Origin: Kordiimonas laminariae
Lineage (GTDB): Bacteria > Pseudomonadota > Alphaproteobacteria > Sphingomonadales > Kordiimonadaceae
Reading direction: 5' to 3'
Assembly (NCBI RefSeq): GCF_023008165.1
Contig: NZ_JAKQZA010000006.1
Location: 124,001 to 188,000 of the forward strand
DNA: 64,000 bases
In this document: positions 1 to 64,000 of the stretch, piece after piece
Position numbering within the stretch: the first letter of the stretch is position 1
How the letters are laid out: each line of letters starts with the position of its first letter
Notes under the pieces: generated by a model
The model's input: only the letters and a program-made list of their open reading frames with translations
The model's database searches: none
What the model was told of the DNA's origin: nothing
Program-made: the position numbers and the translations under genes

Positions 1-165
1 ATGAAGAGAATGACAGAATTCATGGCAGTTATTACAACTCCTGAAGCTATCGATCTCTGCGTTAAGATTAGCAAAGATGTGATGGAAAAGAACTTCTATC
101 GCGCTTTAATGAACTGTAAAAAGCTGTTAGCTTTTGAAACAAGTAGGTTGAATGTGCAGGAATAA
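1..165 (+). CDS. flbT: FlbT flagellin-synthesis repressor, C-terminal part (cut by window edge)
   Basis: The last 54 codons of an open frame that runs in from before the window. The visible residues include EAIDLCVKISKDVMEKNFYRAL and then KKLLAFE, which fits the C-terminal helix of FlbT, where an ALxxxRxLLxYE pattern is usual. FlbT in Caulobacter is an RNA-binding post-transcriptional repressor that acts on the 5' leader of flagellin mRNA. The gene lies 33 bp before flaF, its usual partner. An in-frame ATG falls at base 1, but FlbT is normally about 140 residues, so most of the gene lies upstream. The identification rests on a short fragment plus strong context. Confidence 0.72.
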   Translation: MKRMTEFMAVITTPEAIDLCVKISKDVMEKNFYRALMNCKKLLAFETSRLNVQE

Positions 166-198
166 GAGCCTGCATTAGCAAACGAGTTCCGGTGTAGT

Positions 199-609
199 AT
201 GTCATACCAAGCTTATAAAACAGCGCAAACCAAGACTGAGTCAGCAAGTCAAACTGAGTACAGACTTCTTGCGCAGGTTACCAATGCCCTTATGACAGCT
301 AAAGACAACGAATACAGCGGCGTTCAGCTTGTGGAGGCTCTGGACTGGAATAGAAGAGTTTGGTCAGTTTTTGCTTCAGATTGCGGAGCAAAGGGCAATC
401 AACTCCCCCCTCAACTACGTGCGAATATTATATCTCTTTCCATTTGGGTCTCGAAGCACTCCTCAAAAGTAATGCGCAAACAAGCGAAAATCGATGATCT
501 CATCAACATCAATCGCACCATCATGGAAGGGTTAGCTGACCAAGCTAAACTTCAAGCACAAGCGCAAGCTGAAAGCTCAGCACCCACCACCGTAAATTCT
601 ACACTATAG
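199..609 (+). CDS. flaF: FlaF flagellin biosynthesis regulator
   Basis: 136 residues, starting MSYQAYKTAQTKTES, with the central LDWNRRVWSVF segment and a helical C-terminal half characteristic of the FlaF family (about 115-140 residues). FlaF is needed for flagellin synthesis or secretion in alphaproteobacteria and works opposite FlbT; in Caulobacter it acts as a flagellin-binding secretion chaperone. It sits between flbT and six flagellin genes, the expected context. The last 20 or so residues are Gln/Ala-rich and low in complexity. No strong Shine-Dalgarno is seen, which fits translation coupled to flbT. Confidence 0.93.
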   Translation: MSYQAYKTAQTKTESASQTEYRLLAQVTNALMTAKDNEYSGVQLVEALDWNRRVWSVFASDCGAKGNQLPPQLRANIISLSIWVSKHSSKVMRKQAKIDDLININRTIMEGLADQAKLQAQAQAESSAPTTVNSTL

Positions 610-617
610 CCATTAAG

Positions 618-632
618 TAGGTATTTTTTTCC
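618..632 (+). repeat. 15-bp repeat TAGGTATTTTTTTCC upstream of flagellin 1
   Basis: An exact 15-base match to 3926-3940 upstream of flagellin 4; a variant, TAGGAATCTTTTTCC, lies near 6081-6095 upstream of flagellin 6. All lie between a flagellin-locus gene end and the next sigma-54 promoter. Function unknown. It may be a remnant of the duplication unit or an upstream activating element. Confidence 0.5.
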
Positions 633-684
633 ACCTTTCAGGAAATAAATACCTATAGCAAACCAAACCGATTGCGTGAATGTA

Positions 685-697
685 GGAAAATTCTGCC
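685..697. promoter_or_regulatory. weak enhancer-like site upstream of flagellin 1
   Basis: GGAAAATTCTGCC matches 9 of 13 positions of the palindromic GGCAA-CTA-TTGCC site seen upstream of flagellin 6. It lies about 75 bp before the -24/-12 promoter at 772-787 and is flanked by a GTAGG/CCTAC inverted repeat. A possible activator (FlbD-like) site by position and similarity only. Confidence 0.3.
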
Positions 698-771
698 TAC
701 CGACATGTTTCGTTAAATAAAAAGTTTAAAGATATCAGCCACTTATCCATCTCCCCAAAAAAACAACCGTA

Positions 772-787
772 TGGCATAAAATATGCA
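772..787 (+). promoter_or_regulatory. sigma-54 promoter of flagellin 1
   Basis: TGGCAT-N5-ATGCA places the invariant GG and GC dinucleotides 12 bases apart, as the -24/-12 consensus TGGCAC-N5-TTGCW requires. It lies about 72 bp before the start codon, with the leader hairpins beginning just past the predicted transcription start. Confidence 0.72.
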
Positions 788-798
788 TCTATGGGTTT

Positions 799-852
799 GG
801 TTGCAAAATGCGGCCAAGGACAAAAAGTCCGCCAAAACTCTCAGAATGGAGA
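799..852 (+). promoter_or_regulatory. flagellin 1 leader: three-hairpin RNA
   Basis: Three consecutive hairpins are visible: GGTTGC-AAAAT-GCGGCC (799-815, two G-U pairs), GGAC-AAAAA-GTCC (818-830), and TCTC-AGAATG-GAGA (839-852). The last contains the Shine-Dalgarno GGAGA. The first two have an AAAAN pentaloop, as in the other flagellin leaders, while their stem bases differ. In Caulobacter FlbT acts on a structured flagellin leader; a similar role here is inferred. Confidence 0.62.
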
Positions 853-858
853 TGAAAA

Positions 859-1686
859 ATGGCGTTTTCTGTAAACACCAACGCAGGTGCGTTTGCCGCC
901 CTGCAAAATTTGAATCAGACTCAATCAGAGCTGAGGACAACTCAAACACAAATTAATACCGGCCTAAGGGTCGCCTCTGCTAAAGATGATGCTGCGACCT
1001 TCGCAATCGCGCAAACTCTGCGCGGCGAAGTTTCTGGCCTTCAGGCAGTGTCTTCTTCTCTTGATCGCGCACAGTCCACACTAGACGTGGCAATCGCGGC
1101 AGGCGAAGCTGTGTCTGACCTATTAATTGAACTCAAAGAAAAAGCTGTTGCAGCGAAAGACTCCGGTCTAGATGCATCAAGCCGTAATTCTTTGAACGAT
1201 GACTTCGAGCAGCTTCGCGATCAGATTACATCTATCGTACAGAATGCTGAATTCAACGGTACCAATGTAGTAAATTCTGGCGGGGATGCCGTTGTTGCAA
1301 TTACCAACGACACTGGCAGCAACACCATTACCATTGCTGCACAAGACCTCTCTCTTTCAAGCGCTAATGTCACAATTACCTCTTCTCAGGAAATTAGTAC
1401 GGCAACGCTTGCAGCTGATGCGGTTACAAAAATCGAAGCTTCTATTGCGAATGTGAACACTTCACTTTCCGCTTTAGGTTCAGGTTCTAGCCGAATTGAA
1501 CTTCAACAGAACTTTGTGAACTCTCTTTCTGACTCCATTGAAGTCGGTATCGGTAACCTTGTTGACGCTGACCTCGCTGAAACAAGTGCGAACCTTCAGT
1601 CACTTCAAGTAAGACAGCAGCTTGGCCTTCAGGCACTTTCGATTGCCAATCAGGCACCGTCTACAGTCTTGGGCCTATTTAGATAA
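859..1686 (+). CDS. Flagellin 1
   Basis: 275 residues, close to the length of Caulobacter 25-28 kDa flagellins. The N-terminal helical D0/D1 domain (about 1-135, MAFSVNTNAGAFAALQNLNQ) and the C-terminal D1/D0 domain (about 200-275, ending APSTVLGLFR) flank a short variable middle, so no large D2/D3 is present. Exported by the flagellar type III system and assembled as filament. Start set by GGAG 7 bases upstream and identity with the paralogues. First of six; nearly identical in protein to copy 3. Followed by a strong terminator, so probably monocistronic. Confidence 0.97.
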   Translation: MAFSVNTNAGAFAALQNLNQTQSELRTTQTQINTGLRVASAKDDAATFAIAQTLRGEVSGLQAVSSSLDRAQSTLDVAIAAGEAVSDLLIELKEKAVAAKDSGLDASSRNSLNDDFEQLRDQITSIVQNAEFNGTNVVNSGGDAVVAITNDTGSNTITIAAQDLSLSSANVTITSSQEISTATLAADAVTKIEASIANVNTSLSALGSGSSRIELQQNFVNSLSDSIEVGIGNLVDADLAETSANLQSLQVRQQLGLQALSIANQAPSTVLGLFR

Positions 1687-1710
1687 GCTCATTTTCACGT
1701 AAACAAACGA

Positions 1711-1734
1711 AGAGCCCTCCGGGGCTCTTTTTTT
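1711..1734 (+). terminator. terminator after flagellin 1
   Basis: AGAGCCC-TCCG-GGGCTCT stem followed by a run of T. Confidence 0.9.
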
Positions 1735-1753
1735 GGGTACTTCCTTCCGCTTC

Positions 1754-1766
1754 GGCAACTATTTCC
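1754..1766. promoter_or_regulatory. enhancer-like palindrome upstream of flagellin 2
   Basis: GGCAA-CTA-TTTCC differs by one base from the perfect palindrome upstream of flagellin 6, and lies about 75 bp before the sigma-54 promoter at 1841. Suggested binding site for a FlbD-like sigma-54 activator. Confidence 0.45.
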
Positions 1767-1840
1767 GGCAGTTTTTACCCCTCTAGTATTAAGAAACTGC
1801 ACCCTTTTGAAATAAGCATTATATTTCAATGCATTACGAT

Positions 1841-1856
1841 TGGCACATCTATTGCC
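1841..1856 (+). promoter_or_regulatory. sigma-54 promoter of flagellin 2
   Basis: TGGCAC-N5-TTGCC is an essentially perfect -24/-12 element, 53 bp before the ATG at 1909. The longer in-frame reading from TTG at 1840 would translate this promoter, so that upstream start is wrong. Confidence 0.87.
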
Positions 1857-1869
1857 ATTAGCTGATGCA

Positions 1870-1902
1870 GAGCAAAAGGCTCACGAAATTCTCAAAAGGA
1901 GA
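1870..1902 (+). promoter_or_regulatory. flagellin 2 leader: two-hairpin RNA
   Basis: GAGC-AAAAG-GCTC (1870-1882) and TCTC-AAAAG-GAGA (1890-1902). The second holds the Shine-Dalgarno AAGGAGA, half in the loop and half in the 3' stem. Both loops are AAAAG. This leader has one hairpin fewer than the others. Confidence 0.6.
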
Positions 1903-1908
1903 CACCCA

Positions 1909-2736
1909 ATGGCTTTTTCAGTTAACACAAACGCCTCTGCATTATCTGCACTTCAAAACTTGAACGGCACTAATGCGAGGTTGAGTACTATTCAGACTCA
2001 AATTAACACAGGACTTAATGTGTCTAGCGCAAAAGACAATTCAGCAGTATACGCCATCGCGCAATCATTGCGCGCTGAGAATGCTGGTCTGTCTGCAGCT
2101 AGCGCCTCCATTGATCGCGCACTATCAACCATCGATGTCGCGATTGCTGCAGGTGAAGCCGTTTCTGATCTCTTGATCGAACTGAAAGAAAAAGCCGTTG
2201 CAGCCAAAGACGCTGGCCTCGACACTGCTAGTCGTTCATCTCTAAACAACGACTTCATTCAGTTACGTGATCAAATTTCTTCGATCGTAAACAACGCTGA
2301 ATTCAACGGTACTAACGCTGTTGAAAACAATGGTGACCCGATCATCGCGATCACAAATGACGATGGCTCCAGCCAAATTAGCGTAGCGCCTCAAAACCTA
2401 TCGCTATCCGGCTCCAACGTTTCTCTTACAGTTGCTCAACAGATCAATACTGCAGCACTTGCGTCCGTTGCTGTTGATAACATTGAAAGCTCAATTCAGA
2501 ATGTAAACTCAGTTCTTTCTAATCTTGGCTCTAACGCAAATCGCCTAGAGCTACAGAAAAACTTTGTTTCACAACTATCAGATACCATTGAAATTGGTAT
2601 CGGTAACCTAGTTGATGCCGATCTAGCGGAATCTTCCGCTGAACTGCAATCACTGCAGGTTCAGCAGCAGCTAGGTCTGCAGGCGCTTTCAATTGCCAAC
2701 CAGGCACCGCAGTCTGTATTAAGCCTATTCCAGTAA
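1909..2736 (+). CDS. Flagellin 2 (most divergent copy)
   Basis: 275 residues starting MAFSVNTNASALSALQNLNG and ending APQSVLSLFQ. The start is ATG 1909, preceded by AAGGAGA and matching the length of the other copies. It is the most different of the six in the N-terminal half (NGTNARLSTIQ, KDNSAVYAIAQSLRAENAGL where others have KDDAATFAIAQTLRGE), and the only one ending in Gln. Filament subunit; it may occupy a distinct part of the filament, as minor flagellins do in Caulobacter (inference). Confidence 0.97.
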   Translation: MAFSVNTNASALSALQNLNGTNARLSTIQTQINTGLNVSSAKDNSAVYAIAQSLRAENAGLSAASASIDRALSTIDVAIAAGEAVSDLLIELKEKAVAAKDAGLDTASRSSLNNDFIQLRDQISSIVNNAEFNGTNAVENNGDPIIAITNDDGSSQISVAPQNLSLSGSNVSLTVAQQINTAALASVAVDNIESSIQNVNSVLSNLGSNANRLELQKNFVSQLSDTIEIGIGNLVDADLAESSAELQSLQVQQQLGLQALSIANQAPQSVLSLFQ

Positions 2737-2747
2737 AATACTGGCCC

Positions 2748-2771
2748 ACCGAGCGGGTTCGCCCGCTCGGT
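2748..2771 (+). terminator. strong hairpin after flagellin 2
   Basis: ACCGAGCGGG-TTCG-CCCGCTCGGT: a ten-base-pair stem closed by a stable UUCG tetraloop, 12 bases after the stop codon. No T-run follows, so it may act as an mRNA 3'-end stabiliser rather than an intrinsic terminator. Confidence 0.6.
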
Positions 2772-2819
2772 ACACCTGCGCAAAAGCTGCCCACCTTGGC
2801 GGCACTTTTTTCCTTATTC

Positions 2820-2832
2820 AGCAAAAATTGCC
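2820..2832. promoter_or_regulatory. enhancer-like palindrome upstream of flagellin 3
   Basis: AGCAA-AAA-TTGCC keeps the GCAA-N3-TTGC palindrome and lies about 88 bp before the sigma-54 promoter at 2920. Confidence 0.42.
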
Positions 2833-2919
2833 TATTCCTAAAGTTGTTACTAAAAAGTTAATTTTTAATTTTTTCATTTAAAATCAACTAGATAAATAAC
2901 AATCACTCGCCTTCATAAA

Positions 2920-2935
2920 CGGCCTGATAATTGCA
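2920..2935 (+). promoter_or_regulatory. sigma-54 promoter of flagellin 3
   Basis: CGGCCT-N5-TTGCA: GG and GC correctly spaced by 12, with a perfect TTGCA -12 half and a weaker -24 half. Confidence 0.68.
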
Positions 2936-2947
2936 TGTCATCTTCCT

Positions 2948-3001
2948 GAGGTGAAACCTCACCAGCAAAATGCTGGAAATTCATAATCTCAGAATGGAGA
3001 T
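2948..3001 (+). promoter_or_regulatory. flagellin 3 leader: three-hairpin RNA
   Basis: GAGG-TGAAA-CCTC (2948-2960), CCAGC-AAAAT-GCTGG (2962-2976), and ATCTC-AGAATG-GAGAT (2986-3001) holding the Shine-Dalgarno. Stems differ from those of copies 1, 4 and 6 while pairing is kept. Confidence 0.62.
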
Positions 3002-3006
3002 AAAAA

Positions 3007-3834
3007 ATGGCGTTTTCTGTAAACACCAATGCAGGTGCATTTGCCGCCCTGCAAAATTTGAATCAGACTCAATCAGAGCTGAGAACAACTCAAACACAGA
3101 TTAATACCGGCCTTCGGGTAAGTTCTGCAAAAGATGATGCGGCGACTTTCGCTATTGCGCAAACACTGCGCGGTGAAGTTTCTGGTCTTCAGGCGGTATC
3201 TTCTTCCCTTGACCGTGCTCAGTCCACTCTGGACGTTGCGATTGCGGCTGGCGAAGCAGTATCTGATCTGTTGATTGAACTGAAAGAAAAAGCAGTTGCA
3301 GCAAAAGACAGTGGCCTAGACACTGCAAGCCGTAACTCTTTGAACGATGACTTCCAACAGCTTCGTGACCAAATTACATCAATTGTACAAAACGCTGAAT
3401 TCAACGGCACAAATGTTGTTGAAAGCAGTGGTGACGCAGTTGTTGCAATTACAAACGACACAGGCAGTAACACTATTACGATTGCAGCGCAGGATCTTTC
3501 CCTGGGTGGTGCAAACGTAACAATTGGTGCTGCTCAGTCCATCGGAACTCAAGATGCAGCCTCTGTAGCAGTTGCTAACATCGAAAGCTCAATTCAAAAT
3601 GTAAACACTGCTCTATCCGCACTGGGTTCAGGCTCAAGCCGGATTGAACTGCAGCAAACATTTGTAAATCAGCTTTCAGATGCGATTGAAGTTGGTATTG
3701 GTAACCTTGTTGATGCAGACCTTGCTGAAACAAGTGCTAACCTGCAATCACTTCAGGTACGACAGCAGCTGGGTCTTCAGGCGCTTTCGATCGCCAATCA
3801 GGCCCCATCGACAGTACTTGGTCTATTCAGGTAA
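3007..3834 (+). CDS. Flagellin 3
   Basis: 275 residues, ending APSTVLGLFR. The N-terminal 130 residues are almost identical to copy 1. The variable middle (ANVTIGAAQSIGTQDAAS) is shared with copy 4, so the gene looks like a mosaic. GGAGA lies 6-10 bases before the ATG. It has its own sigma-54 promoter and a following terminator. Confidence 0.97.
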   Translation: MAFSVNTNAGAFAALQNLNQTQSELRTTQTQINTGLRVSSAKDDAATFAIAQTLRGEVSGLQAVSSSLDRAQSTLDVAIAAGEAVSDLLIELKEKAVAAKDSGLDTASRNSLNDDFQQLRDQITSIVQNAEFNGTNVVESSGDAVVAITNDTGSNTITIAAQDLSLGGANVTIGAAQSIGTQDAASVAVANIESSIQNVNTALSALGSGSSRIELQQTFVNQLSDAIEVGIGNLVDADLAETSANLQSLQVRQQLGLQALSIANQAPSTVLGLFR

Positions 3835-3860
3835 TCCAATTTAAATTAAGCAACATTAGT

Positions 3861-3882
3861 AAAGGCCCCACGGGGCCTTTTT
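3861..3882 (+). terminator. terminator after flagellin 3
   Basis: AAAGGCCC-CACG-GGGCCTTT followed by T residues. Confidence 0.88.
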
Positions 3883-3908
3883 CTATGGAAAAAATTTCCC
3901 CTCGCCTA

Positions 3909-3921
3909 GGCAATTATTGCA
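3909..3921. promoter_or_regulatory. enhancer-like palindrome upstream of flagellin 4
   Basis: GGCAA-TTA-TTGCA, one base from a perfect palindrome, about 100 bp before the sigma-54 promoter at 4021. The 15-bp repeat (3926-3940) follows directly. Confidence 0.48.
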
Positions 3922-3925
3922 CGAA

Positions 3926-3940
3926 TAGGTATTTTTTTCC
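3926..3940 (+). repeat. 15-bp repeat TAGGTATTTTTTTCC upstream of flagellin 4
   Basis: Exact copy of 618-632. It sits between the palindromic site and the promoter. Confidence 0.5.
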
Positions 3941-4020
3941 TACATGGTTTTTACCTAAAGTTTTAACAAAAATATACATAAATAATTGAAATTAAACGAT
4001 TTCATACCATAATTTAAAGT

Positions 4021-4036
4021 TGGCACAACAAATGCT
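4021..4036 (+). promoter_or_regulatory. sigma-54 promoter of flagellin 4
   Basis: TGGCAC-N5-ATGCT: perfect -24 half and correct GG/GC spacing, 74 bp before the ATG. Confidence 0.83.
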
Positions 4037-4047
4037 GTATTGTTTTC

Positions 4048-4103
4048 GAAGCAAAAGGCTTCCCCCGGCAAAAAGCTAGGGCAACATATTCTCAGAATGG
4101 AGA
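4048..4103 (+). promoter_or_regulatory. flagellin 4 leader: three-hairpin RNA
   Basis: GAAGC-AAAAG-GCTTC (4048-4062); CCCCGGC-AAAAA-GCTAGGG (4063-4081, one C-A mismatch and one G-U pair); TCTC-AGAATG-GAGA (4090-4103) with the Shine-Dalgarno. Identical to the flagellin 5 leader from the first hairpin to the start codon. Confidence 0.62.
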
Positions 4104-4109
4104 TACAAA

Positions 4110-4937
4110 ATGGCGTTTTCCGTAAACACCAATGCAGGTGCGTTTGCTGCCCTGCAAAACCTTAATCAGACTCAATCAGAGCTGACAACTACTCAAACTC
4201 AAATTAATACTGGTCTTCGCGTAAGTTCTGCAAAAGATGATGCTGCAACATTCGCTATTGCACAAACTCTGCGTGGCGAAGTTTCTGGCCTTCAAGCTGT
4301 TTCCTCCTCTCTAGATCGTGCTCAATCATCTCTTGATGTTGCAATTGCAGCTGGTGAAGCCGTGTCTGATCTTCTTATTGAACTTAAAGAGAAAGCGGTT
4401 GCAGCTAAAGATAATGGCCTTGATACAGCAAGCCGTACGTCACTGAACGATGACTTCCAACAGCTTCGTGACCAAATTACATCAATTGTACAGAACGCTG
4501 AATTTAACGGTACGAATGCCGTAGAAAGCAGCGGCGATGCAATTGTTGCGATTACCAACGATACAGGCAGTAACACAATTACTATTGCAGCCCAGGATCT
4601 TTCACTCGGCGGTGCAAACGTAACAATTGGTACAGCACAAACAATTGGTACTCAGGACGCTGCTTCCGTGGCGGTTGCCAACATCGAAAGCTCTATTCAG
4701 AATGTAAACACTGCACTTTCTGCTCTTGGTTCCGGTGCAAACCGCGTTGAACTTCAGCAGAACTTTGTGAATCAGCTTTCTGACTCCATTGAAGTTGGTA
4801 TTGGTAACCTAGTTGATGCCGATCTTGCTGAAACAAGTGCGAACCTGCAGTCGCTTCAGGTACGGCAGCAGCTTGGTCTTCAGGCACTTTCGATTGCCAA
4901 CCAGGCCCCTCAGTCAGTACTATCGCTCTTCCGATAG
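4110..4937 (+). CDS. Flagellin 4
   Basis: 275 residues, ending APQSVLSLFR. It differs from copy 5 mainly in the variable middle (about residues 140-200), and the two leaders are identical, which points to a recent duplication. Domain plan as for the other copies: conserved helical ends and a short variable centre. GGAGA lies 6-10 bases before the ATG. Confidence 0.97.
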   Translation: MAFSVNTNAGAFAALQNLNQTQSELTTTQTQINTGLRVSSAKDDAATFAIAQTLRGEVSGLQAVSSSLDRAQSSLDVAIAAGEAVSDLLIELKEKAVAAKDNGLDTASRTSLNDDFQQLRDQITSIVQNAEFNGTNAVESSGDAIVAITNDTGSNTITIAAQDLSLGGANVTIGTAQTIGTQDAASVAVANIESSIQNVNTALSALGSGANRVELQQNFVNQLSDSIEVGIGNLVDADLAETSANLQSLQVRQQLGLQALSIANQAPQSVLSLFR

Positions 4938-4958
4938 TCGCCAGAATCTAATTTAGCC

Positions 4959-4979
4959 AAAGGCCCTTCGGGGCCTTTT
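4959..4979 (+). terminator. terminator after flagellin 4
   Basis: AAAGGCCC-TTCG-GGGCCTTTT. Confidence 0.85.
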
Positions 4980-5108
4980 AATTACAGAAACAATCTACTT
5001 GCATGAGCCAGCTAAGCCGCCTTTCGCCATAGCTTCTTTTCTCACACCTAAGAATAGGTTGAAGAAAAGAAAAATCGCAGAAAAGCTGAAGTTTTTTAGA
5101 TGTTTTTA

Positions 5109-5137
5109 TGTACACATCAGTAGATTATCTGTATAGT
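5109..5137 (+). promoter_or_regulatory. possible sigma-70-type promoter of flagellin 5
   Basis: TGTACA-N17-TATAGT, ending 7 bases before the first leader hairpin, so transcription would start at about that hairpin. No GG-N10-GC element and no GGCAA-N3-TTGCC site were found between the previous terminator and this gene, unlike the other five flagellins. By-eye promoter call. Confidence 0.42.
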
Positions 5138-5144
5138 CAAAGAT

Positions 5145-5200
5145 GAAGCAAAAGGCTTCCCCCGGCAAAAAGCTAGGGCAACATATTCTCAGAATGGAGA
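5145..5200 (+). promoter_or_regulatory. flagellin 5 leader: three-hairpin RNA
   Basis: Same sequence as the flagellin 4 leader: GAAGC-AAAAG-GCTTC (5145-5159), CCCCGGC-AAAAA-GCTAGGG (5160-5178), TCTC-AGAATG-GAGA (5187-5200). The identity with copy 4 begins at the first hairpin; sequence upstream is unrelated. Confidence 0.62.
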
Positions 5201-5206
5201 TACAAA

Positions 5207-6034
5207 ATGGCGTTTTCAGTAAACACCAATGCAGGTGCATTTGCCGCCCTGCAAAACCTTAATCAGACTCAATCAGAGCTGACAACTACTCAAACTCAAA
5301 TTAACACTGGTCTGCGCGTAAGTTCTGCAAAAGATGATGCTGCAACATTCGCTATTGCACAAACACTACGGGGTGAAGTTTCTGGCCTTCAAGCTGTTTC
5401 CTCCTCTCTAGATCGTGCTCAATCGTCTCTTGATGTTGCGATTGCTGCTGGTGAAGCCGTATCTGATCTTCTTATCGAACTTAAAGAGAAAGCCGTTGCG
5501 GCTAAAGATAACGGCCTTGACGACGCAAGCCGTACATCTTTGAACGACGATTTTGAGCAGCTTCGTGATCAGATTACATCTATCGTTCAGAACGCTGAAT
5601 TTAACGGCACAAATGCCGTTCAAAACGGCGGTGATGCAATTATTGCCATTACAAACGATACAGGCAGTAATACAATTACAATTGCTGCGCAGGACCTGTC
5701 CCTAACAGGTACAAACGTAGCAATTTCTGCAACACAGGACATTTCTACTCAAGATCTAGCTTCTGCAGCAGTTGCTGATATTGAAACTTCTATTGAAAAT
5801 GTAAACACAGCTCTTTCTGCTCTTGGTTCTGGTGCAAACCGCGTTGAACTTCAGCAGAATTTTGTGAACTCACTTTCTGATTCAATTGAAGTTGGCATTG
5901 GTAACCTCGTTGATGCAGACCTAGCTGAAACAAGTGCGAACCTGCAGTCACTTCAGGTACGTCAGCAGCTTGGTCTACAGGCGCTTTCAATTGCCAACCA
6001 GGCTCCACAGTCGGTGCTATCACTCTTCCGATAG
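5207..6034 (+). CDS. Flagellin 5 (promoter-switched copy)
   Basis: 275 residues, ending APQSVLSLFR. It is the closest paralogue of copy 4, with a distinct variable middle (LSLTGTNVAISATQDISTQDLAS). The gene keeps the copy 4 leader but has lost the sigma-54 promoter and enhancer-like site. If expressed, timing should differ from the other flagellins (inference). Start supported by GGAGA and by family alignment. Confidence 0.97.
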   Translation: MAFSVNTNAGAFAALQNLNQTQSELTTTQTQINTGLRVSSAKDDAATFAIAQTLRGEVSGLQAVSSSLDRAQSSLDVAIAAGEAVSDLLIELKEKAVAAKDNGLDDASRTSLNDDFEQLRDQITSIVQNAEFNGTNAVQNGGDAIIAITNDTGSNTITIAAQDLSLTGTNVAISATQDISTQDLASAAVADIETSIENVNTALSALGSGANRVELQQNFVNSLSDSIEVGIGNLVDADLAETSANLQSLQVRQQLGLQALSIANQAPQSVLSLFR

Positions 6035-6056
6035 AAAGCAATTAACCAAAATATTC

Positions 6057-6081
6057 GAGAGCCTTTCGAGGCTCTCTTTTT
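6057..6081 (+). terminator. terminator after flagellin 5
   Basis: GAGAGCC-TTTCGA-GGCTCTC followed by TTTTT. Confidence 0.9.
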
Positions 6082-6113
6082 AGGAATCTTTTTCCTACCT
6101 ATCGCACTTAGTA

Positions 6114-6145
6114 GGCAACTATGTGCGCATACGGCAACTATTGCC
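6114..6145. promoter_or_regulatory. two enhancer-like palindromes upstream of flagellin 6
   Basis: GGCAACTATGTGC (6114-6126) and the perfect palindrome GGCAA-CTA-TTGCC (6133-6145), 19 bases apart start to start, about 90-120 bp before the sigma-54 promoter at 6233. A paired arrangement at this distance is typical for NtrC-family activator binding; FlbD is the likely protein in this lineage (inference). Confidence 0.52.
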
Positions 6146-6232
6146 TAGTTTTGTTTCAGACGAAAAAATTGGAAAACATCAATTAAACTATAAGATTCAA
6201 CGCCTTATTTCCCGACATTTTAATAAGCATTC

Positions 6233-6248
6233 TGGCTCATCTTTTGCA
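6233..6248 (+). promoter_or_regulatory. sigma-54 promoter of flagellin 6
   Basis: TGGCTC-N5-TTGCA with correct spacing, 70 bp before the ATG. Confidence 0.85.
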
Positions 6249-6259
6249 TAGTATTAGAT

Positions 6260-6310
6260 GGACAAAAAGTCCTGCAGGCAAAATGCCTGACATAATACTC
6301 CAAAAAGGAG
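6260..6310 (+). promoter_or_regulatory. flagellin 6 leader: three-hairpin RNA
   Basis: GGAC-AAAAA-GTCC (6260-6272), CAGGC-AAAAT-GCCTG (6275-6289), CTCC-AAAAA-GGAG (6298-6310). All three loops are AAAAN pentaloops, and the third stem contains the Shine-Dalgarno GGAG. Compared with copies 1-5 the Shine-Dalgarno hairpin has changed its bases on both sides. Confidence 0.65.
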
Positions 6311-6317
6311 AAGCAAA

Positions 6318-7145
6318 ATGGCTTTTTCGGTAAATACCAATGCAGGTGCCTTTGCTGCCCTGCAAAACTTGAATCAGACTTCGTCTGAGCTGACAACAAC
6401 CCAAAACCGGATTAACACCGGCTTACGGGTCAGCTCTTCAAAGGATGATGCAGCGACCTTTGCTATCGCGCAAACACTGCGTGGTGAAGTAGCTGGACTT
6501 TCTGCGGTATCTGCCTCGCTCGATCGTGCTCAATCTACCTTGGATGTAGCAATCGCGGCTGGTGAAGCAGTATCTGACCTCCTAATCGAACTCAAAGAAA
6601 AAGCGGTTGCTGCGAAAGACTCTGGTCTTGATACAGCGAGCCGTAGTTCTTTGAATGATGATTTCGAGCAACTCCGTGACCAAATTACATCCATCGTACA
6701 AAATGCCGAGTTTAACGGTACAAACGCTGTAGAAAACAATGGCGACGCGATTGTTGCAATTACAAGCGACGATGGCAGTAATACGATTACGGTTGCTGCT
6801 CAAAACTTGTCACTATCAGGTTCCAATGTTGCACTGTCAGCATCGCAAGATATTTCTACACAAGCGCTTGCATCTGCTGCTGTAACTGACATTGAAAACT
6901 CAATCGCAAACGTTAACACTTCACTTTCTTCGCTTGGTTCCGGTGCGGCTCGTATCGAACTCCAAAAAGAGTTTGTGAATCAACTATCGGACACCATTGA
7001 AGTTGGTATCGGTAATCTGGTGGATGCTGACCTCGCCAGCGAGTCTGCAAACCTCCAGGCTTTACAGGTACGTCAACAGCTTGGCCTCCAGGCTCTGTCG
7101 ATCGCCAATCAGGCGCCTTCAACGGTTCTCGGTCTATTCCGATAG
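6318..7145 (+). CDS. Flagellin 6
   Basis: 275 residues, starting MAFSVNTNAGAFAALQNLNQTSSEL and ending APSTVLGLFR. It is intermediate between the copy 1/3/4/5 group and copy 2: it shares VENNGD and SDDGS with copy 2 in the middle. Conserved D0/D1 ends and a short centre. Start supported by GGAG and by length. Confidence 0.97.
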   Translation: MAFSVNTNAGAFAALQNLNQTSSELTTTQNRINTGLRVSSSKDDAATFAIAQTLRGEVAGLSAVSASLDRAQSTLDVAIAAGEAVSDLLIELKEKAVAAKDSGLDTASRSSLNDDFEQLRDQITSIVQNAEFNGTNAVENNGDAIVAITSDDGSNTITVAAQNLSLSGSNVALSASQDISTQALASAAVTDIENSIANVNTSLSSLGSGAARIELQKEFVNQLSDTIEVGIGNLVDADLASESANLQALQVRQQLGLQALSIANQAPSTVLGLFR

Positions 7146-7164
7146 AACTATTGAGATTATGGTT

Positions 7165-7182
7165 GAACCGGTTCGCCGGTTC
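7165..7182 (+). other. UUCG-capped hairpin between flagellin 6 and flaG
   Basis: GAACCGG-TTCG-CCGGTTC, seven perfect pairs. No T-run follows. It may protect the flagellin mRNA 3' end or weaken read-through into flaG. Confidence 0.6.
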
Positions 7183-7256
7183 GCCGCTCAAGGAGTTATC
7201 AGTTAAATAAACGATGGAGATTGAAGCGAAAGGGAATTTCGCACGGAGTAAGAACA

Positions 7257-7664
7257 ATGGCAGAGATTAGCAACATAAATGCAAGAGTTCAGGTTCCTGA
7301 ACCTAGACAGACAAACACTCCCAGGGTTACCCCTCCGGAGGGCAATAGCTCTGTACTTGCAGCAGATCAGGCACCTTCGACCAACGAAGTAACAGCAAAC
7401 ACTATTGTGAGTGTTGACTTCACTGGTGAACAAGGAAGCCCTCTCGAACAAGCGGCTCGAGCGATTGAAGAAATTATTCCAGAGGAACAGACCACTAACA
7501 CTCGTCTACGCATTGACAGAGACGAAGAGACTGGCCGTTTTATCTATAAAAACATCGACACCGACACAGGTGAAGTTGTTAGCCAGTTTCCGTTAGAATC
7601 TATCCTGGAAATTGTTTCTCAATTTAGAGAGCCTGAGGGATTGATCTTAGACGACGAAGCTTAG
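7257..7664 (+). CDS. flaG: FlaG-family protein
   Basis: 135 residues from ATG 7257 (GGAG about 9 bases upstream). The C-terminal half, LRIDRDEETGRFIYKNIDTDTGEVVSQFP, is the FlaG signature (RFxxDexTGrxxvxvxDxxTGEvirqiP). The N-terminal half is disordered and Pro/Thr-rich. FlaG influences filament length or assembly in several bacteria; its position behind the flagellins fits. A longer reading from TTG 7221 is possible but would include a GCGAAA-GGGAA-TTTCGC hairpin (7226-7242), more likely leader RNA. Confidence 0.85.
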   Translation: MAEISNINARVQVPEPRQTNTPRVTPPEGNSSVLAADQAPSTNEVTANTIVSVDFTGEQGSPLEQAARAIEEIIPEEQTTNTRLRIDRDEETGRFIYKNIDTDTGEVVSQFPLESILEIVSQFREPEGLILDDEA

Positions 7665-7690
7665 CACCGCACAGAACTAGTGCTAAGCTT
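7657..7690 (+). terminator. long inverted repeat after flaG
   Basis: AAGCTTAGCAC (7657-7667) pairs with GTGCTAAGCTT (7680-7690) across a 12-base loop and overlaps the flaG stop codon. No T-run, so a weak or Rho-assisted end is possible. Confidence 0.5.
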
Positions 7691-7854
7691 ATATGAAATT
7701 GCCGTGACCGGTTATGACCTAAGCATCTGCTTTGGTTATACGGTCTTTTTGTGTTTGTATAATATATCACAAGCGATTTTATAGGTTGGACTTTATGCCC
7801 CTCTGCACTATCTCATCTTTCTAATTAAAGTTTGTTTAACAGGAGATACGTCCG

Positions 7855-8700
7855 ATGAAATTTACGGGCACTGATCAGTATGTCGCTACCGAAGACCTGA
7901 AAGTAGCTGTGAATGCTGCTGCTACACTGCGCCGTCCGCTGCTTATCAAAGGTGAACCAGGAACAGGTAAAACAGTGCTTGCAAATGAAGTTGCAGAAGC
8001 TTTTGGTATGGAACTGATTGAATGGCATATCAAATCCACTACCAAAGCCCAGCAAGGCCTTTATGAATATGACGCAGTTTCTCGACTACGAGATAGCCAA
8101 CTTGGTGATGAAAAAGTAAAAGATATCAAAAATTACATTAAAAAAGGCAAACTCTGGGAAGCATTTGAGCGTGACAAAACGCCTGTACTGCTAATTGATG
8201 AAATTGATAAAGCAGATATTGAATTCCCGAATGATCTTCTTCTTGAGCTAGATCGCATGGAATTCCACGTTTATGAAACTGGTGAAACCATCAAGGCGAA
8301 AAACCGCCCTATTGTGATCATCACGTCAAACAATGAAAAAGAGCTGCCTGACGCTTTTCTGCGCCGCTGTTTCTTCCACTTCATCAAATTCCCCGAGCCT
8401 GAGACCATGAAAGATATCATTCAGGTGCACTATCCTGATATCCAACAGGCTCTTGTTAAAGAAGCGCTCGGTGTTTTCTTTGACCTTAGAGAAGTTCCTG
8501 GCCTCAAGAAAAAGCCTTCAACAAGTGAACTCCTTGATTGGCTAAAACTGCTAATGGCAGAAGAGCTCCCGCTTGAAGTCCTTAAATCTAAAGATCCGAA
8601 TAAATTAATCCCACCACTTCACGGTGCACTGCTGAAAAACGAGCAGGATGTTCACCTGTTTGAGCGTCTAGCGTTCATGAACCGCCGTCAAAACGGATAA
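7855..8700 (+). CDS. MoxR-family AAA+ ATPase
   Basis: 281 residues. Walker A GEPGTGKT at 33-40, Walker B VLLIDE at 111-116, sensor-like IITSNN, and an arginine-rich LRRC segment before the C-terminal lid. MoxR ATPases act as chaperones that remodel or activate a partner, often the VWA protein encoded next to them. The following gene starts 3 bp after the stop codon, so the two are almost certainly co-transcribed. The start is supported by AGGAGA. Substrate unknown. Confidence 0.92.
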   Translation: MKFTGTDQYVATEDLKVAVNAAATLRRPLLIKGEPGTGKTVLANEVAEAFGMELIEWHIKSTTKAQQGLYEYDAVSRLRDSQLGDEKVKDIKNYIKKGKLWEAFERDKTPVLLIDEIDKADIEFPNDLLLELDRMEFHVYETGETIKAKNRPIVIITSNNEKELPDAFLRRCFFHFIKFPEPETMKDIIQVHYPDIQQALVKEALGVFFDLREVPGLKKKPSTSELLDWLKLLMAEELPLEVLKSKDPNKLIPPLHGALLKNEQDVHLFERLAFMNRRQNG

Positions 8701-8703
8701 AGC

Positions 8704-9876
8704 ATGTTTGTTAAGTTCTTCTATGCACTCAAAGAAAGCGGGCTGCCTGTCAGTATCAAGGAATATCTTACCTTGATGGAAGCCTTAAAGGCAGGCTGCT
8801 CAAACTACAGTGTGGATGACTTCTATTATCTTTCCCGATCGGTTTTTGTAAAAGACGAAACCAAGCTGGATAAATTTGATCGTGTCTTTGGTAAAACCTT
8901 CGAAGGTATTGAATTTATTGCCGATGATGAAACTGCTGAAATCCCAGAAGAATGGCTCAAAAAGATGGCTGAGCTATACCTGACACCGGAAGAGATGGAA
9001 GAAATTCAATCTCTTGGTGATTGGGATGAAATTATGGAAACCCTCAAGAAACGACTTGAGGAGCAGGAAAAACGCCATCAAGGCGGTAACAAGTGGATTG
9101 GTACTGCGGGCAAAAGTCCCTTTGGTGCTTACGGCTATAACCCTGAAGGCGTTCGTATTGGCCAAAAAGAAGGTCGGCACGGTAGAGCGTTCAAGGTTTG
9201 GGATAAACGAGAATACAAGAACCTCGATGACAGCGTTGAACTAGGTACAAGAAATATCAAGGTAGCTCTCAAAAAACTACGGCAGTTTGCAAGACAGGGC
9301 GAAGCCAGCGAGCTTGATCTAGACGGGACTATCAGATCCACAGCTCATAATGGTTTTCTGGATATCAAAATGGTTCCAGAACGCCATAACGCCGTTAAGG
9401 TTCTTATCTTTTTTGATGTTGGTGGCTCAATGGACCCATACATCAAACTATGTGAAGAATTATTTTCAGCTGCTCGTACAGAGTTTAAGCATCTTGAGTT
9501 CTTTTATTTCCATAACTGCCTATATGAGCGGGTATGGAAAGATAATGTTCGCAGGCACAATGAAACCACTCCAACCATGGATGTTCTACATAAATACCCA
9601 CATGACTATAAGATCATATTCGTGGGTGATGCATCTATGAGCCCTTACGAGATCACCTACCCTGGCGGTTCCGTTGAGCATTGGAATGAAGAAGCGGGCG
9701 ATGTCTGGATGAAACGGGTTACCAATATTTATCAAAAAGCTGTGTGGTTAAACCCAGTACCTGAAGAACACTGGCAATACAGCCAATCCATTCAACTACT
9801 TAAAGAATTGATGGATAACCGTATGTACCCACTGAACTTAGGCGGCATTGACCAGGCAGTGAAAGCTCTCAGATAA
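8704..9876 (+). CDS. VWA-domain CoxE-like protein
   Basis: 390 residues. The C-terminal half is a von Willebrand A fold with a MIDAS-like motif near residue 238, reading FDVGGSMD, where the first Ser of the canonical DxSxS is Gly. The N-terminal half is charged and helical. With the upstream MoxR ATPase it forms the usual ATPase/VWA pair used in metal-cofactor insertion or complex maturation. No target enzyme gene is beside it, so the client is unknown. Followed by a strong terminator. Confidence 0.87.
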   Translation: MFVKFFYALKESGLPVSIKEYLTLMEALKAGCSNYSVDDFYYLSRSVFVKDETKLDKFDRVFGKTFEGIEFIADDETAEIPEEWLKKMAELYLTPEEMEEIQSLGDWDEIMETLKKRLEEQEKRHQGGNKWIGTAGKSPFGAYGYNPEGVRIGQKEGRHGRAFKVWDKREYKNLDDSVELGTRNIKVALKKLRQFARQGEASELDLDGTIRSTAHNGFLDIKMVPERHNAVKVLIFFDVGGSMDPYIKLCEELFSAARTEFKHLEFFYFHNCLYERVWKDNVRRHNETTPTMDVLHKYPHDYKIIFVGDASMSPYEITYPGGSVEHWNEEAGDVWMKRVTNIYQKAVWLNPVPEEHWQYSQSIQLLKELMDNRMYPLNLGGIDQAVKALR

Positions 9877-9880
9877 AAAA

Positions 9881-9905
9881 AGAGAGGCATTTAGCCTCTC
9901 TTTTC
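9881..9905 (+). terminator. terminator after the MoxR/VWA operon
   Basis: AGAGAGGC-ATTTA-GCCTCTCT plus T-run. Confidence 0.9.
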
Positions 9906-9929
9906 TTTGAAACTAATCTATCTGAGGTA

Positions 9930-10409
9930 TTAGTTGATATTTTGCGCAACCACGCGAACTGTATCTGAATTCTGTGCAATTTGTTGGCTAGTTACGTAGC
10001 CCTGGCGAAGGAATTTTTCAGCCTGTTCATCAGATGTTGCATAGCTTAACTGTAGAACAAACGTCAGCTTATCCTGATTATATGATGCAGGAAGATCCGG
10101 GAAATCTACTTTTCTCAAGACTTTTCTGGCCGCAGCACGAATTCCCATGTCACTTGGCTTTCTTACTCTGATTGCATCAACAACATCGCCGTCGCGGTCG
10201 ATTGTTACCTGATAGAGAGCAAGGCCAGCGCCTGAGCCTGTAGCCGAATAAAGAGTCGGCGCATTCATTACTGTATTCACAGCTTCACCAGCTTCTTGCG
10301 CCCAATCTTTAAGCCCGTTCGAACCGCTATCACCTGCCTGCGCTGCCACTGCAGCAAAAGGTAGTGAACAAGCCAGTGCCAATTTCAAAAATGTCTTATT
10401 CGATTTCAT
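9930..10409 (-). CDS. secreted TonB-C-like protein A
   Basis: 159 residues from the ATG at 10409, placed by GAGGAGAAACACT just upstream. A longer reading adds nine residues but lacks a ribosome site. It has a signal peptide (LALACSLPFAAVAAQA) and a domain resembling the TonB C-terminal fold (LYQVTIDRDGDVVDAIRVRKPS, ARKVLRKVDFPDLPASY). There is no membrane anchor or Pro-rich spacer, so it is not a classical TonB energy transducer. The protein encoded at 12265-12705 has the same plan, with the alkaline phosphatase gene between them. Function unknown. Confidence 0.72.
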   Translation of the reverse strand: MKSNKTFLKLALACSLPFAAVAAQAGDSGSNGLKDWAQEAGEAVNTVMNAPTLYSATGSGAGLALYQVTIDRDGDVVDAIRVRKPSDMGIRAAARKVLRKVDFPDLPASYNQDKLTFVLQLSYATSDEQAEKFLRQGYVTSQQIAQNSDTVRVVAQNIN

Positions 10410-10707
10410 AGTGTTTCTCCTCGCTATCATAGCCACTTGTATCTGTCGTAATTTATTTTAAGTGCAGTTTTCTGCTGTATTGAACATAATCACTCAGATA
10501 AGGATTTTAAGGGCCAATGCGACGAATGGGTGGAAATTCAGGCTGTATAGATAAACCCTAAACGTGCGTTTATAACGATATGGTCAAAAACGAAACAAGA
10601 CCTTCACAAAAGCCCCTTAGAAGAAGCGTGAACAAGCTTATTGCAGGCACTCTCAAGCTGTGCCATAGGTCTAAATTAAACAATAAAGAGTATAGAGGGG
10701 AGCAATC

Positions 10708-12201
10708 ATGCGCGTTAAATCGCTTCTTATAGCATCAGCTTTATCAAGCAGCCTGCTAATCACGCCTGCATCAATAGCACAGGAAGTAACTAAAGATCAT
10801 ATTGGGACTACTCAATCCTGGCTTGAGCAAGGGGAAAAAGCAATCGCTGACCGTCTCGCCCAAAAACCAAACACAAACCGTGCTAAAAATGTTATTCTGT
10901 TTGTAGGTGATGGCATGGGTATTTCCACACTCACTGCCGGTCGTATTCTGGAAGGTCAATTGAACGGACAACCAGGCGAGGAAAACTATCTAAGCTTTGA
11001 ACGCTTCCCGAACACCGCCCTCGTAAAAACATATAATGTAAATGCTCAGGTAGCAGATTCAGCTGGGACAGCCTCCGCACTGAATACCGGCACCAAAACC
11101 GAAATTGGTGTCATTAACACCGCTCCCAATCACCCAAATGGTATCTGCAAAGGCATGGAAAAAGATGCCCCTAAAACGCTGGCTTACCTCGCCGAACAAG
11201 CTGGTATGAGTACAGGGATTGTCAGCACAGCACGCCTCACACACGCAACACCGGCTGCCGTTTTCGCTATTAGCCCAAGCCGGGGCTGGGAAAATGATAC
11301 TGAACTTACCGAAGAAGCCATTCAGAACAAATGCACAGACATCGCGAGCCAGATTACGACAGACCTAGACGGTAACGGCCTTGAAGTAGCCCTTGGTGGA
11401 GGCGCCCGGAATTTCCTTCCTTCTTCAGAAGGAGGTAAACGTGAAGATGGCCGCAATATAGTTACAGAATGGCAAAATAAATTCGAAAAATCAGCGTATG
11501 TAACAAACCGAGCGGAACTTCAGGCAACAGATATTTCTGGCACCGACCATCTTTTCGGTTTGTTCAGCAGCTCACACATGTCTTTCACTCTTGAAGAAGC
11601 TCAGGATGAGCCAACTTTGGCAGAAATGACAGAAACAGCCATTAAAATGCTATCCAAGAATGACAATGGTTATTATCTCATGATTGAAGCAGGTCGCATT
11701 GACCACGGTCATCATGGCGGTAATGCCAACGCAGCGCTGAATGACACTGTTGCTCTTTCATCAGCTGTAAAAAAAGCGTTGGAACTTGTAGATACAGAAG
11801 AAACGCTCATTCTGGTAACTGCTGATCACAGCCACACATTTACCATGGCGGGTTACCCAAAGCGGGGTAATCCTATACTCGGACTGGTGTCTGGCCCTGG
11901 TCAGGAGGACGGTGAATATACGATGGCTAAGGATGGTAAGCCATACACAACAGTTGGATACCAAAATGGCCCCGGAGCTATTGAGGGCGAACGTGCGCAT
12001 CTTACAAATGAAGATACGCATCACCCTGAGTTTCAGCAGCAAGCCGCAATTCCTCTTTGGTCAGAGACCCATGGTGGGGAAGATGTCGCTCTTTTTGGAA
12101 TAGGCCCTTGGTCCCATCTGGTAAAAGGTACAATGGAGCAGAACGTAGTATTCCATATTATGAACCATGCACTAGGTCTGAAAGATCGTACTCAAAATTA
12201 G
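10708..12201 (+). CDS. phoA: Alkaline phosphatase (PhoA family)
   Basis: 497 residues. Signal peptide ending near SIA-QE (about residue 24); metal-binding NVILFVGDGMG; nucleophile Ser118 within ADSAGTASA; IEAGRIDHGHHGG and TADHSHTF supply the zinc and magnesium ligands. Periplasmic phosphomonoesterase (EC 3.1.3.1). AGGGGAGC lies 7 bases before the ATG. No obvious Pho box was seen, so phosphate control cannot be claimed. The C-terminal THGGEDVALFGIGPWS segment holds the last zinc histidine. Followed by a terminator. Confidence 0.93.
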   Translation: MRVKSLLIASALSSSLLITPASIAQEVTKDHIGTTQSWLEQGEKAIADRLAQKPNTNRAKNVILFVGDGMGISTLTAGRILEGQLNGQPGEENYLSFERFPNTALVKTYNVNAQVADSAGTASALNTGTKTEIGVINTAPNHPNGICKGMEKDAPKTLAYLAEQAGMSTGIVSTARLTHATPAAVFAISPSRGWENDTELTEEAIQNKCTDIASQITTDLDGNGLEVALGGGARNFLPSSEGGKREDGRNIVTEWQNKFEKSAYVTNRAELQATDISGTDHLFGLFSSSHMSFTLEEAQDEPTLAEMTETAIKMLSKNDNGYYLMIEAGRIDHGHHGGNANAALNDTVALSSAVKKALELVDTEETLILVTADHSHTFTMAGYPKRGNPILGLVSGPGQEDGEYTMAKDGKPYTTVGYQNGPGAIEGERAHLTNEDTHHPEFQQQAAIPLWSETHGGEDVALFGIGPWSHLVKGTMEQNVVFHIMNHALGLKDRTQN

Positions 12202-12208
12202 AAACGAA

Positions 12209-12233
12209 AAAGCCCTGCTTTTAGCGGGGCTTT
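12209..12233 (+). terminator. terminator after alkaline phosphatase
   Basis: AAAGCCCTGC-TTTTA-GCGGGGCTTT; lies between convergent genes. Confidence 0.85.
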
Positions 12234-12264
12234 CCATTGCAACCATTAACTCAAAACGAAAATC

Positions 12265-12705
12265 TTAGTTTACTGATCCAAGCTGGCTCTTAAGTGTTGT
12301 CAGAACTGCACCAGCACCAACAGCCCCTTCTCTATCTGCGGAATAAATCAACGCTAGAGAGAAAGTCATTTGATCAGCTTTATAGCTCTCCGGTAAAGCA
12401 GGATAATCTGTAGAAGCTACCAAATTAGTTGCAACGGCATTTAGCTCCTGCTCTTCAGATTTCCCTTTTTGCACATATGAAACCAGATCACCAGAACGGT
12501 CCACAGTGACGTTAAACTGAACAACGCTGCTTTTATCTACATCACTATCCAATCTTGATGGCAAAAGCGCAGATTGGACAATCACGTTAGCTTCTCGTGT
12601 CCATTCTTCCATTGTATCAGGTGTGTCTGCTGATGCAGTTTGAGACAGCACAGAAGCCGTCATCACAGCGGCTACTACCGGAATAGCCTTCCAATTCTTC
12701 TTCAT
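12265..12705 (-). CDS. secreted TonB-C-like protein B
   Basis: 146 residues. Signal peptide AAVMTASVLSQTASA, then a domain with the same order of elements as the protein at 9930-10409: an acidic EEW/DW segment, VQFNVTVDRSGDLVSYVQKGKS, a helix, YPALPESYKADQMTFSLALIYS. The two are paralogues by this pattern and sit on either side of the phosphatase gene, both on the minus strand. GAGGATGAAAA supports the start. The function is not recognised. Confidence 0.7.
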   Translation of the reverse strand: MKKNWKAIPVVAAVMTASVLSQTASADTPDTMEEWTREANVIVQSALLPSRLDSDVDKSSVVQFNVTVDRSGDLVSYVQKGKSEEQELNAVATNLVASTDYPALPESYKADQMTFSLALIYSADREGAVGAGAVLTTLKSQLGSVN

Positions 12706-12856
12706 TTTTCATCCTCATTGTCGCTGCCTTATGTGACTATTATTTTTTATGTCACGGCTATCTTTAGAATGTAGATATAAGAAGGATTTTATGAATTAAA
12801 ACGGTCAGCCGTAGAAATTTTGCGACCAAAAGATAAACTTCCAAACTTTAGTTTGG

Positions 12857-12894
12857 AAAAACAAGTCAATCCTCATCAATTGAGGCTTGTTTTT
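12857..12894 (-). terminator. terminator after the Hpt/receiver cluster
   Basis: On the minus strand AAAAACAAG and CTTGTTTTT arms enclose an inner CCTCA/TGAGG pairing, followed by T residues. A second small palindrome, TTCCAAAC-TTTA-GTTTGGAA (12839-12858), abuts it. Confidence 0.65.
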
Positions 12895-12905
12895 GCTGCG
12901 GAGCT

Positions 12906-13415
12906 CTATGCAGTCTGCTGATACTGCTCAATAGCTTCATTAAGGCTGTCGGTTAACTTCTTACCAATTTCACCACCATCACCACTTACGCGACCTTTAA
13001 TAACAGCTCGCATGGCATCTAGATGACTTTTCACCAATTCAATCTGGTTATCGGTAATCTCTCCTGAGCGCTTCACAGTAAAACCATAAAGACTATCAGC
13101 AAAAGAAGTAATAAGGGGGTATCCAAACGTACCGCCCTGCCCCTTCATATCATGTGCGATATGATTGATTTCTTCAAAACAGTCATGGCGCATTTCCGGG
13201 CTATCTACGCACCGGCCATGCTGTTCCTGCAATTTAACAACAAGACCAGACACCCAATCAGGGTAATCTTCAGACATCTTGGTAAGCGCCTGCTCGGCCG
13301 CTTCCAATGCTTCTCTCGATATGCCTGTGTTACCAGGAGCCAAACCCGCAGTTTTTTCCTTCAAGCGGTTTTGAAAACGATAAAAACGTACAATAACTGG
13401 TTTATTACTAGCCAC
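12906..13415 (-). CDS. Hpt-domain protein 1
   Basis: 169 residues. The segment EEINHIAHDMKGQGGTFGY carries the histidine phosphotransfer motif, with His88 as the phospho-accepting residue. The N-terminal 60 residues are basic and then helical, without a recognised domain. It overlaps the receiver gene by 8 bp, indicating translational coupling and a shared phosphorelay. No sensor kinase lies in the cluster. Confidence 0.82.
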   Translation of the reverse strand: MASNKPVIVRFYRFQNRLKEKTAGLAPGNTGISREALEAAEQALTKMSEDYPDWVSGLVVKLQEQHGRCVDSPEMRHDCFEEINHIAHDMKGQGGTFGYPLITSFADSLYGFTVKRSGEITDNQIELVKSHLDAMRAVIKGRVSGDGGEIGKKLTDSLNEAIEQYQQTA

Positions 13416-13962
13416 GGATAATCTCCACGCCTTCGCTCTTATCTTTCAACACACGCCGTTCAACCCCACCAGGAACATCGCCCTTCATTCGCCGACGATC
13501 GGGCCCGAAATAATCCTTTGTATGAACAAACTGCCTTGGCCGCTCAATAATCGATATAAGCTTTTCACCAATACCGTTAATTGTGAAAGGCTTTGCGAGC
13601 ATTTCAGTAACGCCCATTTCCCGCGCCTGAAGTACACGTTCAGGCTCAGTATAACTGGTAATCATTACAAATGGAGTAAACCTATCAGGGCTATCTTTGT
13701 GACGGCGCACCCAGCGAAGAAACATCATGCCGTCAATCGGGTGCATATCCCAATTAGAGATGATCAAATCAATCTGCTGAACACCAATTTTCATTGGTTC
13801 ATTTTTCACGCGCTGGAGGAAATGAATAGCATCGCCACCATGTTCAACGGCGAATACATTACCAACACCAAGTACTTTCAGTGAATTCACCAACAAAGAC
13901 CGAATAAAAGGACTGTCTTCTGCAAGAAGAACATTCACTCGGTCAAAATCATAGTCGCTCAT
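13408..13962 (-). CDS. receiver-domain protein with Asp-to-Asn at the phosphorylation site
   Basis: 184 residues. The CheY-like receiver (about 8-130) keeps the acidic pair Glu15-Asp16, Thr102 and Lys124, but the phosphoacceptor position in DLIISNWDMHPIDG is Asn70 (codon AAT), with an Asp two residues later. Typical receivers read SDWNMP here. The C-terminal tail has FGPDRRRM and ERRVLKD motifs, common in alphaproteobacterial single-domain receivers. No DNA-binding domain. Either phosphorylation-independent or locked; it could act with the two neighbouring Hpt proteins. Confidence 0.85.
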   Translation of the reverse strand: MSDYDFDRVNVLLAEDSPFIRSLLVNSLKVLGVGNVFAVEHGGDAIHFLQRVKNEPMKIGVQQIDLIISNWDMHPIDGMMFLRWVRRHKDSPDRFTPFVMITSYTEPERVLQAREMGVTEMLAKPFTINGIGEKLISIIERPRQFVHTKDYFGPDRRRMKGDVPGGVERRVLKDKSEGVEIIRG

Positions 13963-14055
13963 ATACCCATCGCCCTGCTATAATAGGCTAATTCTATTAG
14001 ATTATTGAAACTACTACCTTAAAGCAGGCTATAGCGTCAAACATTACGGTTGATT

Positions 14056-14427
14056 TTATATAAGTAATCCGTCTTCATCTTTGGGAAGTTCCGCGATATA
14101 GGCGAGCAATTCTTCCATCCGTACATTCAAACTAGCACATACGCCGCTAGAGATTTCTTCTGTTAGCATACTGTTTTCCATAAGTTCCGCACGTTCTGAT
14201 GCTCTTGCGAGGCGCCATGCCCCAATACCTCTTGCGGCTCCTTTAAGTTTATGAGCAAGCGCTGACCAGTCATCAACAGAAGCTTGTGACAATTCCACCA
14301 GATATCCTGGAGCATTCTGAACAAAAATATCCAAAACCTGTTTTTCAAAAAATGGGTCACCGCTGGTAAAGGCTTTCAGGTGGTCACGGTCGAAAACAAC
14401 ATCTTCATCCCAGTTAGATTCCTGCAC
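14056..14427 (-). CDS. Hpt-domain protein 2
   Basis: 123 residues from GTG 14427, preceded by GAGG 8 bases upstream; a GTG at 14436 is the alternative start. SALAHKLKGAARGIGA is a canonical Hpt motif with His59 as phosphoacceptor. It lies 93 bp upstream of the receiver gene on the same strand. Together with the other Hpt protein this makes a kinase-less phosphorelay module. Confidence 0.82.
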   Translation of the reverse strand: MQESNWDEDVVFDRDHLKAFTSGDPFFEKQVLDIFVQNAPGYLVELSQASVDDWSALAHKLKGAARGIGAWRLARASERAELMENSMLTEEISSGVCASLNVRMEELLAYIAELPKDEDGLLI

Positions 14428-14674
14428 TCTGCACACCTCGTTTTACCGCTTCCCGTCCTGTTTTCGTGAGCTTACAAACAAGCCAATTCGTTTTAACAGG
14501 GTTTCTACGCCATTCTTTACACCAACCATTTTTAAGGCAAGATCGAATCGTTTGTTTATTGATTCGTTGTCCGTCTCTATCAAACAAAGGGAGTTTCCCT
14601 CCGGGTTCATTTATACCCCGCAGTAAATATTGCAATTGCGTTGCACTTGGCTTTTTCCCAGAAACAGACGTCAT
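14414..14674 (-). CDS. small basic protein, possibly winged-helix
   Basis: 86 residues from ATG 14674, with AGGCGAGAG upstream. LLRGINEPGGKLPLFDRDGQRI is followed by TIRSCLKNGWCKEW and ends NWLVCKLTKTGREAV. The LTxxGR ending is common in winged-helix DNA-binding proteins, but the family is not certain. It overlaps the start of the downstream Hpt gene by 14-23 bp. Longer readings up to 14791 lack a ribosome site. Confidence 0.6.
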   Translation of the reverse strand: MTSVSGKKPSATQLQYLLRGINEPGGKLPLFDRDGQRINKQTIRSCLKNGWCKEWRRNPVKTNWLVCKLTKTGREAVKRGVQSAGI

Positions 14675-14830
14675 CTCTCGCCTTTCTTTCCCGTAAATAT
14701 AGCAAAACCCCATATTTTTGCCACAGGAATAGCTATTATCCTTCCTGTCATCATAAACTTGTGGTGCATTTCTCTGAAAATGTCGTAACAATTATGACAA
14801 GCATATGAATAAGGTGGCCAAGGGGGCGAC

Positions 14831-17596
14831 ATGTCTAAAGCTGAACTTGATTTTCCAGAAGTTACTGAATCTGAAGGCGATACTCAGCTACCTTCGAAAC
14901 ACAAAAGCGGGAAATCACAGAATATCCGCCGACTTGCTCCGGTAATAATTGCCACCTCACTTAGTGTTCTTTGGACTGCACTGGCTGTTTATTTCCTTTC
15001 CACATCAACAAATGCCTTTGAAGATACGTCGATCACCGCTCTAGCAGTCCTCATTGCAGGATACGCAACACCAATTGCAATCTTCTGGCTTGTTGCCTTA
15101 GCTTTCCAGCGTACAGACCCACTTCTTGAACGCCGTTTGGCCATGGCTCAAAACCTGGATAAAGCTCTATCCCCTGTTGAGATGGCAGAGCAGCGTATCA
15201 AGGCACTTAATAAAAACCTCAAAAAGGAACTTGAGAGCATAGATGCGGTTGCTGATTTAGCTGCAGATCGTATTCAAAATCTCGAAAACCGCTTTCAAGA
15301 ACAAATCAGTAATCTCTTTACCGCTACAGCAGATACAGAAGCCCGAACAACCAGCATCCGGGATACCCTTGCCAGAGAACGGGATGCAATTGACAGCACT
15401 ACCCAGAATGTTGAGGAGCGCTTCAACAAATTGGAAGAACTTGTCACAACCATAGCTGCAAGCCTTGATAATGCTGGTCATACTTTTGCCTCCACCGCGG
15501 ACGGTGCAAAAGACCGTATGGACGAGAGCCTTGAAAACATTAGCGCCATGACGGAGAACTTCGAAAACCGTCTTGAAAAGGCAAGCAATACGGTTTCTGA
15601 AACGGCTGGTCTGGTTCGCGATATAGCAGAAAATGTTGAACTCAGGCTTCATACAGCGACGGAAAGCGCGCTCGCAGGTATGGAACGTTTCCGTCATGAC
15701 GTAGAAGGCCTTGAAGGACGCTCAGCTGAACTTTCAGAACACATGAAAACTCAAGGCTCTGTTCTTCATGATCTTGCAGAACTGGCCGCAACAGAATCTG
15801 CAAAGATTGAAGAAAGCCTCCGCACACACGTGGGCGAAGTCCGCCTCGCTGCTACCGAAGCTCTGGAACGTACAAGCGACGTAAGCGATATGTTCTCTGA
15901 CAAAGCCAAAGCAATGTCAGAACAAGTTATTGAAACGGTTGAGAATGCCAAACAGCTGCTTGAAGAAGCTGGTCAATCCCTTGAAGCGCACTGCCAATCT
16001 GCTCTTTCAACAAGCGAACGTGTAAACGAACAAACACTCGAGACTACAAAAGCGACGGGCGAAGCAGTGCTCGAACATGCCGCTAAAGCAGATGATATGC
16101 TGATGAACGGCCTGGAGCGTGCTAAAGCCGCTCTCGAAAATACAATATCCGCTATTTCCGAACACTCCAGTTCAGCAGTACAGGAAGCAGAAGATACCGC
16201 CACACGCACACTTCAACATATCAGACAGCTTCGCGCAGGTGTTGAAGAACAAATAGCCGAACTCGCACAGGCAAGCCGAAATGCATATGAACTTTCAAAT
16301 GATGCCGCGGGCAAAATTTCTGAAAAAACTGCAGAACTAAGACAGGAATCTGAAGACACAGTTCAGGAGCTTACATCCGTACGTGCGCAAATGGATGTTC
16401 AAAGCGATCTTATCGGTGAAGTTCTCAATGAAACCCGCATGGAACTTGCCCGTCTTGAAGATGATCTTTCAAGTCAGCGTGACGCCTTAAGCAGCGCATC
16501 AAATGAAGCGGCTGAAAAGGTAATCGAAGCCGCAGAAAGATTTGCAACTAACAGCCTCAATCTTCAGAACACTGCTTCTGTTGTTGAAGAACAACTCAGC
16601 AGTAAATCGGGCGAACTTGTTTCGATGATTGACCGAGTGGGTGATACATCTGCGCAAACCTCTGAACGGTTAGAAAAAGCTGTTGGTGAACTAAATGAAC
16701 AAACCACGGGTCTTCGTGAAGAATTAACTGATTCAGGTGGTGCACTTGGACAAGCCGCAGAAGCTTTTGCCGGTGAACGCCACCGCATCAAGGAAGAAAC
16801 CGAGAGCGTTATCAGTGAACTGAACCGGGCTTCCGATAATATGGGCACGGAAGTAACGCGTTTTACTGACAGTTCTATGGAAGCCGCAAATCGCCTTGAT
16901 GCTGCCAGCCAAGTATTGATGGACCAAACACAACGTGCACAAGATCAGATGCATAAATCTGTTGATGAAACTAGATCTGAACTCTCACAAACCATGGATG
17001 AGATAGGCAATAAAGCGACTGAGCGTATCACATACTTGCAGGAAGAGATGCAAGCCACCCTTGCCCGTGTTCTTTCTGAGTATCAGGAAACTGCTGATCA
17101 AGCAGAAAAAGAAAGTGCTCTACTGGCTATGCGTCTTGGCAATGAAGCAGAGAAAATCAACCAAACGACTGAGCAGTTTATCTCTAAAACTGAAGAGATT
17201 GAAAAACGTATCGCTTCGGCCACGAAGAATGACTTTGCGCGTACCTCTGCTCTCTTGATGGAAAGCCTTCAATCTAATTCAATCGAAATTAATAAAGCTC
17301 TGTCTGACGACCTCCCAGATACTGTTTGGGAGGATTATCTTGCCGGCGATAAATCTGTATTTATCCGCCGGACGCTTAAGGTTGGCAGTCGAAAGAGCCG
17401 CAAAATTATCGGTGAAAAATTTGCATCAGATCCAGAGTTCCGTGAAGCAGTCAGCCGCTACTGTCGGGATTTCGAAGGCATGATGGAACGAGCAATGATG
17501 GGCGACAAAGGCAGCGCCATGTCTGTCACTTTGATTTCAAGTGACATGGGCAAGCTCTATGTGCTTCTTGGGCAAGCACTGAAGAAATTTAGTTAA
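14831..17596 (+). CDS. large membrane-anchored coiled-coil protein (TipN-like plan)
   Basis: 921 residues. A hydrophilic N-terminus, two transmembrane helices (about 36-58 and 68-92), then roughly 700 residues of Ala/Glu/Ser-rich heptad-like coiled coil, and a conserved C-terminal region of about 90 residues (KSRKIIGEKFASDPEF, YCRDFEGMMERAMMGDKGS, MGKLYVLLGQALKKF). This resembles TipN, the Caulobacter cell-pole protein, in size, N-terminal membrane anchor and coiled coil, but sequence orthology cannot be confirmed by eye. Probably a cytoplasmic-face scaffold. Followed 32 bp later by a TRAP operon. Confidence 0.72.
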   Translation: MSKAELDFPEVTESEGDTQLPSKHKSGKSQNIRRLAPVIIATSLSVLWTALAVYFLSTSTNAFEDTSITALAVLIAGYATPIAIFWLVALAFQRTDPLLERRLAMAQNLDKALSPVEMAEQRIKALNKNLKKELESIDAVADLAADRIQNLENRFQEQISNLFTATADTEARTTSIRDTLARERDAIDSTTQNVEERFNKLEELVTTIAASLDNAGHTFASTADGAKDRMDESLENISAMTENFENRLEKASNTVSETAGLVRDIAENVELRLHTATESALAGMERFRHDVEGLEGRSAELSEHMKTQGSVLHDLAELAATESAKIEESLRTHVGEVRLAATEALERTSDVSDMFSDKAKAMSEQVIETVENAKQLLEEAGQSLEAHCQSALSTSERVNEQTLETTKATGEAVLEHAAKADDMLMNGLERAKAALENTISAISEHSSSAVQEAEDTATRTLQHIRQLRAGVEEQIAELAQASRNAYELSNDAAGKISEKTAELRQESEDTVQELTSVRAQMDVQSDLIGEVLNETRMELARLEDDLSSQRDALSSASNEAAEKVIEAAERFATNSLNLQNTASVVEEQLSSKSGELVSMIDRVGDTSAQTSERLEKAVGELNEQTTGLREELTDSGGALGQAAEAFAGERHRIKEETESVISELNRASDNMGTEVTRFTDSSMEAANRLDAASQVLMDQTQRAQDQMHKSVDETRSELSQTMDEIGNKATERITYLQEEMQATLARVLSEYQETADQAEKESALLAMRLGNEAEKINQTTEQFISKTEEIEKRIASATKNDFARTSALLMESLQSNSIEINKALSDDLPDTVWEDYLAGDKSVFIRRTLKVGSRKSRKIIGEKFASDPEFREAVSRYCRDFEGMMERAMMGDKGSAMSVTLISSDMGKLYVLLGQALKKFS

Positions 17597-17628
17597 GATT
17601 ACGCGGCGGGGGCCGCAAGGGGAGGAAC

Positions 17629-18708
17629 ATGGGTATCAAACGTTCACTGGCCACTGGTTTGGCCATTTCTGCCGTTATGTTGGTTGCAGCATGTGGTAGC
17701 AGCGAACAAGCGGCTGAAAAGGAAACACAGGAAAATAAACCTGTGAGCTGGCGCATGACCAGCACCTATCCTTCTACACTCCTGCAAATTGGCACCATGG
17801 GTAAAAAAATCACCGAAGAAGTAGATAAAATCTCTGGTGGGACCATGAAATTTGAATTTTTTGAACCCGGTGTTCTTGCCCCGCCCTTTGAAACGTTTGA
17901 TGCTGTAAGTTACGGCGCTGTGGAAGCAGGTTGGTCTACCCCCGGCTACTGGGCAGGCAAAGAACCTGCACTTCAACTTTTTGCTTCTGTGCCCTTTGGC
18001 CCTTCTGCCCCAGAATATCTCGCATGGTTCGATTATGGTGGCGGTCGTGAACTGTTTGAAGAAATCTACCACAAGCACAACATCCACAGCATTATCTGCG
18101 GCATGACCCCGCCAGAAGCTTCAGGCTGGTTTAAAAAAGAAATGAAAACCATTGAAGACTTCAAAGGTCTGAAAATTCGTTTCTTTGGCTTGGGCGGTAA
18201 AGTCCTTCAGGAGGTAGGTGCTGCACCACAACTCATCGCAGGTGGAGAGATCTATCAAGCGCTCGAGTTAGGCACCATTGATGCTACTGAATATGCCATG
18301 CCTGCAGTTGATCTGAAGATGGGCTTCTATGAGGTAGCAAAACATTATTACTTCCCAGGCTGGCATCAGCAGTCCACCTTCTTCGAACTGATGATCAATC
18401 TGGACAAATGGAACAGCCTATCTGAAACACAGCAGTATCAGATTACCACAGCATGCGCCGCCAACGTACGGTACGGTGTTTCTGAAGGTGAAGCCTTGCA
18501 GCCTGACGCCATCGCCAAACTTGAAGCCGAAGGTGTGCAAATCCACACATGGCCACCAGAAATTCTAGCTGAGCTAAAAGCAGCCTGGGACAAGGTCTCC
18601 ACTGAGCTTGCAGAAGACGATGAAAACTTTGCCCGAGCTTGGGAAAGCCTGCAAACCTTCCGAGCCAAATATAAAGGCTGGGCTGATCGTGGCTATTTGA
18701 AGGATTAA
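17629..18708 (+). CDS. dctP: TRAP transporter substrate-binding lipoprotein (DctP family)
   Basis: 359 residues. A lipoprotein signal with lipobox LVAAC (Cys22), then a DctP fold with the conserved GLKIRFFGLGGKV arginine segment and GGEIYQALELGTIDATEY. The GGEIxxALExGxIDATE pattern and YYFPGWHQ resemble the 2-oxoacid receptor TakP, so a monocarboxylic or keto acid is a plausible ligand (inference). AGGGGAGGAAC precedes the ATG. First gene of a three-gene TRAP operon. Confidence 0.92.
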   Translation: MGIKRSLATGLAISAVMLVAACGSSEQAAEKETQENKPVSWRMTSTYPSTLLQIGTMGKKITEEVDKISGGTMKFEFFEPGVLAPPFETFDAVSYGAVEAGWSTPGYWAGKEPALQLFASVPFGPSAPEYLAWFDYGGGRELFEEIYHKHNIHSIICGMTPPEASGWFKKEMKTIEDFKGLKIRFFGLGGKVLQEVGAAPQLIAGGEIYQALELGTIDATEYAMPAVDLKMGFYEVAKHYYFPGWHQQSTFFELMINLDKWNSLSETQQYQITTACAANVRYGVSEGEALQPDAIAKLEAEGVQIHTWPPEILAELKAAWDKVSTELAEDDENFARAWESLQTFRAKYKGWADRGYLKD

Positions 18709-18712
18709 GTCT

Positions 18713-19276
18713 GTGCAGTTTCTGTTTTCGCTTTCAAAAAAGCTGGAAAGCATCAGCACAGCTGTGGGACGCCTATCCGTTTGGCTGATCCTTGTTTTGA
18801 TGCTTGTTATCGTTACAGACGTAACTCTCCGCCACTGGTTTGTAATTGGCTCCACTAAATTGCAGGAGCTTGAATGGCATCTGCACGGTGCTTTGTTTCT
18901 TCTATGCCTAGGCTGGGCCTATACCAAAAACGCCCATGTGCGTATTGAGCTTCTTTCTGAAAAACTCAGCCCTAAAGCTGGCGCTGCAATAGAAGCTTTG
19001 GGCTGTCTCCTGTTCCTATTGCCGTATACTTTTGCCGTAATCAGTTTTGGTATCGATTATGTGAGCTACAGTATTGAATATAGTGAAGCTTCCGCCTCAG
19101 CCACCGGCCTGCCCAACCGCTGGATTATTAAATCCGTGATCATTGTTGGCTTTGGTTTTCTTGTAATTGCTGCTCTTGCACGTTTGCTGGAAAGTATTGT
19201 TTTCCTATTCGGGGATAAAACGCTCGCGGACCAAACATTCTTCGCAACCGATCATGTACAGAAGGGAGAAAGCTGA
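18713..19276 (+). CDS. dctQ: TRAP transporter small permease (DctQ family)
   Basis: 187 residues from GTG 18713, four bases after the receptor stop codon. About four transmembrane helices with the family motif LQELEWHLHGALFLLCLGWAY. It links the receptor to the large permease. The stop codon overlaps the start of the next gene by one base, showing tight coupling. Confidence 0.9.
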   Translation: MQFLFSLSKKLESISTAVGRLSVWLILVLMLVIVTDVTLRHWFVIGSTKLQELEWHLHGALFLLCLGWAYTKNAHVRIELLSEKLSPKAGAAIEALGCLLFLLPYTFAVISFGIDYVSYSIEYSEASASATGLPNRWIIKSVIIVGFGFLVIAALARLLESIVFLFGDKTLADQTFFATDHVQKGES

Positions 19277-20637
19277 TGGAAGCCTTCATCGAATTCTTAC
19301 CCTTCTTGATGTTCCTGGTATTAATGCCGCTTCTGTTTTCAGGCTTTCCTGTAGCCTTTGTACTTGGTGGTGTTGGACTTGGTTTCTGGTTGCTGGCCGT
19401 GGCGCTCGGCATTGAAAATTCAAACAGCTTCTTCCTTGTGGTTAGCCGTATCTTTGGGGGTGTTGTCAGCAAATTGGTGCTCGTAGCCATCCCCATGTTC
19501 ATCTTTATGGGAACCATGCTGGAGCGCAGTGGTGTTGCCAAAGACCTGCTCCATACGCTCCAATTGATGACAAGACGTGTGCCTGGCGGGCTTGCGCTTT
19601 CAGTAACTATCCTTGGCGTTATTCTCGCGGCAACAACAGGCATTATCGGTGCAAGCGTCGTGATGATGACCCTACTCGCGCTGCCAGTGATGCTGGAGCG
19701 CGGCTATCATTCACCACTGGCTACAGGTACTATTGCTGCATCAGGTACGCTTGGTATCCTTCTGCCACCATCTATTATGCTTGTGGTAATGGCAGACCTT
19801 TTGTCTACGTCAGCTGGTAGCCTCTTTATGGCGGCAATTGGCCCAAGCCTTCTACTCGCTCTGCTATATCTGCTCTATATTTTCATTACCACATGGCGTA
19901 ATCCGTCACTGGCGCCGCCTCTTGAGATAACTGAAAATACAGAACAACTATCTATCATGATGGTGATCCGCAGCTTTGCTCCCCCCGTGCTGCTTATTGT
20001 TGCTGTGCTTGGTTCTATCTTCGGCGGTTTCGCGACCCCAACAGAAGCGAGCGGTGTGGGCGCCTTAGGTGCGCTTTTACTTGCTGCCTTCAAAGGCAAA
20101 CTCAATATCAGCATGCTACAGGATGTTCTGGAACGTTCAGCACTCACAACTGCTATGCTGTTTGGGCTGTTTGTAGGGGCCACCGCCTTTTCATACGTAT
20201 TTGCGCTCCTTGGCGGTCATGAAGCTATTATTCATTTAATGGAAAGCACTGGTACAGGACCATGGGCAATCCTCACTCTCTTGATGATTGTTGTATTTAT
20301 CTTGGGCTTCTTCTTTGACTGGATCGAGATCACGCTTATCATTTTGCCGGTATTTGCCCCGGTAATTGCCAAGCTGGACTTTGGCGCGCATCTCTTTGAT
20401 CCAAGCCTAACCGTACACTGGTTCGCAATCCTGATGGCAGTGAACCTGCAAACAAGCTTCCTTACGCCCCCATTTGGGTTTGCTCTGTTCTATATGAAAG
20501 GTGCAGCACCAAAAAGCGTGAAACTGGCACATATATACAAAGGCATTGTGCCGTTCGTGCTACTACAGCTTCTTGGGCTTGTACTCTTACTCATCTGGCC
20601 GGAAATTGCTTTGTGGCTGCCATCTGCCAGCAAATAA
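19276..20637 (+). CDS. dctM: TRAP transporter large permease (DctM family)
   Basis: 453 residues, about 12 hydrophobic segments. Contains the DctM signatures GFPVAFVLGGVG, TGIIGASVVMMTLLALPVML and GTLGILLPPSIMLVV. Sodium-driven symport across the inner membrane with DctQ and the DctP lipoprotein. Length is typical (425-460). The operon ends at a bidirectional terminator. Confidence 0.94.
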   Translation: MEAFIEFLPFLMFLVLMPLLFSGFPVAFVLGGVGLGFWLLAVALGIENSNSFFLVVSRIFGGVVSKLVLVAIPMFIFMGTMLERSGVAKDLLHTLQLMTRRVPGGLALSVTILGVILAATTGIIGASVVMMTLLALPVMLERGYHSPLATGTIAASGTLGILLPPSIMLVVMADLLSTSAGSLFMAAIGPSLLLALLYLLYIFITTWRNPSLAPPLEITENTEQLSIMMVIRSFAPPVLLIVAVLGSIFGGFATPTEASGVGALGALLLAAFKGKLNISMLQDVLERSALTTAMLFGLFVGATAFSYVFALLGGHEAIIHLMESTGTGPWAILTLLMIVVFILGFFFDWIEITLIILPVFAPVIAKLDFGAHLFDPSLTVHWFAILMAVNLQTSFLTPPFGFALFYMKGAAPKSVKLAHIYKGIVPFVLLQLLGLVLLLIWPEIALWLPSASK

Positions 20638-20638
20638 A

Positions 20639-20661
20639 AAAGAGCGCTAAAAGCGCTCTTT
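20639..20661. terminator. bidirectional terminator between TRAP operon and DUF2336 gene
   Basis: AAAGAGCGC-TAAAA-GCGCTCTTT with A and T flanks, between convergent genes. Confidence 0.9.
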
Positions 20662-20684
20662 ACAATCTATCTCTGCTAAGCAGC

Positions 20685-21803
20685 TTAACCAACGTGATTA
20701 TCAGCTTGCACGCCGTGAAGCTTACCAATCAGATAATCAAGGTTATCTGTGTCAATTTCATCTTCCACCGCGGTTAGAACCCGTTCAATCATCAACTGTT
20801 TGAACATATCCTGATCATCACCAGCTGTTTCCAGCATCTCATCAAACAAATCAAGCGCTGAACGAGCTACCAACAATAACTGAGGCGGCATCTTTGCAGC
20901 CTCGAACAAACGTTGAAGCCCCATACCTCCCTTATCGTGTACAAGCTTATATGCATTCACCACTGGGATATTCACGCGCTTAGCAAGTGCAACTTCGAAG
21001 AAGGTGACATCCCCCATGACAAGCGCTCGCAGCATAAGTGTTGGCGTAAGGCGACCATTCGCATGAAGCTGGTCCACCAAAGCCTGTACGGTGTTTTCGT
21101 CACCGTCTAGTAGTGAAACTGTTGCTTTCTCTCGGCTTTCAAGAAGCAGATCACTTGCCATGCCGGGCGATACTTCATGGTGCGTAAGAATATGGTCTTT
21201 AAGTTGCTCTGATACGAGCGTAACCAAACGTTCAGCTACAGCAACTGGTAGTTCCTGACGGTTAGCCATTGGCCCCTGCACCAGTTCGCTATCCCCGTGT
21301 TTATCCAAGACTTTGCCAAAGGTAGCATCACTGATAGCTGCACTATCATTGCCCACAAGTGCCGCAACTGCTTCTTCGCTACCCTCTTCTGCAATAACAT
21401 CAGATAAATTCTCTGAAACATCATCTCGGCCAGCAACTGCCTTCTGAACATCAGAGCCACGTGTTTTAACAAGCTCTATTAAATCGGCATCTGTAAGAAC
21501 CACCGAGCTTTCAATCAGCGGCATCGCCACTTCATCAACATCTTTGGCAAGTGCACTCGCAACATCATGGGGAACTTCAGGGTTTTCTTTCAGGCTTTCA
21601 GATAAAGCCTGTCTTACCCTTACTTCCGCATCCTTAAGCATATGACGGAAAATACTTTCGGCAATTTCACGTTCTTTATCGGATAAGGAATCGGCACTAA
21701 AAGTGGAGGCAACTTTGGAAGCTGCGACAGCTCTGTTTTCGCCACTTGGATCCTGCAGAAGTTTTGCAACATCAGCACTAGATAGGGTTGTTTTCTCAGC
21801 CAA
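20685..21803 (-). CDS. DUF2336-family protein
   Basis: 372 residues, all-helical, with HEAT-like repeats: AASKVASTF, EIAESIFRHMLKDAEVRVRQALSESLKENPEVPHDVASALAKDVDEVA, SVVLTDADLIELVKTRG. This is the DUF2336 pattern, nearly confined to alphaproteobacteria. In Caulobacter one member, KidO-independent in function, is poorly described; no reaction can be assigned here. No signal peptide, so cytoplasmic. Monocistronic. Confidence 0.8.
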   Translation of the reverse strand: MAEKTTLSSADVAKLLQDPSGENRAVAASKVASTFSADSLSDKEREIAESIFRHMLKDAEVRVRQALSESLKENPEVPHDVASALAKDVDEVAMPLIESSVVLTDADLIELVKTRGSDVQKAVAGRDDVSENLSDVIAEEGSEEAVAALVGNDSAAISDATFGKVLDKHGDSELVQGPMANRQELPVAVAERLVTLVSEQLKDHILTHHEVSPGMASDLLLESREKATVSLLDGDENTVQALVDQLHANGRLTPTLMLRALVMGDVTFFEVALAKRVNIPVVNAYKLVHDKGGMGLQRLFEAAKMPPQLLLVARSALDLFDEMLETAGDDQDMFKQLMIERVLTAVEDEIDTDNLDYLIGKLHGVQADNHVG

Positions 21804-22052
21804 GGTAAAATCTCACAATTAGTCTCACCTTCCTACGCTAGGAGAAACTGGTTAATCGGTCGTTAAAAATCTTCCAGCATTTTAGCTGTTCGATCAAGTT
21901 TTCTGGAGCATACCACATGTTTCCATTGAGGATTTCACTTTTTATGGCTAGCATGCGTGGAATTTTGACCAGAGTGGGGGCAAGCTCTGGCTAAAGAAAA
22001 CGATAATCATTCAGCTAGTTTTGCTGATAAAACAAGAACTTGGGGAGTCTCC

Positions 22053-23606
22053 ATGAAACGCCTTCTGGCTGTATTGGCCTCTGTGTGCTTCGCCACGCAA
22101 GCTGCTCTTGCACAAGATTCTGAGAAAACTTTCTCAGAAGTGATTAATGATTTCATGACACCTGTCAGCGAATTTATCTCCGGTATTGTATTTTATGCTG
22201 TGCCAATGGACTGGCTCTATGATGGTGCACCTGGTCTGCCACTAATCGTGGTTTGGCTTCTTGGTGGTGGTATTTTCTTCACATTTTACATGGGTTTCCC
22301 AAACATTCGCGGCTTCAAGCAATCAATGCGGATAGTAAAAGGTACATATGATGACCCTGAAGACCCGGGTGAAGTAACACACTTCCAAGCTCTTTCCGCT
22401 GCGGTTTCCGGTACGGTAGGCTTGGGTAATATCGCTGGTGTTGCGATTGCGGTTTCTGTTGGTGGTGCTGGTGCTACCTTCTGGATGATCCTTGCAGGCC
22501 TCTTCGGTATGACATCCAAATTCGTGGAATGTACACTTGGCGTGAAATACCGTGAAATTGATGAAAACGGTGTAGTTTCTGGCGGTCCTATGCACTACCT
22601 GAGCAAAGGTCTTGCAAACATGGGCATGGCTGGCCTTGGTAAAGTACTTGCTGTAGCTGCTGCGATGATTTGTATCGGCGGTGCTTTCGGTGCTGGCGCT
22701 ATGTTCCAGGTAAACCAGTCTGCTATGCAGTTCACCAATGAAGTATCAGCGCTTACAGGCGGTACGGAAAGCTTCTTCTACGGTAAAGGCTGGATCTTCG
22801 GTATCGTATTCGCTTCTGTTGTAGGTCTGGTGATTATCGGCGGCATTAAGAAAATTACTCACGTAACTGAGTTCCTGGTACCTGTTATGGCGATCATTTA
22901 CGTAAGTGCTTCCCTTATCATTATCTTCGGTAACATCTCAGCTCTTCCAGATGCATTCGGCCAGATATTTGCCGGCGCATTTACAGCAGATGGTATTCAA
23001 GGTGGTATCCTAGGCGTGCTTATTCAAGGTTTACGCCGTGCATCATTCTCTAACGAAGCTGGTCTTGGTTCAGCATCCATCGCACACGCTGCTGCGAAAA
23101 CAAAAGAACCAGTGGCGGAAGGTCTTGTTGCCCTTCTTGAGCCGTTTATTGATACAGTGGTGATCTGCACCATTACAGCGCTTGTTATCATCATCACAGG
23201 TTCTGTAGATTCGTCAGCTTCAGGTACAGCTGCTGGTATCGCCCTGACCTCAAAAGCATTTGCTTCTGTGATTGATTGGTTCCCATACGTTCTAACCATT
23301 GCCGTGATTATGTTTGCATTCTCAACATCAATCACTTGGTTCTACTATGGCCAGCGTTCATTCCTATGGCTCGTAGGTGATAAACCAATGGCTGACCTGT
23401 TGTTTAAGCTTGCGTACTTGAGCTCGCTAATCGTTGGCTCTGCTATGTCTCTCGGTGCAGTTATGGATATTGCAGATGCCCTTCTTCTTGCAATGGGTGT
23501 TCCGAACATCCTTGGCCTATTCCTTCTACGCAAGGAAGTTAAAGGTATGCTGACTGATTATTTCGCTCGTATTAAATCAGGCGAAATCAGACCATACGAA
23601 GGCTAA
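22053..23606 (+). CDS. AGCS-family sodium:alanine/glycine symporter
   Basis: 517 residues. It opens with a cleavable signal-like segment (LAVLASVCFATQAALA), unusual but seen in some members, followed by about ten transmembrane helices. Family motifs: GFPNIRGFKQSMRIVKG, SGTVGLGNIAGVAIAVSVGGAGATFWMI, RRASFSNEAGLGSASIAHAA. Imports alanine or glycine with sodium. A ribosome site, GGGGAG, lies 8 bases upstream. Monocistronic, with a hairpin 80 bp after the stop. Confidence 0.93.
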   Translation: MKRLLAVLASVCFATQAALAQDSEKTFSEVINDFMTPVSEFISGIVFYAVPMDWLYDGAPGLPLIVVWLLGGGIFFTFYMGFPNIRGFKQSMRIVKGTYDDPEDPGEVTHFQALSAAVSGTVGLGNIAGVAIAVSVGGAGATFWMILAGLFGMTSKFVECTLGVKYREIDENGVVSGGPMHYLSKGLANMGMAGLGKVLAVAAAMICIGGAFGAGAMFQVNQSAMQFTNEVSALTGGTESFFYGKGWIFGIVFASVVGLVIIGGIKKITHVTEFLVPVMAIIYVSASLIIIFGNISALPDAFGQIFAGAFTADGIQGGILGVLIQGLRRASFSNEAGLGSASIAHAAAKTKEPVAEGLVALLEPFIDTVVICTITALVIIITGSVDSSASGTAAGIALTSKAFASVIDWFPYVLTIAVIMFAFSTSITWFYYGQRSFLWLVGDKPMADLLFKLAYLSSLIVGSAMSLGAVMDIADALLLAMGVPNILGLFLLRKEVKGMLTDYFARIKSGEIRPYEG

Positions 23607-23684
23607 TACCGCAGGAACCTGCCGTTAACTATAAAAGTTGATTGCAAATTGTTCATGCTACATTAAGTATAGAAAACCATGATA

Positions 23685-23704
23685 TGGCGGGCTCAGGCCC
23701 GCCA
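23685..23704 (+). terminator. hairpin before cytochrome c gene
   Basis: TGGCGGGC-TCAG-GCCCGCCA, followed by ATTTGTTT. A probable terminator of the symporter transcript. Confidence 0.6.
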
Positions 23705-23730
23705 ATTTGTTTAGAAGGACTATAAGTTTT

Positions 23731-24150
23731 ATGCCGATGCTGTTGAAAGTTTGTACGCTTGCGCTGATGACGACATTTTCAGGAACAGTCGTAAACGCGG
23801 TTGATGCAACAGATACTAGCCTTTCAAGCCTTGGTGATGCAGCAAAAGGCAAGCGTGTCTTTAATCGTTGCAAAGCTTGTCATAACCTTACACCAGCTAA
23901 GCGTACGCGACTTGGTCCTAACCTAGACGAACTATTTGGCCGTAAAGCAGGTTCGGCTGAAAATTATAAATATTCAAAAGCCATGGTGGATACAGATATT
24001 GTGTGGACAGAAAGCACAATCAATGAATGGCTAACTAAACCAAATGCTTTCCTGCCGGGTAATAAAATGGCCTTCGCAGGCATTCGTAAAGAGCAAGATC
24101 GCAAAGATTTGATAGCCTTTTTACGACAGTCCACAGCAAAAACAGAATAA
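23731..24150 (+). CDS. class I c-type cytochrome
   Basis: 139 residues from ATG 23731 (AGAAGGA upstream). Signal peptide TLALMTTFSGTVVNA; haem motif CKACH in FNRCKACHNLTP; axial methionine in GNKMAFAG. The size and LGPNLDELFGRKAG segment match cytochrome c2/c-552-type periplasmic electron carriers. The next gene, MlaC-like, starts 24 bp later and may be co-transcribed. Confidence 0.92.
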   Translation: MPMLLKVCTLALMTTFSGTVVNAVDATDTSLSSLGDAAKGKRVFNRCKACHNLTPAKRTRLGPNLDELFGRKAGSAENYKYSKAMVDTDIVWTESTINEWLTKPNAFLPGNKMAFAGIRKEQDRKDLIAFLRQSTAKTE

Positions 24151-24174
24151 TACTCGGGAAAGAGTGAGGATACT

Positions 24175-24819
24175 ATGATGAAGAAATTGATTGCCGCATG
24201 TGTGCTTTTCCTGTTTGCACCTCTAAATATTGTTGCTGCCCAAGACAAGGCAGTAGATGATCCAAAAGGTGCTATTGAATTCATCGAAAGACTATCTTCT
24301 GAAACAGTTGCTGTTTGGAGTGACGCGAAGATGAACGAAATGGAACGTGATACAGCGTTCAAAGCTATCTTTGCGGAAGCAACAGATATCAACCTTCTTG
24401 CCCGCGGCATGCTTGGTCGTCATTACCGCTCCCTAACCTCGGATCAGCGTACACAATATATGGCAGCAATGCGGGATTATATTCTGGCTGAATTTGACAG
24501 CAACATGTCTGAAATCGGCTTCAAAAACCTCGATGTAGTAGGTACCAAGCCAGCATCCGGTAAGCGTGGCCACCTCTACGTACGCACAGAAATTCTGCGT
24601 GATGAAGGCGCTGCTATTCTTGCTAACTGGCGTGTGCGCAAGAAAAACGGTCAGTTCCATATTGTGAATTTGGAATTTGAAGGTATCAATCTGATGATCA
24701 CAAACCGCGACGTGTTTTCATCAAAGATTAAACGCGACGGTATTGACGGCTTGATTGCATGGCTGTACAGACGCGCGGCTGAAGCAGCAGCTGAAGCCGA
24801 GGCAGCTTCAACTTCTTAA
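24175..24819 (+). CDS. MlaC/Ttg2D-family phospholipid-binding protein
   Basis: 214 residues. Signal peptide LIAACVLFLFAPLNIVAA, then the MlaC fold: LARGMLGRHYRSLTSDQRTQYMAAMRDYILAEF, and VRTEILRDEGAAILANWRVRKKNGQFHIVNLEFEGINLMITNRDVF. Periplasmic lipid shuttle of the Mla pathway or a hopanoid/toluene-tolerance relative. No other mla gene is beside it, so the partner system lies elsewhere. A/Glu-rich C-terminal tail of about 15 residues. Confidence 0.88.
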   Translation: MMKKLIAACVLFLFAPLNIVAAQDKAVDDPKGAIEFIERLSSETVAVWSDAKMNEMERDTAFKAIFAEATDINLLARGMLGRHYRSLTSDQRTQYMAAMRDYILAEFDSNMSEIGFKNLDVVGTKPASGKRGHLYVRTEILRDEGAAILANWRVRKKNGQFHIVNLEFEGINLMITNRDVFSSKIKRDGIDGLIAWLYRRAAEAAAEAEAASTS

Positions 24820-24820
24820 A

Positions 24821-25357
24821 TCACACAGCCTCGACTGTAAGGTCGAGGCGCATGCTCCCTGCGGTGTTAAACAAAGCCGCTTCCAAAAGCTTTAAATCTT
24901 CATCAGCAATATTAACTGCAAAACGGGTTCTATAGTCAGCGCCATGATTTGTTGAAATACGGCGACTGTTCATCCGAACAATATTGGCTCCATGATTGAC
25001 GAGCACTTCACTGATCCGCGCAACAAGGCCCGGCCTATCACCTCCAGTGATTTCCACCGTATGGCTAACTGTCCCTCTATCATCTCTCATTAATTCAAAT
25101 GGGAATGCACAAGCAGTGATTCTCGCACCCTTAAGTAAATCTAGGGCAGCAAGACCTTCTTCAAGTTCCCTAGCCTCTGTAGCGCCTTCAAGTTCTGCCA
25201 CACATGAAAATTCAAACCCTTCGCCCAGCACAGCAAAGGCAGAATCTGCCAAATTTGCCCCAGTATCAAATAGATAACTGGTAACAGCGGAAACGATTCC
25301 AACCCTGTCTTTACCCATGATTGTTAGCAATACGGCATTAGATTGCGAGCCAGTCAT
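24821..25357 (-). CDS. GcvR-like double ACT-domain regulator
   Basis: 178 residues from ATG 25357, preceded by CAGGAGACTTGT; the upstream 23 codons lack a ribosome site. Two ACT domains: LTIMGKDRVGIVSAVTSYLFDTGANLADS (about 9-37) and ITGGDRPGLVARISEVLVNHGANIVRMNS (about 97-125). This is the plan of GcvR, the accessory repressor of glycine cleavage. Whether it binds glycine is unknown. Convergent with the MlaC-like gene, with only one base between stops. Confidence 0.83.
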   Translation of the reverse strand: MTGSQSNAVLLTIMGKDRVGIVSAVTSYLFDTGANLADSAFAVLGEGFEFSCVAELEGATEARELEEGLAALDLLKGARITACAFPFELMRDDRGTVSHTVEITGGDRPGLVARISEVLVNHGANIVRMNSRRISTNHGADYRTRFAVNIADEDLKLLEAALFNTAGSMRLDLTVEAV

Positions 25358-25447
25358 ACAAGTCTCCTGAGAAAAAGGTGGTGTTTTCAAATAAGTTTGA
25401 TAAATAATCGCCGCGCACACAATCACATTTTAATATGGAAAGAGACT

Positions 25448-25669
25448 ATGGCGGACGAACAGCTTCTTCACCTTGTTTTTGGCGGTCAGGTAAAAAACCC
25501 ACAAGAGCTTACTTTCGCAGATATCCAAAAGCTTGATATCGTAGGCATCTATCCTTCGTATCAGGAAGCAGAAGCAGCTTGGCGCAGTGTCAGCCAGGCA
25601 AATGTGGACGACGCAATGACCAAATACGTTATTGTACACTTGCACAAGCTTCTACAGCCAAGCGAATAA
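25448..25669 (+). CDS. DUF4170-family small protein
   Basis: 73 residues from ATG 25448 (GGAAAGAGACT upstream). LHLVFGGQVKNPQELTF, then GIYPSYQEAEAAWRSVSQANVDDAMTKYVIVHLHKLL, matching the DUF4170 pattern of small alphaproteobacterial proteins. Function unknown. Divergent from the ACT regulator and followed by a very strong terminator. Confidence 0.82.
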   Translation: MADEQLLHLVFGGQVKNPQELTFADIQKLDIVGIYPSYQEAEAAWRSVSQANVDDAMTKYVIVHLHKLLQPSE

Positions 25670-25677
25670 GATACAAA

Positions 25678-25715
25678 AAAAGCCTCAAGCATCATATGCT
25701 TGGGGCTTTTTATTT
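25678..25715 (+). terminator. terminator after DUF4170 gene
   Basis: A 15-bp stem with one G-U pair (25678-25692 with 25696-25710), AAAAGCC at its base, followed by TATTT. Confidence 0.92.
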
Positions 25716-25729
25716 AAGGATACGCAAAG

Positions 25730-25918
25730 TTAGTTAGCAATCTTGCGCCCTGAAAAATAACTATTGATACCTGCTTCAATGGCTGCACCGCTTTTATCAT
25801 AAGCGCCAACACGTCCATACATTGCCCGTGATGCTTCTTCACGAGAGGAAGGAACGAGCCTGTTCAGCTCTAGTTTTACAAGTCTTGTCAGACCATCATG
25901 ATTTACTAACTGGTTCAT
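25730..25918 (-). CDS. small hypothetical protein
   Basis: 62 residues from ATG 25918, chosen because AGGTGGTT lies just upstream; a longer form from 25954 lacks a ribosome site. MNQLVNHDGLTRLVKLELNR, SSREEASRAMYGRVGAY, ending GINSYFSGRKIAN. Basic, helical, no signal peptide. Not recognised. Confidence 0.5.
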   Translation of the reverse strand: MNQLVNHDGLTRLVKLELNRLVPSSREEASRAMYGRVGAYDKSGAAIEAGINSYFSGRKIAN

Positions 25919-26010
25919 ATAACCACCTACATTTTCTAAATTCACATTTGTCATACTGAATTTTTAACAGCTGGTTGCTGCAGTGCCATGTAGGTTTCAT
26001 GACAAAAAAA

Positions 26011-26044
26011 ATACAGTAGCAAAGGCTTTACTTCGCTACTGTAT
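26011..26044 (-). terminator. terminator after DUF885 gene
   Basis: ATACAGTAGC and GCTACTGTAT arms; on the minus strand followed by a run of eight T. Confidence 0.88.
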
Positions 26045-26059
26045 CAATTCTTTCGGCCT

Positions 26060-27895
26060 TTAGCCCTTCAACTTAGCAACCCAGGCATTCACATTTTCTT
26101 CAAGTATCGAGAGCGGTACGGCACCATTTGCAAGCACAACCGAATGGAAACCACGCCAATCAAATTTATCGCCAAGCTCTGCTCTGGCTTTCTCACGCAG
26201 TTCCATGATTTTAAGCTTGCCAACCATATAGGCAGTCGCCTGCCCTGGCATAACTATGTAACGCTCAATTGCTGCAATGTTATCACCAAGAGGATTTGGT
26301 GTATTATCACTCAGATACTGAATTGCCTGCTCACGTGTCCATTTCTTATGGTGAAGGCCTGTATCTACCACCAAACGACACGCGCGCCACAGTTCCATCG
26401 CCAGACGACCAAAATCAGAGTATGGGTCTGAATAGAACCCCATATCCTTACCCAGTTCTTCGGTATATAACCCCCATCCTTCAGAGAAAGCAGTGAAACG
26501 TGCTGTACGCTGGAAGAGCGGTACACCATCAAGCTCCTGCGAAATTGCAATCTGGAAGTGGTGCCCAGGAATACCTTCATGATAGGCAAGTGCTTCAAGC
26601 TGATATGTTGGCATCAGGCGCGTATCACGGAGGTTCGCATAGAAAATACCAGGGCGTGAACCATCAGGTGCTGAGCGTTGATAAAAAGCCTTACCAGCGG
26701 AATTTTCACGGAATTTTTCTACCGCACGTACTTCCATTGGTGCTTTAGGCATTAGATCAAAATACTCAGGCACCTTAGTGCGCATTGCATCAACATATTC
26801 GTTGGCTTTTGCGATATATTCTTCTTTGCCTGCGTCTGTATTTTCATAATAAAAACGAGGGTCATCACGCGTAAAGGCAAAGAAGTCCTGCAAGCTGCCT
26901 TCAAACTCCACCTGCTTCATGATCTCTTTCATAGCACCGTGGATACGTTCAACATTATCGAGACCTAGTTGATGAATTTCATCCGCAGACATATCAGTCG
27001 TAGTGTTATTCTTCAGCGCTTGCGCATAGAAGGCTTCACCGTCCGGGAACTTCCAGGCACCATCGTCAGTAGTCGCTATCCCTTGTTCACGCTTTAATTC
27101 AGCAATCAACATATCATAGCCACTTTTAAAACCACCCAGTAGGGCAGCGGTCGCAGCTTCAACAAGCTCCGCCTCTTCACCATCAGGCAAGTTCAAAGTT
27201 CCAACTTTGCGCTTAAAGTTCGCGAGGATAATACCATCCTCACCTTCCTCAAATGGTGCGCCCTTAAAGAGATTTTCGGAAGCTGTAATAACGTACGGGT
27301 AAACGAACTGGGGTGCCATCACTCCCATATTAGCTCGCACTTTCATATCTGCAGCTACTTGCCCAAGGAATGTTTCAACCCGCTCAAGACGCTTAACATA
27401 AGCTTCAGCATCAGCTTTATTGGAAACGCTGTGAACAGTCATCAAATGTGATGGTACTGTAGTTTGCCACCCGAACATCTGGTTTACCGGATATCCGTGA
27501 TGACGCCACTGATGGTTCGCAAGGAAACGTTCTGCAGTAATTTCAAAAATACGGTAAGATAGCTGTGTCTTTGCATCCAGCGCATTAAAGTCAAACGTTC
27601 TAAGAGCAGCTAACTGCTCCTTATAAAGAGCCAGCATCTTTTCAGCGGCAGCATCTGTGACTTCCGGCCACTTATCATTGTTTGATTTATCACCTAAACG
27701 TTCTGCCTGAAGCGGGTTTAGAGCAAGGCGCTCTGCCATAACTTCATCGAAAAACTCCATAATCGCGGCATTCTGATTTACTTCAGACATCTCCGGCGCG
27801 GCTTGAGTCGTTTCATTTTTGTTGGTTTGGTTACCTGCATCACAGGCTGCAAGAGCAAGCACAAGTGCAATAGTTGAGATAGATTTTTGTATCAT
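26060..27895 (-). CDS. DUF885-family lipoprotein, putative metallopeptidase
   Basis: 611 residues. Lipoprotein signal with LAAC (Cys18), then the DUF885 domain. The conserved YHEGIPGHHFQIAI segment (about residue 452) supplies a HExxxHH-like metal site, and the C-terminal YMVGKLKIMELREKA is the other family hallmark. Members are suspected zinc peptidases; activity is not shown for most. A low-complexity Asn/Thr linker follows the lipid-anchored Cys. Monocistronic. Confidence 0.88.
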   Translation of the reverse strand: MIQKSISTIALVLALAACDAGNQTNKNETTQAAPEMSEVNQNAAIMEFFDEVMAERLALNPLQAERLGDKSNNDKWPEVTDAAAEKMLALYKEQLAALRTFDFNALDAKTQLSYRIFEITAERFLANHQWRHHGYPVNQMFGWQTTVPSHLMTVHSVSNKADAEAYVKRLERVETFLGQVAADMKVRANMGVMAPQFVYPYVITASENLFKGAPFEEGEDGIILANFKRKVGTLNLPDGEEAELVEAATAALLGGFKSGYDMLIAELKREQGIATTDDGAWKFPDGEAFYAQALKNNTTTDMSADEIHQLGLDNVERIHGAMKEIMKQVEFEGSLQDFFAFTRDDPRFYYENTDAGKEEYIAKANEYVDAMRTKVPEYFDLMPKAPMEVRAVEKFRENSAGKAFYQRSAPDGSRPGIFYANLRDTRLMPTYQLEALAYHEGIPGHHFQIAISQELDGVPLFQRTARFTAFSEGWGLYTEELGKDMGFYSDPYSDFGRLAMELWRACRLVVDTGLHHKKWTREQAIQYLSDNTPNPLGDNIAAIERYIVMPGQATAYMVGKLKIMELREKARAELGDKFDWRGFHSVVLANGAVPLSILEENVNAWVAKLKG

Positions 27896-28022
27896 TTGTA
27901 ATCCCCTGACCTCTAGCGAACTTTCAAAAGTTCAGCCCCTATCAAATATTTATCTGCCTTCCTTAAGAGTTTGCCAACCCCTTTAGCGCTATTGTGATGC
28001 ACTAGAGCGCTCAGTGGTTATC

Positions 28023-28051
28023 TTGACAAAACTGTCAGTGGTGATTATTTG
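28023..28051 (+). promoter_or_regulatory. probable promoter of hspQ
   Basis: TTGACA-N17-TATTTG, a perfect -35 with a weak -10, 24 bp before the hspQ start. Confidence 0.5.
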
Positions 28052-28074
28052 ACGCGTGAGTAAAGGAGTTTTCC

Positions 28075-28419
28075 ATGCAAGAACCGTTAAATATTACAAA
28101 AGATCCTATATTCACGATTGGCCAGGTGGTGAAACATCGGGTGTTCTCGTTTCGTGGTGTAATATTTGATGTGGATCCAGAGTTTTCTAATTCTGAGGAA
28201 TGGTGGGAATCTATCCCTGCGGAAATTCGCCCGGCGAAAGATCAACCTTTCTACCATATTTTCGCTGAAAACGAGGAAACAAGCTATGAGGCTTATGTTT
28301 CTCAACAAAATTTGCTTGCGGACGATTCAGATGAACCGGTTAACCACCCGGATGTAAGTGAGTTGTTTGGTAACCTTGTTGAAGGTAAATACGAACTGGG
28401 ATCATTCCCACACCACTAA
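28075..28419 (+). CDS. hspQ: heat shock protein HspQ
   Basis: 114 residues. FTIGQVVKHRVFSFRGVIFDVDPEF, then PFYHIFAENEETSYEAYVSQQNLLADDS: the HspQ/YccV hemimethylated-DNA-binding fold. In enterobacteria HspQ enhances Lon-dependent degradation and DnaA turnover. Start supported by TAAAGGAG. Monocistronic between its own promoter and a strong terminator. Confidence 0.93.
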   Translation: MQEPLNITKDPIFTIGQVVKHRVFSFRGVIFDVDPEFSNSEEWWESIPAEIRPAKDQPFYHIFAENEETSYEAYVSQQNLLADDSDEPVNHPDVSELFGNLVEGKYELGSFPHH

Positions 28420-28445
28420 ATCTCTGCAGTGATTTAGATACAAAA

Positions 28446-28472
28446 AAAGCGGCGCCTCACACGCCGCTTTTT
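28446..28472 (+). terminator. terminator after hspQ
   Basis: AAAGCGGCG-CCTCACA-CGCCGCTTT plus T-run; A-rich on the other side, so it could also serve the converging small gene. Confidence 0.92.
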
Positions 28473-28496
28473 GTTTTGGCAAATACTGTTTTGTGC

Positions 28497-28607
28497 TTAT
28501 GCAACAAACATTGCCAGAAAAGCTACAACAGCCAAGATAGCTACGGTCGCACGGACACCGATTTTCAAAAAACCCGTATATGTATCTTCCTGATCTTTGA
28601 TTTCCAT
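28497..28607 (-). CDS. 36-residue membrane peptide, aa3-type oxidase subunit IV-like
   Basis: Read directly from the minus strand: 36 codons, ATG at 28607, TAA at 28497, with GGAGTGG 6-12 bases upstream. The N-terminal part, MEIKDQEDTYTGFLKI, is followed by one transmembrane helix, TVAILAVVAFLAMFVA. The pattern of a short polar head with a TYxGF motif and one helix fits the alphaproteobacterial COX4_pro_2 peptides bound to aa3 cytochrome c oxidase. No oxidase genes are adjacent. Too short for common gene callers. Confidence 0.72.
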   Translation of the reverse strand: MEIKDQEDTYTGFLKIGVRATVAILAVVAFLAMFVA

Positions 28608-28680
28608 TTTTCCCACTCCAGGAGTTAGAATTATTTTTTTCTAACTAATATATAGCGAAACAAAGTTTCGCCGCCAAGTG

Positions 28681-29649
28681 TTAATGCGCCAAGCATTCGA
28701 TTAACATTGCAGGGTCAATATTCCCTCCACTGATCACACAAACGGTGGTTTTATCCTTCGCATCAAGCTTACCTGCCAGCACCGCAGCGAGAGAAACCAC
28801 ACCACCCGGTTCCCCCACGATTTTAAGTGTTCGAGCTGCATAACCAACAGCAGCCTTAGCCTCATCATCAGTAACCGTTAGTCCTTTAATCCCAAGGCCT
28901 TTCAAAACAGGGAAAGTCAGGCTTCCTGCACTTGGCGTGAGGAGCGCATCACATATAGAACGTGCACCAAAATCAACCGTTTGAATCTCGCCACATTCAA
29001 GGGATCGCATAACATCATCAAATTCATTTGGCTCAACAGCATATCCATCAAGCTTTGGGAAAGCCTTATAAAGAGATGTGAATGTACCCGAGCATAAACC
29101 GCCTCCACCACAATTCACCAGCACTTGATCCGGTGTAGCCCCTAGTGCTTTCAGGTCTTCAGCAATTTCAAGCCCTACAGTCCCCTGCCCGGCCATAATA
29201 TATTCATTATTGTACGGAGGTACGATAACTGCACCACTATCCCCTGCCGCGCGTTTAGCAACTTCCTCACGGTCCTCATTATACCGATCATAGAATACCA
29301 CTTCAGCACCATATCCTCGCGTGCCGTCTACCTTCAACTGCGGAGCATCTGCAGGCATAATGATCGTTGCCTTGATACCCAGCATTTGTGCTGCACGAGC
29401 AATACCTTGAGCGTGGTTACCGCTGGAGAATGCAAGCACACCTGCCGCTTTTTCATCATCAGATAACCTTGAGAGACGATTATAGGCCCCGCGAAACTTA
29501 AAAGAACCCGTATGTTGCAGGTTTTCACACTTCAGGAATACACGCCCACCAACGCGTTCATTCAGTAGCGGACTTTCAATAAGAGGTGTCCTGACAGCAA
29601 CACCTTTAAGTTGCTCCGCAGCACTCTGAACCATATCGTAAGAAAACAT
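28681..29649 (-). CDS. threonine/serine dehydratase-like PLP enzyme
   Basis: 322 residues, fold-type II PLP enzyme. Lys in SFKFRGAYN (about 50-58) forms the Schiff base, NHAQG contacts substrate, and GGGGLCSG holds the phosphate; the C-terminus has SGGNID. Length lacks the regulatory ACT domain of biosynthetic IlvA, so it is catabolic threonine ammonia-lyase or serine racemase-like. Next to genes for a small membrane protein and an amine oxidase on the same strand. Confidence 0.88.
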   Translation of the reverse strand: MFSYDMVQSAAEQLKGVAVRTPLIESPLLNERVGGRVFLKCENLQHTGSFKFRGAYNRLSRLSDDEKAAGVLAFSSGNHAQGIARAAQMLGIKATIIMPADAPQLKVDGTRGYGAEVVFYDRYNEDREEVAKRAAGDSGAVIVPPYNNEYIMAGQGTVGLEIAEDLKALGATPDQVLVNCGGGGLCSGTFTSLYKAFPKLDGYAVEPNEFDDVMRSLECGEIQTVDFGARSICDALLTPSAGSLTFPVLKGLGIKGLTVTDDEAKAAVGYAARTLKIVGEPGGVVSLAAVLAGKLDAKDKTTVCVISGGNIDPAMLIECLAH

Positions 29650-29655
29650 ACCGGT

Positions 29656-29895
29656 TTATCTTTCTTTTTTCTTTTTACGTTCCTGCCACCAGCGACCAAG
29701 CTTAACTTCCTGCTTGCGGCGGAAACGGCGAACAAAAGGGAAATCAACGGAGAGGATAATCAGCCCCACAGGGATCATCCAGAAGCCAAGTACAGGTAAA
29801 AACCCTAGAAACCCGCCGAGGATACATAATACCCCAACTATTATCCTGCCAATGCGGGAAGCTGGCATAATCTTATTAACTGCGTCTTTAACCAT
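29656..29895 (-). CDS. PGPGW-like small membrane protein
   Basis: 79 residues. Two hydrophobic segments, RIIVGVLCILGGFLGFLPVLG and FWMIPVGLIILSV, then a strongly basic tail ending WWQERKKKKER. The GFLPVLGFWMIPVGLIILSVD pattern matches the PGPGW putative membrane family, often misnamed tryptophan synthase-like. It ends 6 bp before the dehydratase start, so they share a transcript. Confidence 0.75.
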   Translation of the reverse strand: MVKDAVNKIMPASRIGRIIVGVLCILGGFLGFLPVLGFWMIPVGLIILSVDFPFVRRFRRKQEVKLGRWWQERKKKKER

Positions 29896-29911
29896 AAGGT
29901 GTGAACTTTTC

Positions 29912-31210
29912 TTATCGTTTAAATATATTCACTGCTGTCCCTATGGCAGATAAGGTCTCTCGCACCGATTGCCAACCAGAATTTTTACCATTCACAGAAT
30001 TTGACAATGTTTCAAATCGATCACTTTCTCCCGTTACCGCCTCAGCGATCAATTCAGCAATTACGTGGGCTGATGCAATGCCTTGCCCTTCATATGCATG
30101 GGCAAAAAGAATATTGTCACTTACCTTCCCTAACTGTGGGAAAGGCTGTGTTCCAGCTCCATAATACCCACCCCATTCAAACTCGACCTTCACGCCTGAC
30201 AGATCAGGAAAATAATGAGTAAGTTTTGGTTGAAGATGCTCTCTAATACTGGATGGATGAGAACCTACCACCATATCTCCTCCTGCAAAAAGAAGGCGAT
30301 TATCGGCACTCTTTGATATGATTTCCGTATTATCGCCGCAGAAAGAAAGTGAAGAAGCATATTTAAAAATATCAGGCAGTCGGCCTTCACCGAGCTGTTC
30401 AGTTGCTATTACATATCGGCCTACAGGCTTAACGGATTTTACAAGCTCTGGTACCAGATCCCCAAGGTAAGCGTTTCCAGCAAGAATAACTTTGTCAGCG
30501 GTTACACGGCCATAACCGGTATCAACTACAAGTTTTTCACCGCGGTCGATGTGCTGTACCCGTGCATCTTCGAATATTTTTACACCCTGGTTTTCGGCAG
30601 CTCGGGCTTCTCCCCTGATCAAGTTCATAGGATGACAGCTAAACCAGTTTTTATGAGCATACCCGGCAACAGCGGTTTGAATACCGCCTGCCTGGGCAAT
30701 CATATCCTCACCTAACAATTCCGCATGGTTATGAAGACCATGCTTTGCCATCACCTCAATAGATTGCTGTAATTGCTCAACGTGTTTGTCTGACTGATAC
30801 AGTTCAACAACTCCGCCTTGCGGCGCACATTCTATGCCGTACTTGCGGATAGTATCTTTGACATAATTCAAACCTTCACGACCAAGCGCCCATACGGCTG
30901 GAGCAACATCTTCCCAAAATTCACTATATTTAGGGTAATCAAGTGCGGCTGGGCCATATGTACCCTGTATTATGCCAACACTACGTCCACTTGCCCCCCA
31001 GCCAATATAGTTTTGCTCTACAAGGACAACATTCTTACCCCGTTCCGCTAACGCTAGCGCAGTTGCAACACCGGTGAAACCACCACCAATAACACACACT
31101 TCAGCGCGAACATTGCCTTCTAGCCTTCTAAAGACATCAAGATCATTACATGTCGCAGTGAAATAGCTATGTGGCAGCTGATCTTCATGAATGCTGTCGC
31201 GAACGCGCAT
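29912..31210 (-). CDS. FAD-dependent amine oxidase, PuuB/DAO family
   Basis: 432 residues. Dinucleotide-binding VCVIGGGFTGVATALALAERG (about 37-57), then GWGASGRSVG, and C-terminal WGGYYGAGTQPFPQLG for FAD. The order of motifs is that of gamma-glutamylputrescine oxidase (PuuB) within the D-amino-acid oxidase superfamily. The upstream gene on the same strand encodes a semialdehyde dehydrogenase 13 bp away, the expected next step in polyamine breakdown. The substrate is inferred. Confidence 0.87.
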   Translation of the reverse strand: MRVRDSIHEDQLPHSYFTATCNDLDVFRRLEGNVRAEVCVIGGGFTGVATALALAERGKNVVLVEQNYIGWGASGRSVGIIQGTYGPAALDYPKYSEFWEDVAPAVWALGREGLNYVKDTIRKYGIECAPQGGVVELYQSDKHVEQLQQSIEVMAKHGLHNHAELLGEDMIAQAGGIQTAVAGYAHKNWFSCHPMNLIRGEARAAENQGVKIFEDARVQHIDRGEKLVVDTGYGRVTADKVILAGNAYLGDLVPELVKSVKPVGRYVIATEQLGEGRLPDIFKYASSLSFCGDNTEIISKSADNRLLFAGGDMVVGSHPSSIREHLQPKLTHYFPDLSGVKVEFEWGGYYGAGTQPFPQLGKVSDNILFAHAYEGQGIASAHVIAELIAEAVTGESDRFETLSNSVNGKNSGWQSVRETLSAIGTAVNIFKR

Positions 31211-31223
31211 AAACCTACCTGAA

Positions 31224-32672
31224 TTAAATCCCTGACATGCAGAGATACTTCATTTCAATATAATCTTCGATACCGTACTTTGAGCCTTCACGACCAAGGC
31301 CGGACTGTTTAACCCCACCAAACGGCGCAACCTCTGTTGAAAGAATGCCCGTGTTGATACCTACCATACCATATTCAAGCGCTTCCGCCACTCTCCAAAC
31401 ACGAGAGAGATTATTGGCATAAAAGTATGAGGCTAGACCAAACTCCGTATCATTGGCTTGAGCAATAACATCTGTTTCATCATCAAATTTAAATATTGGC
31501 GCCAGTGGGCCAAAGGTTTCTTCTCTGGCCACCTTCATTTCTCTGGTTACACCACGAAGAATTGTTGGTTCAAAAAAAGTTCGGCCTGAAGCATGCCGTC
31601 TGCCGCCTAATACAACTTCAGCGCCCTTGGAGACAGCATCTTCAATATGCTCTTCAACCTTTTCAACGGCGCTTTCACTGATGAGTGGTCCTTGTACGAC
31701 ACCAGCTTCCATACCGTTACCTACTTTCATTTCAGCAACAGCTTTAGTGTATTTTTCAAGGAACTCCTCATATACGCCAGATTGTACATAAATGCGGTTT
31801 GCACACACACAGGTTTGGCCGCTATTTCGGTATTTAGAAGCAATTGCACCGTCAATCGCTGCATCTATATCTGCGTCATCAAACACAATGAATGGTGCAT
31901 TCCCACCAAGTTCCAGCGATATCTTCTTAATATCATCTGCACATTGGCGCATCAGAATACGGCCAACACCAGTTGAGCCCGTAAAGGTAATTTTACGCAC
32001 TGTTTGATTTTCACAGAGCTCGGCACCAATCGCTCGTGCGTCCGTACCTGTTACCACACTCATGATACCTTTCGGCAATCCAGCCTCTTCACCGAGCACC
32101 GCTAGAGCAAGTGCTGAAAGCGGTGTTTCTGAAGCAGGTTTCACAACAACGCCGCATCCAACGGCAAGCGCTGGGCCTACTTTACGGGTAATCATAGCGT
32201 TCGGGAAATTCCAAGGGGTGATGGCACCCACAACGCCGATTGGCTGCTTCAGCACCACAATACGACTGCTTGAATTATGCTGAGGGATAACATCCCCATA
32301 CACTCGCTTACCTTCTTCGGCGAACCATTCAATAAAACTGGCACCGTAAGCAATTTCGCCTGTCGCTTCAGCAAGGGGTTTGCCCATCTCTGCTGTCAGT
32401 ATTTGCGCCAGGTCAGCTTGATTTGCCATGATGAGCTCATACCAACGACGCAGAATAGCTGCGCGTTCTTTTGCTGTTCGTGCGGCCCAGCCCTTCATTG
32501 CTTCTTCAGCGGCATCAATTGCAGATTTTGTTTCTTCTCTGCCAAGGCTAGGAAGAGTAGCAAGCTTTTCCCCCGTGGCAGGATTGAATACATCAAAGGT
32601 ATCCGGTGAAGAAACCCACTCACCGCCAATATAAGCTTCATTTTTCAGAAGGTTCGTGTTGCGCAGTTCCAT
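31224..32672 (-). CDS. gabD: succinate-semialdehyde dehydrogenase-like, NAD(P)-dependent
   Basis: 482 residues, the usual GabD length. TPWNFPNAMITRKVGPALAVGC, LELGGNAPFIVFDDADID (catalytic Glu), and GQTCVCANR (catalytic Cys) are aldehyde dehydrogenase signatures; KYGIEDYIEMKYLCM at the C-terminus is typical of GabD. It oxidises succinate semialdehyde to succinate, feeding the TCA cycle from GABA. First gene of the strand block with the PuuB-like oxidase. Confidence 0.91.
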   Translation of the reverse strand: MELRNTNLLKNEAYIGGEWVSSPDTFDVFNPATGEKLATLPSLGREETKSAIDAAEEAMKGWAARTAKERAAILRRWYELIMANQADLAQILTAEMGKPLAEATGEIAYGASFIEWFAEEGKRVYGDVIPQHNSSSRIVVLKQPIGVVGAITPWNFPNAMITRKVGPALAVGCGVVVKPASETPLSALALAVLGEEAGLPKGIMSVVTGTDARAIGAELCENQTVRKITFTGSTGVGRILMRQCADDIKKISLELGGNAPFIVFDDADIDAAIDGAIASKYRNSGQTCVCANRIYVQSGVYEEFLEKYTKAVAEMKVGNGMEAGVVQGPLISESAVEKVEEHIEDAVSKGAEVVLGGRRHASGRTFFEPTILRGVTREMKVAREETFGPLAPIFKFDDETDVIAQANDTEFGLASYFYANNLSRVWRVAEALEYGMVGINTGILSTEVAPFGGVKQSGLGREGSKYGIEDYIEMKYLCMSGI

Positions 32673-32753
32673 TTCTGGCTCCCCCGAGTAGCTGGCACAA
32701 TTAACTTATTGTAATTGGTGCCAGATTTTAAGAAGTCAGACAATGGAGAAGTG

Positions 32754-33587
32754 TTAAAAGAGCCAAACAACACCAAAGAAGGAGGAAAATTGTACACGTT
32801 CACCAACTTCACTGCGGGTGATTGTGCTGTCCGCTGCACTGTTTTTAAGATCAGACAGGCGCACGGTACCTTTAATAAGCCAGTTTTTCCCTAGTCGTTG
32901 TTCAACGGCGGCTTCAGCATACAGTTCGTATATACCGGCTTTCGCTCGGAACGGTTCGAAAAGAACACTATCTTCCTCAACACCAAAAAACACCTGATTA
33001 AATTTCTGGGAACCCCAGTTCGCACCCACAATAGGAGTAACCCTCAAACCTGAATTCAGCTCGAATGTATATCCCATTTCGGCTTCGATATTGGAACCAC
33101 GGTGTGCACCGCTTACTCCCCAATAGGCTTCTGCACTTAGGAACAATTTATAAAATGAGGTCCCTGCGAAAGCACCTAATTCAAATGTATCCAGTGTTTC
33201 GCCAGAATTAATATCAGCAACCAGATCATTAGCGCGCCCCAAATTCCAACGAGCAATAGGCCCAGCCCTTAGAAAGCGGCTTTTATAGAGCGCAACACCT
33301 GCCCTGTCACCTTCGATAAAAACCGTATCATTCCAGGTTACATTAATATCTAATGTTGCTTGAACATCATATCTGCTTGAGCCAATAAACTGCGGAGCCA
33401 GACCAAGACCGAAACCGATTTGCCCACCCCAACGATCTTTTTTTCGTTCCGTTTCCAGCTCAACAGATTCTATGTAATTAGGTTTACCAATAGTGGTAGA
33501 TGCTGTCTGCCCATAAGCAGATGTACTTATGAAAACCAAAACCACCAGCACACAAACGTGCCACAGGGTTGATCTTACCGGCTCCAT
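32754..33587 (-). CDS. MipA/OmpV-family outer membrane protein
   Basis: 277 residues. Signal peptide VCVLVVLVFISTSAYG, then alternating beta strands ending in an aromatic residue (FFGVVWLF), as outer membrane barrels do. RWGGQIGFGLGLAPQFIGSSRYDVQATLDINVTW matches MipA/OmpV. The start overlaps the end of the upstream hydrolase gene by 13 bp, so the two are coupled. Confidence 0.85.
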   Translation of the reverse strand: MEPVRSTLWHVCVLVVLVFISTSAYGQTASTTIGKPNYIESVELETERKKDRWGGQIGFGLGLAPQFIGSSRYDVQATLDINVTWNDTVFIEGDRAGVALYKSRFLRAGPIARWNLGRANDLVADINSGETLDTFELGAFAGTSFYKLFLSAEAYWGVSGAHRGSNIEAEMGYTFELNSGLRVTPIVGANWGSQKFNQVFFGVEEDSVLFEPFRAKAGIYELYAEAAVEQRLGKNWLIKGTVRLSDLKNSAADSTITRSEVGERVQFSSFFGVVWLF

Positions 33588-34606
33588 ACAGCTTCCCTCT
33601 CACCTTGAACTGATGCACCCAATTTATAGTGCACTTCATATCCTAAGTGATCGGAAAGTGGTTTTCCATCAAGAAGTTCGGTAAAATTCCGGGTAATATA
33701 AATTGGCTTCATGCCAATCCCTGCCCCATCATAATAGAACTGCTTATCATTGGTTTTATAGAGAATTTCTTCAACTCGCGTTTCTGCGCTCAGCGCACAG
33801 TCCATAGTGCCACGTACACAGATCTCAGCAGAGTCTTCTGCCTTAATCGCATTTCGGAAATATTCGTAACGTGGTGTATATTTCGTATTAAAATCGCCTG
33901 CAATAATCTGGGAGTTTCCCTGATCGGTCTTTTCAAGGAACCACTGCAAAGTTTCCACTTGCGCCTTATGGGCTTTTGTCTTTGTTTTTGTTGGCGCCAC
34001 CGCTGCACGGTGAGAATTGAAGTGGGAATTAATAACATCCACAGGGCTATCAACACCGGGTACTTTAACCCTAGCCAACAGGATTGATTTGTTCGAAAGG
34101 CAATCAAAACCCGCGCACATATCTGAATCAAAGGCTTTGTGTGTTGCTTCTATAATCGGGAAATCTGAGAGAATATAAAGGCCACTGCCCAACAACTTCT
34201 GAGGATCAGAAAAGCTTGTATAGGTTTTTCGTGTGTTCGTTGACCAATGGCTTTTACCGCGCTTTGAAGTATCCTTCCGCCCCGGTCCTTTAAGCACATA
34301 TTTATAGCCAGTATTTTCTGCAATGATTGATACATCATTCACAAATGCTTCTTGCAGCAACACAATATGCGGCTGCGTACCTTCCGCCCGACGCTCACGA
34401 AGAATTTCTGCAATACGCTCAAAATACGGCTCTTTGCCGCCTCTAAGCATATTAGGTAAGCCTTGAACATTATAGGAAAGAACACGAAGTGAATCGATGC
34501 TGGTGTTCTCCGCAACAGGATGCGGAGCCGCAACATCAGCAACGCTGTTCGCTGCTGCCTCACAAGAAATCAATGCCAAAAGGCCTGCAAGAATAACTGG
34601 TTTCAT
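33575..34606 (-). CDS. secreted endonuclease/exonuclease/phosphatase-family hydrolase
   Basis: 343 residues from ATG 34606 (AGGTAGAG upstream; GTG 34609 is the alternative). Signal peptide ILAGLLALISCEAAA. EEP-fold motifs: LRVLSYNVQGLP, HIVLLQEAF, HFNSHRAAV, IAGDFNTKYTPR, SDHLGYEV. The extracytoplasmic location and fold fit a sphingomyelinase C-like phosphodiesterase or a secreted nuclease; the choice cannot be made by eye. Co-transcribed with the MipA/OmpV barrel. Confidence 0.85.
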   Translation of the reverse strand: MKPVILAGLLALISCEAAANSVADVAAPHPVAENTSIDSLRVLSYNVQGLPNMLRGGKEPYFERIAEILRERRAEGTQPHIVLLQEAFVNDVSIIAENTGYKYVLKGPGRKDTSKRGKSHWSTNTRKTYTSFSDPQKLLGSGLYILSDFPIIEATHKAFDSDMCAGFDCLSNKSILLARVKVPGVDSPVDVINSHFNSHRAAVAPTKTKTKAHKAQVETLQWFLEKTDQGNSQIIAGDFNTKYTPRYEYFRNAIKAEDSAEICVRGTMDCALSAETRVEEILYKTNDKQFYYDGAGIGMKPIYITRNFTELLDGKPLSDHLGYEVHYKLGASVQGEREAVWSR

Positions 34607-35000
34607 CACTCTACCTATTTAAACTGCTTATCTTAATAAACAGGAAATTTGGAACCTAGGTGACAGTTACATGGCAGAAATAAGACAGTCATTATTATAA
34701 GCGTAACGCGCTCATACGTAGCGTAAACAACAAAAAATCACCGCGCCAGATGATTACAAGATCAATCTAGTGTCATCCCCACAAACTACGAATACGACAC
34801 TCCCGCAACTGTAAACCATTGATCAATTTGAAAGGTGCCCAATGGACTTTTTTATGCTCAATGCACACAATTTACCGCCCCTTCGAATTTTATAATTACT
34901 ATACAATGATGAACAAAAATCATTGACTCCATTAATTACCGACCTCAACTTTCTATCGCAATAATTGCTAAATTATACCTTAAATTACATAGGAGATTTT
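34607..35000. other. gene-free stretch at left edge of the island
   Basis: The 394 bases hold repeat copy A (34694-34748) and an AT-rich leader upstream of the precursor gene. TATAAT occurs at 34891-34896 without a convincing -35. No credible gene was seen on either strand. Confidence 0.6.
34694..34748 (+). repeat. 55-bp direct repeat, copy A
   Basis: Matches 36309-36363 at 53 of 55 positions (differences at repeat positions 15 and 45). It starts ATTATAAGCGTAAC and ends CACCGCGCCA. Copy B lies at the tRNA-Glu terminator, and copy A carries only the same half of that terminator. The two copies bracket the AT-rich island. Confidence 0.9.
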
Positions 35001-35207
35001 ATGTCTGGCCAAATTCAAGAATTAACATTTGATGAAATTGACTCAGTAACTGGTGCTAGGGGTAAATTATGTAGTGTAGCATATAGTGCGCTTGAGGGCT
35101 TTCTTGTAGAACAAGTTATATCAAGAGGTGCAGACTTTATTGAAGCTTTGGGTAGGCTAGAGCCACACAGACCATGGCATGAATTTGATGCCAAAGTAAG
35201 AGGTTAG
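35001..35207 (+). CDS. microcin-like ribosomal peptide precursor
   Basis: 68 residues with AGGAGA 6-11 bases before the ATG. The N-terminal 18 residues, MSGQIQELTFDEIDSVTG, match the Gly-Gly/Gly-Ala leaders of class II microcins and related Gram-negative peptides (colicin V leader: RTLTLNELDSVSGG). Cleavage after Ala19 would release a core of 49 residues, RGKLCSVAYSALEGFLVEQV onward, with one Cys and an amphipathic middle. The next gene encodes a CPBP membrane protease. No ABC exporter lies nearby. The leader is seen; bacteriocin activity is inferred. Confidence 0.7.
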   Translation: MSGQIQELTFDEIDSVTGARGKLCSVAYSALEGFLVEQVISRGADFIEALGRLEPHRPWHEFDAKVRG

Positions 35208-35214
35208 AACCCAA

Positions 35215-35237
35215 GTGGGGTGCACCTTGTACCCCAC
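35215..35237 (+). other. hairpin between precursor and CPBP genes
   Basis: GTGGGGT-(9)-ACCCCAC, eight pairs counting an inner G-U. No T-run. It could attenuate read-through, giving more precursor than protease, as is common in bacteriocin cassettes (inference). Confidence 0.6.
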
Positions 35238-35255
35238 AATACTCAGAGAGGGATT

Positions 35256-35771
35256 ATGCAAATCAAAAATATTTCTAAACTGTTAATCGCACCACCATAC
35301 AAAAATACGATTAAATTAGCGACAATTTTAGCTGTAGTGATGGTAGTATTCAATACCACACTAGATGTACTTGGTTTACAATCTTCTGGTCGGGAAGTTG
35401 ATTTATCAGTTGGTTGGAGTGTTTTAATACTAGCGGTTATTATAGCACCTATTATTGAAACATTTATATATCAATTGCTGGTGATAACGATTGCTAAAAG
35501 CTGGAAATTATCTGACAAGATATCGGTATCAATTTCTGCTCTAGTATTTAGCTATGTTCATTTCATCAACACAAAAATATCAATTTATATGTTTATTGAA
35601 ATGCTTCCCTTTGCGGGGTTTGGTTATGTATTGGGCTGGGTGTATTTAATTAATAAGCAACGCGCAGGAATCAGAGGCGGCTTTGTAAGCACTGCATTAC
35701 TTCATGCTCTATACAATGGTATCCTATTTACAATTGCCAGTGGTTTATTGTGGTTGGCAGAAATGATTTAA
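35256..35771 (+). CDS. CPBP-family intramembrane metalloprotease
   Basis: 171 residues from ATG 35256 (AGAGAGGG upstream). Four or more hydrophobic segments. Motif 1 reads APIIETFIYQ (the ETxxxQ variant of EExxxR), motif 2 FSYVHF (FxxxH), motif 3 HALYNG (HxxxN). CPBP proteins process or give immunity to bacteriocins in several systems. The gene follows the precursor by 48 bp on the same strand. The role, maturation or self-immunity, is inferred from context. Confidence 0.82.
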   Translation: MQIKNISKLLIAPPYKNTIKLATILAVVMVVFNTTLDVLGLQSSGREVDLSVGWSVLILAVIIAPIIETFIYQLLVITIAKSWKLSDKISVSISALVFSYVHFINTKISIYMFIEMLPFAGFGYVLGWVYLINKQRAGIRGGFVSTALLHALYNGILFTIASGLLWLAEMI

Positions 35772-36240
35772 GAGCTGCCTTCTTTTTTAGCCACCCATAT
35801 ACTCTAGCTTCAACTATAAAACCTTTATAATCATATCAGAAACTAAAAACACCAAAATCAAAATTGCTCCTAACAAAGCTCGATTCTAAGTGTATCTACA
35901 TCTATAACTTCTTGCTCTAAGATGACTAACTGTAATCTGCCGTCTTTAGCGCCCAAATAACTGTATAGTTGAGATTCCCACGATCTTTCAAAAAAGTACA
36001 CACCTGAACTTTTAGCGCCAGCACCATCTTTCAATTTAGAACGTACATTTTGGAGGTTTTGTTCGAGCCAGACAACCTTCTTTTAGCTTCACTGAGAAAG
36101 GCTGTCTTACAAAAGAAAAACAGCCAACAACGCAGATTTCCATACAACAATGACTTTTTCCAAGGTAGTTTAGAGAGGTACTATGAAACTACTAGAAATC
36201 TTCTAACTCTCTTGAAAATATTAGCTACTTAGCTTTGACT
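35772..36240. other. AT-rich stretch without a secure gene
   Basis: About 470 bases between the CPBP gene and the tRNA remnant. It contains an open minus-strand frame without a start codon (35870-36082) and a plus-strand frame (36050-36232) with only a TTG start; nothing else stands out. Confidence 0.55.
35870..36082 (-). pseudogene. possible gene fragment in the island
   Basis: On the minus strand an open frame of 70 codons runs from an upstream in-frame TAA (36083-36085) to TAG at 35870-35872. It has no ATG near its beginning. The translation includes VVWLEQNLQNVRSKLKDG, then GVYFFERSWESQLYSYLG and VILEQEVIDVDTLRIELC, with the mixed composition of a real protein. It may be the tail of a decayed gene. 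The family is not recognised. Confidence 0.3.
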
Positions 36241-36306
36241 TGATGATCCTAAGAGAATCGAGACCGTGTTTCCGCCACGAAAAATTTGCGACCTAGTCCG
36301 AGGGCC
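36241..36306 (-). pseudogene. decayed tRNA-Glu copy
   Basis: Aligns with the three intact tRNA-Glu genes: TGATGATCCT for TGGTGATCCC, then ATCGAGACC for CTCGAACCC, an identical CCGTGTTTCCGCC core, and GCGACCTAG for GCGTCCTAG. The anticodon region is altered (AAAAATTTGCG in place of GAAAGGGCAGCG) and the 5' arm is shortened. It cannot fold as a tRNA. It directly abuts repeat copy B. Confidence 0.78.
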
Positions 36307-36308
36307 AC

Positions 36309-36363
36309 ATTATAAGCGTAACACGCTCATACGTAGCGTAAACAACAAAAAAGCACCGCGCCA
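36309..36363 (+). repeat. 55-bp direct repeat, copy B
   Basis: 53 of 55 identical to copy A. It overlaps the tRNA operon terminator up to the loop, placing the repeat boundary inside the terminator hairpin. Confidence 0.9.
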
Positions 36364-36381
36364 TAAGGCTGCGGTGCTTTT
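36347..36381 (-). terminator. terminator of the tRNA-Glu operon
   Basis: On the minus strand AAAAGCACCGC-(11)-GCGGTGCTTTTTT, about 10 bases after the last tRNA. Confidence 0.9.
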
Positions 36382-36390
36382 CAGTTTGGC

Positions 36391-36466
36391 TGGTGATCCC
36401 TACGGGACTCGAACCCGTGTTTCCGCCGTGAAAGGGCAGCGTCCTAGGCCACTAGACGAAGGGACC
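36391..36466 (-). tRNA. tRNA-Glu (UUC), third in the transcript
   Basis: 76 bases with encoded CCA. Acceptor GGTCCCT/AGGGATC, anticodon loop CCTTTCACG with anticodon TTC, T-loop GGTTCGAGTCC. Identical to the two upstream copies. Confidence 0.97.
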
Positions 36467-36498
36467 ATGCCAGTATATTCAAACTTAAGACCATTGCT

Positions 36499-36574
36499 TG
36501 GTGATCCCTACGGGACTCGAACCCGTGTTTCCGCCGTGAAAGGGCAGCGTCCTAGGCCACTAGACGAAGGGACC
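36499..36574 (-). tRNA. tRNA-Glu (UUC), second in the transcript
   Basis: Identical 76-base sequence, separated from its neighbours by 32 and 25 bases. Confidence 0.97.
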
Positions 36575-36599
36575 ATTCAAGCAATCAGGTCAAAGACTT

Positions 36600-36675
36600 T
36601 GGTGATCCCTACGGGACTCGAACCCGTGTTTCCGCCGTGAAAGGGCAGCGTCCTAGGCCACTAGACGAAGGGACC
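36600..36675 (-). tRNA. tRNA-Glu (UUC), first in the transcript
   Basis: Identical 76-base sequence, nearest to the promoter at 36698-36726. Confidence 0.97.
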
Positions 36676-36697
36676 AAAAGTCTGTCTGACGGGGGGT

Positions 36698-36726
36698 TAG
36701 ATACTCACCCAGCCCGTCGCGGTCAA
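36698..36726 (-). promoter_or_regulatory. promoter of the tRNA-Glu operon
   Basis: On the minus strand TTGACC-N17-TATCTA, ending 23 bases before the first tRNA, with a GC-rich spacer end typical of stable RNA promoters. Confidence 0.78.
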
Positions 36727-36745
36727 CCACTTTTTTACATATTTC

Positions 36746-38560
36746 TTAAACAGGGCCAATTATTGCAACGTCATCAAGCATGATTTCAGCTTTGGGTGTT
36801 CCTCCCCATGTATCTTTCTTGAGTTTGCCTGCAATGTGAAAGCGCCTGCCAGTGCCTGTTTGCAGCATTTCTCCCATGGGTTCATCCGCCATTCTAAAGG
36901 CCATAGCTTTAATAGATTTACCATCACGGGATTTAAAGATACAGCGCAGATGATTTTGCCCAACTCTGTCTGCTTTTATCAGATCAACCTCGGGAATCAC
37001 AAAACGCGGACCTGGGTTGCCTGCCCCGAACGGCCCTACCTGCTCGATTTGATCAATCAAATCCGGGGTCGCACCACTTAGTGCGATAACACCATCAACC
37101 TTTAAAGAACGATTCTGCTTCGCCAACTTCACCTGTTTGCGCAAGTGGTCTCGGAGAAATTCGGAAAATTCCTCAAGCTGCCCTTTAGCAATACTAAGCC
37201 CAGCAGCCATAGCATGACCGCCACCTTTTATCAGCAAGCCCTGCTGTACAGCTTCTATAACAGCTGCACCCAGATCAACACCAGAGATTGAACGGGCTGA
37301 ACCCTTACCTTCATCACCTTCAAATCCAATCACCAATGTTGGCAAGCCGTACTTATCCTTCAATCGGCTGGCCACAATGCCAATCACGCCCGCATGCCAG
37401 CCATCACCAGCTGCAATAACAACCGTATCAGGGCTGCCCCCGATGCCTATACTTTCTTCTACTTGGGTAAGTGCAGCTTCCAGCACCTCGGCTTCGATGT
37501 GGCGACGTTCCTCGTTATATTTGTCCAGTCTTTCAGCGATTTGTATCGCCTCAGTCGAACTGTCGGAGGTCAACAGCTTGGCGCCTAGGTGAGATTCCCC
37601 TACTCGACCACCTGCATTCACCCTTGGCCCCAATATAAAGCCTGCGTGATAAGCATTTGGAGCTTCGCTCACCCGACCAACGTCCGATAGCGCTGTAATA
37701 CCCGCATTGCGTCGCTGGGCCATAATCTTCAGGCCTTGCTTCACAAAGGCCCTGTTAGCGCCTGTGAGGGGCACCACATCTGCCACCGTACCCAGAGCCA
37801 CCAGATCAAGCAAAAGGCGCAAATCAGGCGCTCTGCGATCACTCGTATAATAGCCCGCATCCCGAAGTAGCCTGTTAATCTCAACAACAAGTAAAAATGC
37901 TACTCCAACAGCAGCGAGCTGCCCCTGCCCACTTTCATCATCAAGCCTGTTAGGATTGATAGCTGCTACTGCCTCAGGAAGCTCAGGTTCCGCTTTATGG
38001 TGATCTACTATGATAACATCAAGCCCAGCGTCCTTTGCGGCTCTCAGAGGGTCATAAGAAAGAATTCCGCAGTCGACGGTAATGACAACATCTACTCCGG
38101 CCTTTCTGAGGCCTAAAAGCGCGTCGGTGTTAGGGCCATACCCCTCTGTCATACGGTCAGGGATATAAATGCGTACCCTGGCACCAATTGTGGTTAGAAA
38201 ACGGTACAAAACCGCGCTTGAAGTGGCCCCGTCCACATCATAATCGCCAAAGATGGCAATTTCCTCGCCTTGCTCCAGCGCTCGCACAATACGACGTGCA
38301 CCTTTTTCCATATCCAGCAAGCTCGATGGATCAGGCATACATTCCTTAAGGGAGGGATTATAAAAGGTAGAAGCATCTTCAATAGAAATACCACGTGCTG
38401 AAATAAGCTGGCCCACAATGGGCGGCACACCAAGCCTGTCAGCAATTGCTTCTGCTTCCCGGTTTACAAAGGAGCGCTGTTCCCACATTTGCCCCAAAGC
38501 AGAACGGCGCACCCCCAAAAGAGGGTCCGCCGTCATATCTTGTTCAACTGTAGACGCCAA
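36746..38560 (-). CDS. recJ: single-stranded-DNA exonuclease RecJ
   Basis: 604 residues. DHH-family motifs IFGDYDVDGATSSA (about 99-112) and VDHHKAE; DHHA1 segment KGSARSISGVDLG and GGGHAMAAGLS. 5'-3' exonuclease used in RecF-type recombination and mismatch repair. It starts 11 bp after the glpX stop, in the conserved alphaproteobacterial run alaC-hom-glpX-recJ. Length is normal. Confidence 0.96.
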   Translation of the reverse strand: MASTVEQDMTADPLLGVRRSALGQMWEQRSFVNREAEAIADRLGVPPIVGQLISARGISIEDASTFYNPSLKECMPDPSSLLDMEKGARRIVRALEQGEEIAIFGDYDVDGATSSAVLYRFLTTIGARVRIYIPDRMTEGYGPNTDALLGLRKAGVDVVITVDCGILSYDPLRAAKDAGLDVIIVDHHKAEPELPEAVAAINPNRLDDESGQGQLAAVGVAFLLVVEINRLLRDAGYYTSDRRAPDLRLLLDLVALGTVADVVPLTGANRAFVKQGLKIMAQRRNAGITALSDVGRVSEAPNAYHAGFILGPRVNAGGRVGESHLGAKLLTSDSSTEAIQIAERLDKYNEERRHIEAEVLEAALTQVEESIGIGGSPDTVVIAAGDGWHAGVIGIVASRLKDKYGLPTLVIGFEGDEGKGSARSISGVDLGAAVIEAVQQGLLIKGGGHAMAAGLSIAKGQLEEFSEFLRDHLRKQVKLAKQNRSLKVDGVIALSGATPDLIDQIEQVGPFGAGNPGPRFVIPEVDLIKADRVGQNHLRCIFKSRDGKSIKAMAFRMADEPMGEMLQTGTGRRFHIAGKLKKDTWGGTPKAEIMLDDVAIIGPV

Positions 38561-38571
38561 AGCGCCGATCC

Positions 38572-39528
38572 TTATTTCTTGCCGTGAAGCGTGTGCACAC
38601 GGCGGATGGTTTTTGTTTTAGAACGCATTGTGATGGTTTCAGTTGTGATACCTTCTGGTGTATAATGAACACCTTCAAGCATGGAACCATCTGTAACACC
38701 GGTTGCGGCAAAGATAACATCGCCCGGTGCCATTTCCATCATGCTGTATTTACGGTCAAGGTCTTCGATACCCCATTTTTTCGCACGAGCGCGTTCATCA
38801 TCATTGCGGAACAACAAACGACCCTGCATCTGACCACCTGTACAGCGAAGCGCTGCAGATGCCAGAACGCCTTCTGGAGCACCACCGGAACCCATATACA
38901 TATCAATACCAGTTTTCGGATCAGTTGTAGCGATAACACCAGCAACATCACCATCACCAATAAGGATAACTGGGCAACCCAGCTCACGCAGCTCAGCAAT
39001 AAGTTCAGCATGGCGTGGGCGATCCAGCACACACACAGTTACATGGTGTATGGGCTTGCCTTTAGCTTCAGCAACAGCCTTCACATTCTCTGTTGGTGAT
39101 TTATCAAGATCGATCACGCCTTCAGGAAGACCGCCACCAACGGCAATTTTATCCATATACACATCAGGAGCGTTTAGAAGGCCACCATCAACGGATACAG
39201 CAAGAACCGCAAGAGAGTTTGGGCCAGCCTTTGCACAGATTGTTGTACCTTCAAGCGGGTCAAGCGCGATATCCACTTTCGGGCCACCAGAACCCACTTT
39301 TTCACCAATATACAGCATTGGTGCTTCGTCGCGTTCACCTTCACCAATTACAACCGTTCCGTCGATCGGTAGTTCATTGAACGCAAGGCGCATCGCCTCA
39401 ACCGCAGCTGCGTCAGCGGCTTTTTCATCACCGTGGCCGGTAAGACGGCTTGCAGCAATTGCAGCTGCTTCCGTCACACGTACCATTTCCAGTACAAACA
39501 GGCGGCTTAGGTTCTCTTCTGATGACAT
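38572..39528 (-). CDS. glpX: class II fructose-1,6-bisphosphatase
   Basis: 318 residues. VIGEGERDEAPMLYIGEKVG and ALDPLEGTTICAKAGPNSLAV hold the metal ligands of the GlpX fold. Gluconeogenic phosphatase (fructose 1,6-bisphosphate to fructose 6-phosphate). Lies between hom and recJ, 16 bp after the hom stop. Normal length. Confidence 0.96.
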   Translation of the reverse strand: MSSEENLSRLFVLEMVRVTEAAAIAASRLTGHGDEKAADAAAVEAMRLAFNELPIDGTVVIGEGERDEAPMLYIGEKVGSGGPKVDIALDPLEGTTICAKAGPNSLAVLAVSVDGGLLNAPDVYMDKIAVGGGLPEGVIDLDKSPTENVKAVAEAKGKPIHHVTVCVLDRPRHAELIAELRELGCPVILIGDGDVAGVIATTDPKTGIDMYMGSGGAPEGVLASAALRCTGGQMQGRLLFRNDDERARAKKWGIEDLDRKYSMMEMAPGDVIFAATGVTDGSMLEGVHYTPEGITTETITMRSKTKTIRRVHTLHGKK

Positions 39529-39544
39529 GTATCAAGCTCCCACA

Positions 39545-40846
39545 TCAGGCTTCAATTCGTAGCATTGTGGGGGTCTCTAGCACACATTCAAGATTTGTGA
39601 AATGGTTGAGTGTTTTTGCAATACAGGCTTCAACGGTCTCATGCGTAGTAAGAACGATATAAACACCGCCATCATCACATTTTCCGCGTTGTAGCATGCT
39701 CTTAATAGAAACATTCTTTTCAGCAAGTACAGAAGTGATATCAGCCATCACACCAGGACGATCTTCCACACGGAGCCGGATATAATATGTACCTAAGTGT
39801 TTTTCCGCAGGAATCGCAGGTAGTTCCTGCAGGTCGGAAACTGGTATGCCGAGCGGTGCGTATGTATTCCCGCGAGCAATATCAATTATGTCTGCTACAA
39901 CAGATGACGCCGTAGGCCCCTCGCCGGCTCCGGCGCCTTCATAAACGGTCTGTCCCACGAAATCGCCGTTGATAACCACAGCATTGATTGCATCCATCAC
40001 TTTCGCAAGAGGAGCCGAAAGAGAAACCATAGCTGGATGAACTCGCGTTTCAATACCATCATCGGTGCGGCGGGCAACGCCAAGCAATTTGATTCGGTAA
40101 CCAAGCTCCTTGGCATAATCAATATCAACAGGAGCGATATTACGGATGCCTTCAGTTGGTAAGTTATCCATATCAGGCGCAGTACCAAACGCGAGCGCTG
40201 CAAGAATTGCTGTTTTATGAGCTGTATCAATACCGTCAATATCAAAGGTAGGATCAGCTTCTGCGTAACCAAGACGCTGCGCATCTTCAAGCACTTCAGC
40301 GAAATCAAGCCCCTCACGTTCCATGCGAGTGAGAATATAGTTACATGTACCGTTTAAAATACCATAAAGGCCCGACACATCATTCCCCACTAAGCCTTCA
40401 GCGAGAGCTTTGATAACAGGAATGCCACCAGCAACAGCAGCTTCATAACGAAGCGAAGCACCACTTGCTTCAGCAAGGCCGGCCAGTTCTTTCCCGTGAC
40501 ATGCAATCAGCGCTTTATTAGCTGTTACAAAGCTTTTACCGCGAGAAAGTGTTTCCTTTGCAAGGGCGTAGGCCGGGCCATCGCTACCGCCGATAAGTTC
40601 GATAATAAGATCAACATCATCTCGGCTTGCCAGCTCAACTGGATTATCGCACCAAGCATAAGGAGCTAAATCAACGCCACGTTCGCGACCTCTGTCTCTT
40701 GCAGAAACAGCAGAAATTTCAATCGTTCGTCCACCCCGTGCGGTTAACATGGCATTATGGGTTTCCATAATTTTGATAACCCCAACACCAACTGTACCCA
40801 GACCAGCTATGCCTACCTTAAGAGGCTCCTTAGATGATGAACTCAT
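39545..40846 (-). CDS. hom: homoserine dehydrogenase
   Basis: 433 residues from ATG 40846 (GGAAAG upstream; a TTG at 40858 is the longer alternative). NAD(P)-binding VGIAGLGTVGVGV, catalytic region GTCNYILTRMEREGLDF, and a C-terminal ACT domain (RLRVEDRPGVMADITSVLAEKNVSI) for allosteric feedback. Reduces aspartate semialdehyde to homoserine for threonine and methionine synthesis. Confidence 0.96.
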   Translation of the reverse strand: MSSSSKEPLKVGIAGLGTVGVGVIKIMETHNAMLTARGGRTIEISAVSARDRGRERGVDLAPYAWCDNPVELASRDDVDLIIELIGGSDGPAYALAKETLSRGKSFVTANKALIACHGKELAGLAEASGASLRYEAAVAGGIPVIKALAEGLVGNDVSGLYGILNGTCNYILTRMEREGLDFAEVLEDAQRLGYAEADPTFDIDGIDTAHKTAILAALAFGTAPDMDNLPTEGIRNIAPVDIDYAKELGYRIKLLGVARRTDDGIETRVHPAMVSLSAPLAKVMDAINAVVINGDFVGQTVYEGAGAGEGPTASSVVADIIDIARGNTYAPLGIPVSDLQELPAIPAEKHLGTYYIRLRVEDRPGVMADITSVLAEKNVSIKSMLQRGKCDDGGVYIVLTTHETVEACIAKTLNHFTNLECVLETPTMLRIEA

Positions 40847-40860
40847 TGAACTTTCCAATT

Positions 40861-42111
40861 TTACTTTGATTTACTGTTGTTACGTTTTCGCCATGCCTCA
40901 AGGTGCATGTCTTTATCTGTCATAAATTTCTTGATATTTCGGATAGCCTGCCGAATGCGTTGCTCGTTTTCAACAAGACCAATACGTACATAACCTTCAC
41001 CATATTCACCAAAACCAACGCCTGGTGATACGGCCACTTTTGCATGTTGCATCAATAACTTGGCAAATTCCATTGAACCCATCTCTCTAAAGTCCTCAGG
41101 AAGCGGTGCCCATGCAAACATTGTCGCCTTTGGGCTTGGCACGTCCCAACCTGCTGCTGCTAAACCTGAAATCAATGTATCTCGGCGGGCTTTATAGATT
41201 TGACGATATTCTTCAACACAATCCTGCGGGCCATTCAGTGCGGCAACGGCTGCCACCTGAATAGGTGTGAAAGCACCATAATCCAGATAGCTTTTCACAC
41301 GAGTAAGCGCCTCAATCAGCTTCTTATTACCTGCCGCAAAACCTACGCGCCAACCGGCCATCGAATATGTTTTCGACAAGCTTGTAAATTCAACTGCAAT
41401 ATCCTTAGCGCCTTCCACCTGCAGAATGGACGGCGGAGGATTATCATCATCAAAGTAGATTTCTGAATAGGCTAAATCGGAAAGTATCCAGATTCCTTTT
41501 TCTTTACAGAAATCAACTACTTCCTTGTAGAAATCTAAATCAACAACTTCTGCCGTCGGGTTTGAAGGATAGCAGAGAATAACAGCACTTGGTGTAGGCA
41601 CACTGTGCTGAACTGCATGTTTGAGTTCTGTCATAAAATCCAGATCTGGCCCAAGCGGCATATGGCGGATAGAAGCACCAGCAATCATAAAACCATATGG
41701 GTGGATTGGATAACTTGGATTTGGCGAAAGAATCACATCTCCCGGCGCAGTAATTGCCTGAGCAAGGTTCGCAAGCCCCTCTTTCGAGCCTAGTGTTACA
41801 ATATTTTCGCTATCAGGATCGATATCAACACCAAATCGGCGTTTATAATATGCCGCGTGAGCTTTTCTTAAGCCGGGGATACCTTTGGACATTGAATAAC
41901 GGTGTGTAGATTTATCATCCACTGTCTCCTTAAGCTTTTCCACGATATGTTGAGGGGTTGGCAAATCGGGATTTCCCATCCCAAGATCAATAATATCCTC
42001 ACCACGGGCTCGAGCCTCTGCTTTCATTGCATTAATTTCTGCAAACAAATAAGGCGGCAAGCGGCGGGTACGATAAAACTCTTCTTTAGTCATGGTGCAC
42101 TCAATTAACAT
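40861..42111 (-). CDS. alaC: alanine-type aminotransferase (AlaC-like)
   Basis: 416 residues, class I/II PLP aminotransferase. DIIDLGMGNPDLPTPQHIV at the N-terminus, SLSKTYSMAGWRVGFAAG with the PLP Lys, YVRIGLVENEQRIRQA with the carboxylate-binding Arg. Close in pattern to AlaC, glutamate-pyruvate aminotransferase, also often named LL-diaminopimelate aminotransferase-like. It overlaps no gene; hom follows 14 bp later. ATG 42093 is an alternative start. Confidence 0.9.
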   Translation of the reverse strand: MLIECTMTKEEFYRTRRLPPYLFAEINAMKAEARARGEDIIDLGMGNPDLPTPQHIVEKLKETVDDKSTHRYSMSKGIPGLRKAHAAYYKRRFGVDIDPDSENIVTLGSKEGLANLAQAITAPGDVILSPNPSYPIHPYGFMIAGASIRHMPLGPDLDFMTELKHAVQHSVPTPSAVILCYPSNPTAEVVDLDFYKEVVDFCKEKGIWILSDLAYSEIYFDDDNPPPSILQVEGAKDIAVEFTSLSKTYSMAGWRVGFAAGNKKLIEALTRVKSYLDYGAFTPIQVAAVAALNGPQDCVEEYRQIYKARRDTLISGLAAAGWDVPSPKATMFAWAPLPEDFREMGSMEFAKLLMQHAKVAVSPGVGFGEYGEGYVRIGLVENEQRIRQAIRNIKKFMTDKDMHLEAWRKRNNSKSK

Positions 42112-42289
42112 TGTAGCCCTAAGGCAAATTCAGGATTACTTCCTACGTGTTCTCTCTAAGCTATGCAAACCCAAAGAGCAACGATAGGAATGATTTTATT
42201 TATTTTTTGAAATTATATTACCTTATCTGATCCAAAGATACAGATACACTGCACCTGTTAAGCAGGCAGTAATACTAGTTTTTGTGAAA

Positions 42290-42778
42290 TTACTTAGCCG
42301 CGCGCAAGGCGGCATCGGCGATTGCAAGCGCGGCTTCAACCTGCTGCATAATTGCCATATCGAAATCAGACCGTACTTCCTGAACCGCACTCTTTGACTG
42401 TTGGCGCAGCGCTGCAAGTTTATAGGCAGTGTCCATACGAGCTTTTTGAATGTTTGCTAACTGCATTTCAGCTTTAACAAGTTCATTACGAACACTTTCA
42501 ACAGCCTGAACATCACCAATCTTGCTGGTAATCGCATCAATACGCTGCATGTTAAAGGTATATTGCTCAGTAAGCTCAACAAGACGTTCCTGAAGATGTT
42601 CTTCAGATGCAGAGCATTCAGATTTAGCCGCTTTACGCTCCGCCGCTAAACGGTTTGATTCGGAAAGAACAAAGCTTGTTGTATCAAACAAAACATCTTG
42701 ATCTTGAGACGCAGTAAGGGAAGTTCCCGCTGTGAACAGCAGGCTGGACGCGATAGCAATTTTACCAATCGTGCGCAC
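42290..42778 (-). CDS. secreted coiled-coil protein
   Basis: 162 residues. Signal peptide IAIASSLLFTAGTSLTAS, then a mainly helical, Gln/Ala/Glu-rich region (KAAKSECSASEEHLQERLVELTEQY) with heptad-like spacing. One Cys in the mature part. Periplasmic by prediction. The family is not recognised. It stands alone, with hom-alaC upstream on the same strand. Confidence 0.6.
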   Translation of the reverse strand: MRTIGKIAIASSLLFTAGTSLTASQDQDVLFDTTSFVLSESNRLAAERKAAKSECSASEEHLQERLVELTEQYTFNMQRIDAITSKIGDVQAVESVRNELVKAEMQLANIQKARMDTAYKLAALRQQSKSAVQEVRSDFDMAIMQQVEAALAIADAALRAAK

Positions 42779-42877
42779 GGTATTTCCCCATGTGAGTGCG
42801 TTTACAAGCCGATAATGCTACACAATTACATAAATTACAAGAGACAATTACACACTAAACTAATTACTTAGAAAATG

Positions 42878-42903
42878 AAAAGCGCTCCAATAGAGCGCTT
42901 TTT
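42878..42903 (-). terminator. terminator after the charged coiled-coil gene
   Basis: AAAAGCGCTC-CAATA-GAGCGCTTTT with A and T flanks; works in either direction. Confidence 0.9.
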
Positions 42904-42922
42904 AAAATTTGATGCCAAGAAC

Positions 42923-43750
42923 TTATTTATCTTTGTTCTTTTGCTTCTGTTTCCGCTTTTCTTTTTCAGCGAGTTCTTTCTCTAGTCGTGCTCGGGTCTT
43001 TGCTAATTCTTTTTCCGCCTGCTTGATAGCTTTCAATTGGTGCTTTTCAATATCCTCAAGCTCACGCTCAGCATCCTTCAGAGCACGAAGGCGAATTGCC
43101 CTAATCTCTCCGTCAGTTTGAATATCAAGTTCAATATCAAGCTCTTCAAGTGCTTCTGCCAATTCTTCACGCGCTTCATTGATATCTTCAATCACCTCAA
43201 TACGCATTTCAGAAAGATCACCTTCCTGCTCATGCAAATCGCTCAAAGCCTCATGGAGAGCTTCTGTATGTGCACGTTCAATTTCAATGCGGTGACGGCT
43301 TGTGAAAACATTCTGCACATGCTCTTCAACCATCGCTTCTTTTGCAGTCATCAATCCCTCAAGGGCCTGCTCAAGTGCTTCGCGTTCAGCTTTGCTTTTA
43401 GTTTTCTCAAGGCGTTTCTCAACCTTGGCAATAGACTTTTCAAGCTTTTCAAGTGCTTCTTTCTTTTCCTGTGGGTTACTTACCCAGCGGCGCACTTGAA
43501 TGTTTGGCGATTTCCGTTCAACCACCACATGAATATCACTGTCCGTATCTACGACAACCGGACGCCCAGTCTGGATGATTTTAATGGTCTTTTTATGCTT
43601 AGCTTTTTTTTCAGCCTTTTCTTCTTTGACCTTTTTATTGTCATCATCACCGTAATAGATACCAGCTGCACCTGCTGTTGATGCAAGAGCAAGGGCAGAC
43701 ACTGTCAAGCCTGCGATCAAACCAGCTTTTCGTGTAAAATTCTTAACCAC
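42923..43750 (-). CDS. secreted, highly charged coiled-coil protein
   Basis: 275 residues. Signal peptide GLTVSALALASTAGA, then GIYYGDDDNKKVKEEKAEKKAKHKK, and about 190 residues that are almost all Glu/Lys/Arg/Ala in heptads (EKLEKSIAKVEKRLEKTKSK), ending in Lys/Gln/Asn repeats. It probably forms a long rod in the periplasm. Not recognised. The charge pattern could make homology searches misleading. Confidence 0.6.
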   Translation of the reverse strand: MVKNFTRKAGLIAGLTVSALALASTAGAAGIYYGDDDNKKVKEEKAEKKAKHKKTIKIIQTGRPVVVDTDSDIHVVVERKSPNIQVRRWVSNPQEKKEALEKLEKSIAKVEKRLEKTKSKAEREALEQALEGLMTAKEAMVEEHVQNVFTSRHRIEIERAHTEALHEALSDLHEQEGDLSEMRIEVIEDINEAREELAEALEELDIELDIQTDGEIRAIRLRALKDAERELEDIEKHQLKAIKQAEKELAKTRARLEKELAEKEKRKQKQKNKDK

Positions 43751-43908
43751 TTCAAACCTCCATATGCTGTCAAACCGCTGCCTCGCTTATTTCGTTATTC
43801 AGCATCACGGCTTTGTGAATTTACCTTGCACCCACGCAAAAAAATATCACACTGAATAGCGATAAACAGTGTGATACTTGCGGTAAATAGCCATTTAACA
43901 GGCTTTTA

Positions 43909-44313
43909 TCAGCTAACAGCCAATAAAAGCGCAGCTACACGCCTATCTTCCATCCGTAGAACATTGAATGTACGAGCAGCAGCGCCAGTATCCATCAGTT
44001 CGTATGGATACCCTTTTTCCTCAAGATATTTCCGCAGAGTAGCGGGAAGCAAATTCATTCGCTCCCCTGTACCAATAAGAATAAATTCTGGTTTATTCGG
44101 TGCGGCAAGAACTGAAACAAAATCATCTTCCGCCAGATCAAGCAAAGATGTTGCCTTTACAGGATGAAAACCGTCCTCGAGCACAACAACACTGCCGGCC
44201 ACCTTAACGCCTTGTAAGCGAAAGCCGCCATCTCCATAACCATCTACAAGGAGAAGGTCTTCCTCTCCTTGTAGTTCCATATGAACACCACCGGATTGAA
44301 ACTTATCAACCAC
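43909..44313 (-). CDS. Mth938-like domain protein
   Basis: 134 residues. GGFRLQGVKVAGSVVVLEDG, FILIGTGERMNLLPATLRKYLEEKGYPYELMDTGAAARTFNVL is the Mth938/NDUFAF3-like signature. The fold is related to a mitochondrial complex I assembly factor; its bacterial role is not defined. It lies 14 bp after secF, a widespread alphaproteobacterial arrangement. Confidence 0.87.
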   Translation of the reverse strand: MVDKFQSGGVHMELQGEEDLLLVDGYGDGGFRLQGVKVAGSVVVLEDGFHPVKATSLLDLAEDDFVSVLAAPNKPEFILIGTGERMNLLPATLRKYLEEKGYPYELMDTGAAARTFNVLRMEDRRVAALLLAVS

Positions 44314-44327
44314 GCCTTTTCCTTTAA

Positions 44328-45302
44328 CTAGAATTGTTCAAATGGGCTTGGACGAGACTTATCAACCGTTGGGTCATTATCATCATCGTCATGGATCAAC
44401 GTTTCACTACGCACTTTAAGGAATACCAGCATTGGTGAAGCTACGAATACAGAGCTGTATGTACCTACAAACACGCCCCAGATCATCGCTGCAGTGAAAC
44501 CGCTAATAGATGGCCCACCGAAGAAGAACAGAGCAAACAATGCAAGAAGCGTTGTCACACTTGTCATGATCGTACGAGCCAGTGTTTGGTTGAGCGACAT
44601 ATCAATAACATCTTCAAGTTCTCTCTTGCGGAACTTACGAATGTTCTCACGCACGCGGTCATAAACTACAACTGTATCGTTCAAGCTGTAACCAACAATA
44701 GTTAGAAGCGCCGCGATAATAGAAAGGTTAAATTCAAGCTGTGTGATAGAGAAGAAACCAATTGTCAGCAGTACGTCGTGAACAAGCGCAATTACAGCAC
44801 CAAGGCCAAATTGCCATTCAAAACGGAACCAGATGTAAATCAGAACCATAAGAACAGCGATCGTTACCGCGATCGTGCCTTTTTGTTTCAATTCACCGGA
44901 AACACTTGGGCCAATAACATCAGCTTCACCCATCTTAAGCGTTGGGATCTCTTTTGAAAGTGTATCACGTACAAGGTTCAACGCATTATTTTGCGCTTCA
45001 GAACCGCCTGGCTGGCGAACAATACTGATCATTGCATCTGTTGGATCACCAAATTCCTTTACCTTGATATCACCAAGGCCAAGGCTAGAAAGTGTTGAAC
45101 GAATCTTTGGAATATCCGCATTACCTTCTTGGGATTGAACCAGCAGGTCAACACCACCCTGGAAATCAATTCCGTAGTTCAGGCCACGTGTGAAAAATAG
45201 TAATGCAGAAGCAAGGATCATTACCATTGAGAAGGCGAGTGCAACCTTACGCATTCCCAGAAATTTAATGTTCGTGTTATCTGGAACGAGACGTAAATTC
45301 AT
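44328..45302 (-). CDS. secF: SecF protein-translocase accessory subunit
   Basis: 324 residues, six transmembrane helices. GLNYGIDFQGGVDLLVQ (periplasmic D-G motif) and YSLNDTVVVYDRVRENIRKFRKRE are SecF hallmarks. With SecD it uses the proton gradient to pull exported proteins across the inner membrane. 11 bp after secD. Confidence 0.96.
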   Translation of the reverse strand: MNLRLVPDNTNIKFLGMRKVALAFSMVMILASALLFFTRGLNYGIDFQGGVDLLVQSQEGNADIPKIRSTLSSLGLGDIKVKEFGDPTDAMISIVRQPGGSEAQNNALNLVRDTLSKEIPTLKMGEADVIGPSVSGELKQKGTIAVTIAVLMVLIYIWFRFEWQFGLGAVIALVHDVLLTIGFFSITQLEFNLSIIAALLTIVGYSLNDTVVVYDRVRENIRKFRKRELEDVIDMSLNQTLARTIMTSVTTLLALFALFFFGGPSISGFTAAMIWGVFVGTYSSVFVASPMLVFLKVRSETLIHDDDDNDPTVDKSRPSPFEQF

Positions 45303-45313
45303 CAGTCCCCTCC

Positions 45314-46912
45314 TTATATTGGCAATCTGGCTGGGCGCGTGCGCTTAAGCCAGAGCGATAGAATAAAGCGAGTAAGAACAATCGCCGTAAACATGGATGT
45401 AAGAATACCTACAGCCAGTGTTACCGCGAAGCCTTGCACAGGCCCTGAACCGAGAAGGTAAAGAACCGCAGCTGCAATAAACGTGGTGATGTTTGCATCA
45501 ATAATAGTAGAGAACGCCTGGCCATACCCCTGCTCCATGGATTGGAAAGGGTTCTTGCCCATAGTTTGCTCTTCCCGGATACGCTCGAACACAAGCACGT
45601 TCGCATCCACCGCCATACCAATTGTCAGTACAATACCTGCAATACCAGGCAATGTAAGTGTTGCCTGAAACAGACTAAGTGCACCCATAATAAGGATAAG
45701 GTTAGTGATCAGCGCCACATTAGCTGCAAGACCAAAACGACCATAGCTCACTACCATGTAAACGATAACTGCAATGAAACCAATCATAGAAGCAAGCTTA
45801 CCGGCAGCAACACCATCAGCACCAATATCAGCACCGACAGTCTTCTGCCGCTCCACCTGCAATTTCACAGGCAGTGCACCGGATTTCAGAAGCGTCGCTA
45901 ATTCCTGAGCAGCAGTAATATCACCCATATTGGTAATTTGGCCAGAACCACCCAGAATTGGGCTTACAATACGTGGAGCACTAATTACCAAGTCATCAAG
46001 CACAATTGCAAAAGGACGACCAATGTTATCCTGCGTGTGCTTGGCGAAACGTTTTGAACCGGATGTATTAAAAGCAAATGAAACTGCCGGCTGCCCACGA
46101 TCATCAAACGCTGGAGCTGCATTGGTAAGATCATCACCAGCAACAATTTCGCGCTCAAACACTACGATAGAACCGCCATCTTTCATCGGCAAAATCTTCT
46201 GATTTGATCGAATACGTCCAGCTTCAATATCTGTAGCGGAAATATTTGTCGCCACATCATGGAAGGACAGTTTGGCTGTTTTACCAACCAGATCAATGAT
46301 CGCCTTAGGATCATCAGCCCCTGGCACTTCAAGAATAATACGGTTATTACCTTGTGGCTTCAGGGTGATCTCCTTTACGCCTTCCGGGTCAACACGCTTG
46401 CGAATTACCTCTATAGAGCGTGCGATTGCGTCACGCTGCTGTGCAATAACACCTTGCTCGGTAAGTGTAAGACGGAAAGAAGCGCCATCATTTTCCATGG
46501 TTACTTCTTGAACGCCACCACCAAGAGGGCTGGTACCAATTTGCGCTTGCGTAAGTGGGCGTAGTTTCTGTTTTGCCAATTCGATCATATCATCGTTAGC
46601 AACATCAAAAACCACTGAGTTATTGTTGGTTTTAATCCGACGGAAGGAAAGTCCTCGCTCGGCAGAACGAACCGCACGCACTTCATCAGCAAGCTTTGTA
46701 AGCCTTGCTTTCACAACATCTTCGGTCTTCGCTTCAAAAAGAATATAAACCCCGCCTCTTAGATCAAGGCCAAGGCTTAGTGCTTTCGAGGGCATATAGT
46801 CTGGCAAGCTTGCTCGCTGCTCTTCCGAAAGAAAGTTCGGAACAGAGGTAAGAATGCCCAGGAATACTACAGCCAAAATCATCAGCACTTTCCATTTTGG
46901 AAAGTTTAGCAT
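45314..46912 (-). CDS. secD: SecD protein-translocase accessory subunit
   Basis: 532 residues. LGLDLRGGVYILFEAKTEDV, LEVPGADDPKAIIDLVGKTAKL, and GMAVDANVLVFERIREE are the SecD motifs; six transmembrane helices flank the periplasmic domain. Standard length for a non-fused SecD. Second gene of yajC-secD-secF. Confidence 0.97.
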   Translation of the reverse strand: MLNFPKWKVLMILAVVFLGILTSVPNFLSEEQRASLPDYMPSKALSLGLDLRGGVYILFEAKTEDVVKARLTKLADEVRAVRSAERGLSFRRIKTNNNSVVFDVANDDMIELAKQKLRPLTQAQIGTSPLGGGVQEVTMENDGASFRLTLTEQGVIAQQRDAIARSIEVIRKRVDPEGVKEITLKPQGNNRIILEVPGADDPKAIIDLVGKTAKLSFHDVATNISATDIEAGRIRSNQKILPMKDGGSIVVFEREIVAGDDLTNAAPAFDDRGQPAVSFAFNTSGSKRFAKHTQDNIGRPFAIVLDDLVISAPRIVSPILGGSGQITNMGDITAAQELATLLKSGALPVKLQVERQKTVGADIGADGVAAGKLASMIGFIAVIVYMVVSYGRFGLAANVALITNLILIMGALSLFQATLTLPGIAGIVLTIGMAVDANVLVFERIREEQTMGKNPFQSMEQGYGQAFSTIIDANITTFIAAAVLYLLGSGPVQGFAVTLAVGILTSMFTAIVLTRFILSLWLKRTRPARLPI

Positions 46913-46931
46913 GACGTGTCCCCTAAATACT

Positions 46932-46958
46932 TCAAGCCCGGCACTAGACCGGGCTTGA
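46932..46958 (-). terminator. hairpin between yajC and secD
   Basis: TCAAGCCCGG-(7)-CCGGGCTTGA, a ten-pair stem without T-run, just after the yajC stop. It may set yajC:secD mRNA ratios rather than end transcription. Confidence 0.55.
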
Positions 46959-46967
46959 TCACTTTAC

Positions 46968-47297
46968 TTATTTGCTATCAGTTTTCACTGGCTCATTTTT
47001 GCTGCGCACTTCTGTAAGCGTGCTTTTAACAACGCGAACACGCACGTCATTAGCCAATTCAACTTCAATTTCATTATCATCTTTTACTTTTGTAACCTTA
47101 CCAATAAGGCCACCAGCAGTTACCACGGTATCACCACGAGAAACATTGTTCACCATCTCGCGATGATCTTTCATTTTCTTGTTCTGCGGGCGCAGAATAA
47201 GGAACCAGAACACAACTACGATCAGAACAAGTGGAAGCATTGTATCAAACAAGCTTGGTTGCGGTGCAGCCTGTGCAATAACCGGCAAAGAAAACAT
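46968..47297 (-). CDS. yajC: YajC preprotein translocase subunit
   Basis: 109 residues. One transmembrane helix, LPLVLIVVVFWFLILRPQNKKMKDH, then the conserved GDTVVTAGGLIGKVTKV domain and VRVVKSTLTEV. Membrane partner of SecDF. First gene of the operon. Confidence 0.96.
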   Translation of the reverse strand: MFSLPVIAQAAPQPSLFDTMLPLVLIVVVFWFLILRPQNKKMKDHREMVNNVSRGDTVVTAGGLIGKVTKVKDDNEIEVELANDVRVRVVKSTLTEVRSKNEPVKTDSK

Positions 47298-47446
47298 ATG
47301 GTTAAACCTCTTCTAAAGGGAAACTAGTGCCCCGATATAAATCTCATGGCGGGACTATAGCTTTCTCAGGCTTAAATGCAACAGCAGCCTCGCCTAAAAG
47401 CACTTCCCGTGGTATGTCCTGAACCCTAAATGGTAAACGCGAAAAG

Positions 47447-48334
47447 GTGATACAAGTGGCGACATTGTCGAAAGATTCAAATGAAGCGCTCGTGTGTGCG
47501 ATACAATCACTTACCGAAACACTTGCAAAGCAAAGACTGAAACCCGTCGTATTTCCGGAAAACGCTAAAGCCCAAGCCTTTGTGTTTTCTCCGGAAACCA
47601 ACAGTTTGAGAGCGGTCGATACCATTGCAGCTCCTCGGCTTGAATTACTACATGGCATTAAACGCACAAAAGACACTCTCCTTACAAACTCACTAAGATT
47701 TGCAAAAGGTTTTAGCGCCAATAACGCACTATTGTGGGGTGCGCGCGGTATGGGGAAAAGTACACTTGTTAAAGCTATCCATAGTCACCTGATTCAGGAA
47801 TTCGGGCTAAAAGCACCTTCACTCGTTGAAATTCACAGAGAAGACATTTCTGATCTACCAAAGCTAATGAACGCACTACGCACCTCAAACAGAAGCTTTA
47901 TCCTATTTTGTGATGACTTGTCCTTCAACCGGCCTGACCGGGATTTCAAAGCTTTAAAATCTGTACTTGAAGGTGGTTTGGAAGGTAGGCCAGATAATGT
48001 GATTTTCTATGCCTCTTCTAACCGCAGACACCTCTTGCCCCGTCAAATGGCTGATCAGGAAAGTGCAATTGGTATTCATCCTAATGAATCTATGGATGAA
48101 ACCATCGCTCTTTCAGACCGATTTGGCCTGTGGCTAGGTTTTCACGCGGCAGATCAGGCCGATTATCTGGCCATGATCGAAGGGTATATTACCGAATTCA
48201 ACCTCAAACCCGAGCATAACTGGAAACACGACGCGCTCGAGTGGGCAAAAACCCGAGGAAACAGATCAGGCCGAACGGCATGGCAATATGTAAATAACCT
48301 GGCGGGTGAATTAGAGCAGAAAATCAAATTCTGA
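47447..48334 (+). CDS. DUF815-family AAA+ ATPase
   Basis: 295 residues, GTG start at 47447. Walker A GARGMGKST (about 98-106), Walker B FILFCDDLSF, and YASSNRRHLLPRQM as sensor 1. DUF815 proteins are widespread and uncharacterised, often close to yajC/secDF in alphaproteobacteria. Convergent with the LytM gene (one base between stops) and divergent from yajC. Another start a little upstream cannot be excluded. Confidence 0.85.
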   Translation: MIQVATLSKDSNEALVCAIQSLTETLAKQRLKPVVFPENAKAQAFVFSPETNSLRAVDTIAAPRLELLHGIKRTKDTLLTNSLRFAKGFSANNALLWGARGMGKSTLVKAIHSHLIQEFGLKAPSLVEIHREDISDLPKLMNALRTSNRSFILFCDDLSFNRPDRDFKALKSVLEGGLEGRPDNVIFYASSNRRHLLPRQMADQESAIGIHPNESMDETIALSDRFGLWLGFHAADQADYLAMIEGYITEFNLKPEHNWKHDALEWAKTRGNRSGRTAWQYVNNLAGELEQKIKF

Positions 48335-48335
48335 T

Positions 48336-49376
48336 TTAGCTGGAAAGATGCCGAAGTGGATCAAGTGCCCTGCGACCTTTTCTGATTTCAAAGTGAAGCT
48401 GAGGGCTTGCAACACCACCTGTTGAGCCAACACGGGCTACAACCTGCCCTTTTTTAACGCGCTGGCCTTGCCGAACAAGAATACGTTCAGTATGCGCATA
48501 TGCAGTAACCCAGCCTTCAGCGTGCTTCACCAAAAGCAGATTACCGTAGCCTTCAAGTGCATTAGATGCATACACAACTACACCAGCCTCAGCTGCCTTC
48601 ACTGGTGTACCTGCCTTTGCAAGAATATTGATACCATCATTATGAAGCCCTCCTTCACGAGGACCAAAGCGAGAGGCTATTTTGCCAGTCACGGGCCAAA
48701 CGAAGCCAGAACTTGTTCTTGGCGGCGGTGTTGGTATCGCAACCGAACGACCTCTCGGGCGCGGTTTGGGTTTTGTTGTTGTCACAGGAGTACTGGAAGC
48801 TACCTGTGTTGAACCAGCGGTTGCCCCGCCTGGAAGCTTCAGCTTTTGCCCTACACTCAATGTGTATGGTTTACGAATACTGTTCACCCGCATCAAGGAA
48901 GACACTGTCACCCCATACCGCCGCGAAATACTGTAGCCCGTTTCCCCCCTTTTCACCACATGCACGCGGGCACTTGGCACTTGCAAGCGCTGTCCAACTG
49001 CGAGCGCATAAGGCGCACGCAAACGGTTTGCGGTAATCAATGAACGTACGGGCACCCCTGTACGGCGAGAAATAGCATAAAGCGTATCGCCTTTACGCAC
49101 GGTAATAGTACCAGCAGAAGCCTGTACAACAGGCGCGGGGGTTGATCTTGGCCGAGATGAACTAGCTGTCTGCCTACGTGGTGCAGTTTGAACAGTTTTC
49201 TTACCGCTATGCGCTCTACGCGGGTTCCATTTAGGATCCGGGAGAGGAAGCGGTGCGTGACGGATATTATAAACAGGTTTAACTGCAGCGGGATCAAATG
49301 TATTCCCAGAAGAACACGCTGAAACCGCCAAAGCGGAGATAACCGCCAATACTGTGCCTGTTTGGAACTTTTTCAC
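48336..49376 (-). CDS. NlpD-like LysM/LytM lipoprotein, degenerate active site
   Basis: 346 residues from GTG 49376 (GGAGG 5 bases upstream). Lipobox VSAC; two LysM domains (ITVRKGDTLYAISRRTGVPV; VHVVKRGETGYSISRRYGVTV); a C-terminal LytM/M23 fold with SRFGPREGGLHNDGINI and VASPQLHFEIR. Active M23 enzymes have HxGID and HxH; here the Asp is Asn (HNDGIN) and the first His of HxH is Gln (QLH). As with E. coli NlpD, it is probably an activator of cell-wall amidases, not an enzyme. Downstream of surE. Confidence 0.85.
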   Translation of the reverse strand: MKKFQTGTVLAVISALAVSACSSGNTFDPAAVKPVYNIRHAPLPLPDPKWNPRRAHSGKKTVQTAPRRQTASSSRPRSTPAPVVQASAGTITVRKGDTLYAISRRTGVPVRSLITANRLRAPYALAVGQRLQVPSARVHVVKRGETGYSISRRYGVTVSSLMRVNSIRKPYTLSVGQKLKLPGGATAGSTQVASSTPVTTTKPKPRPRGRSVAIPTPPPRTSSGFVWPVTGKIASRFGPREGGLHNDGINILAKAGTPVKAAEAGVVVYASNALEGYGNLLLVKHAEGWVTAYAHTERILVRQGQRVKKGQVVARVGSTGGVASPQLHFEIRKGRRALDPLRHLSS

Positions 49377-49445
49377 AAATCCTCCACCCTTGTCATAAGC
49401 AGAATAACCACATCTGCTCATAAGGGCAACAGGGAGAAGCCCCTG

Positions 49446-50228
49446 TTATGTGAAGCTTTTTTCAAGCGCTGGCGCGATTGCCTTACGTGCCTTGTGATGA
49501 GTAAGATCAAGATGAAGCGGTGTAACAGAAATCCATTTCTCGCGCACACTCTTGATATCAGTTTCATGCCCTGGAAGACCAACTTCACGGCCAAGGCCAA
49601 ACCAGAAATATTTAAAGCCACGCGGATCAACACGCTCTTCGATGTTATTCCCAATCATCTCACGTCGGCCCTGCTCCGTAACTCGAACACCTTCGATTTC
49701 CTCTGGTGGGAACGCTGGGAAATTCACGTTCATCAGCACATCTTCAGGCCAATCAACGCTTATCAGGTCACGGATAACATCCGGTGCAAACTTCTCAGCA
49801 GTTTCCCATTTGGTCGTTTGGTTCGGACGAATACATAAACTCAGTGCAATTGAAGGGATAGCGGCAAGCGTACCTTCCATTGCTACAGATACAGTCCCTG
49901 AATAAGTCACATCTTCGGCAAGATTTCCTCCCCGGTTAATACCGGAGAGGATAAGTGTTGGCAGATTGTCTGCCATAATATGGTTTACGGCCATCATCAC
50001 ACAGTCCGTCGGTGTGCCGCTTACGGCAAAGCGCTTTTCACCTGCCTGACGCACACGGATTGGCTTTGTAAGGGTAAGTGAATGCCCTGCGCCTGATTGT
50101 TCGCTCTCAGGCGCTACAATCCATACATCGTCGCTCAGTTGGCGCGCAATCTTCTCAAGAATTGCAATACCCGGCGCGTTAATGCCGTCGTCATTTGAAA
50201 TCAGGATACGCTGCGTGGAAATGGCCAT
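49446..50228 (-). CDS. surE: 5'/3'-nucleotidase SurE
   Basis: 260 residues. ILISNDDGINAPGI near the N-terminus holds the DD metal site; LSGINRGGNLAEDVTYSGTVSVAMEG is the second signature. Nucleotide and short-polyphosphate phosphatase for stationary-phase survival. Located between serS and the LytM gene; the pcm gene often found here in other bacteria is absent. Confidence 0.96.
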   Translation of the reverse strand: MAISTQRILISNDDGINAPGIAILEKIARQLSDDVWIVAPESEQSGAGHSLTLTKPIRVRQAGEKRFAVSGTPTDCVMMAVNHIMADNLPTLILSGINRGGNLAEDVTYSGTVSVAMEGTLAAIPSIALSLCIRPNQTTKWETAEKFAPDVIRDLISVDWPEDVLMNVNFPAFPPEEIEGVRVTEQGRREMIGNNIEERVDPRGFKYFWFGLGREVGLPGHETDIKSVREKWISVTPLHLDLTHHKARKAIAPALEKSFT

Positions 50229-50232
50229 GGTT

Positions 50233-51510
50233 TTATGCTCCGATCACATCAACGCCGCCCATGTATGAGCGAAGTGCTTCCGGAACACGGATTGTACCGT
50301 CCGCCTGTTGATAGTTTTCAATAACTGCAATCAGCGTACGTCCAACCGCAAGTCCTGAACCATTCAATGTATGAACAAAAGTGGTTTTCTTTTCACCTTT
50401 CGGACGACAACGCATTTTCATGCGGCGTGCCTGGAAATCACCCATAACACTACAGCTTGAAATCTCTCGGTAACGGCCCTGTCCCGGAAGATATACTTCC
50501 AGATCATATGTACGGCGCGCACCAAAGCCAATATCGCCTGTGCAAAGTTTAACAACACGGTATGGCAGGTGAAGACGCTTCAACACTTCTTCTGCACAGC
50601 CTGTCATACGTTCAAGCTCTTCATCGCTTTGCTCAGGCGTTGTCACAGAAACCATTTCCACTTTTGCGAACTGGTGTTGACGGATCATGCCACGTGTATC
50701 ACGGCCCGCAGAACCAGCTTCAGCTCGGAAACACTGGCTAAGTGCTGTAAAGCGAAGCGGCAATGTTGCTTCATCGAGAATTTCACCAGAATGAAGGTTC
50801 GTTAGCGTTACCTCAGATGTTGGGATTAACCAGTGATCTGTAGTTGTTTTAAAGGCATCCTCACCAAATTTTGGAAGTTGGCCCGTACCGTACAACGCAC
50901 TATCGCGCACCATTACAGGCGTTACCATTTCTTCATAGCCGTGCTCATTCACGTGCAGATCAATCATAAATTGGCCAATGGCACGTTCAAGGCGGGCAAG
51001 GCCACCTTTCAGCACTACAAAGCGAGAGCCAGAAAGCTTAGCCGCACGTTCAAAGTCCATCATGCCCAGTGCTTCGCCAATATCGAAATGCTCTTTCGCA
51101 TCAAAATCGAATGCAGCAGGCTTACCCCAAGCGCGAACTTCTTCATTATCTTCTTCATCATCGCCATCTGGAACATCGTCATAAACCATATTCGGCAAGC
51201 TCATCAGAAGGTTATTAAGTTCAGCACCAAGCGTGCGCTCTTTTTCTTCAAGATCAGCGAGTTTGGTTTTAAGTTCTGCAACTTCCGCCATCAGCGCTTG
51301 AGCTTCTTCCTCATTACCCTGCCCTTTGGCTTTACCAATAAGTTTTGATGCTTCATTGCGGCGGGCCTGTGCAGTTTGCGCTTCTGTCGCCAGCGAACGG
51401 TGATCCGAGTCCAGCTTCAGAATTTCAGCGGAGCGCGCTTCCTCACCACGGCGTGCAAGAGCAGCATCAAAGGCTTCTGGATTTTCACGAATGAACTTCA
51501 GATCAAACAT
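50233..51510 (-). CDS. serS: seryl-tRNA synthetase
   Basis: 425 residues. The N-terminal antiparallel coiled-coil arm (about 27-100) binds the tRNA-Ser long arm; class II motifs [26 protein letters not shown] and [18 protein letters not shown]. Normal length. Four bases separate its stop from the surE start. Confidence 0.97.
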
Positions 51511-51554
51511 TTTGGGATATCCCGTAGTTAATTTATGGCAAGAATGCCGTGATA

Positions 51555-52388
51555 TTAGGTATTTTCAGCTTCTTCCTCTTCGCGTTTCTTTTCAGTCATC
51601 GCGATAAGAATAATAGAAAGCTCATATAATAGCAGGATAGGAATGCCAAGCGCGATTTGGCTAATTGGGTCCGGCGGCGTTAAAAAAGCAGCAACAAGAA
51701 AGGTTCCAACAACTGTATATGCACGTTTTTCCCTCAGCCCTTGAGCTGTAACAATACCTGCCCTTCCCATTAAGGTAAGCGCAACTGGCAATAGGAACGC
51801 AACGCCAAAGCCGAATATCATTTTCATGATAAGCGCGAGATATTCATCTACCTTCGCTTCCGCAGCAATCGCAATACCGCCATTTGTTGCTGTTTGTTCG
51901 AAACTTAACAGAAATTCCCAGGCAAACGGGATTACAACGAAATAAGCGAGCGACCCGCCCATAGCGAAAAGAACCGGTGTAGCCACAAGAAAGGGTAGAA
52001 ACGCACGTTTTTCGTTACTGTAGAGGCCTGGTGCCACAAATTTCCATATCTGAAGTGCAAGTAGTGGGAAAGTAACGATAAAGGCTGCATATAGAGCCAC
52101 CTTCAGATTCACAACAAAGCCCTCTAAAAGGCCTGTAAAAATCATCCGCGCCCCTTCTTTACCTTCAGTCGCGACAACATAAGGACGCGCTAAAATCTGA
52201 AAAATCTCTTCTGAAAAGAAAAGTGCAATACCAAAGGTAATAATCATCCCGATGAGCACCTTAATCAGACGACTACGAAGCTCAGTTAGGTGTGACAGCA
52301 GCGGCGCACGGCTCGCATCAACCTCATTATCATCATCAATGATATCAGGTTTGGTATTTTCGCCATCGAACTGACCGGGGGTCATCAC
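51555..52388 (-). CDS. tatC: TatC twin-arginine translocase receptor
   Basis: 277 residues, six transmembrane helices. [20 protein letters not shown] (family signature with the Glu/Arg pair) and [19 protein letters not shown]. It recognises twin-arginine signal peptides. The ATG overlaps tatB by 4 bp. An acidic extension precedes the first helix and a charged EEEEAENT tail ends it. Confidence 0.97.
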
Positions 52389-52735
52389 GCTTTGTCCCCT
52401 TTATCAACTGGCTTCTTGTCTGCCTCTTCAGTGGCATCTGCAAGACCTTGGGCTTCATGCTCACGGTTAGCCATAATATGCTCAGTGATTTCCTCTGGGC
52501 TCATACCCGGGCGGAGGCCTTCTTCCTTGCGTAGATCATTAAACGGATCAGCTTCACGCTCTGCTTCTGCAGCTAGAGTTTCGATACCATCACGAAATTC
52601 TGCCGTCAGCTCTCGCCCCTTACGCACGATACCACCAACTGCTCTCAGAAGTTTAGGCAACTCTTTAGGTCCGACAACAATAAGCGCCAGTACCCCAACA
52701 ATGAATATCTCCATTGCACCAATTTCAGGTATCAT
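52385..52735 (-). CDS. tatB: TatB twin-arginine translocase subunit
   Basis: 116 residues. One helix (AMEIFIVGVLALIVVGPKELP), then the amphipathic segment RAVGGIVRKGRELTAEFRDGI, and a charged tail. Forms the receptor complex with TatC. Overlaps tatC. Confidence 0.95.
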   Translation of the reverse strand: MIPEIGAMEIFIVGVLALIVVGPKELPKLLRAVGGIVRKGRELTAEFRDGIETLAAEAEREADPFNDLRKEEGLRPGMSPEEITEHIMANREHEAQGLADATEEADKKPVDKGDKA

Positions 52736-52758
52736 GGAATGGTTCCACCTTTAAAAGG

Positions 52759-52992
52759 TTAGCTTTCAGACTTTTCTTTAATGTCTGTATTAACCTTCGT
52801 TGCTTCACCTTCAATTGTTTTATCTTCAACTGATTTTGGCTCAGCAGTCTCTTCCTCAGTGCCTTCTTTCAGCCCCTTACGGAAGCTTGTGATGCCTTTG
52901 GCGACATCGCCCATCAGGCCTGAGATTTTACCACGCCCGAAAAGAAGAAGCGCCAATAGAACTACTAATGCAATTTGCCATGGTCCAGGCAT
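52759..52992 (-). CDS. tatA: TatA twin-arginine translocase pore subunit
   Basis: 77 residues from ATG 52992, placed by GGAGAG upstream; 53007 gives five more residues. PGPWQIALVVLLALLLFGRGKISGL contains the FGRGK hinge after the helix, followed by the amphipathic GDVAKGITSFRKGLKEG. Polymerises to form the export path. First of tatABC. Confidence 0.94.
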   Translation of the reverse strand: MPGPWQIALVVLLALLLFGRGKISGLMGDVAKGITSFRKGLKEGTEEETAEPKSVEDKTIEGEATKVNTDIKEKSES

Positions 52993-53034
52993 AGTCTCAC
53001 TCTCCATAAGCCGGAAATTCCGGTCATTTTATCA

Positions 53035-53835
53035 CTAAAGCAACAAACCCAGTTGCGTTGTCTCATTTATTGGTTCTTCAACAGCCGCATTTTCTTCACT
53101 CGCGGAAGGTGCTGCCTGAAGCTCCTCTTCTACTATTTCTTCACCCTGAAGATCACGTTCCTGTCTGATCTTTTCAGCGGCCTCGCGTTCAGATTTTGCG
53201 ATTGCTTCCTCTAGATCAATTTGGTTGTCATCTTCTTCATCTTCCGTGCTCTTACCTGGCTCAGGCATACCGCCCATTTTATCAAGGGCAACATCCACTG
53301 TATCGAGAAGACCTGCAGCCTTAAGCTCTTTAAGGCCAGGTAAGTCCTTGATGGATTCAATACCAAAGTGAATAAGAAATTCATCTGTAGTGCCGTATGT
53401 GACCGGTCTACCCGGCGTTTTACGGCGTCCCATAAGTTTCACCCAACCCGCTTCTATAAGAACATCCAATGTTCCTTTAGATATGGTAACACCGCGGATA
53501 TCTTCAATCTCTGCTCTGGTCACTGGTTGGTGATATGCAATGATTGAAAGCGTTTCCACTGCAGCTCGAGAAAGCTTGCGAGGTTCGTCCACTTCCTTGC
53601 GCAAAAGGAAAGAAAGATCACTCGCAGTACGGAACATATATTTATCAGCGACAAGCACGAGGTTTACGCCGCGCGTGCTGTATTCTTCTATAAGGGCTTC
53701 AATATGGGCCTCTACTTCAACACCTTCTGGCATACGCTCCGCAATATCACTGGGCGACAACGGCTGTTCGCTTGCGAACAGGATCGCTTCCACCATTCTG
53801 CGATGTTCCATTTGCCTATCTGTCGTCTCAGTCAT
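53035..53835 (-). CDS. scpB: ScpB chromosome-segregation protein, extended
   Basis: 266 residues from ATG 53835, whose codon overlaps the scpA stop (ATGACTGA). Winged-helix core: EHRRMVEAILFASEQPLSPSDIAERMP, LSRAAVETLSIIAYHQPVTRAEIEDIRGV, GRRKTPGRPVTYGTTDEFL. The last 90 residues are acidic (TEDEEDDNQIDLEEAIAKSE) and not part of the ScpB core. Clamps the SMC-ScpA condensin complex. Confidence 0.93.
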   Translation of the reverse strand: MTETTDRQMEHRRMVEAILFASEQPLSPSDIAERMPEGVEVEAHIEALIEEYSTRGVNLVLVADKYMFRTASDLSFLLRKEVDEPRKLSRAAVETLSIIAYHQPVTRAEIEDIRGVTISKGTLDVLIEAGWVKLMGRRKTPGRPVTYGTTDEFLIHFGIESIKDLPGLKELKAAGLLDTVDVALDKMGGMPEPGKSTEDEEDDNQIDLEEAIAKSEREAAEKIRQERDLQGEEIVEEELQAAPSASEENAAVEEPINETTQLGLLL

Positions 53836-54652
53836 TCGTTGCAGTATCCTTGGTCCGGTCATCCTCATCCCGGTGTCTTAAATATATTGGTCCAAACGCT
53901 TCCATCTGGCGCAAATCAGCCTGTCCTTGCCGCGCTAACTCTAGGCTTGCAGCGAACATACTGGCAAGTGCAGACTTACGCAGTCTTTGATCTTTCAATT
54001 CTTCCGGCAGAAAGGTTGAAAGCGTTGACCATGTAAATGCAGTGCCAATCAGGTCTGAAAGGCGTTCGATCGCGTCTTCTAGCGCAAAAACAGGTCTGCG
54101 CTCAATTTTTATTTCGGTAACGGTGTGTTTTTGTCGATTATCAGCATATGCACGAAGAAGTTCATAGAGCGTCACATCATAAGCCCCGTTCTTCATCAGC
54201 TTCAGCCCCTCAGGTGCACCGCGACGAAAAACATCTCTCCCCATACGGTCACGCCCCATAATCTGGGCGCCCACCTCACGCATAGCCTCAAGCCTTTGCA
54301 GGCGAAGTTGCAGGCGGAAAGCAAGCTCTTCCGCACTTGGTTCTTCATCATTCTCTTCTTTTGGAAGCAGCAGACGGGATTTGAGGTAAGCAAGCCAAGC
54401 GGCCATTACCAGATAATCAGCAGCCAACTCAAGTTTCAATCGCCTTGCCGCAGAAACAAACTCCAGGAATTGTTCCACCAGCTCAAGAATTGAAATCTGA
54501 GCCAGATCCACTTTTTGAGCGCGCGCAAGTGTAAGAAGTACATCTAGAGGGCCTTCAAAGCCCTCCATATGCAGTACAAGCTGGTTTGGATCACCCTCAG
54601 CGGTATCAATCCGCTCCTGTACCGGGCTATCCTCTTCAAACACTTCTGCCAT
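53828..54652 (-). CDS. scpA: ScpA chromosome-segregation protein
   Basis: 274 residues. LVLHMEGFEGPLDVLLTLARAQKVDLAQISI is the ScpA N-terminal signature; AADYLVMAAWLAYLKSRLLLP follows, and the C-terminal winged helix ends near REGQADLRQ. Kleisin subunit bridging SMC heads. Its ATG overlaps the stop of the S2P-like gene by one base. Confidence 0.95.
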   Translation of the reverse strand: MAEVFEEDSPVQERIDTAEGDPNQLVLHMEGFEGPLDVLLTLARAQKVDLAQISILELVEQFLEFVSAARRLKLELAADYLVMAAWLAYLKSRLLLPKEENDEEPSAEELAFRLQLRLQRLEAMREVGAQIMGRDRMGRDVFRRGAPEGLKLMKNGAYDVTLYELLRAYADNRQKHTVTEIKIERRPVFALEDAIERLSDLIGTAFTWSTLSTFLPEELKDQRLRKSALASMFAASLELARQGQADLRQMEAFGPIYLRHRDEDDRTKDTATND

Positions 54653-55299
54653 TAAACACCCACGAGTGACGCAACAAAATTCATCATAAAGAAAGCAGGA
54701 TACACGATTACCATTGGTAATAGGAAGAATATCCCAAGCAGGATGAAAAACCCATATGGTTCAAGCGCTCTGAATTTCTGCGCAGCTTCATACGGCAGGT
54801 AATGTTCAAGCACTTTACCACCATCAAGCCCGGGCAATGGAATAAGCCCAATAATGAAGAAGAAGGAAGAAAGCATCACACCTGCTTGCGCAGTTTGGGT
54901 TACCCAATCTTGTGGCGTAAAGCCAAAACTGCCGCTGAAACGCCAAACATATGCCCAGAAAATAATCATCGCGAGCAAAGATGCCGGGCCAGAGATAGCA
55001 ACATAGAGAAGGCCCTTATTGATATCTTTAAAGTTGCCTGGGTTAATCTGAATTGGCTTCGCCATTCCAAACAGAATTGGCAGTTGCAGCACAACAAAAG
55101 CTACAACAGGCACCACACCTGTCCAGATGGGGTCTGCGTGAACCAGTGGATTAGCGGATAGCCTACCACTTTGCTCCACACTCCAATCACCCATTTTATG
55201 CGCTACATATCCTCTGAGTGCTTCACGCCATGTAACAGCAAGTAAAAACGGCAATGCCATAATACTTACTTCATAAAGTTTTTGATTCAGATCAAACAC
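54652..55299 (-). CDS. site-2-protease homologue with lost HExxH motif
   Basis: 215 residues, GTG start at 55299, six hydrophobic segments. GYVAHKMGDWSVEQSGRLSANPLVHADPIWTG is the M50B family signature, and GLIPLPGLDGGKVL holds the LDG motif. The metal-binding HExxH is REALR (WREALRGYVAHKMGD), both His replaced by Arg, so zinc catalysis is unlikely. Family members at this locus usually read FHEAAHG. It lies in the nagZ-to-scpA operon, overlapping scpA. Confidence 0.85.
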   Translation of the reverse strand: MFDLNQKLYEVSIMALPFLLAVTWREALRGYVAHKMGDWSVEQSGRLSANPLVHADPIWTGVVPVVAFVVLQLPILFGMAKPIQINPGNFKDINKGLLYVAISGPASLLAMIIFWAYVWRFSGSFGFTPQDWVTQTAQAGVMLSSFFFIIGLIPLPGLDGGKVLEHYLPYEAAQKFRALEPYGFFILLGIFFLLPMVIVYPAFFMMNFVASLVGV

Positions 55300-55311
55300 T
55301 TAATCAACTTT

Positions 55312-56319
55312 CTAAAACTTTGACATTAATTCTTCGAGACGACGTTTCACATCGGCCCGGTCAATCATCGGTGCCTGTTCTACATTACGTACCAGGGTAG
55401 CAATACGCTTTTCAAATCCAGCATTAACCTCATCACAGGCAGAAACGACTTCTTCCATTTCAGCCATATCACCATTGCAGTGAAGAAGCAGATCACAGCC
55501 AGCTTCCAAAGCCTCTTTTGAACGTTCTGCGAAGCTACCTGACAGTGCTTTCATAGAAAGATCGTCCGTCATCAACAGCCCAGAGAAACCCATCTTCATA
55601 CGAATGGTACGCGCAATAACCTGCCTTGAAAGCGTAGCGGGCTTTTCGCTATCTAGGGCGCTGTATACAATATGAGCTGTCATTGCAAATGGCGCATCCT
55701 TTAACGCTTTGAAAGGTGCAAAATCCATTTCTTCAAGCTCTGCAACAGGCGTATCAACAACAGGAAGTTTCAAATGACTATCAACCATCGCCCGGCCATG
55801 CCCCGGAATATGCTTCACAACCGGCAGCACACCACCTTCCTGTAAAGCGTCGACTGTAATTCTGCCAAGAGCAGCTACGAGACTTGGATCACCGGAGAAA
55901 GCACGATCACCAATAATCGCATCTGCTTCCTTTTGTCGAACATCGAGAAGCGGCAAACAATTTACGTTAACTCCAACCTTGCGGAGATCATCCGCCATAA
56001 GGCGACAGTTTAAGCGTAGTGCACTCGCCGCTAAAGTTGGGTCCTTGAGCGCCATTTCACCGAAAACACCCATCGGCGGATATTTACGCCAGTGTGGTTC
56101 TGCCATTCGCTGAACACGACCACCTTCCTGATCAATCAGGATAGGTACTTTATGACGCCCCACCGAACGTTTCAGATCAGAGGTAAGCTTACTAAGCTGA
56201 GCTTTGTCCTCAACATTACGTGCAAAAAGAATAAACCCAGCAGGTTTATTCTTTTGGAAAAAAGCAAATTCAGCTTCTGTTAGTTCAGGGCCAGAACACC
56301 CAAATATAATCGGCTTCAT
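55312..56319 (-). CDS. nagZ: beta-N-acetylhexosaminidase NagZ
   Basis: 335 residues, GH3 family. IDQEGGRVQRM, VVKHIPGHGRAMVDSHLKLP (catalytic His loop), and LLMTDDLSMKAL with the nucleophile Asp. Cleaves N-acetylglucosamine from muropeptides in the cytoplasm during wall recycling. Length typical (330-345). Confidence 0.95.
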   Translation of the reverse strand: MKPIIFGCSGPELTEAEFAFFQKNKPAGFILFARNVEDKAQLSKLTSDLKRSVGRHKVPILIDQEGGRVQRMAEPHWRKYPPMGVFGEMALKDPTLAASALRLNCRLMADDLRKVGVNVNCLPLLDVRQKEADAIIGDRAFSGDPSLVAALGRITVDALQEGGVLPVVKHIPGHGRAMVDSHLKLPVVDTPVAELEEMDFAPFKALKDAPFAMTAHIVYSALDSEKPATLSRQVIARTIRMKMGFSGLLMTDDLSMKALSGSFAERSKEALEAGCDLLLHCNGDMAEMEEVVSACDEVNAGFEKRIATLVRNVEQAPMIDRADVKRRLEELMSKF

Positions 56320-56328
56320 ACTTCAGGC

Positions 56329-57129
56329 CTACGGAGTAACCACGATACAGGCTTGCTGTCCTGCTCTCAATGCTAAACAAGTTTGATCCGCTTCAGCACG
56401 ATTATCAAACGGACCAACACGAAGACGATAAAGTGTACGGCCGCCGGTATCCACAGATTCGTATATGGAAGATTTCTCTTTTAAATATTCGTAAAACTTA
56501 CCTCGGATGCCGACCCATGCCCGTTTCGCACTAGGCTCTGAACCATAGGCGCCAAGCTGGATACGAAACTTACCTTCCATAATATCAACTGGCTTCTCTT
56601 CAACTTGAGCCGGTGTTTCGCTAGCCGCCACTTCTGGCTTAGGTTCTTCTTTCACTGGTGCCGAGGTTGGATCTTCCACCTTCGGCTGGTCTACAACTGC
56701 AGGTGTTTTATCCCCTGTTACAGCAGCAGCGATATCGCCCACAGGATCTTCTGGTAACTCCTCAACAGGTTTTTCAGGTTGTGTGCCAAGTTCCACGCTT
56801 TGTCGCGGCTTTGTGCCGTCAACCTGATTGAACACCTCTTTGTCTTGATGTGCCACCTGCATTCCACCAACATCTGCTGGCTTTTCCTTAAAAGCAGTTT
56901 CAGGTGCTGCAACATGCTTAGCAGGCCCAGAAGAAGCACTGTCGTAAAGATACCAGACAACTGAAGCAAACAGAGCAATTGTGACAACCGCGCCAACACC
57001 TGTTGCGATCCAAAGTTTTTTGGACCCCATCACTGATGCCGTCTGTTCCTCTTCATCTTCAGGAACCGGCTGCAACCACGGCGGAATATCTTTTTGCCCG
57101 CCTAACCCTGTTTGCTCTTCATCATTCAT
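56329..57129 (-). CDS. SPOR-domain cell-wall-binding protein
   Basis: 266 residues. Short cytoplasmic N-terminus, one helix (LWIATGVGAVVTIALFASVVWYLY), a long Pro/Glu-rich periplasmic linker, and a C-terminal SPOR domain (KFRIQLGAYGSEPSAKRAWVGIRGKFYEYL, TLYRLRVGPFDNRAEADQTC). SPOR domains bind denuded glycan at the division septum. Between argS and nagZ, its common position. Confidence 0.92.
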   Translation of the reverse strand: MNDEEQTGLGGQKDIPPWLQPVPEDEEEQTASVMGSKKLWIATGVGAVVTIALFASVVWYLYDSASSGPAKHVAAPETAFKEKPADVGGMQVAHQDKEVFNQVDGTKPRQSVELGTQPEKPVEELPEDPVGDIAAAVTGDKTPAVVDQPKVEDPTSAPVKEEPKPEVAASETPAQVEEKPVDIMEGKFRIQLGAYGSEPSAKRAWVGIRGKFYEYLKEKSSIYESVDTGGRTLYRLRVGPFDNRAEADQTCLALRAGQQACIVVTP

Positions 57130-57130
57130 C

Positions 57131-58882
57131 TTAGCGCATTTCCTCTACAGGCGTTACACCCAGCACTTCCAAACCGCTTGCAATAACAAGAGCTACACTG
57201 CGAATAAGCGCAAGGCGTGCTTTTGTCATTTCTTCATCACCATCAATGATGAAACGAAGGGACGGATTATCATTACCTTTATTCCAGAAAGTATGGAACT
57301 CAGAAGCAAGATCATAAAGGAAAAAGGCAATTCTGTGTGGCTCATGCGCCTCGGCTGCCGCTTCAACCATACGAGGCCACGCAGCACACTGCTGAATCAT
57401 TGCGATCTCACTTTCATGAGATAGTTTTGACACATCAGCGCCAGCCAGTGCTTCATCAGATGCATCCAGATCAGCAAAAGCAGCCTGTGCTTTACCGATT
57501 ACTGAACAGATACGCGCATGCGCATACTGCACATAAAATACCGGGTTATCCTTTGATTGCTCTGTCACCTTAGCGAAGTCAAAATCAAGCGGTGCATCGT
57601 TCTTACGTGTAAGCATGATGAAACGGGTTACATCACGCCCTACTTCATCAACTACATCACGCATGGTAATGAAGTTACCGGACCGCTTTGACATCTTGAA
57701 CGGTTCACCATCACGGAACAGGCGCACAAGCTGACAAAGCTTCACATCAAGATCGCCATCTTCCGCAAGGCCCTTAACCGCTGCCTGCATACGCTTTACG
57801 TAACCACCATGGTCAGCGCCCCAAACATTAATCATGTTTTTAAAGCCGCGCTGATATTTATCATAGTGGTAGGCGATGTCCGCACCAAAGTAGGTATAAT
57901 CACCGTTTGATTTCTGAAGTGCACGATCAACGTCATCACCAAAATCAGTCGCTCGGAACAAAGTTTGTTCACGAGCTTCCCAATCATCCGGCTTTTTGCC
58001 TTTAGGTGGCTCTAGAACGCCTTCATAAATATGGCCACGTGCGCGCAAATCAGCGATCACTTCATCAATACGGCCTGATTTATGAAGGGTCTTTTCTGAG
58101 AAAAACACCTCATGTTCAACACCAAGAACCTTGAGATCTTCCCGGATCAAGTCCATCATTGCGTCTGTCGCTTCATCACGGATGGTTTCGATCCATTCGC
58201 TTTCATCAGCATCAAGCCATTTATCGCCGTATTTTTCCTTAAGCATTTCACCAACAGGGATCAAATATTCACCTGGGTAAAGGCCTTCAGGAATAGCACC
58301 GATATCTCGGCCATGAGCTTCGCAGTAACGTAGGTAAGATGAACGAGCGAGCACATCGATTTGCCCGCCTGCATCATTAATCAAATATTCTTTGCTAACT
58401 TTAAAGCCTGCTTTTGACAGAAGGTTAGAAAGCGCATCACCAAACACAGCACCGCGTGTATGGCCCACATGCAGTGGTCCAGTTGGGTTTGCAGAAACAT
58501 ATTCCACATTCACTGGCTCACCAGCACCCATTTCGCTTGAACCAAACGCCTTACCATCTTCAAGGATGATCAGAACCTGATTTTGCCAGAATGAAGGCGC
58601 AAGGCGGAGGTTGATAAAACCTGGGCCCGCAATTTCAACAGCATCAACATCGCTCAGGCCTTCAAGCCTCGGTGCCAGCAGCTCTGCAATATCGCGCGGC
58701 TTACGTTTTGCCTGCTTTGAAAGCACGAGGGCTGCATTTGTTGCAATATCACCGTGGCTAGCGTCTCGTGGCGGCTCTACAGCAATATTTTTAGTATCTA
58801 GTGTTTCAGGGAGATCACCCGCTGCACTAAGGGCTGCAAGCTCAGTATCAATAATTCCCCGAAAGTGGGTAAAAACATTCAT
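57131..58882 (-). CDS. argS: arginyl-tRNA synthetase
   Basis: 583 residues, class [20 protein letters not shown] carries the HIGH-type motif, FKMSKRSGN the KMSKS motif; the ArgS N-terminal domain (about 1-90) and C-terminal anticodon-binding domain are present. The ATG overlaps the dgt stop (ATGA), so dgt and argS are coupled. Confidence 0.97.
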
Positions 58883-60090
58883 AGCGTTACTCTTGAAAGA
58901 TCGAATAGTTTCGCGTGCTCACGGAAAGCAAAACGGTCTGTCATACCGCCGATAAAATCGGCTACCACTCGGGCAGTTTCAGCAGACATCGGCTCACCGG
59001 CACGTTCGCTCCATTCGGTTGGCAAACATTCTGGCTCGGAGATATACAGATCAAATAGATCTTTCACCACCCTTTTTGCCTTACTTGCCATACGATTTAC
59101 CAAATAGTGGCGGTACATTTTTTCAAACAGGAAGGTTTTCAGTTCTTTTACAGCAATGCCCATATTTTTACCAAAGGCAATAGTTGGCTGACCAGCATTC
59201 CTGATATCATCCGGGTTTTGCGGGTCCAACGCCTTGATTCTACGTGTACTTTCAACCATCAAATCGCCAACCATGCGGCTAATCATACGGCGCACAAGTT
59301 CGTGGATCAGAATATCACGCGGCGCGTTTGGATAGGTAAGCATCACTTCATCAATGATTTGCGCTACAATAGGAATATTCTTGAGCTCATCAAATTCGAT
59401 AAGGCCTGCGCGCAAACCATCATCCAAATCATGGCTTGAATAAGCGATATCATCAGCAATTGCAGCAACCTGTGCTTCACCTGATGCATATGTATGCAAT
59501 TCCAGATCAAACTCAGGCAAGAATTCCTTAAAACCAAAAGGTAGTTCCTTTGGTGGGTTCTTATGATCAATTGGACCATCTACAAGTGGGCCGTTATGCT
59601 TAGCCAGACCTTCTAGCGCTTCCCATGTAAGGTTCAGGCCATCAAACTGAGCATAGCGATGCTCAAGTTTTGTAAGCTGACGCAAAGACTGTGCATTATG
59701 ATCAAAACCGTCATGATCTTTCATACATTCATTGAGAACCTGTTCACCAATATGCCCAAAAGGCGGATGACCAAGATCATGCGCCAGCGCAAGTGCCTCG
59801 CCTAGATCCTCATTCAAGTGCAAGGAACGACAAACAGAGCGTGCAATCTGCGCTACTTCAAGCGAATGCGTAAGGCGCGTACGGAAATGGTCACCTTCAT
59901 GGTAAACAAATACCTGTGTTTTGTGCTTCAAGCGCCGAAAACTTGAAGAATGAATCACTCTATCCCTATCGCGTTGATAACAGCTTCGGGACGGCACTTC
60001 AGGTTCTTTACACAAGCGACCTCGGCTTTGGGAAGGTATACATGCATATGGTGCAAGCGTTTCTTCATAATTAACCAAGGTATCGGTCAT
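58879..60090 (-). CDS. dgt: dGTPase-like HD-domain phosphohydrolase
   Basis: 403 residues. The HD motif runs [19 protein letters not shown] and [16 protein letters not shown] (H and HD metal ligands), with [15 protein letters not shown] as the third metal segment. Hydrolyses dNTPs to nucleoside and triphosphate. First gene of the long minus-strand operon down to the LytM gene. Confidence 0.94.
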
Positions 60091-60261
60091 TAGTGTCTCC
60101 CTGAATCTATAAATTTTTGCTTATTGCAATAAGTTTTTCAGCACAGTATCCGCCCACATAAAAATGAGCAATAGCTAACGCCTAACTCACCACAGGAAAA
60201 TTGTATACAATTCGTTAACAATGTCGTTGCTCGTTAATATTTTATTAACTATACTATAAAA

Positions 60262-60759
60262 ATGATCAGTAACTGTTATAAATACGATGCCCTTTCTGTG
60301 GCTATGAATGTGGAATTTCAAAAACGCATTTTAGCGCATTGGGAAGATATTCGACAAAGCAGGAAGTTCCCTTCAAAACAGGATTTCCGACCGCAGAATT
60401 TCTCACGTTATCTTCCACAGTTAGCCATTGTTTCCTTCGATGACACCAACTTTTCTGATCGCCTGATTGGATCAACAGTGATCGAAATGCTGGGATATGC
60501 TATGGGTGCTCAGTATCAGGAAGACACACGCTTGGGCTACAACAGCCAAGCTTTGCGGCATGTGTTAGAGACATCGAAAGAAGAGGCACAGCCGCTTTAT
60601 TTTACTGGCGAACTTTCAGAAAATTCCATTTCGCCTGTTGAGTTTTGTGCACTGGCACTTCCTTTTAGCTTAAAAAGTGAAAAAGATGAATTCGATACAA
60701 TCATTCTAGCTTTCGAATTCCAGAAGAAATCCCTCCTGCACACACTTAAGCAAGCTTAA
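60262..60759 (+). CDS. PAS_5-family protein
   Basis: 165 residues. ILAHWEDIRQSRKFPSKQDFRPQNFSRYLPQLAIVSFD, then DRLIGSTVIEMLGYAMGAQYQEDT, matching the PAS_5 family (PF07310), nearly limited to alphaproteobacteria. A single sensory-type fold with no output domain. No clear Shine-Dalgarno. Ligand and role unknown. Confidence 0.82.
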   Translation: MISNCYKYDALSVAMNVEFQKRILAHWEDIRQSRKFPSKQDFRPQNFSRYLPQLAIVSFDDTNFSDRLIGSTVIEMLGYAMGAQYQEDTRLGYNSQALRHVLETSKEEAQPLYFTGELSENSISPVEFCALALPFSLKSEKDEFDTIILAFEFQKKSLLHTLKQA

Positions 60760-60850
60760 TCATACTTTTTTTTTCATGTAATTTGATTATTAAGCTTCAT
60801 ATGCTTACATATGGCTTGAATACTTCATTATTTGACGTTGGCAGAGTACC

Positions 60851-61192
60851 ATGACCGAACAAGCAACTCCTGTTTCAATTAGCGAGAACGCGGCTAAACG
60901 CGTTGCCGCTCTTATTGAGCAACAAGGAAATCCAAACCTGAAATTACGCCTTTCTGTATCTGGTGGAGGGTGTAGCGGTTTCCAATACGGTTTTGAATTT
61001 GATGAAGAACAGAAATCTGATGATATCGTTGTGGAGCGTGATGGTGTAACCATGCTTGTTGATGGTATGTCCCTGCTCTATCTGATGGGTTCAGAAGTAG
61101 ATTTTGTTGAAGACCTTGTCGGCGCATCATTTCAAGTGGTGAACCCTAATGCCACAGCGAATTGTGGCTGCGGCTCATCCTTCTCCATTTAA
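60851..61192 (+). CDS. erpA: iron-sulfur cluster insertion protein ErpA
   Basis: 113 residues, A-type carrier. ISENAAKRVAALIEQQGN, LRLSVSGGGCSGFQYGFEF, and NCGCGSSFSI hold the three cluster cysteines. Delivers [Fe-S] clusters to target enzymes. Followed 16 bp later by xthA, the usual pair in this class. Confidence 0.95.
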   Translation: MTEQATPVSISENAAKRVAALIEQQGNPNLKLRLSVSGGGCSGFQYGFEFDEEQKSDDIVVERDGVTMLVDGMSLLYLMGSEVDFVEDLVGASFQVVNPNATANCGCGSSFSI

Positions 61193-61208
61193 ACCAAGGA
61201 CCACATCT

Positions 61209-61997
61209 GTGAAAATTGCTACCTTTAACATCAACGGCGTTAAAGCACGCCTTCCTCGTGTTCTTGAATGGCTTGAAGAATTTAATCCTGATGTTGCCTG
61301 CCTACAGGAAATCAAAAGCATAGATGAAAACTTCCCGCGTCTTGAATTTGAAGAAAAAGGCTGGAATGTAGAAACCCATGGCCAGAAGTCCTTTAATGGT
61401 GTTGCAATCCTTTCAAAACACCCGATTGAAGATATCATGCGCCGTCTGCCTGATCTTGACAGCAGTGAGTGCGAAGAAGATGAGCAAGCACGCTATATTG
61501 AAGCCACGGTTAAAGGCGTGCGTGTAGCCTCTATTTACCTTCCAAACGGTAATCCACGTCCCGGCCCGAAATTTGATTATAAGCTCAGCTGGATGGACCG
61601 TCTTATCAAACGTGCAGAATACCTGAGAACACTTGAAATTCCCGTTGTGCTTGCTGGCGATTATAATGTGATTCCATTTGATGAAGACTGCCACAACCCA
61701 GCTGCATGGACAGAAGATGCTCTAACCCAACCGGAAAGCCGGGCGCGTCTGCGTACGCTGTGGAATATGGGATACACAGACTCTATCCGCCAGATCACAC
61801 CTCGCGGACCAATGTACAGCTATTGGGATTTCCAGCGCGGTGCATGGCAGAAAGACCACGGCATCAGAATTGATCACCTGCTTCTATCACCACAGGCCGC
61901 TGATATTCTTAAAGATGCCAAGGTAGACCGCATACCACGTGGTAAAGAAAAACCAAGCGACCACACGCCTGTATGGGTAGAACTAGATATCGCTTAA
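61209..61997 (+). CDS. xthA: exonuclease III
   Basis: 262 residues from GTG 61209 (AAGGA 8 bases upstream); the longer reading into erpA is an overlap artefact. KIATFNINGVKARLPRVLEWL, VACLQEIKS (metal Glu), GDYNVIPFDED, and KPSDHTPVWVEL are the ExoIII/EEP signatures. AP endonuclease and 3'-5' exonuclease of base-excision repair. Confidence 0.95.
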   Translation: MKIATFNINGVKARLPRVLEWLEEFNPDVACLQEIKSIDENFPRLEFEEKGWNVETHGQKSFNGVAILSKHPIEDIMRRLPDLDSSECEEDEQARYIEATVKGVRVASIYLPNGNPRPGPKFDYKLSWMDRLIKRAEYLRTLEIPVVLAGDYNVIPFDEDCHNPAAWTEDALTQPESRARLRTLWNMGYTDSIRQITPRGPMYSYWDFQRGAWQKDHGIRIDHLLLSPQAADILKDAKVDRIPRGKEKPSDHTPVWVELDIA

Positions 61998-62023
61998 AGA
62001 ATATGATGCCTGAGCATTAAGTC

Positions 62024-62485
62024 TTAGGCATCAACAGTTTCGTATTTCTGACCTTCACGATTATTCTGCGGCTGACCAAGCTCTGCATGGCTCGGGGTCA
62101 CATACTCATCGATGTTTACGATCTGGTTCTCTGAATCTACGTGCACTGCTCGGGATACACGGCCAGGAAGATCTTTGGCGGGAACAAACTCATATCCCAT
62201 AATGATAGCCAGGTCCCCCTTGGAAAACTGGTGTGCAGCTGCCCCATTTAGACAAATCACACCAGAACCTTCAGTACCTTCGATCACATAAGTGGTAATA
62301 CGCTCGCCGTTAGTGATATTCATTACATCTACTGCAGTGTTCGGCAAAAGCCCCGACGCACGCAGTAAAATTGGATCAACAGTGATTGAACCAATATAGT
62401 CAAGCTCGGCACCCGTGATTGTTACACGGTGAAGTTTGCCGTACATAAACTGCCTAAGGGCACCATCAAAAACTAGATTACTCAC
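62024..62485 (-). CDS. panD: aspartate 1-decarboxylase, C-terminally extended
   Basis: 153 residues from GTG 62485; ATG 62446 gives 140. LRQFMYGKLHRVTITGAELDYIGSITVD holds the self-cleavage Gly-Ser (Ser33, future pyruvoyl group), and GVICLNGAAAHQFSKGDLAIIMGY completes the core. Makes beta-alanine for pantothenate. After the core there are about 45 more residues (ending in an Asn/Gln/Glu-rich segment) than in the usual 126-residue enzyme. Confidence 0.9.
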   Translation of the reverse strand: MSNLVFDGALRQFMYGKLHRVTITGAELDYIGSITVDPILLRASGLLPNTAVDVMNITNGERITTYVIEGTEGSGVICLNGAAAHQFSKGDLAIIMGYEFVPAKDLPGRVSRAVHVDSENQIVNIDEYVTPSHAELGQPQNNREGQKYETVDA

Positions 62486-62603
62486 TCTATGAGTTCCTCT
62501 GCCAATACACATGCATCATCACACATGGCGCGATATGGCGTGATTAAGGGTGAAGGTCAAGGAAAAGAGAAAAATATTCACACTCTTTAGAATGCAGGCA
62601 ATA

Positions 62604-62630
62604 AAAAAGCCGGGAAAGCCCCGGCTTTTT
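62604..62630 (-). terminator. terminator after the multispanning membrane protein gene
   Basis: AAAAAGCCGGG-AAAGC-CCCGGCTTTTT; A and T on both sides. Confidence 0.92.
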
Positions 62631-62650
62631 AGGTTGTTTATCTAATAAAG

Positions 62651-63493
62651 TTAAGATTGATCATCTTCGGCATCAGCTTCCATCGCAGGAGCAGCACTTT
62701 CAGCTTGATCGTTTTCCATAAGGCAATAGCTAAAACGAATGCCATGTGCAGCAGGAACAGCAAAACTCACGAAGATACCCAACACCAATTGCACGATCCA
62801 AACAAGAGACAGAAGACCTGCATAACTCATCAAGATTGTTGGAACGAGAATGATGGAATAAATCAGGATAAGTACAATAGCAAAATCAATCGTGTGCGGA
62901 TGATTAAGCGCTTCCTTATCTTCTCCTAGCGCAGTATTCGTCAGATTTGATGATACCAGAGAATAAATCACACAGCTGATAATAACTTGTACTATCGAGA
63001 AAACACCACTGCCTTGCGCCGCATTGGGATCATTTATATCAACCAAGCCAACAGTGGAGAACACAAACATAGCCACAAAAGAAGCAATCGCGATAATAAC
63101 ACCGACAAGCAAAAATTTAATCATGTTTACAACAGCAGCGACAATCGCCTGCCCAACACTTTCAAAAGCAATGCGGTCTACACCAAGAGCAGCGAGCCTC
63201 ACCCAGCGGTTAAACACGTGCGCAAAAAATATCGTCATCGCCAGAACAGCAATGAGAAGAGGGAAAGCAATTGCACCTATGGCATCAATATCACTAGCTA
63301 ATAGCTTTTCGTTAAGTTCTTGCAGACCAGCCTGATCAATACCTCCAACAAGCATCAGAACAACAAAAACCGCTACCGCAACAATAAAGCCAGCGATCAT
63401 CCAGCCAATACTTTTCAACACTTCCATTGGATATGCCAGCGGCAATCCTACAGCTTTCTTAAATACATCAATTGTTGGAAAATTATTTTCCAC
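62651..63493 (-). CDS. multispanning membrane protein, Yip1-like
   Basis: 280 residues from GTG 63493 (GGGGAG 6 bases upstream); a TTG at 63511 is the longer reading. About five to six hydrophobic segments: MIAGFIVAVAVFVVLMLVGG, IAFPLLIAVLAMTIFFAHV, LLVGVIIAIASFVAMFVFS, TIDFAIVLILIYSIILVP, SLVWIVQLVLGIFVSFAVP; acidic tail EADAEDDQS. The plan recalls Yip1/YIF1 domain proteins. Function unknown. Confidence 0.65.
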   Translation of the reverse strand: MENNFPTIDVFKKAVGLPLAYPMEVLKSIGWMIAGFIVAVAVFVVLMLVGGIDQAGLQELNEKLLASDIDAIGAIAFPLLIAVLAMTIFFAHVFNRWVRLAALGVDRIAFESVGQAIVAAVVNMIKFLLVGVIIAIASFVAMFVFSTVGLVDINDPNAAQGSGVFSIVQVIISCVIYSLVSSNLTNTALGEDKEALNHPHTIDFAIVLILIYSIILVPTILMSYAGLLSLVWIVQLVLGIFVSFAVPAAHGIRFSYCLMENDQAESAAPAMEADAEDDQS

Positions 63494-63572
63494 GGCATGC
63501 TCCCCAGCCAAATTAATAGTTGGCTAACGCTACAAGAGGATTGTCCGTGTTTAAAGCTTTAATTGAAGCAAT

Positions 63573-64000
63573 CTATGGTAGCTTCCTTACAGCCCCCATA
63601 CTAGCCGATGTTGTAAGTGCTGCATACGCCTTAAGCGCAGTGGTTACCTTACGTGTACGTACTTCAGCAGGTTGCCATGCATTCTTACCTCTAGCTTCCA
63701 TCTCAGCTCTGCGTTTGTTCAACTCTTCGTCAGAAACACGCATATTGATGCTTCGGTTCGGGATATCAATTTCTATGACATCACCTTCTTCAACCAAGCC
63801 AATGGCACCACCTTCCGCAGCTTCAGGGCTTACATGCCCAATGGAAAGACCACTGGTTCCACCAGAAAAGCGGCCATCAGTAAGCAGCGCACATTCTTTT
63901 CCAAGCCCCATAGATTTTAGGTAACTGGTTGGATAGAGCATTTCCTGCATGCCCGGTCCACCACGCGGGCCTTCATAACGAATAATAACCACATCACCAG
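63573..64000 (-). CDS. ilvD: dihydroxy-acid dehydratase, C-terminal part (cut by window edge)
   Basis: The last 142 or so codons of a minus-strand gene that begins beyond the window. [57 protein letters not shown] is the second IlvD/Edd signature. Dehydrates 2,3-dihydroxy acids in valine, leucine and isoleucine synthesis. The [Fe-S] ligands lie outside. Confidence 0.96.

Follow-up and report, generated by a model that had tools for sequence, protein, structure and literature searches.

A microcin-like precursor gene paired with a CPBP gene at a variable site beside tRNA-Glu genes in Kordiimonas laminariae

A precursor gene and a CPBP gene lie between two direct repeats

The DNA analysed here, a stretch of 64,000 nucleotides from Kordiimonas laminariae (the window), is located in contig C24 of a 3.65 Mb genome in 27 contigs. 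It contains the following features:

33575..34609, minus strand: endonuclease/exonuclease/phosphatase-family gene ("PDE"), left flank of the variable site
34694..34748, plus strand: 55-bp direct repeat, left copy
35001..35207, plus strand: precursor gene, 68 aa, with AGGAG at 34991-34995
35001..35057, plus strand: double-glycine-type leader MSGQIQELTFDEIDSVTGA
35058..35204, plus strand: predicted core peptide of 49 residues, assuming cleavage behind the leader
35215..35237, plus strand: possible RNA hairpin between the precursor and CPBP genes
35256..35771, plus strand: CPBP (Rce1-like) membrane protein gene of the PF02517 family, 171 aa, probable immunity protein
about 36241..36299, minus strand: decayed tRNA-Glu-like stretch, just inside the right repeat
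36309..36363, plus strand: right copy of the 55-bp repeat, which overlaps a hairpin of the tRNA operon that resembles a terminator
36391..36675, minus strand: three tRNA-Glu genes (36391-36466, 36499-36574 and 36600-36675)

The anatomy agrees with a preliminary description of this DNA, which had reported a 68-residue frame with a microcin-like leader and a CPBP gene behind it, both in AT-rich DNA between two repeats at tRNA-Glu. The GC content of 34749-36308 is 36.9%, compared with 45.7% for the whole window, and the two repeat copies are identical at 53 of 55 positions. The precursor and CPBP genes are on the same strand with a gap of 48 bp, both frames are intact, and a purine-rich stretch precedes each start. 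Two promoter-like sites were found upstream of the cassette against 5.7 expected, and a search for a terminator-like site belonging to it found none. The possible hairpin between the two genes does not stand clearly above chance (z -1.47; 15 of 200 shuffles as good). A 54-aa ORF on the minus strand between the repeats (35870-36034) is perhaps a gene remnant.

The precursor carries a double-glycine leader

The precursor ORF bears ELTFDEIDSVTGA, and its leader reads GQIQELTFDEIDSVTGA and ends in SVTGA. Counted from the GA site, Ile-15, Leu-12, Glu-8, Ile-7 and Val-4 match what we take to be the consensus positions of double-glycine leaders. This leader is beyond chance. When a strict leader pattern was combined with a size filter, the precursor was the one ORF in the window that passed, and the strict pattern gave no hit in 60 second-order Markov sequences of window length or in the 118,158 bases covered by 13 genus loci at this site. 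A looser pattern gave one hit in the window, compared with a mean of 0.15 across 20 Markov sequences. The 68-aa ORF thereby has the GG/GA leader of a class II microcin precursor.

The predicted core, which begins with RGKLC and would have a mass of about 5.5 kDa, has a net charge of 0 and no hydrophobic segment, and it matched none of the Pfam and NCBIfam models. It has one stretch with amphipathic character, a value reached in 3.3% of 1000 shuffles. The precursor was absent from 28 other genomes of the family, and plasmids yielded only two chance-level matches (E 6 and 8). Compared with precursors from exporter loci, its best matches had E values of 0.02 or worse, and the core had no detectable or convincing relative among the precursors compared.

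The CPBP protein departs from the first family motif

The 171-aa protein belongs to PF02517 (E 1.6e-8; 35.2 bits, cut-off 22.4) and has two hydrophobic stretches at the threshold applied. Its motif 1 reads ETFIYQ in place of EExxxR, with the first Glu retained; FxxxH and HxxxN are present as FSYVH and HALYN, so that the conserved Glu, both His and the Asn remain in place. EExxxR is found in all 11 readable CPBPs among the 13 others of this genome (two were unread, and two of the rows read represent a single ORF), and it is also retained in CPBPs linked to exporters on contig C21 and at L082, L143, L159, L175 and L164, loci that are described below. In G019 and in a Pseudohongiella MAG, the exporter-linked CPBP has ETIIFQ as motif 1; the G019 protein is 30% identical to that of the window. 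The occurrence of ET..[FY]Q in these two proteins suggests a retained subtype rather than decay; however, the window protein is only weakly similar to that of Pseudohongiella (E 0.007), and a common ET-type subtype is thus unproven.

Neither a search with the single protein nor one with a four-row alignment found the window CPBP in 384 other genomes of the class. One of 397 other genomes of the phylum (G700) has two copies, with motif 1 reading ETLIFC and ETLLYF and no leader ORF near either on the stretch examined. No relative was found in plasmids, phages or genome_contigs with the single protein, or in viral_contigs with the alignment. A sequence comparison with solved structures gave no match at E up to 1 either. 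A part in anti-phage defence was considered and rejected: PADLOC had no match for the precursor or the window CPBP, and the single match of the CPBP on C21, to a 2TM effector model, was weak (E 0.005).

The interval between PDE and tRNA-Glu is a variable site

A 28-base core of the repeat occurs at only these two places in the genome, even with up to three mismatches allowed. In its right part, the repeat supplies one arm of the terminator-like hairpin behind the tRNA genes, which is retained in the sister genome G023; the left part aligns, more weakly, to the PDE flank of G023. Since its halves match the tRNA terminator and the PDE flank of a relative, the 55 bp look like the joint of both old flanks, which would have been duplicated on arrival of the cassette. 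Direct repeats flanking a segment beside a tRNA gene are what an integrative element would show. No integrase, transposase or recombinase was recognised between the repeats, where short ORFs were judged by eye and family-library searches covered only the precursor and the CPBP. The decayed tRNA-Glu-like stretch reached a local score of 70, compared with a best of 48 in 990 random comparisons.

Both neighbours, PDE and tRNA-Glu, are present on 11 of the 13 genus loci fetched, 0.2 to 4.8 kb apart; seven of these 11 have an ORF of at least 120 aa between them and four do not. The gene content of the site was read in six genus loci. The PDE of G023 is 94% identical to that of the window genome, yet its site is filled by a gene for a 1099-aa repeat protein (L025 4946-8245) of RTX-like appearance; its different content rules it out as a relative of the window island. 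Because relatives carry other content there, the interval is a variable site in the genus.

The island had been described as mobile-looking, and a repeat-bounded variable site makes mobility plausible; however, an empty site with a single repeat was not seen in the relatives, as G023 has another insert and the other genus members are too diverged.

A C39 exporter is encoded on another contig

A search of the genome for Peptidase_C39 gave one match at E up to 0.01, away from the window on contig C21. This locus (L041) is arranged as follows:

L041:6591-7838: HlyD homologue, corresponding to the membrane fusion protein
L041:7928-8122: leader peptide
L041:8148-10367: C39-peptidase ABC transporter (PCAT), 739 aa
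L041:10424-10564, 10627-10815 and about 10860-11009: three further leader peptides
L041, ending at 11741: second CPBP gene

Cys24, His97 and Asp113 of the transporter, a catalytic triad assigned by motif rather than by alignment to CvaB, are invariant in eight aligned exporters. The genome thus encodes the PCAT with C39 Cys/His/Asp that a class II microcin requires, off the precursor locus. The earlier statement that the pair lacks its own exporter holds for the DNA beside the two genes, but not for the genome: the exporter puzzle is largely resolved by C21, where a C39 exporter match is accompanied by an HlyD homologue, a second CPBP and four leader peptides.

The block behind the C21 transporter gene has a GC content of 36% and no DNA match in G023. 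The G023 transporter is 98% identical to that of C21 over 699 residues, and a different block with another leader peptide lies behind it. Given this low GC content and replacement, both the window cassette and the block on C21 have the look of exchangeable AT-rich modules that carry a peptide and a CPBP.

QIQELT.DEI is common to the window leader and one C21 peptide (L041:10627), and QIQEL...EID to the window leader and a G023 peptide (L069:7699). When 66 leaders from exporter loci were ranked by likeness to the window leader, the G023 peptide came joint second and the C21 peptide sixth. The leader of Sphingorhabdus wooponensis (L162) outscored both, and those of a Sphingomonadaceae MAG (L142), G028 (L083) and Alkalimonas (L169) also stood above the C21 leader. 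Leader likeness thus fits the C21 exporter without proving it, and the assignment rests more strongly on this exporter being the sole C39 match found.

Further orphan candidates came from searching 19 genus genomes with a six-row leader profile that included the window, C21 and G023 leaders. One is a 76-aa ORF on contig C22 of the same genome (at about 129.9 kb; L207 ORF 1495-1725; E 0.04) with the double-glycine-like leader MIIQELKYDETNLVAGG, followed by a gene that we take to resemble ribosomal protein S4. Two are in G023, far from its exporter locus (L204 ORF 1429-1665 and L206 ORF 1477-1707; E 0.01 and 0.5). Separately, G025 has three similar tandem leader peptides near a PCAT gene (L185, 1501-2045), whose cores start with FICAGVCV, FVCGGLCI and FICGGLCI.

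Peptide and CPBP genes recur together

There are 14 PF02517 genes in the genome, two of which, on C21 and in the window, have a leader ORF within 1.5 kb. To survey the family, 20 regions were fetched among 25 exporter matches, some of them only 29-32% identical to the C21 exporter, and CPBP genes were scanned for in 19 fetched regions plus C21. Three of these 20 Kordiimonadaceae exporter regions contain a CPBP (C21, G019 and G003), and in two of the 19 regions other than C21 it lies directly upstream of the PCAT gene on the same strand:

L081 (G019): peptide 1586-1921, CPBP 1994-2560, PCAT from 2913
L082 (G003): peptide, CPBP, PCAT in this order

Among named PCAT loci, the best 80 of at least 530 confirmed ones were scanned, a non-random sample in which an ORF with the C39 motif was recognised in 74. 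The CPBP profile comprised eight rows from the genome itself (plus strand; at least one possibly in a wrong frame) and six A1 rows. Six of these 80 loci have a CPBP, and in five it stands immediately before the PCAT gene on the same strand, with a gap of -37 to 78 bp:

L143, Rheinheimera lutimaris: CPBP before PCAT, leader ORF upstream
L159 and L175, two Glaciecola MAGs: CPBP before PCAT, leader ORF upstream
L164, Natronospirillum MAG: CPBP before PCAT, no leader ORF found
L181, Pseudohongiella MAG: CPBP before PCAT, leader ORF upstream
L169, Alkalimonas amylolytica: two CPBPs farther off from PCAT

In four of the five loci with CPBP before PCAT, a leader ORF lies 51 to 562 bp upstream of the CPBP, which repeats the peptide-then-CPBP order of the window at four gammaproteobacterial loci; L159 and L175 are 88.6% identical and thus not independent. 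Leader counts are lower bounds, since the loose pattern missed two leaders that were read by eye (L069:7699 and L081:1586). No CPBP was found in 74 of the best 80 of at least 530 confirmed loci, and CPBP is thus at most an optional partner of exporter loci.

These data bear on whether the two window genes are merely unrelated neighbours in an AT-rich variable region. With 14 CPBP genes in the genome a chance encounter is conceivable, but the order of peptide then CPBP on one strand recurs at seven other loci (C21, L081, L082, L143, L159, L175 and L181, two of them related as noted), and we regard mere adjacency as very improbable. Direct searches for homologues of the two window genes, described above, yielded almost nothing.

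The CPBP protein probably protects the producer

In Gram-positive Abi/CPBP systems, a CPBP gene lies next to a double-glycine bacteriocin gene, as in the window pair; the window differs in the bacteria concerned and in having ETFIYQ rather than EExxxR. Such Gram-positive proteins give bacteriocin self-immunity (Kjos 2010, as cited in PMC9298176 and PMC4462113). By this analogy, and because the CPBP gene occupies the usual place of an immunity gene and the genome has an exporter able to remove leaders, we favour the window CPBP as the immunity protein of the producer.

A different role is suggested by streptococcal CAAX proteases. SilX, encoded beside a bacteriocin, aids bacteriocin production and confers no immunity, which makes it a counter-example to CPBP immunity, and SagE is said to cut a leader (both from PMC9298176). 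Likewise, the window CPBP could be a protease that processes the peptide or a peptide signal, and the peptide a signal rather than a killer; the kept Glu, His, His and Asn positions would suit this. On the other hand, EExxxR and FxxxH are described there as required for catalysis (PMC9298176) and motif 1 is degenerate in the window protein, a C39 exporter able to remove the leader exists in the genome, and the cassette showed no regulator-like ORF. We consider a processing role unlikely.

Somewhat more doubtful still is that the cassette is a remnant, with a peptide that is unexported or inactive and a CPBP that is a passenger or protects only against the peptides of neighbours. The absence of any other recognisable gene in the cassette, the decayed tRNA-like stretch, the departure from EExxxR and the lack of the precursor in 28 family genomes and of the CPBP in 384 class genomes would all agree with it. 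Against it stand the two intact frames with their purine-rich stretches. In addition, ET..[FY]Q is shared with the CPBPs of two other exporter loci, which points to a kept subtype.

Discussion

Our results suggest, with reasonable rather than high confidence, that the two genes form a class II microcin-like cassette, horizontally gained, with a CPBP that most likely protects and with export through the C21 system in trans. In this model, the cassette would make a precursor with a double-glycine leader and no adjacent exporter. The C39-peptidase ABC exporter on C21 and its HlyD partner would carry the precursor out in trans, cleavage after the GA site would release a 49-residue peptide, presumably antibacterial, and the CPBP membrane protein would most likely shield the producer. 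The cassette itself would have been acquired horizontally into the variable site beside the tRNA-Glu array. Several observations weigh against this model: the core has no detectable relative; the leader fails to single out its own exporter, with C21 ranking sixth of 66; EExxxR is missing from the window CPBP; CPBP genes are common (14 here) and none was found in 74 of the best 80 PCAT loci; a streptococcal CAAX protease gave no immunity (PMC9298176); and there is no excess of promoter-like sites upstream.

According to PMC9746304, production of class II microcins requires a PCAT, a membrane fusion protein and TolC in addition to the precursor and its immunity protein. The immunity proteins have 51-216 aa and no obvious mutual similarity. 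Few of these microcins have proven activity, most of them being from E. coli, and one export system is reported to be shared in two microcin pairs. The window pair resembles class II microcins of the colicin V type in its GA-type double-glycine leader, in the small membrane-protein gene adjoining the precursor, and in the C39 PCAT and HlyD-type protein encoded in the genome. It differs in that the exporter is on another contig, the putative immunity protein is a CPBP, and the core is unmatched by Pfam and NCBIfam. A Gram-negative cluster with a GG-motif bacteriocin and a CAAX protease has been published for Aliivibrio wodanis pAWOD920; likened by description only, it includes an exporter and mceI/mceJ-like genes, whereas the window pair stands alone (PMC4462113). 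The preliminary description had found no described type to match the pair. A match to a described kind is nevertheless possible, since the genome has an exporter of its own, peptide-CPBP-exporter clusters recur in other genera, and the A. wodanis cluster has been published (PMC4462113). The pair looks like known parts combined in an unusual way, not like a system of a new kind. In the collection of papers searched, none joined class II microcins with CPBP. New here are a precursor-CPBP cassette that lacks an exporter and sits at a variable site next to tRNA genes, an ET-type CPBP, and the finding that the pair recurs in several gammaproteobacteria as well as in Kordiimonadaceae.

It is tempting to go further and suppose, tentatively, that one chromosomal PCAT serves scattered exchangeable precursor cassettes (the window, the C21 block and perhaps the C22 orphan) with CPBP immunity partners. 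The ET..[FY]Q CPBPs might then be a bacteriocin-linked subtype whose protease centre is altered or lost and which protects by another mechanism. We hold this as possible, and not as the expected outcome.

A recurrent peptide-CPBP pair would offer a searchable handle by which to find immunity genes of alpha- and gammaproteobacteria. Where cassettes lack an exporter, mining by exporter distance overlooks part of the repertoire, and a CPBP subtype without EExxxR makes the need for proteolysis in CPBP immunity testable.
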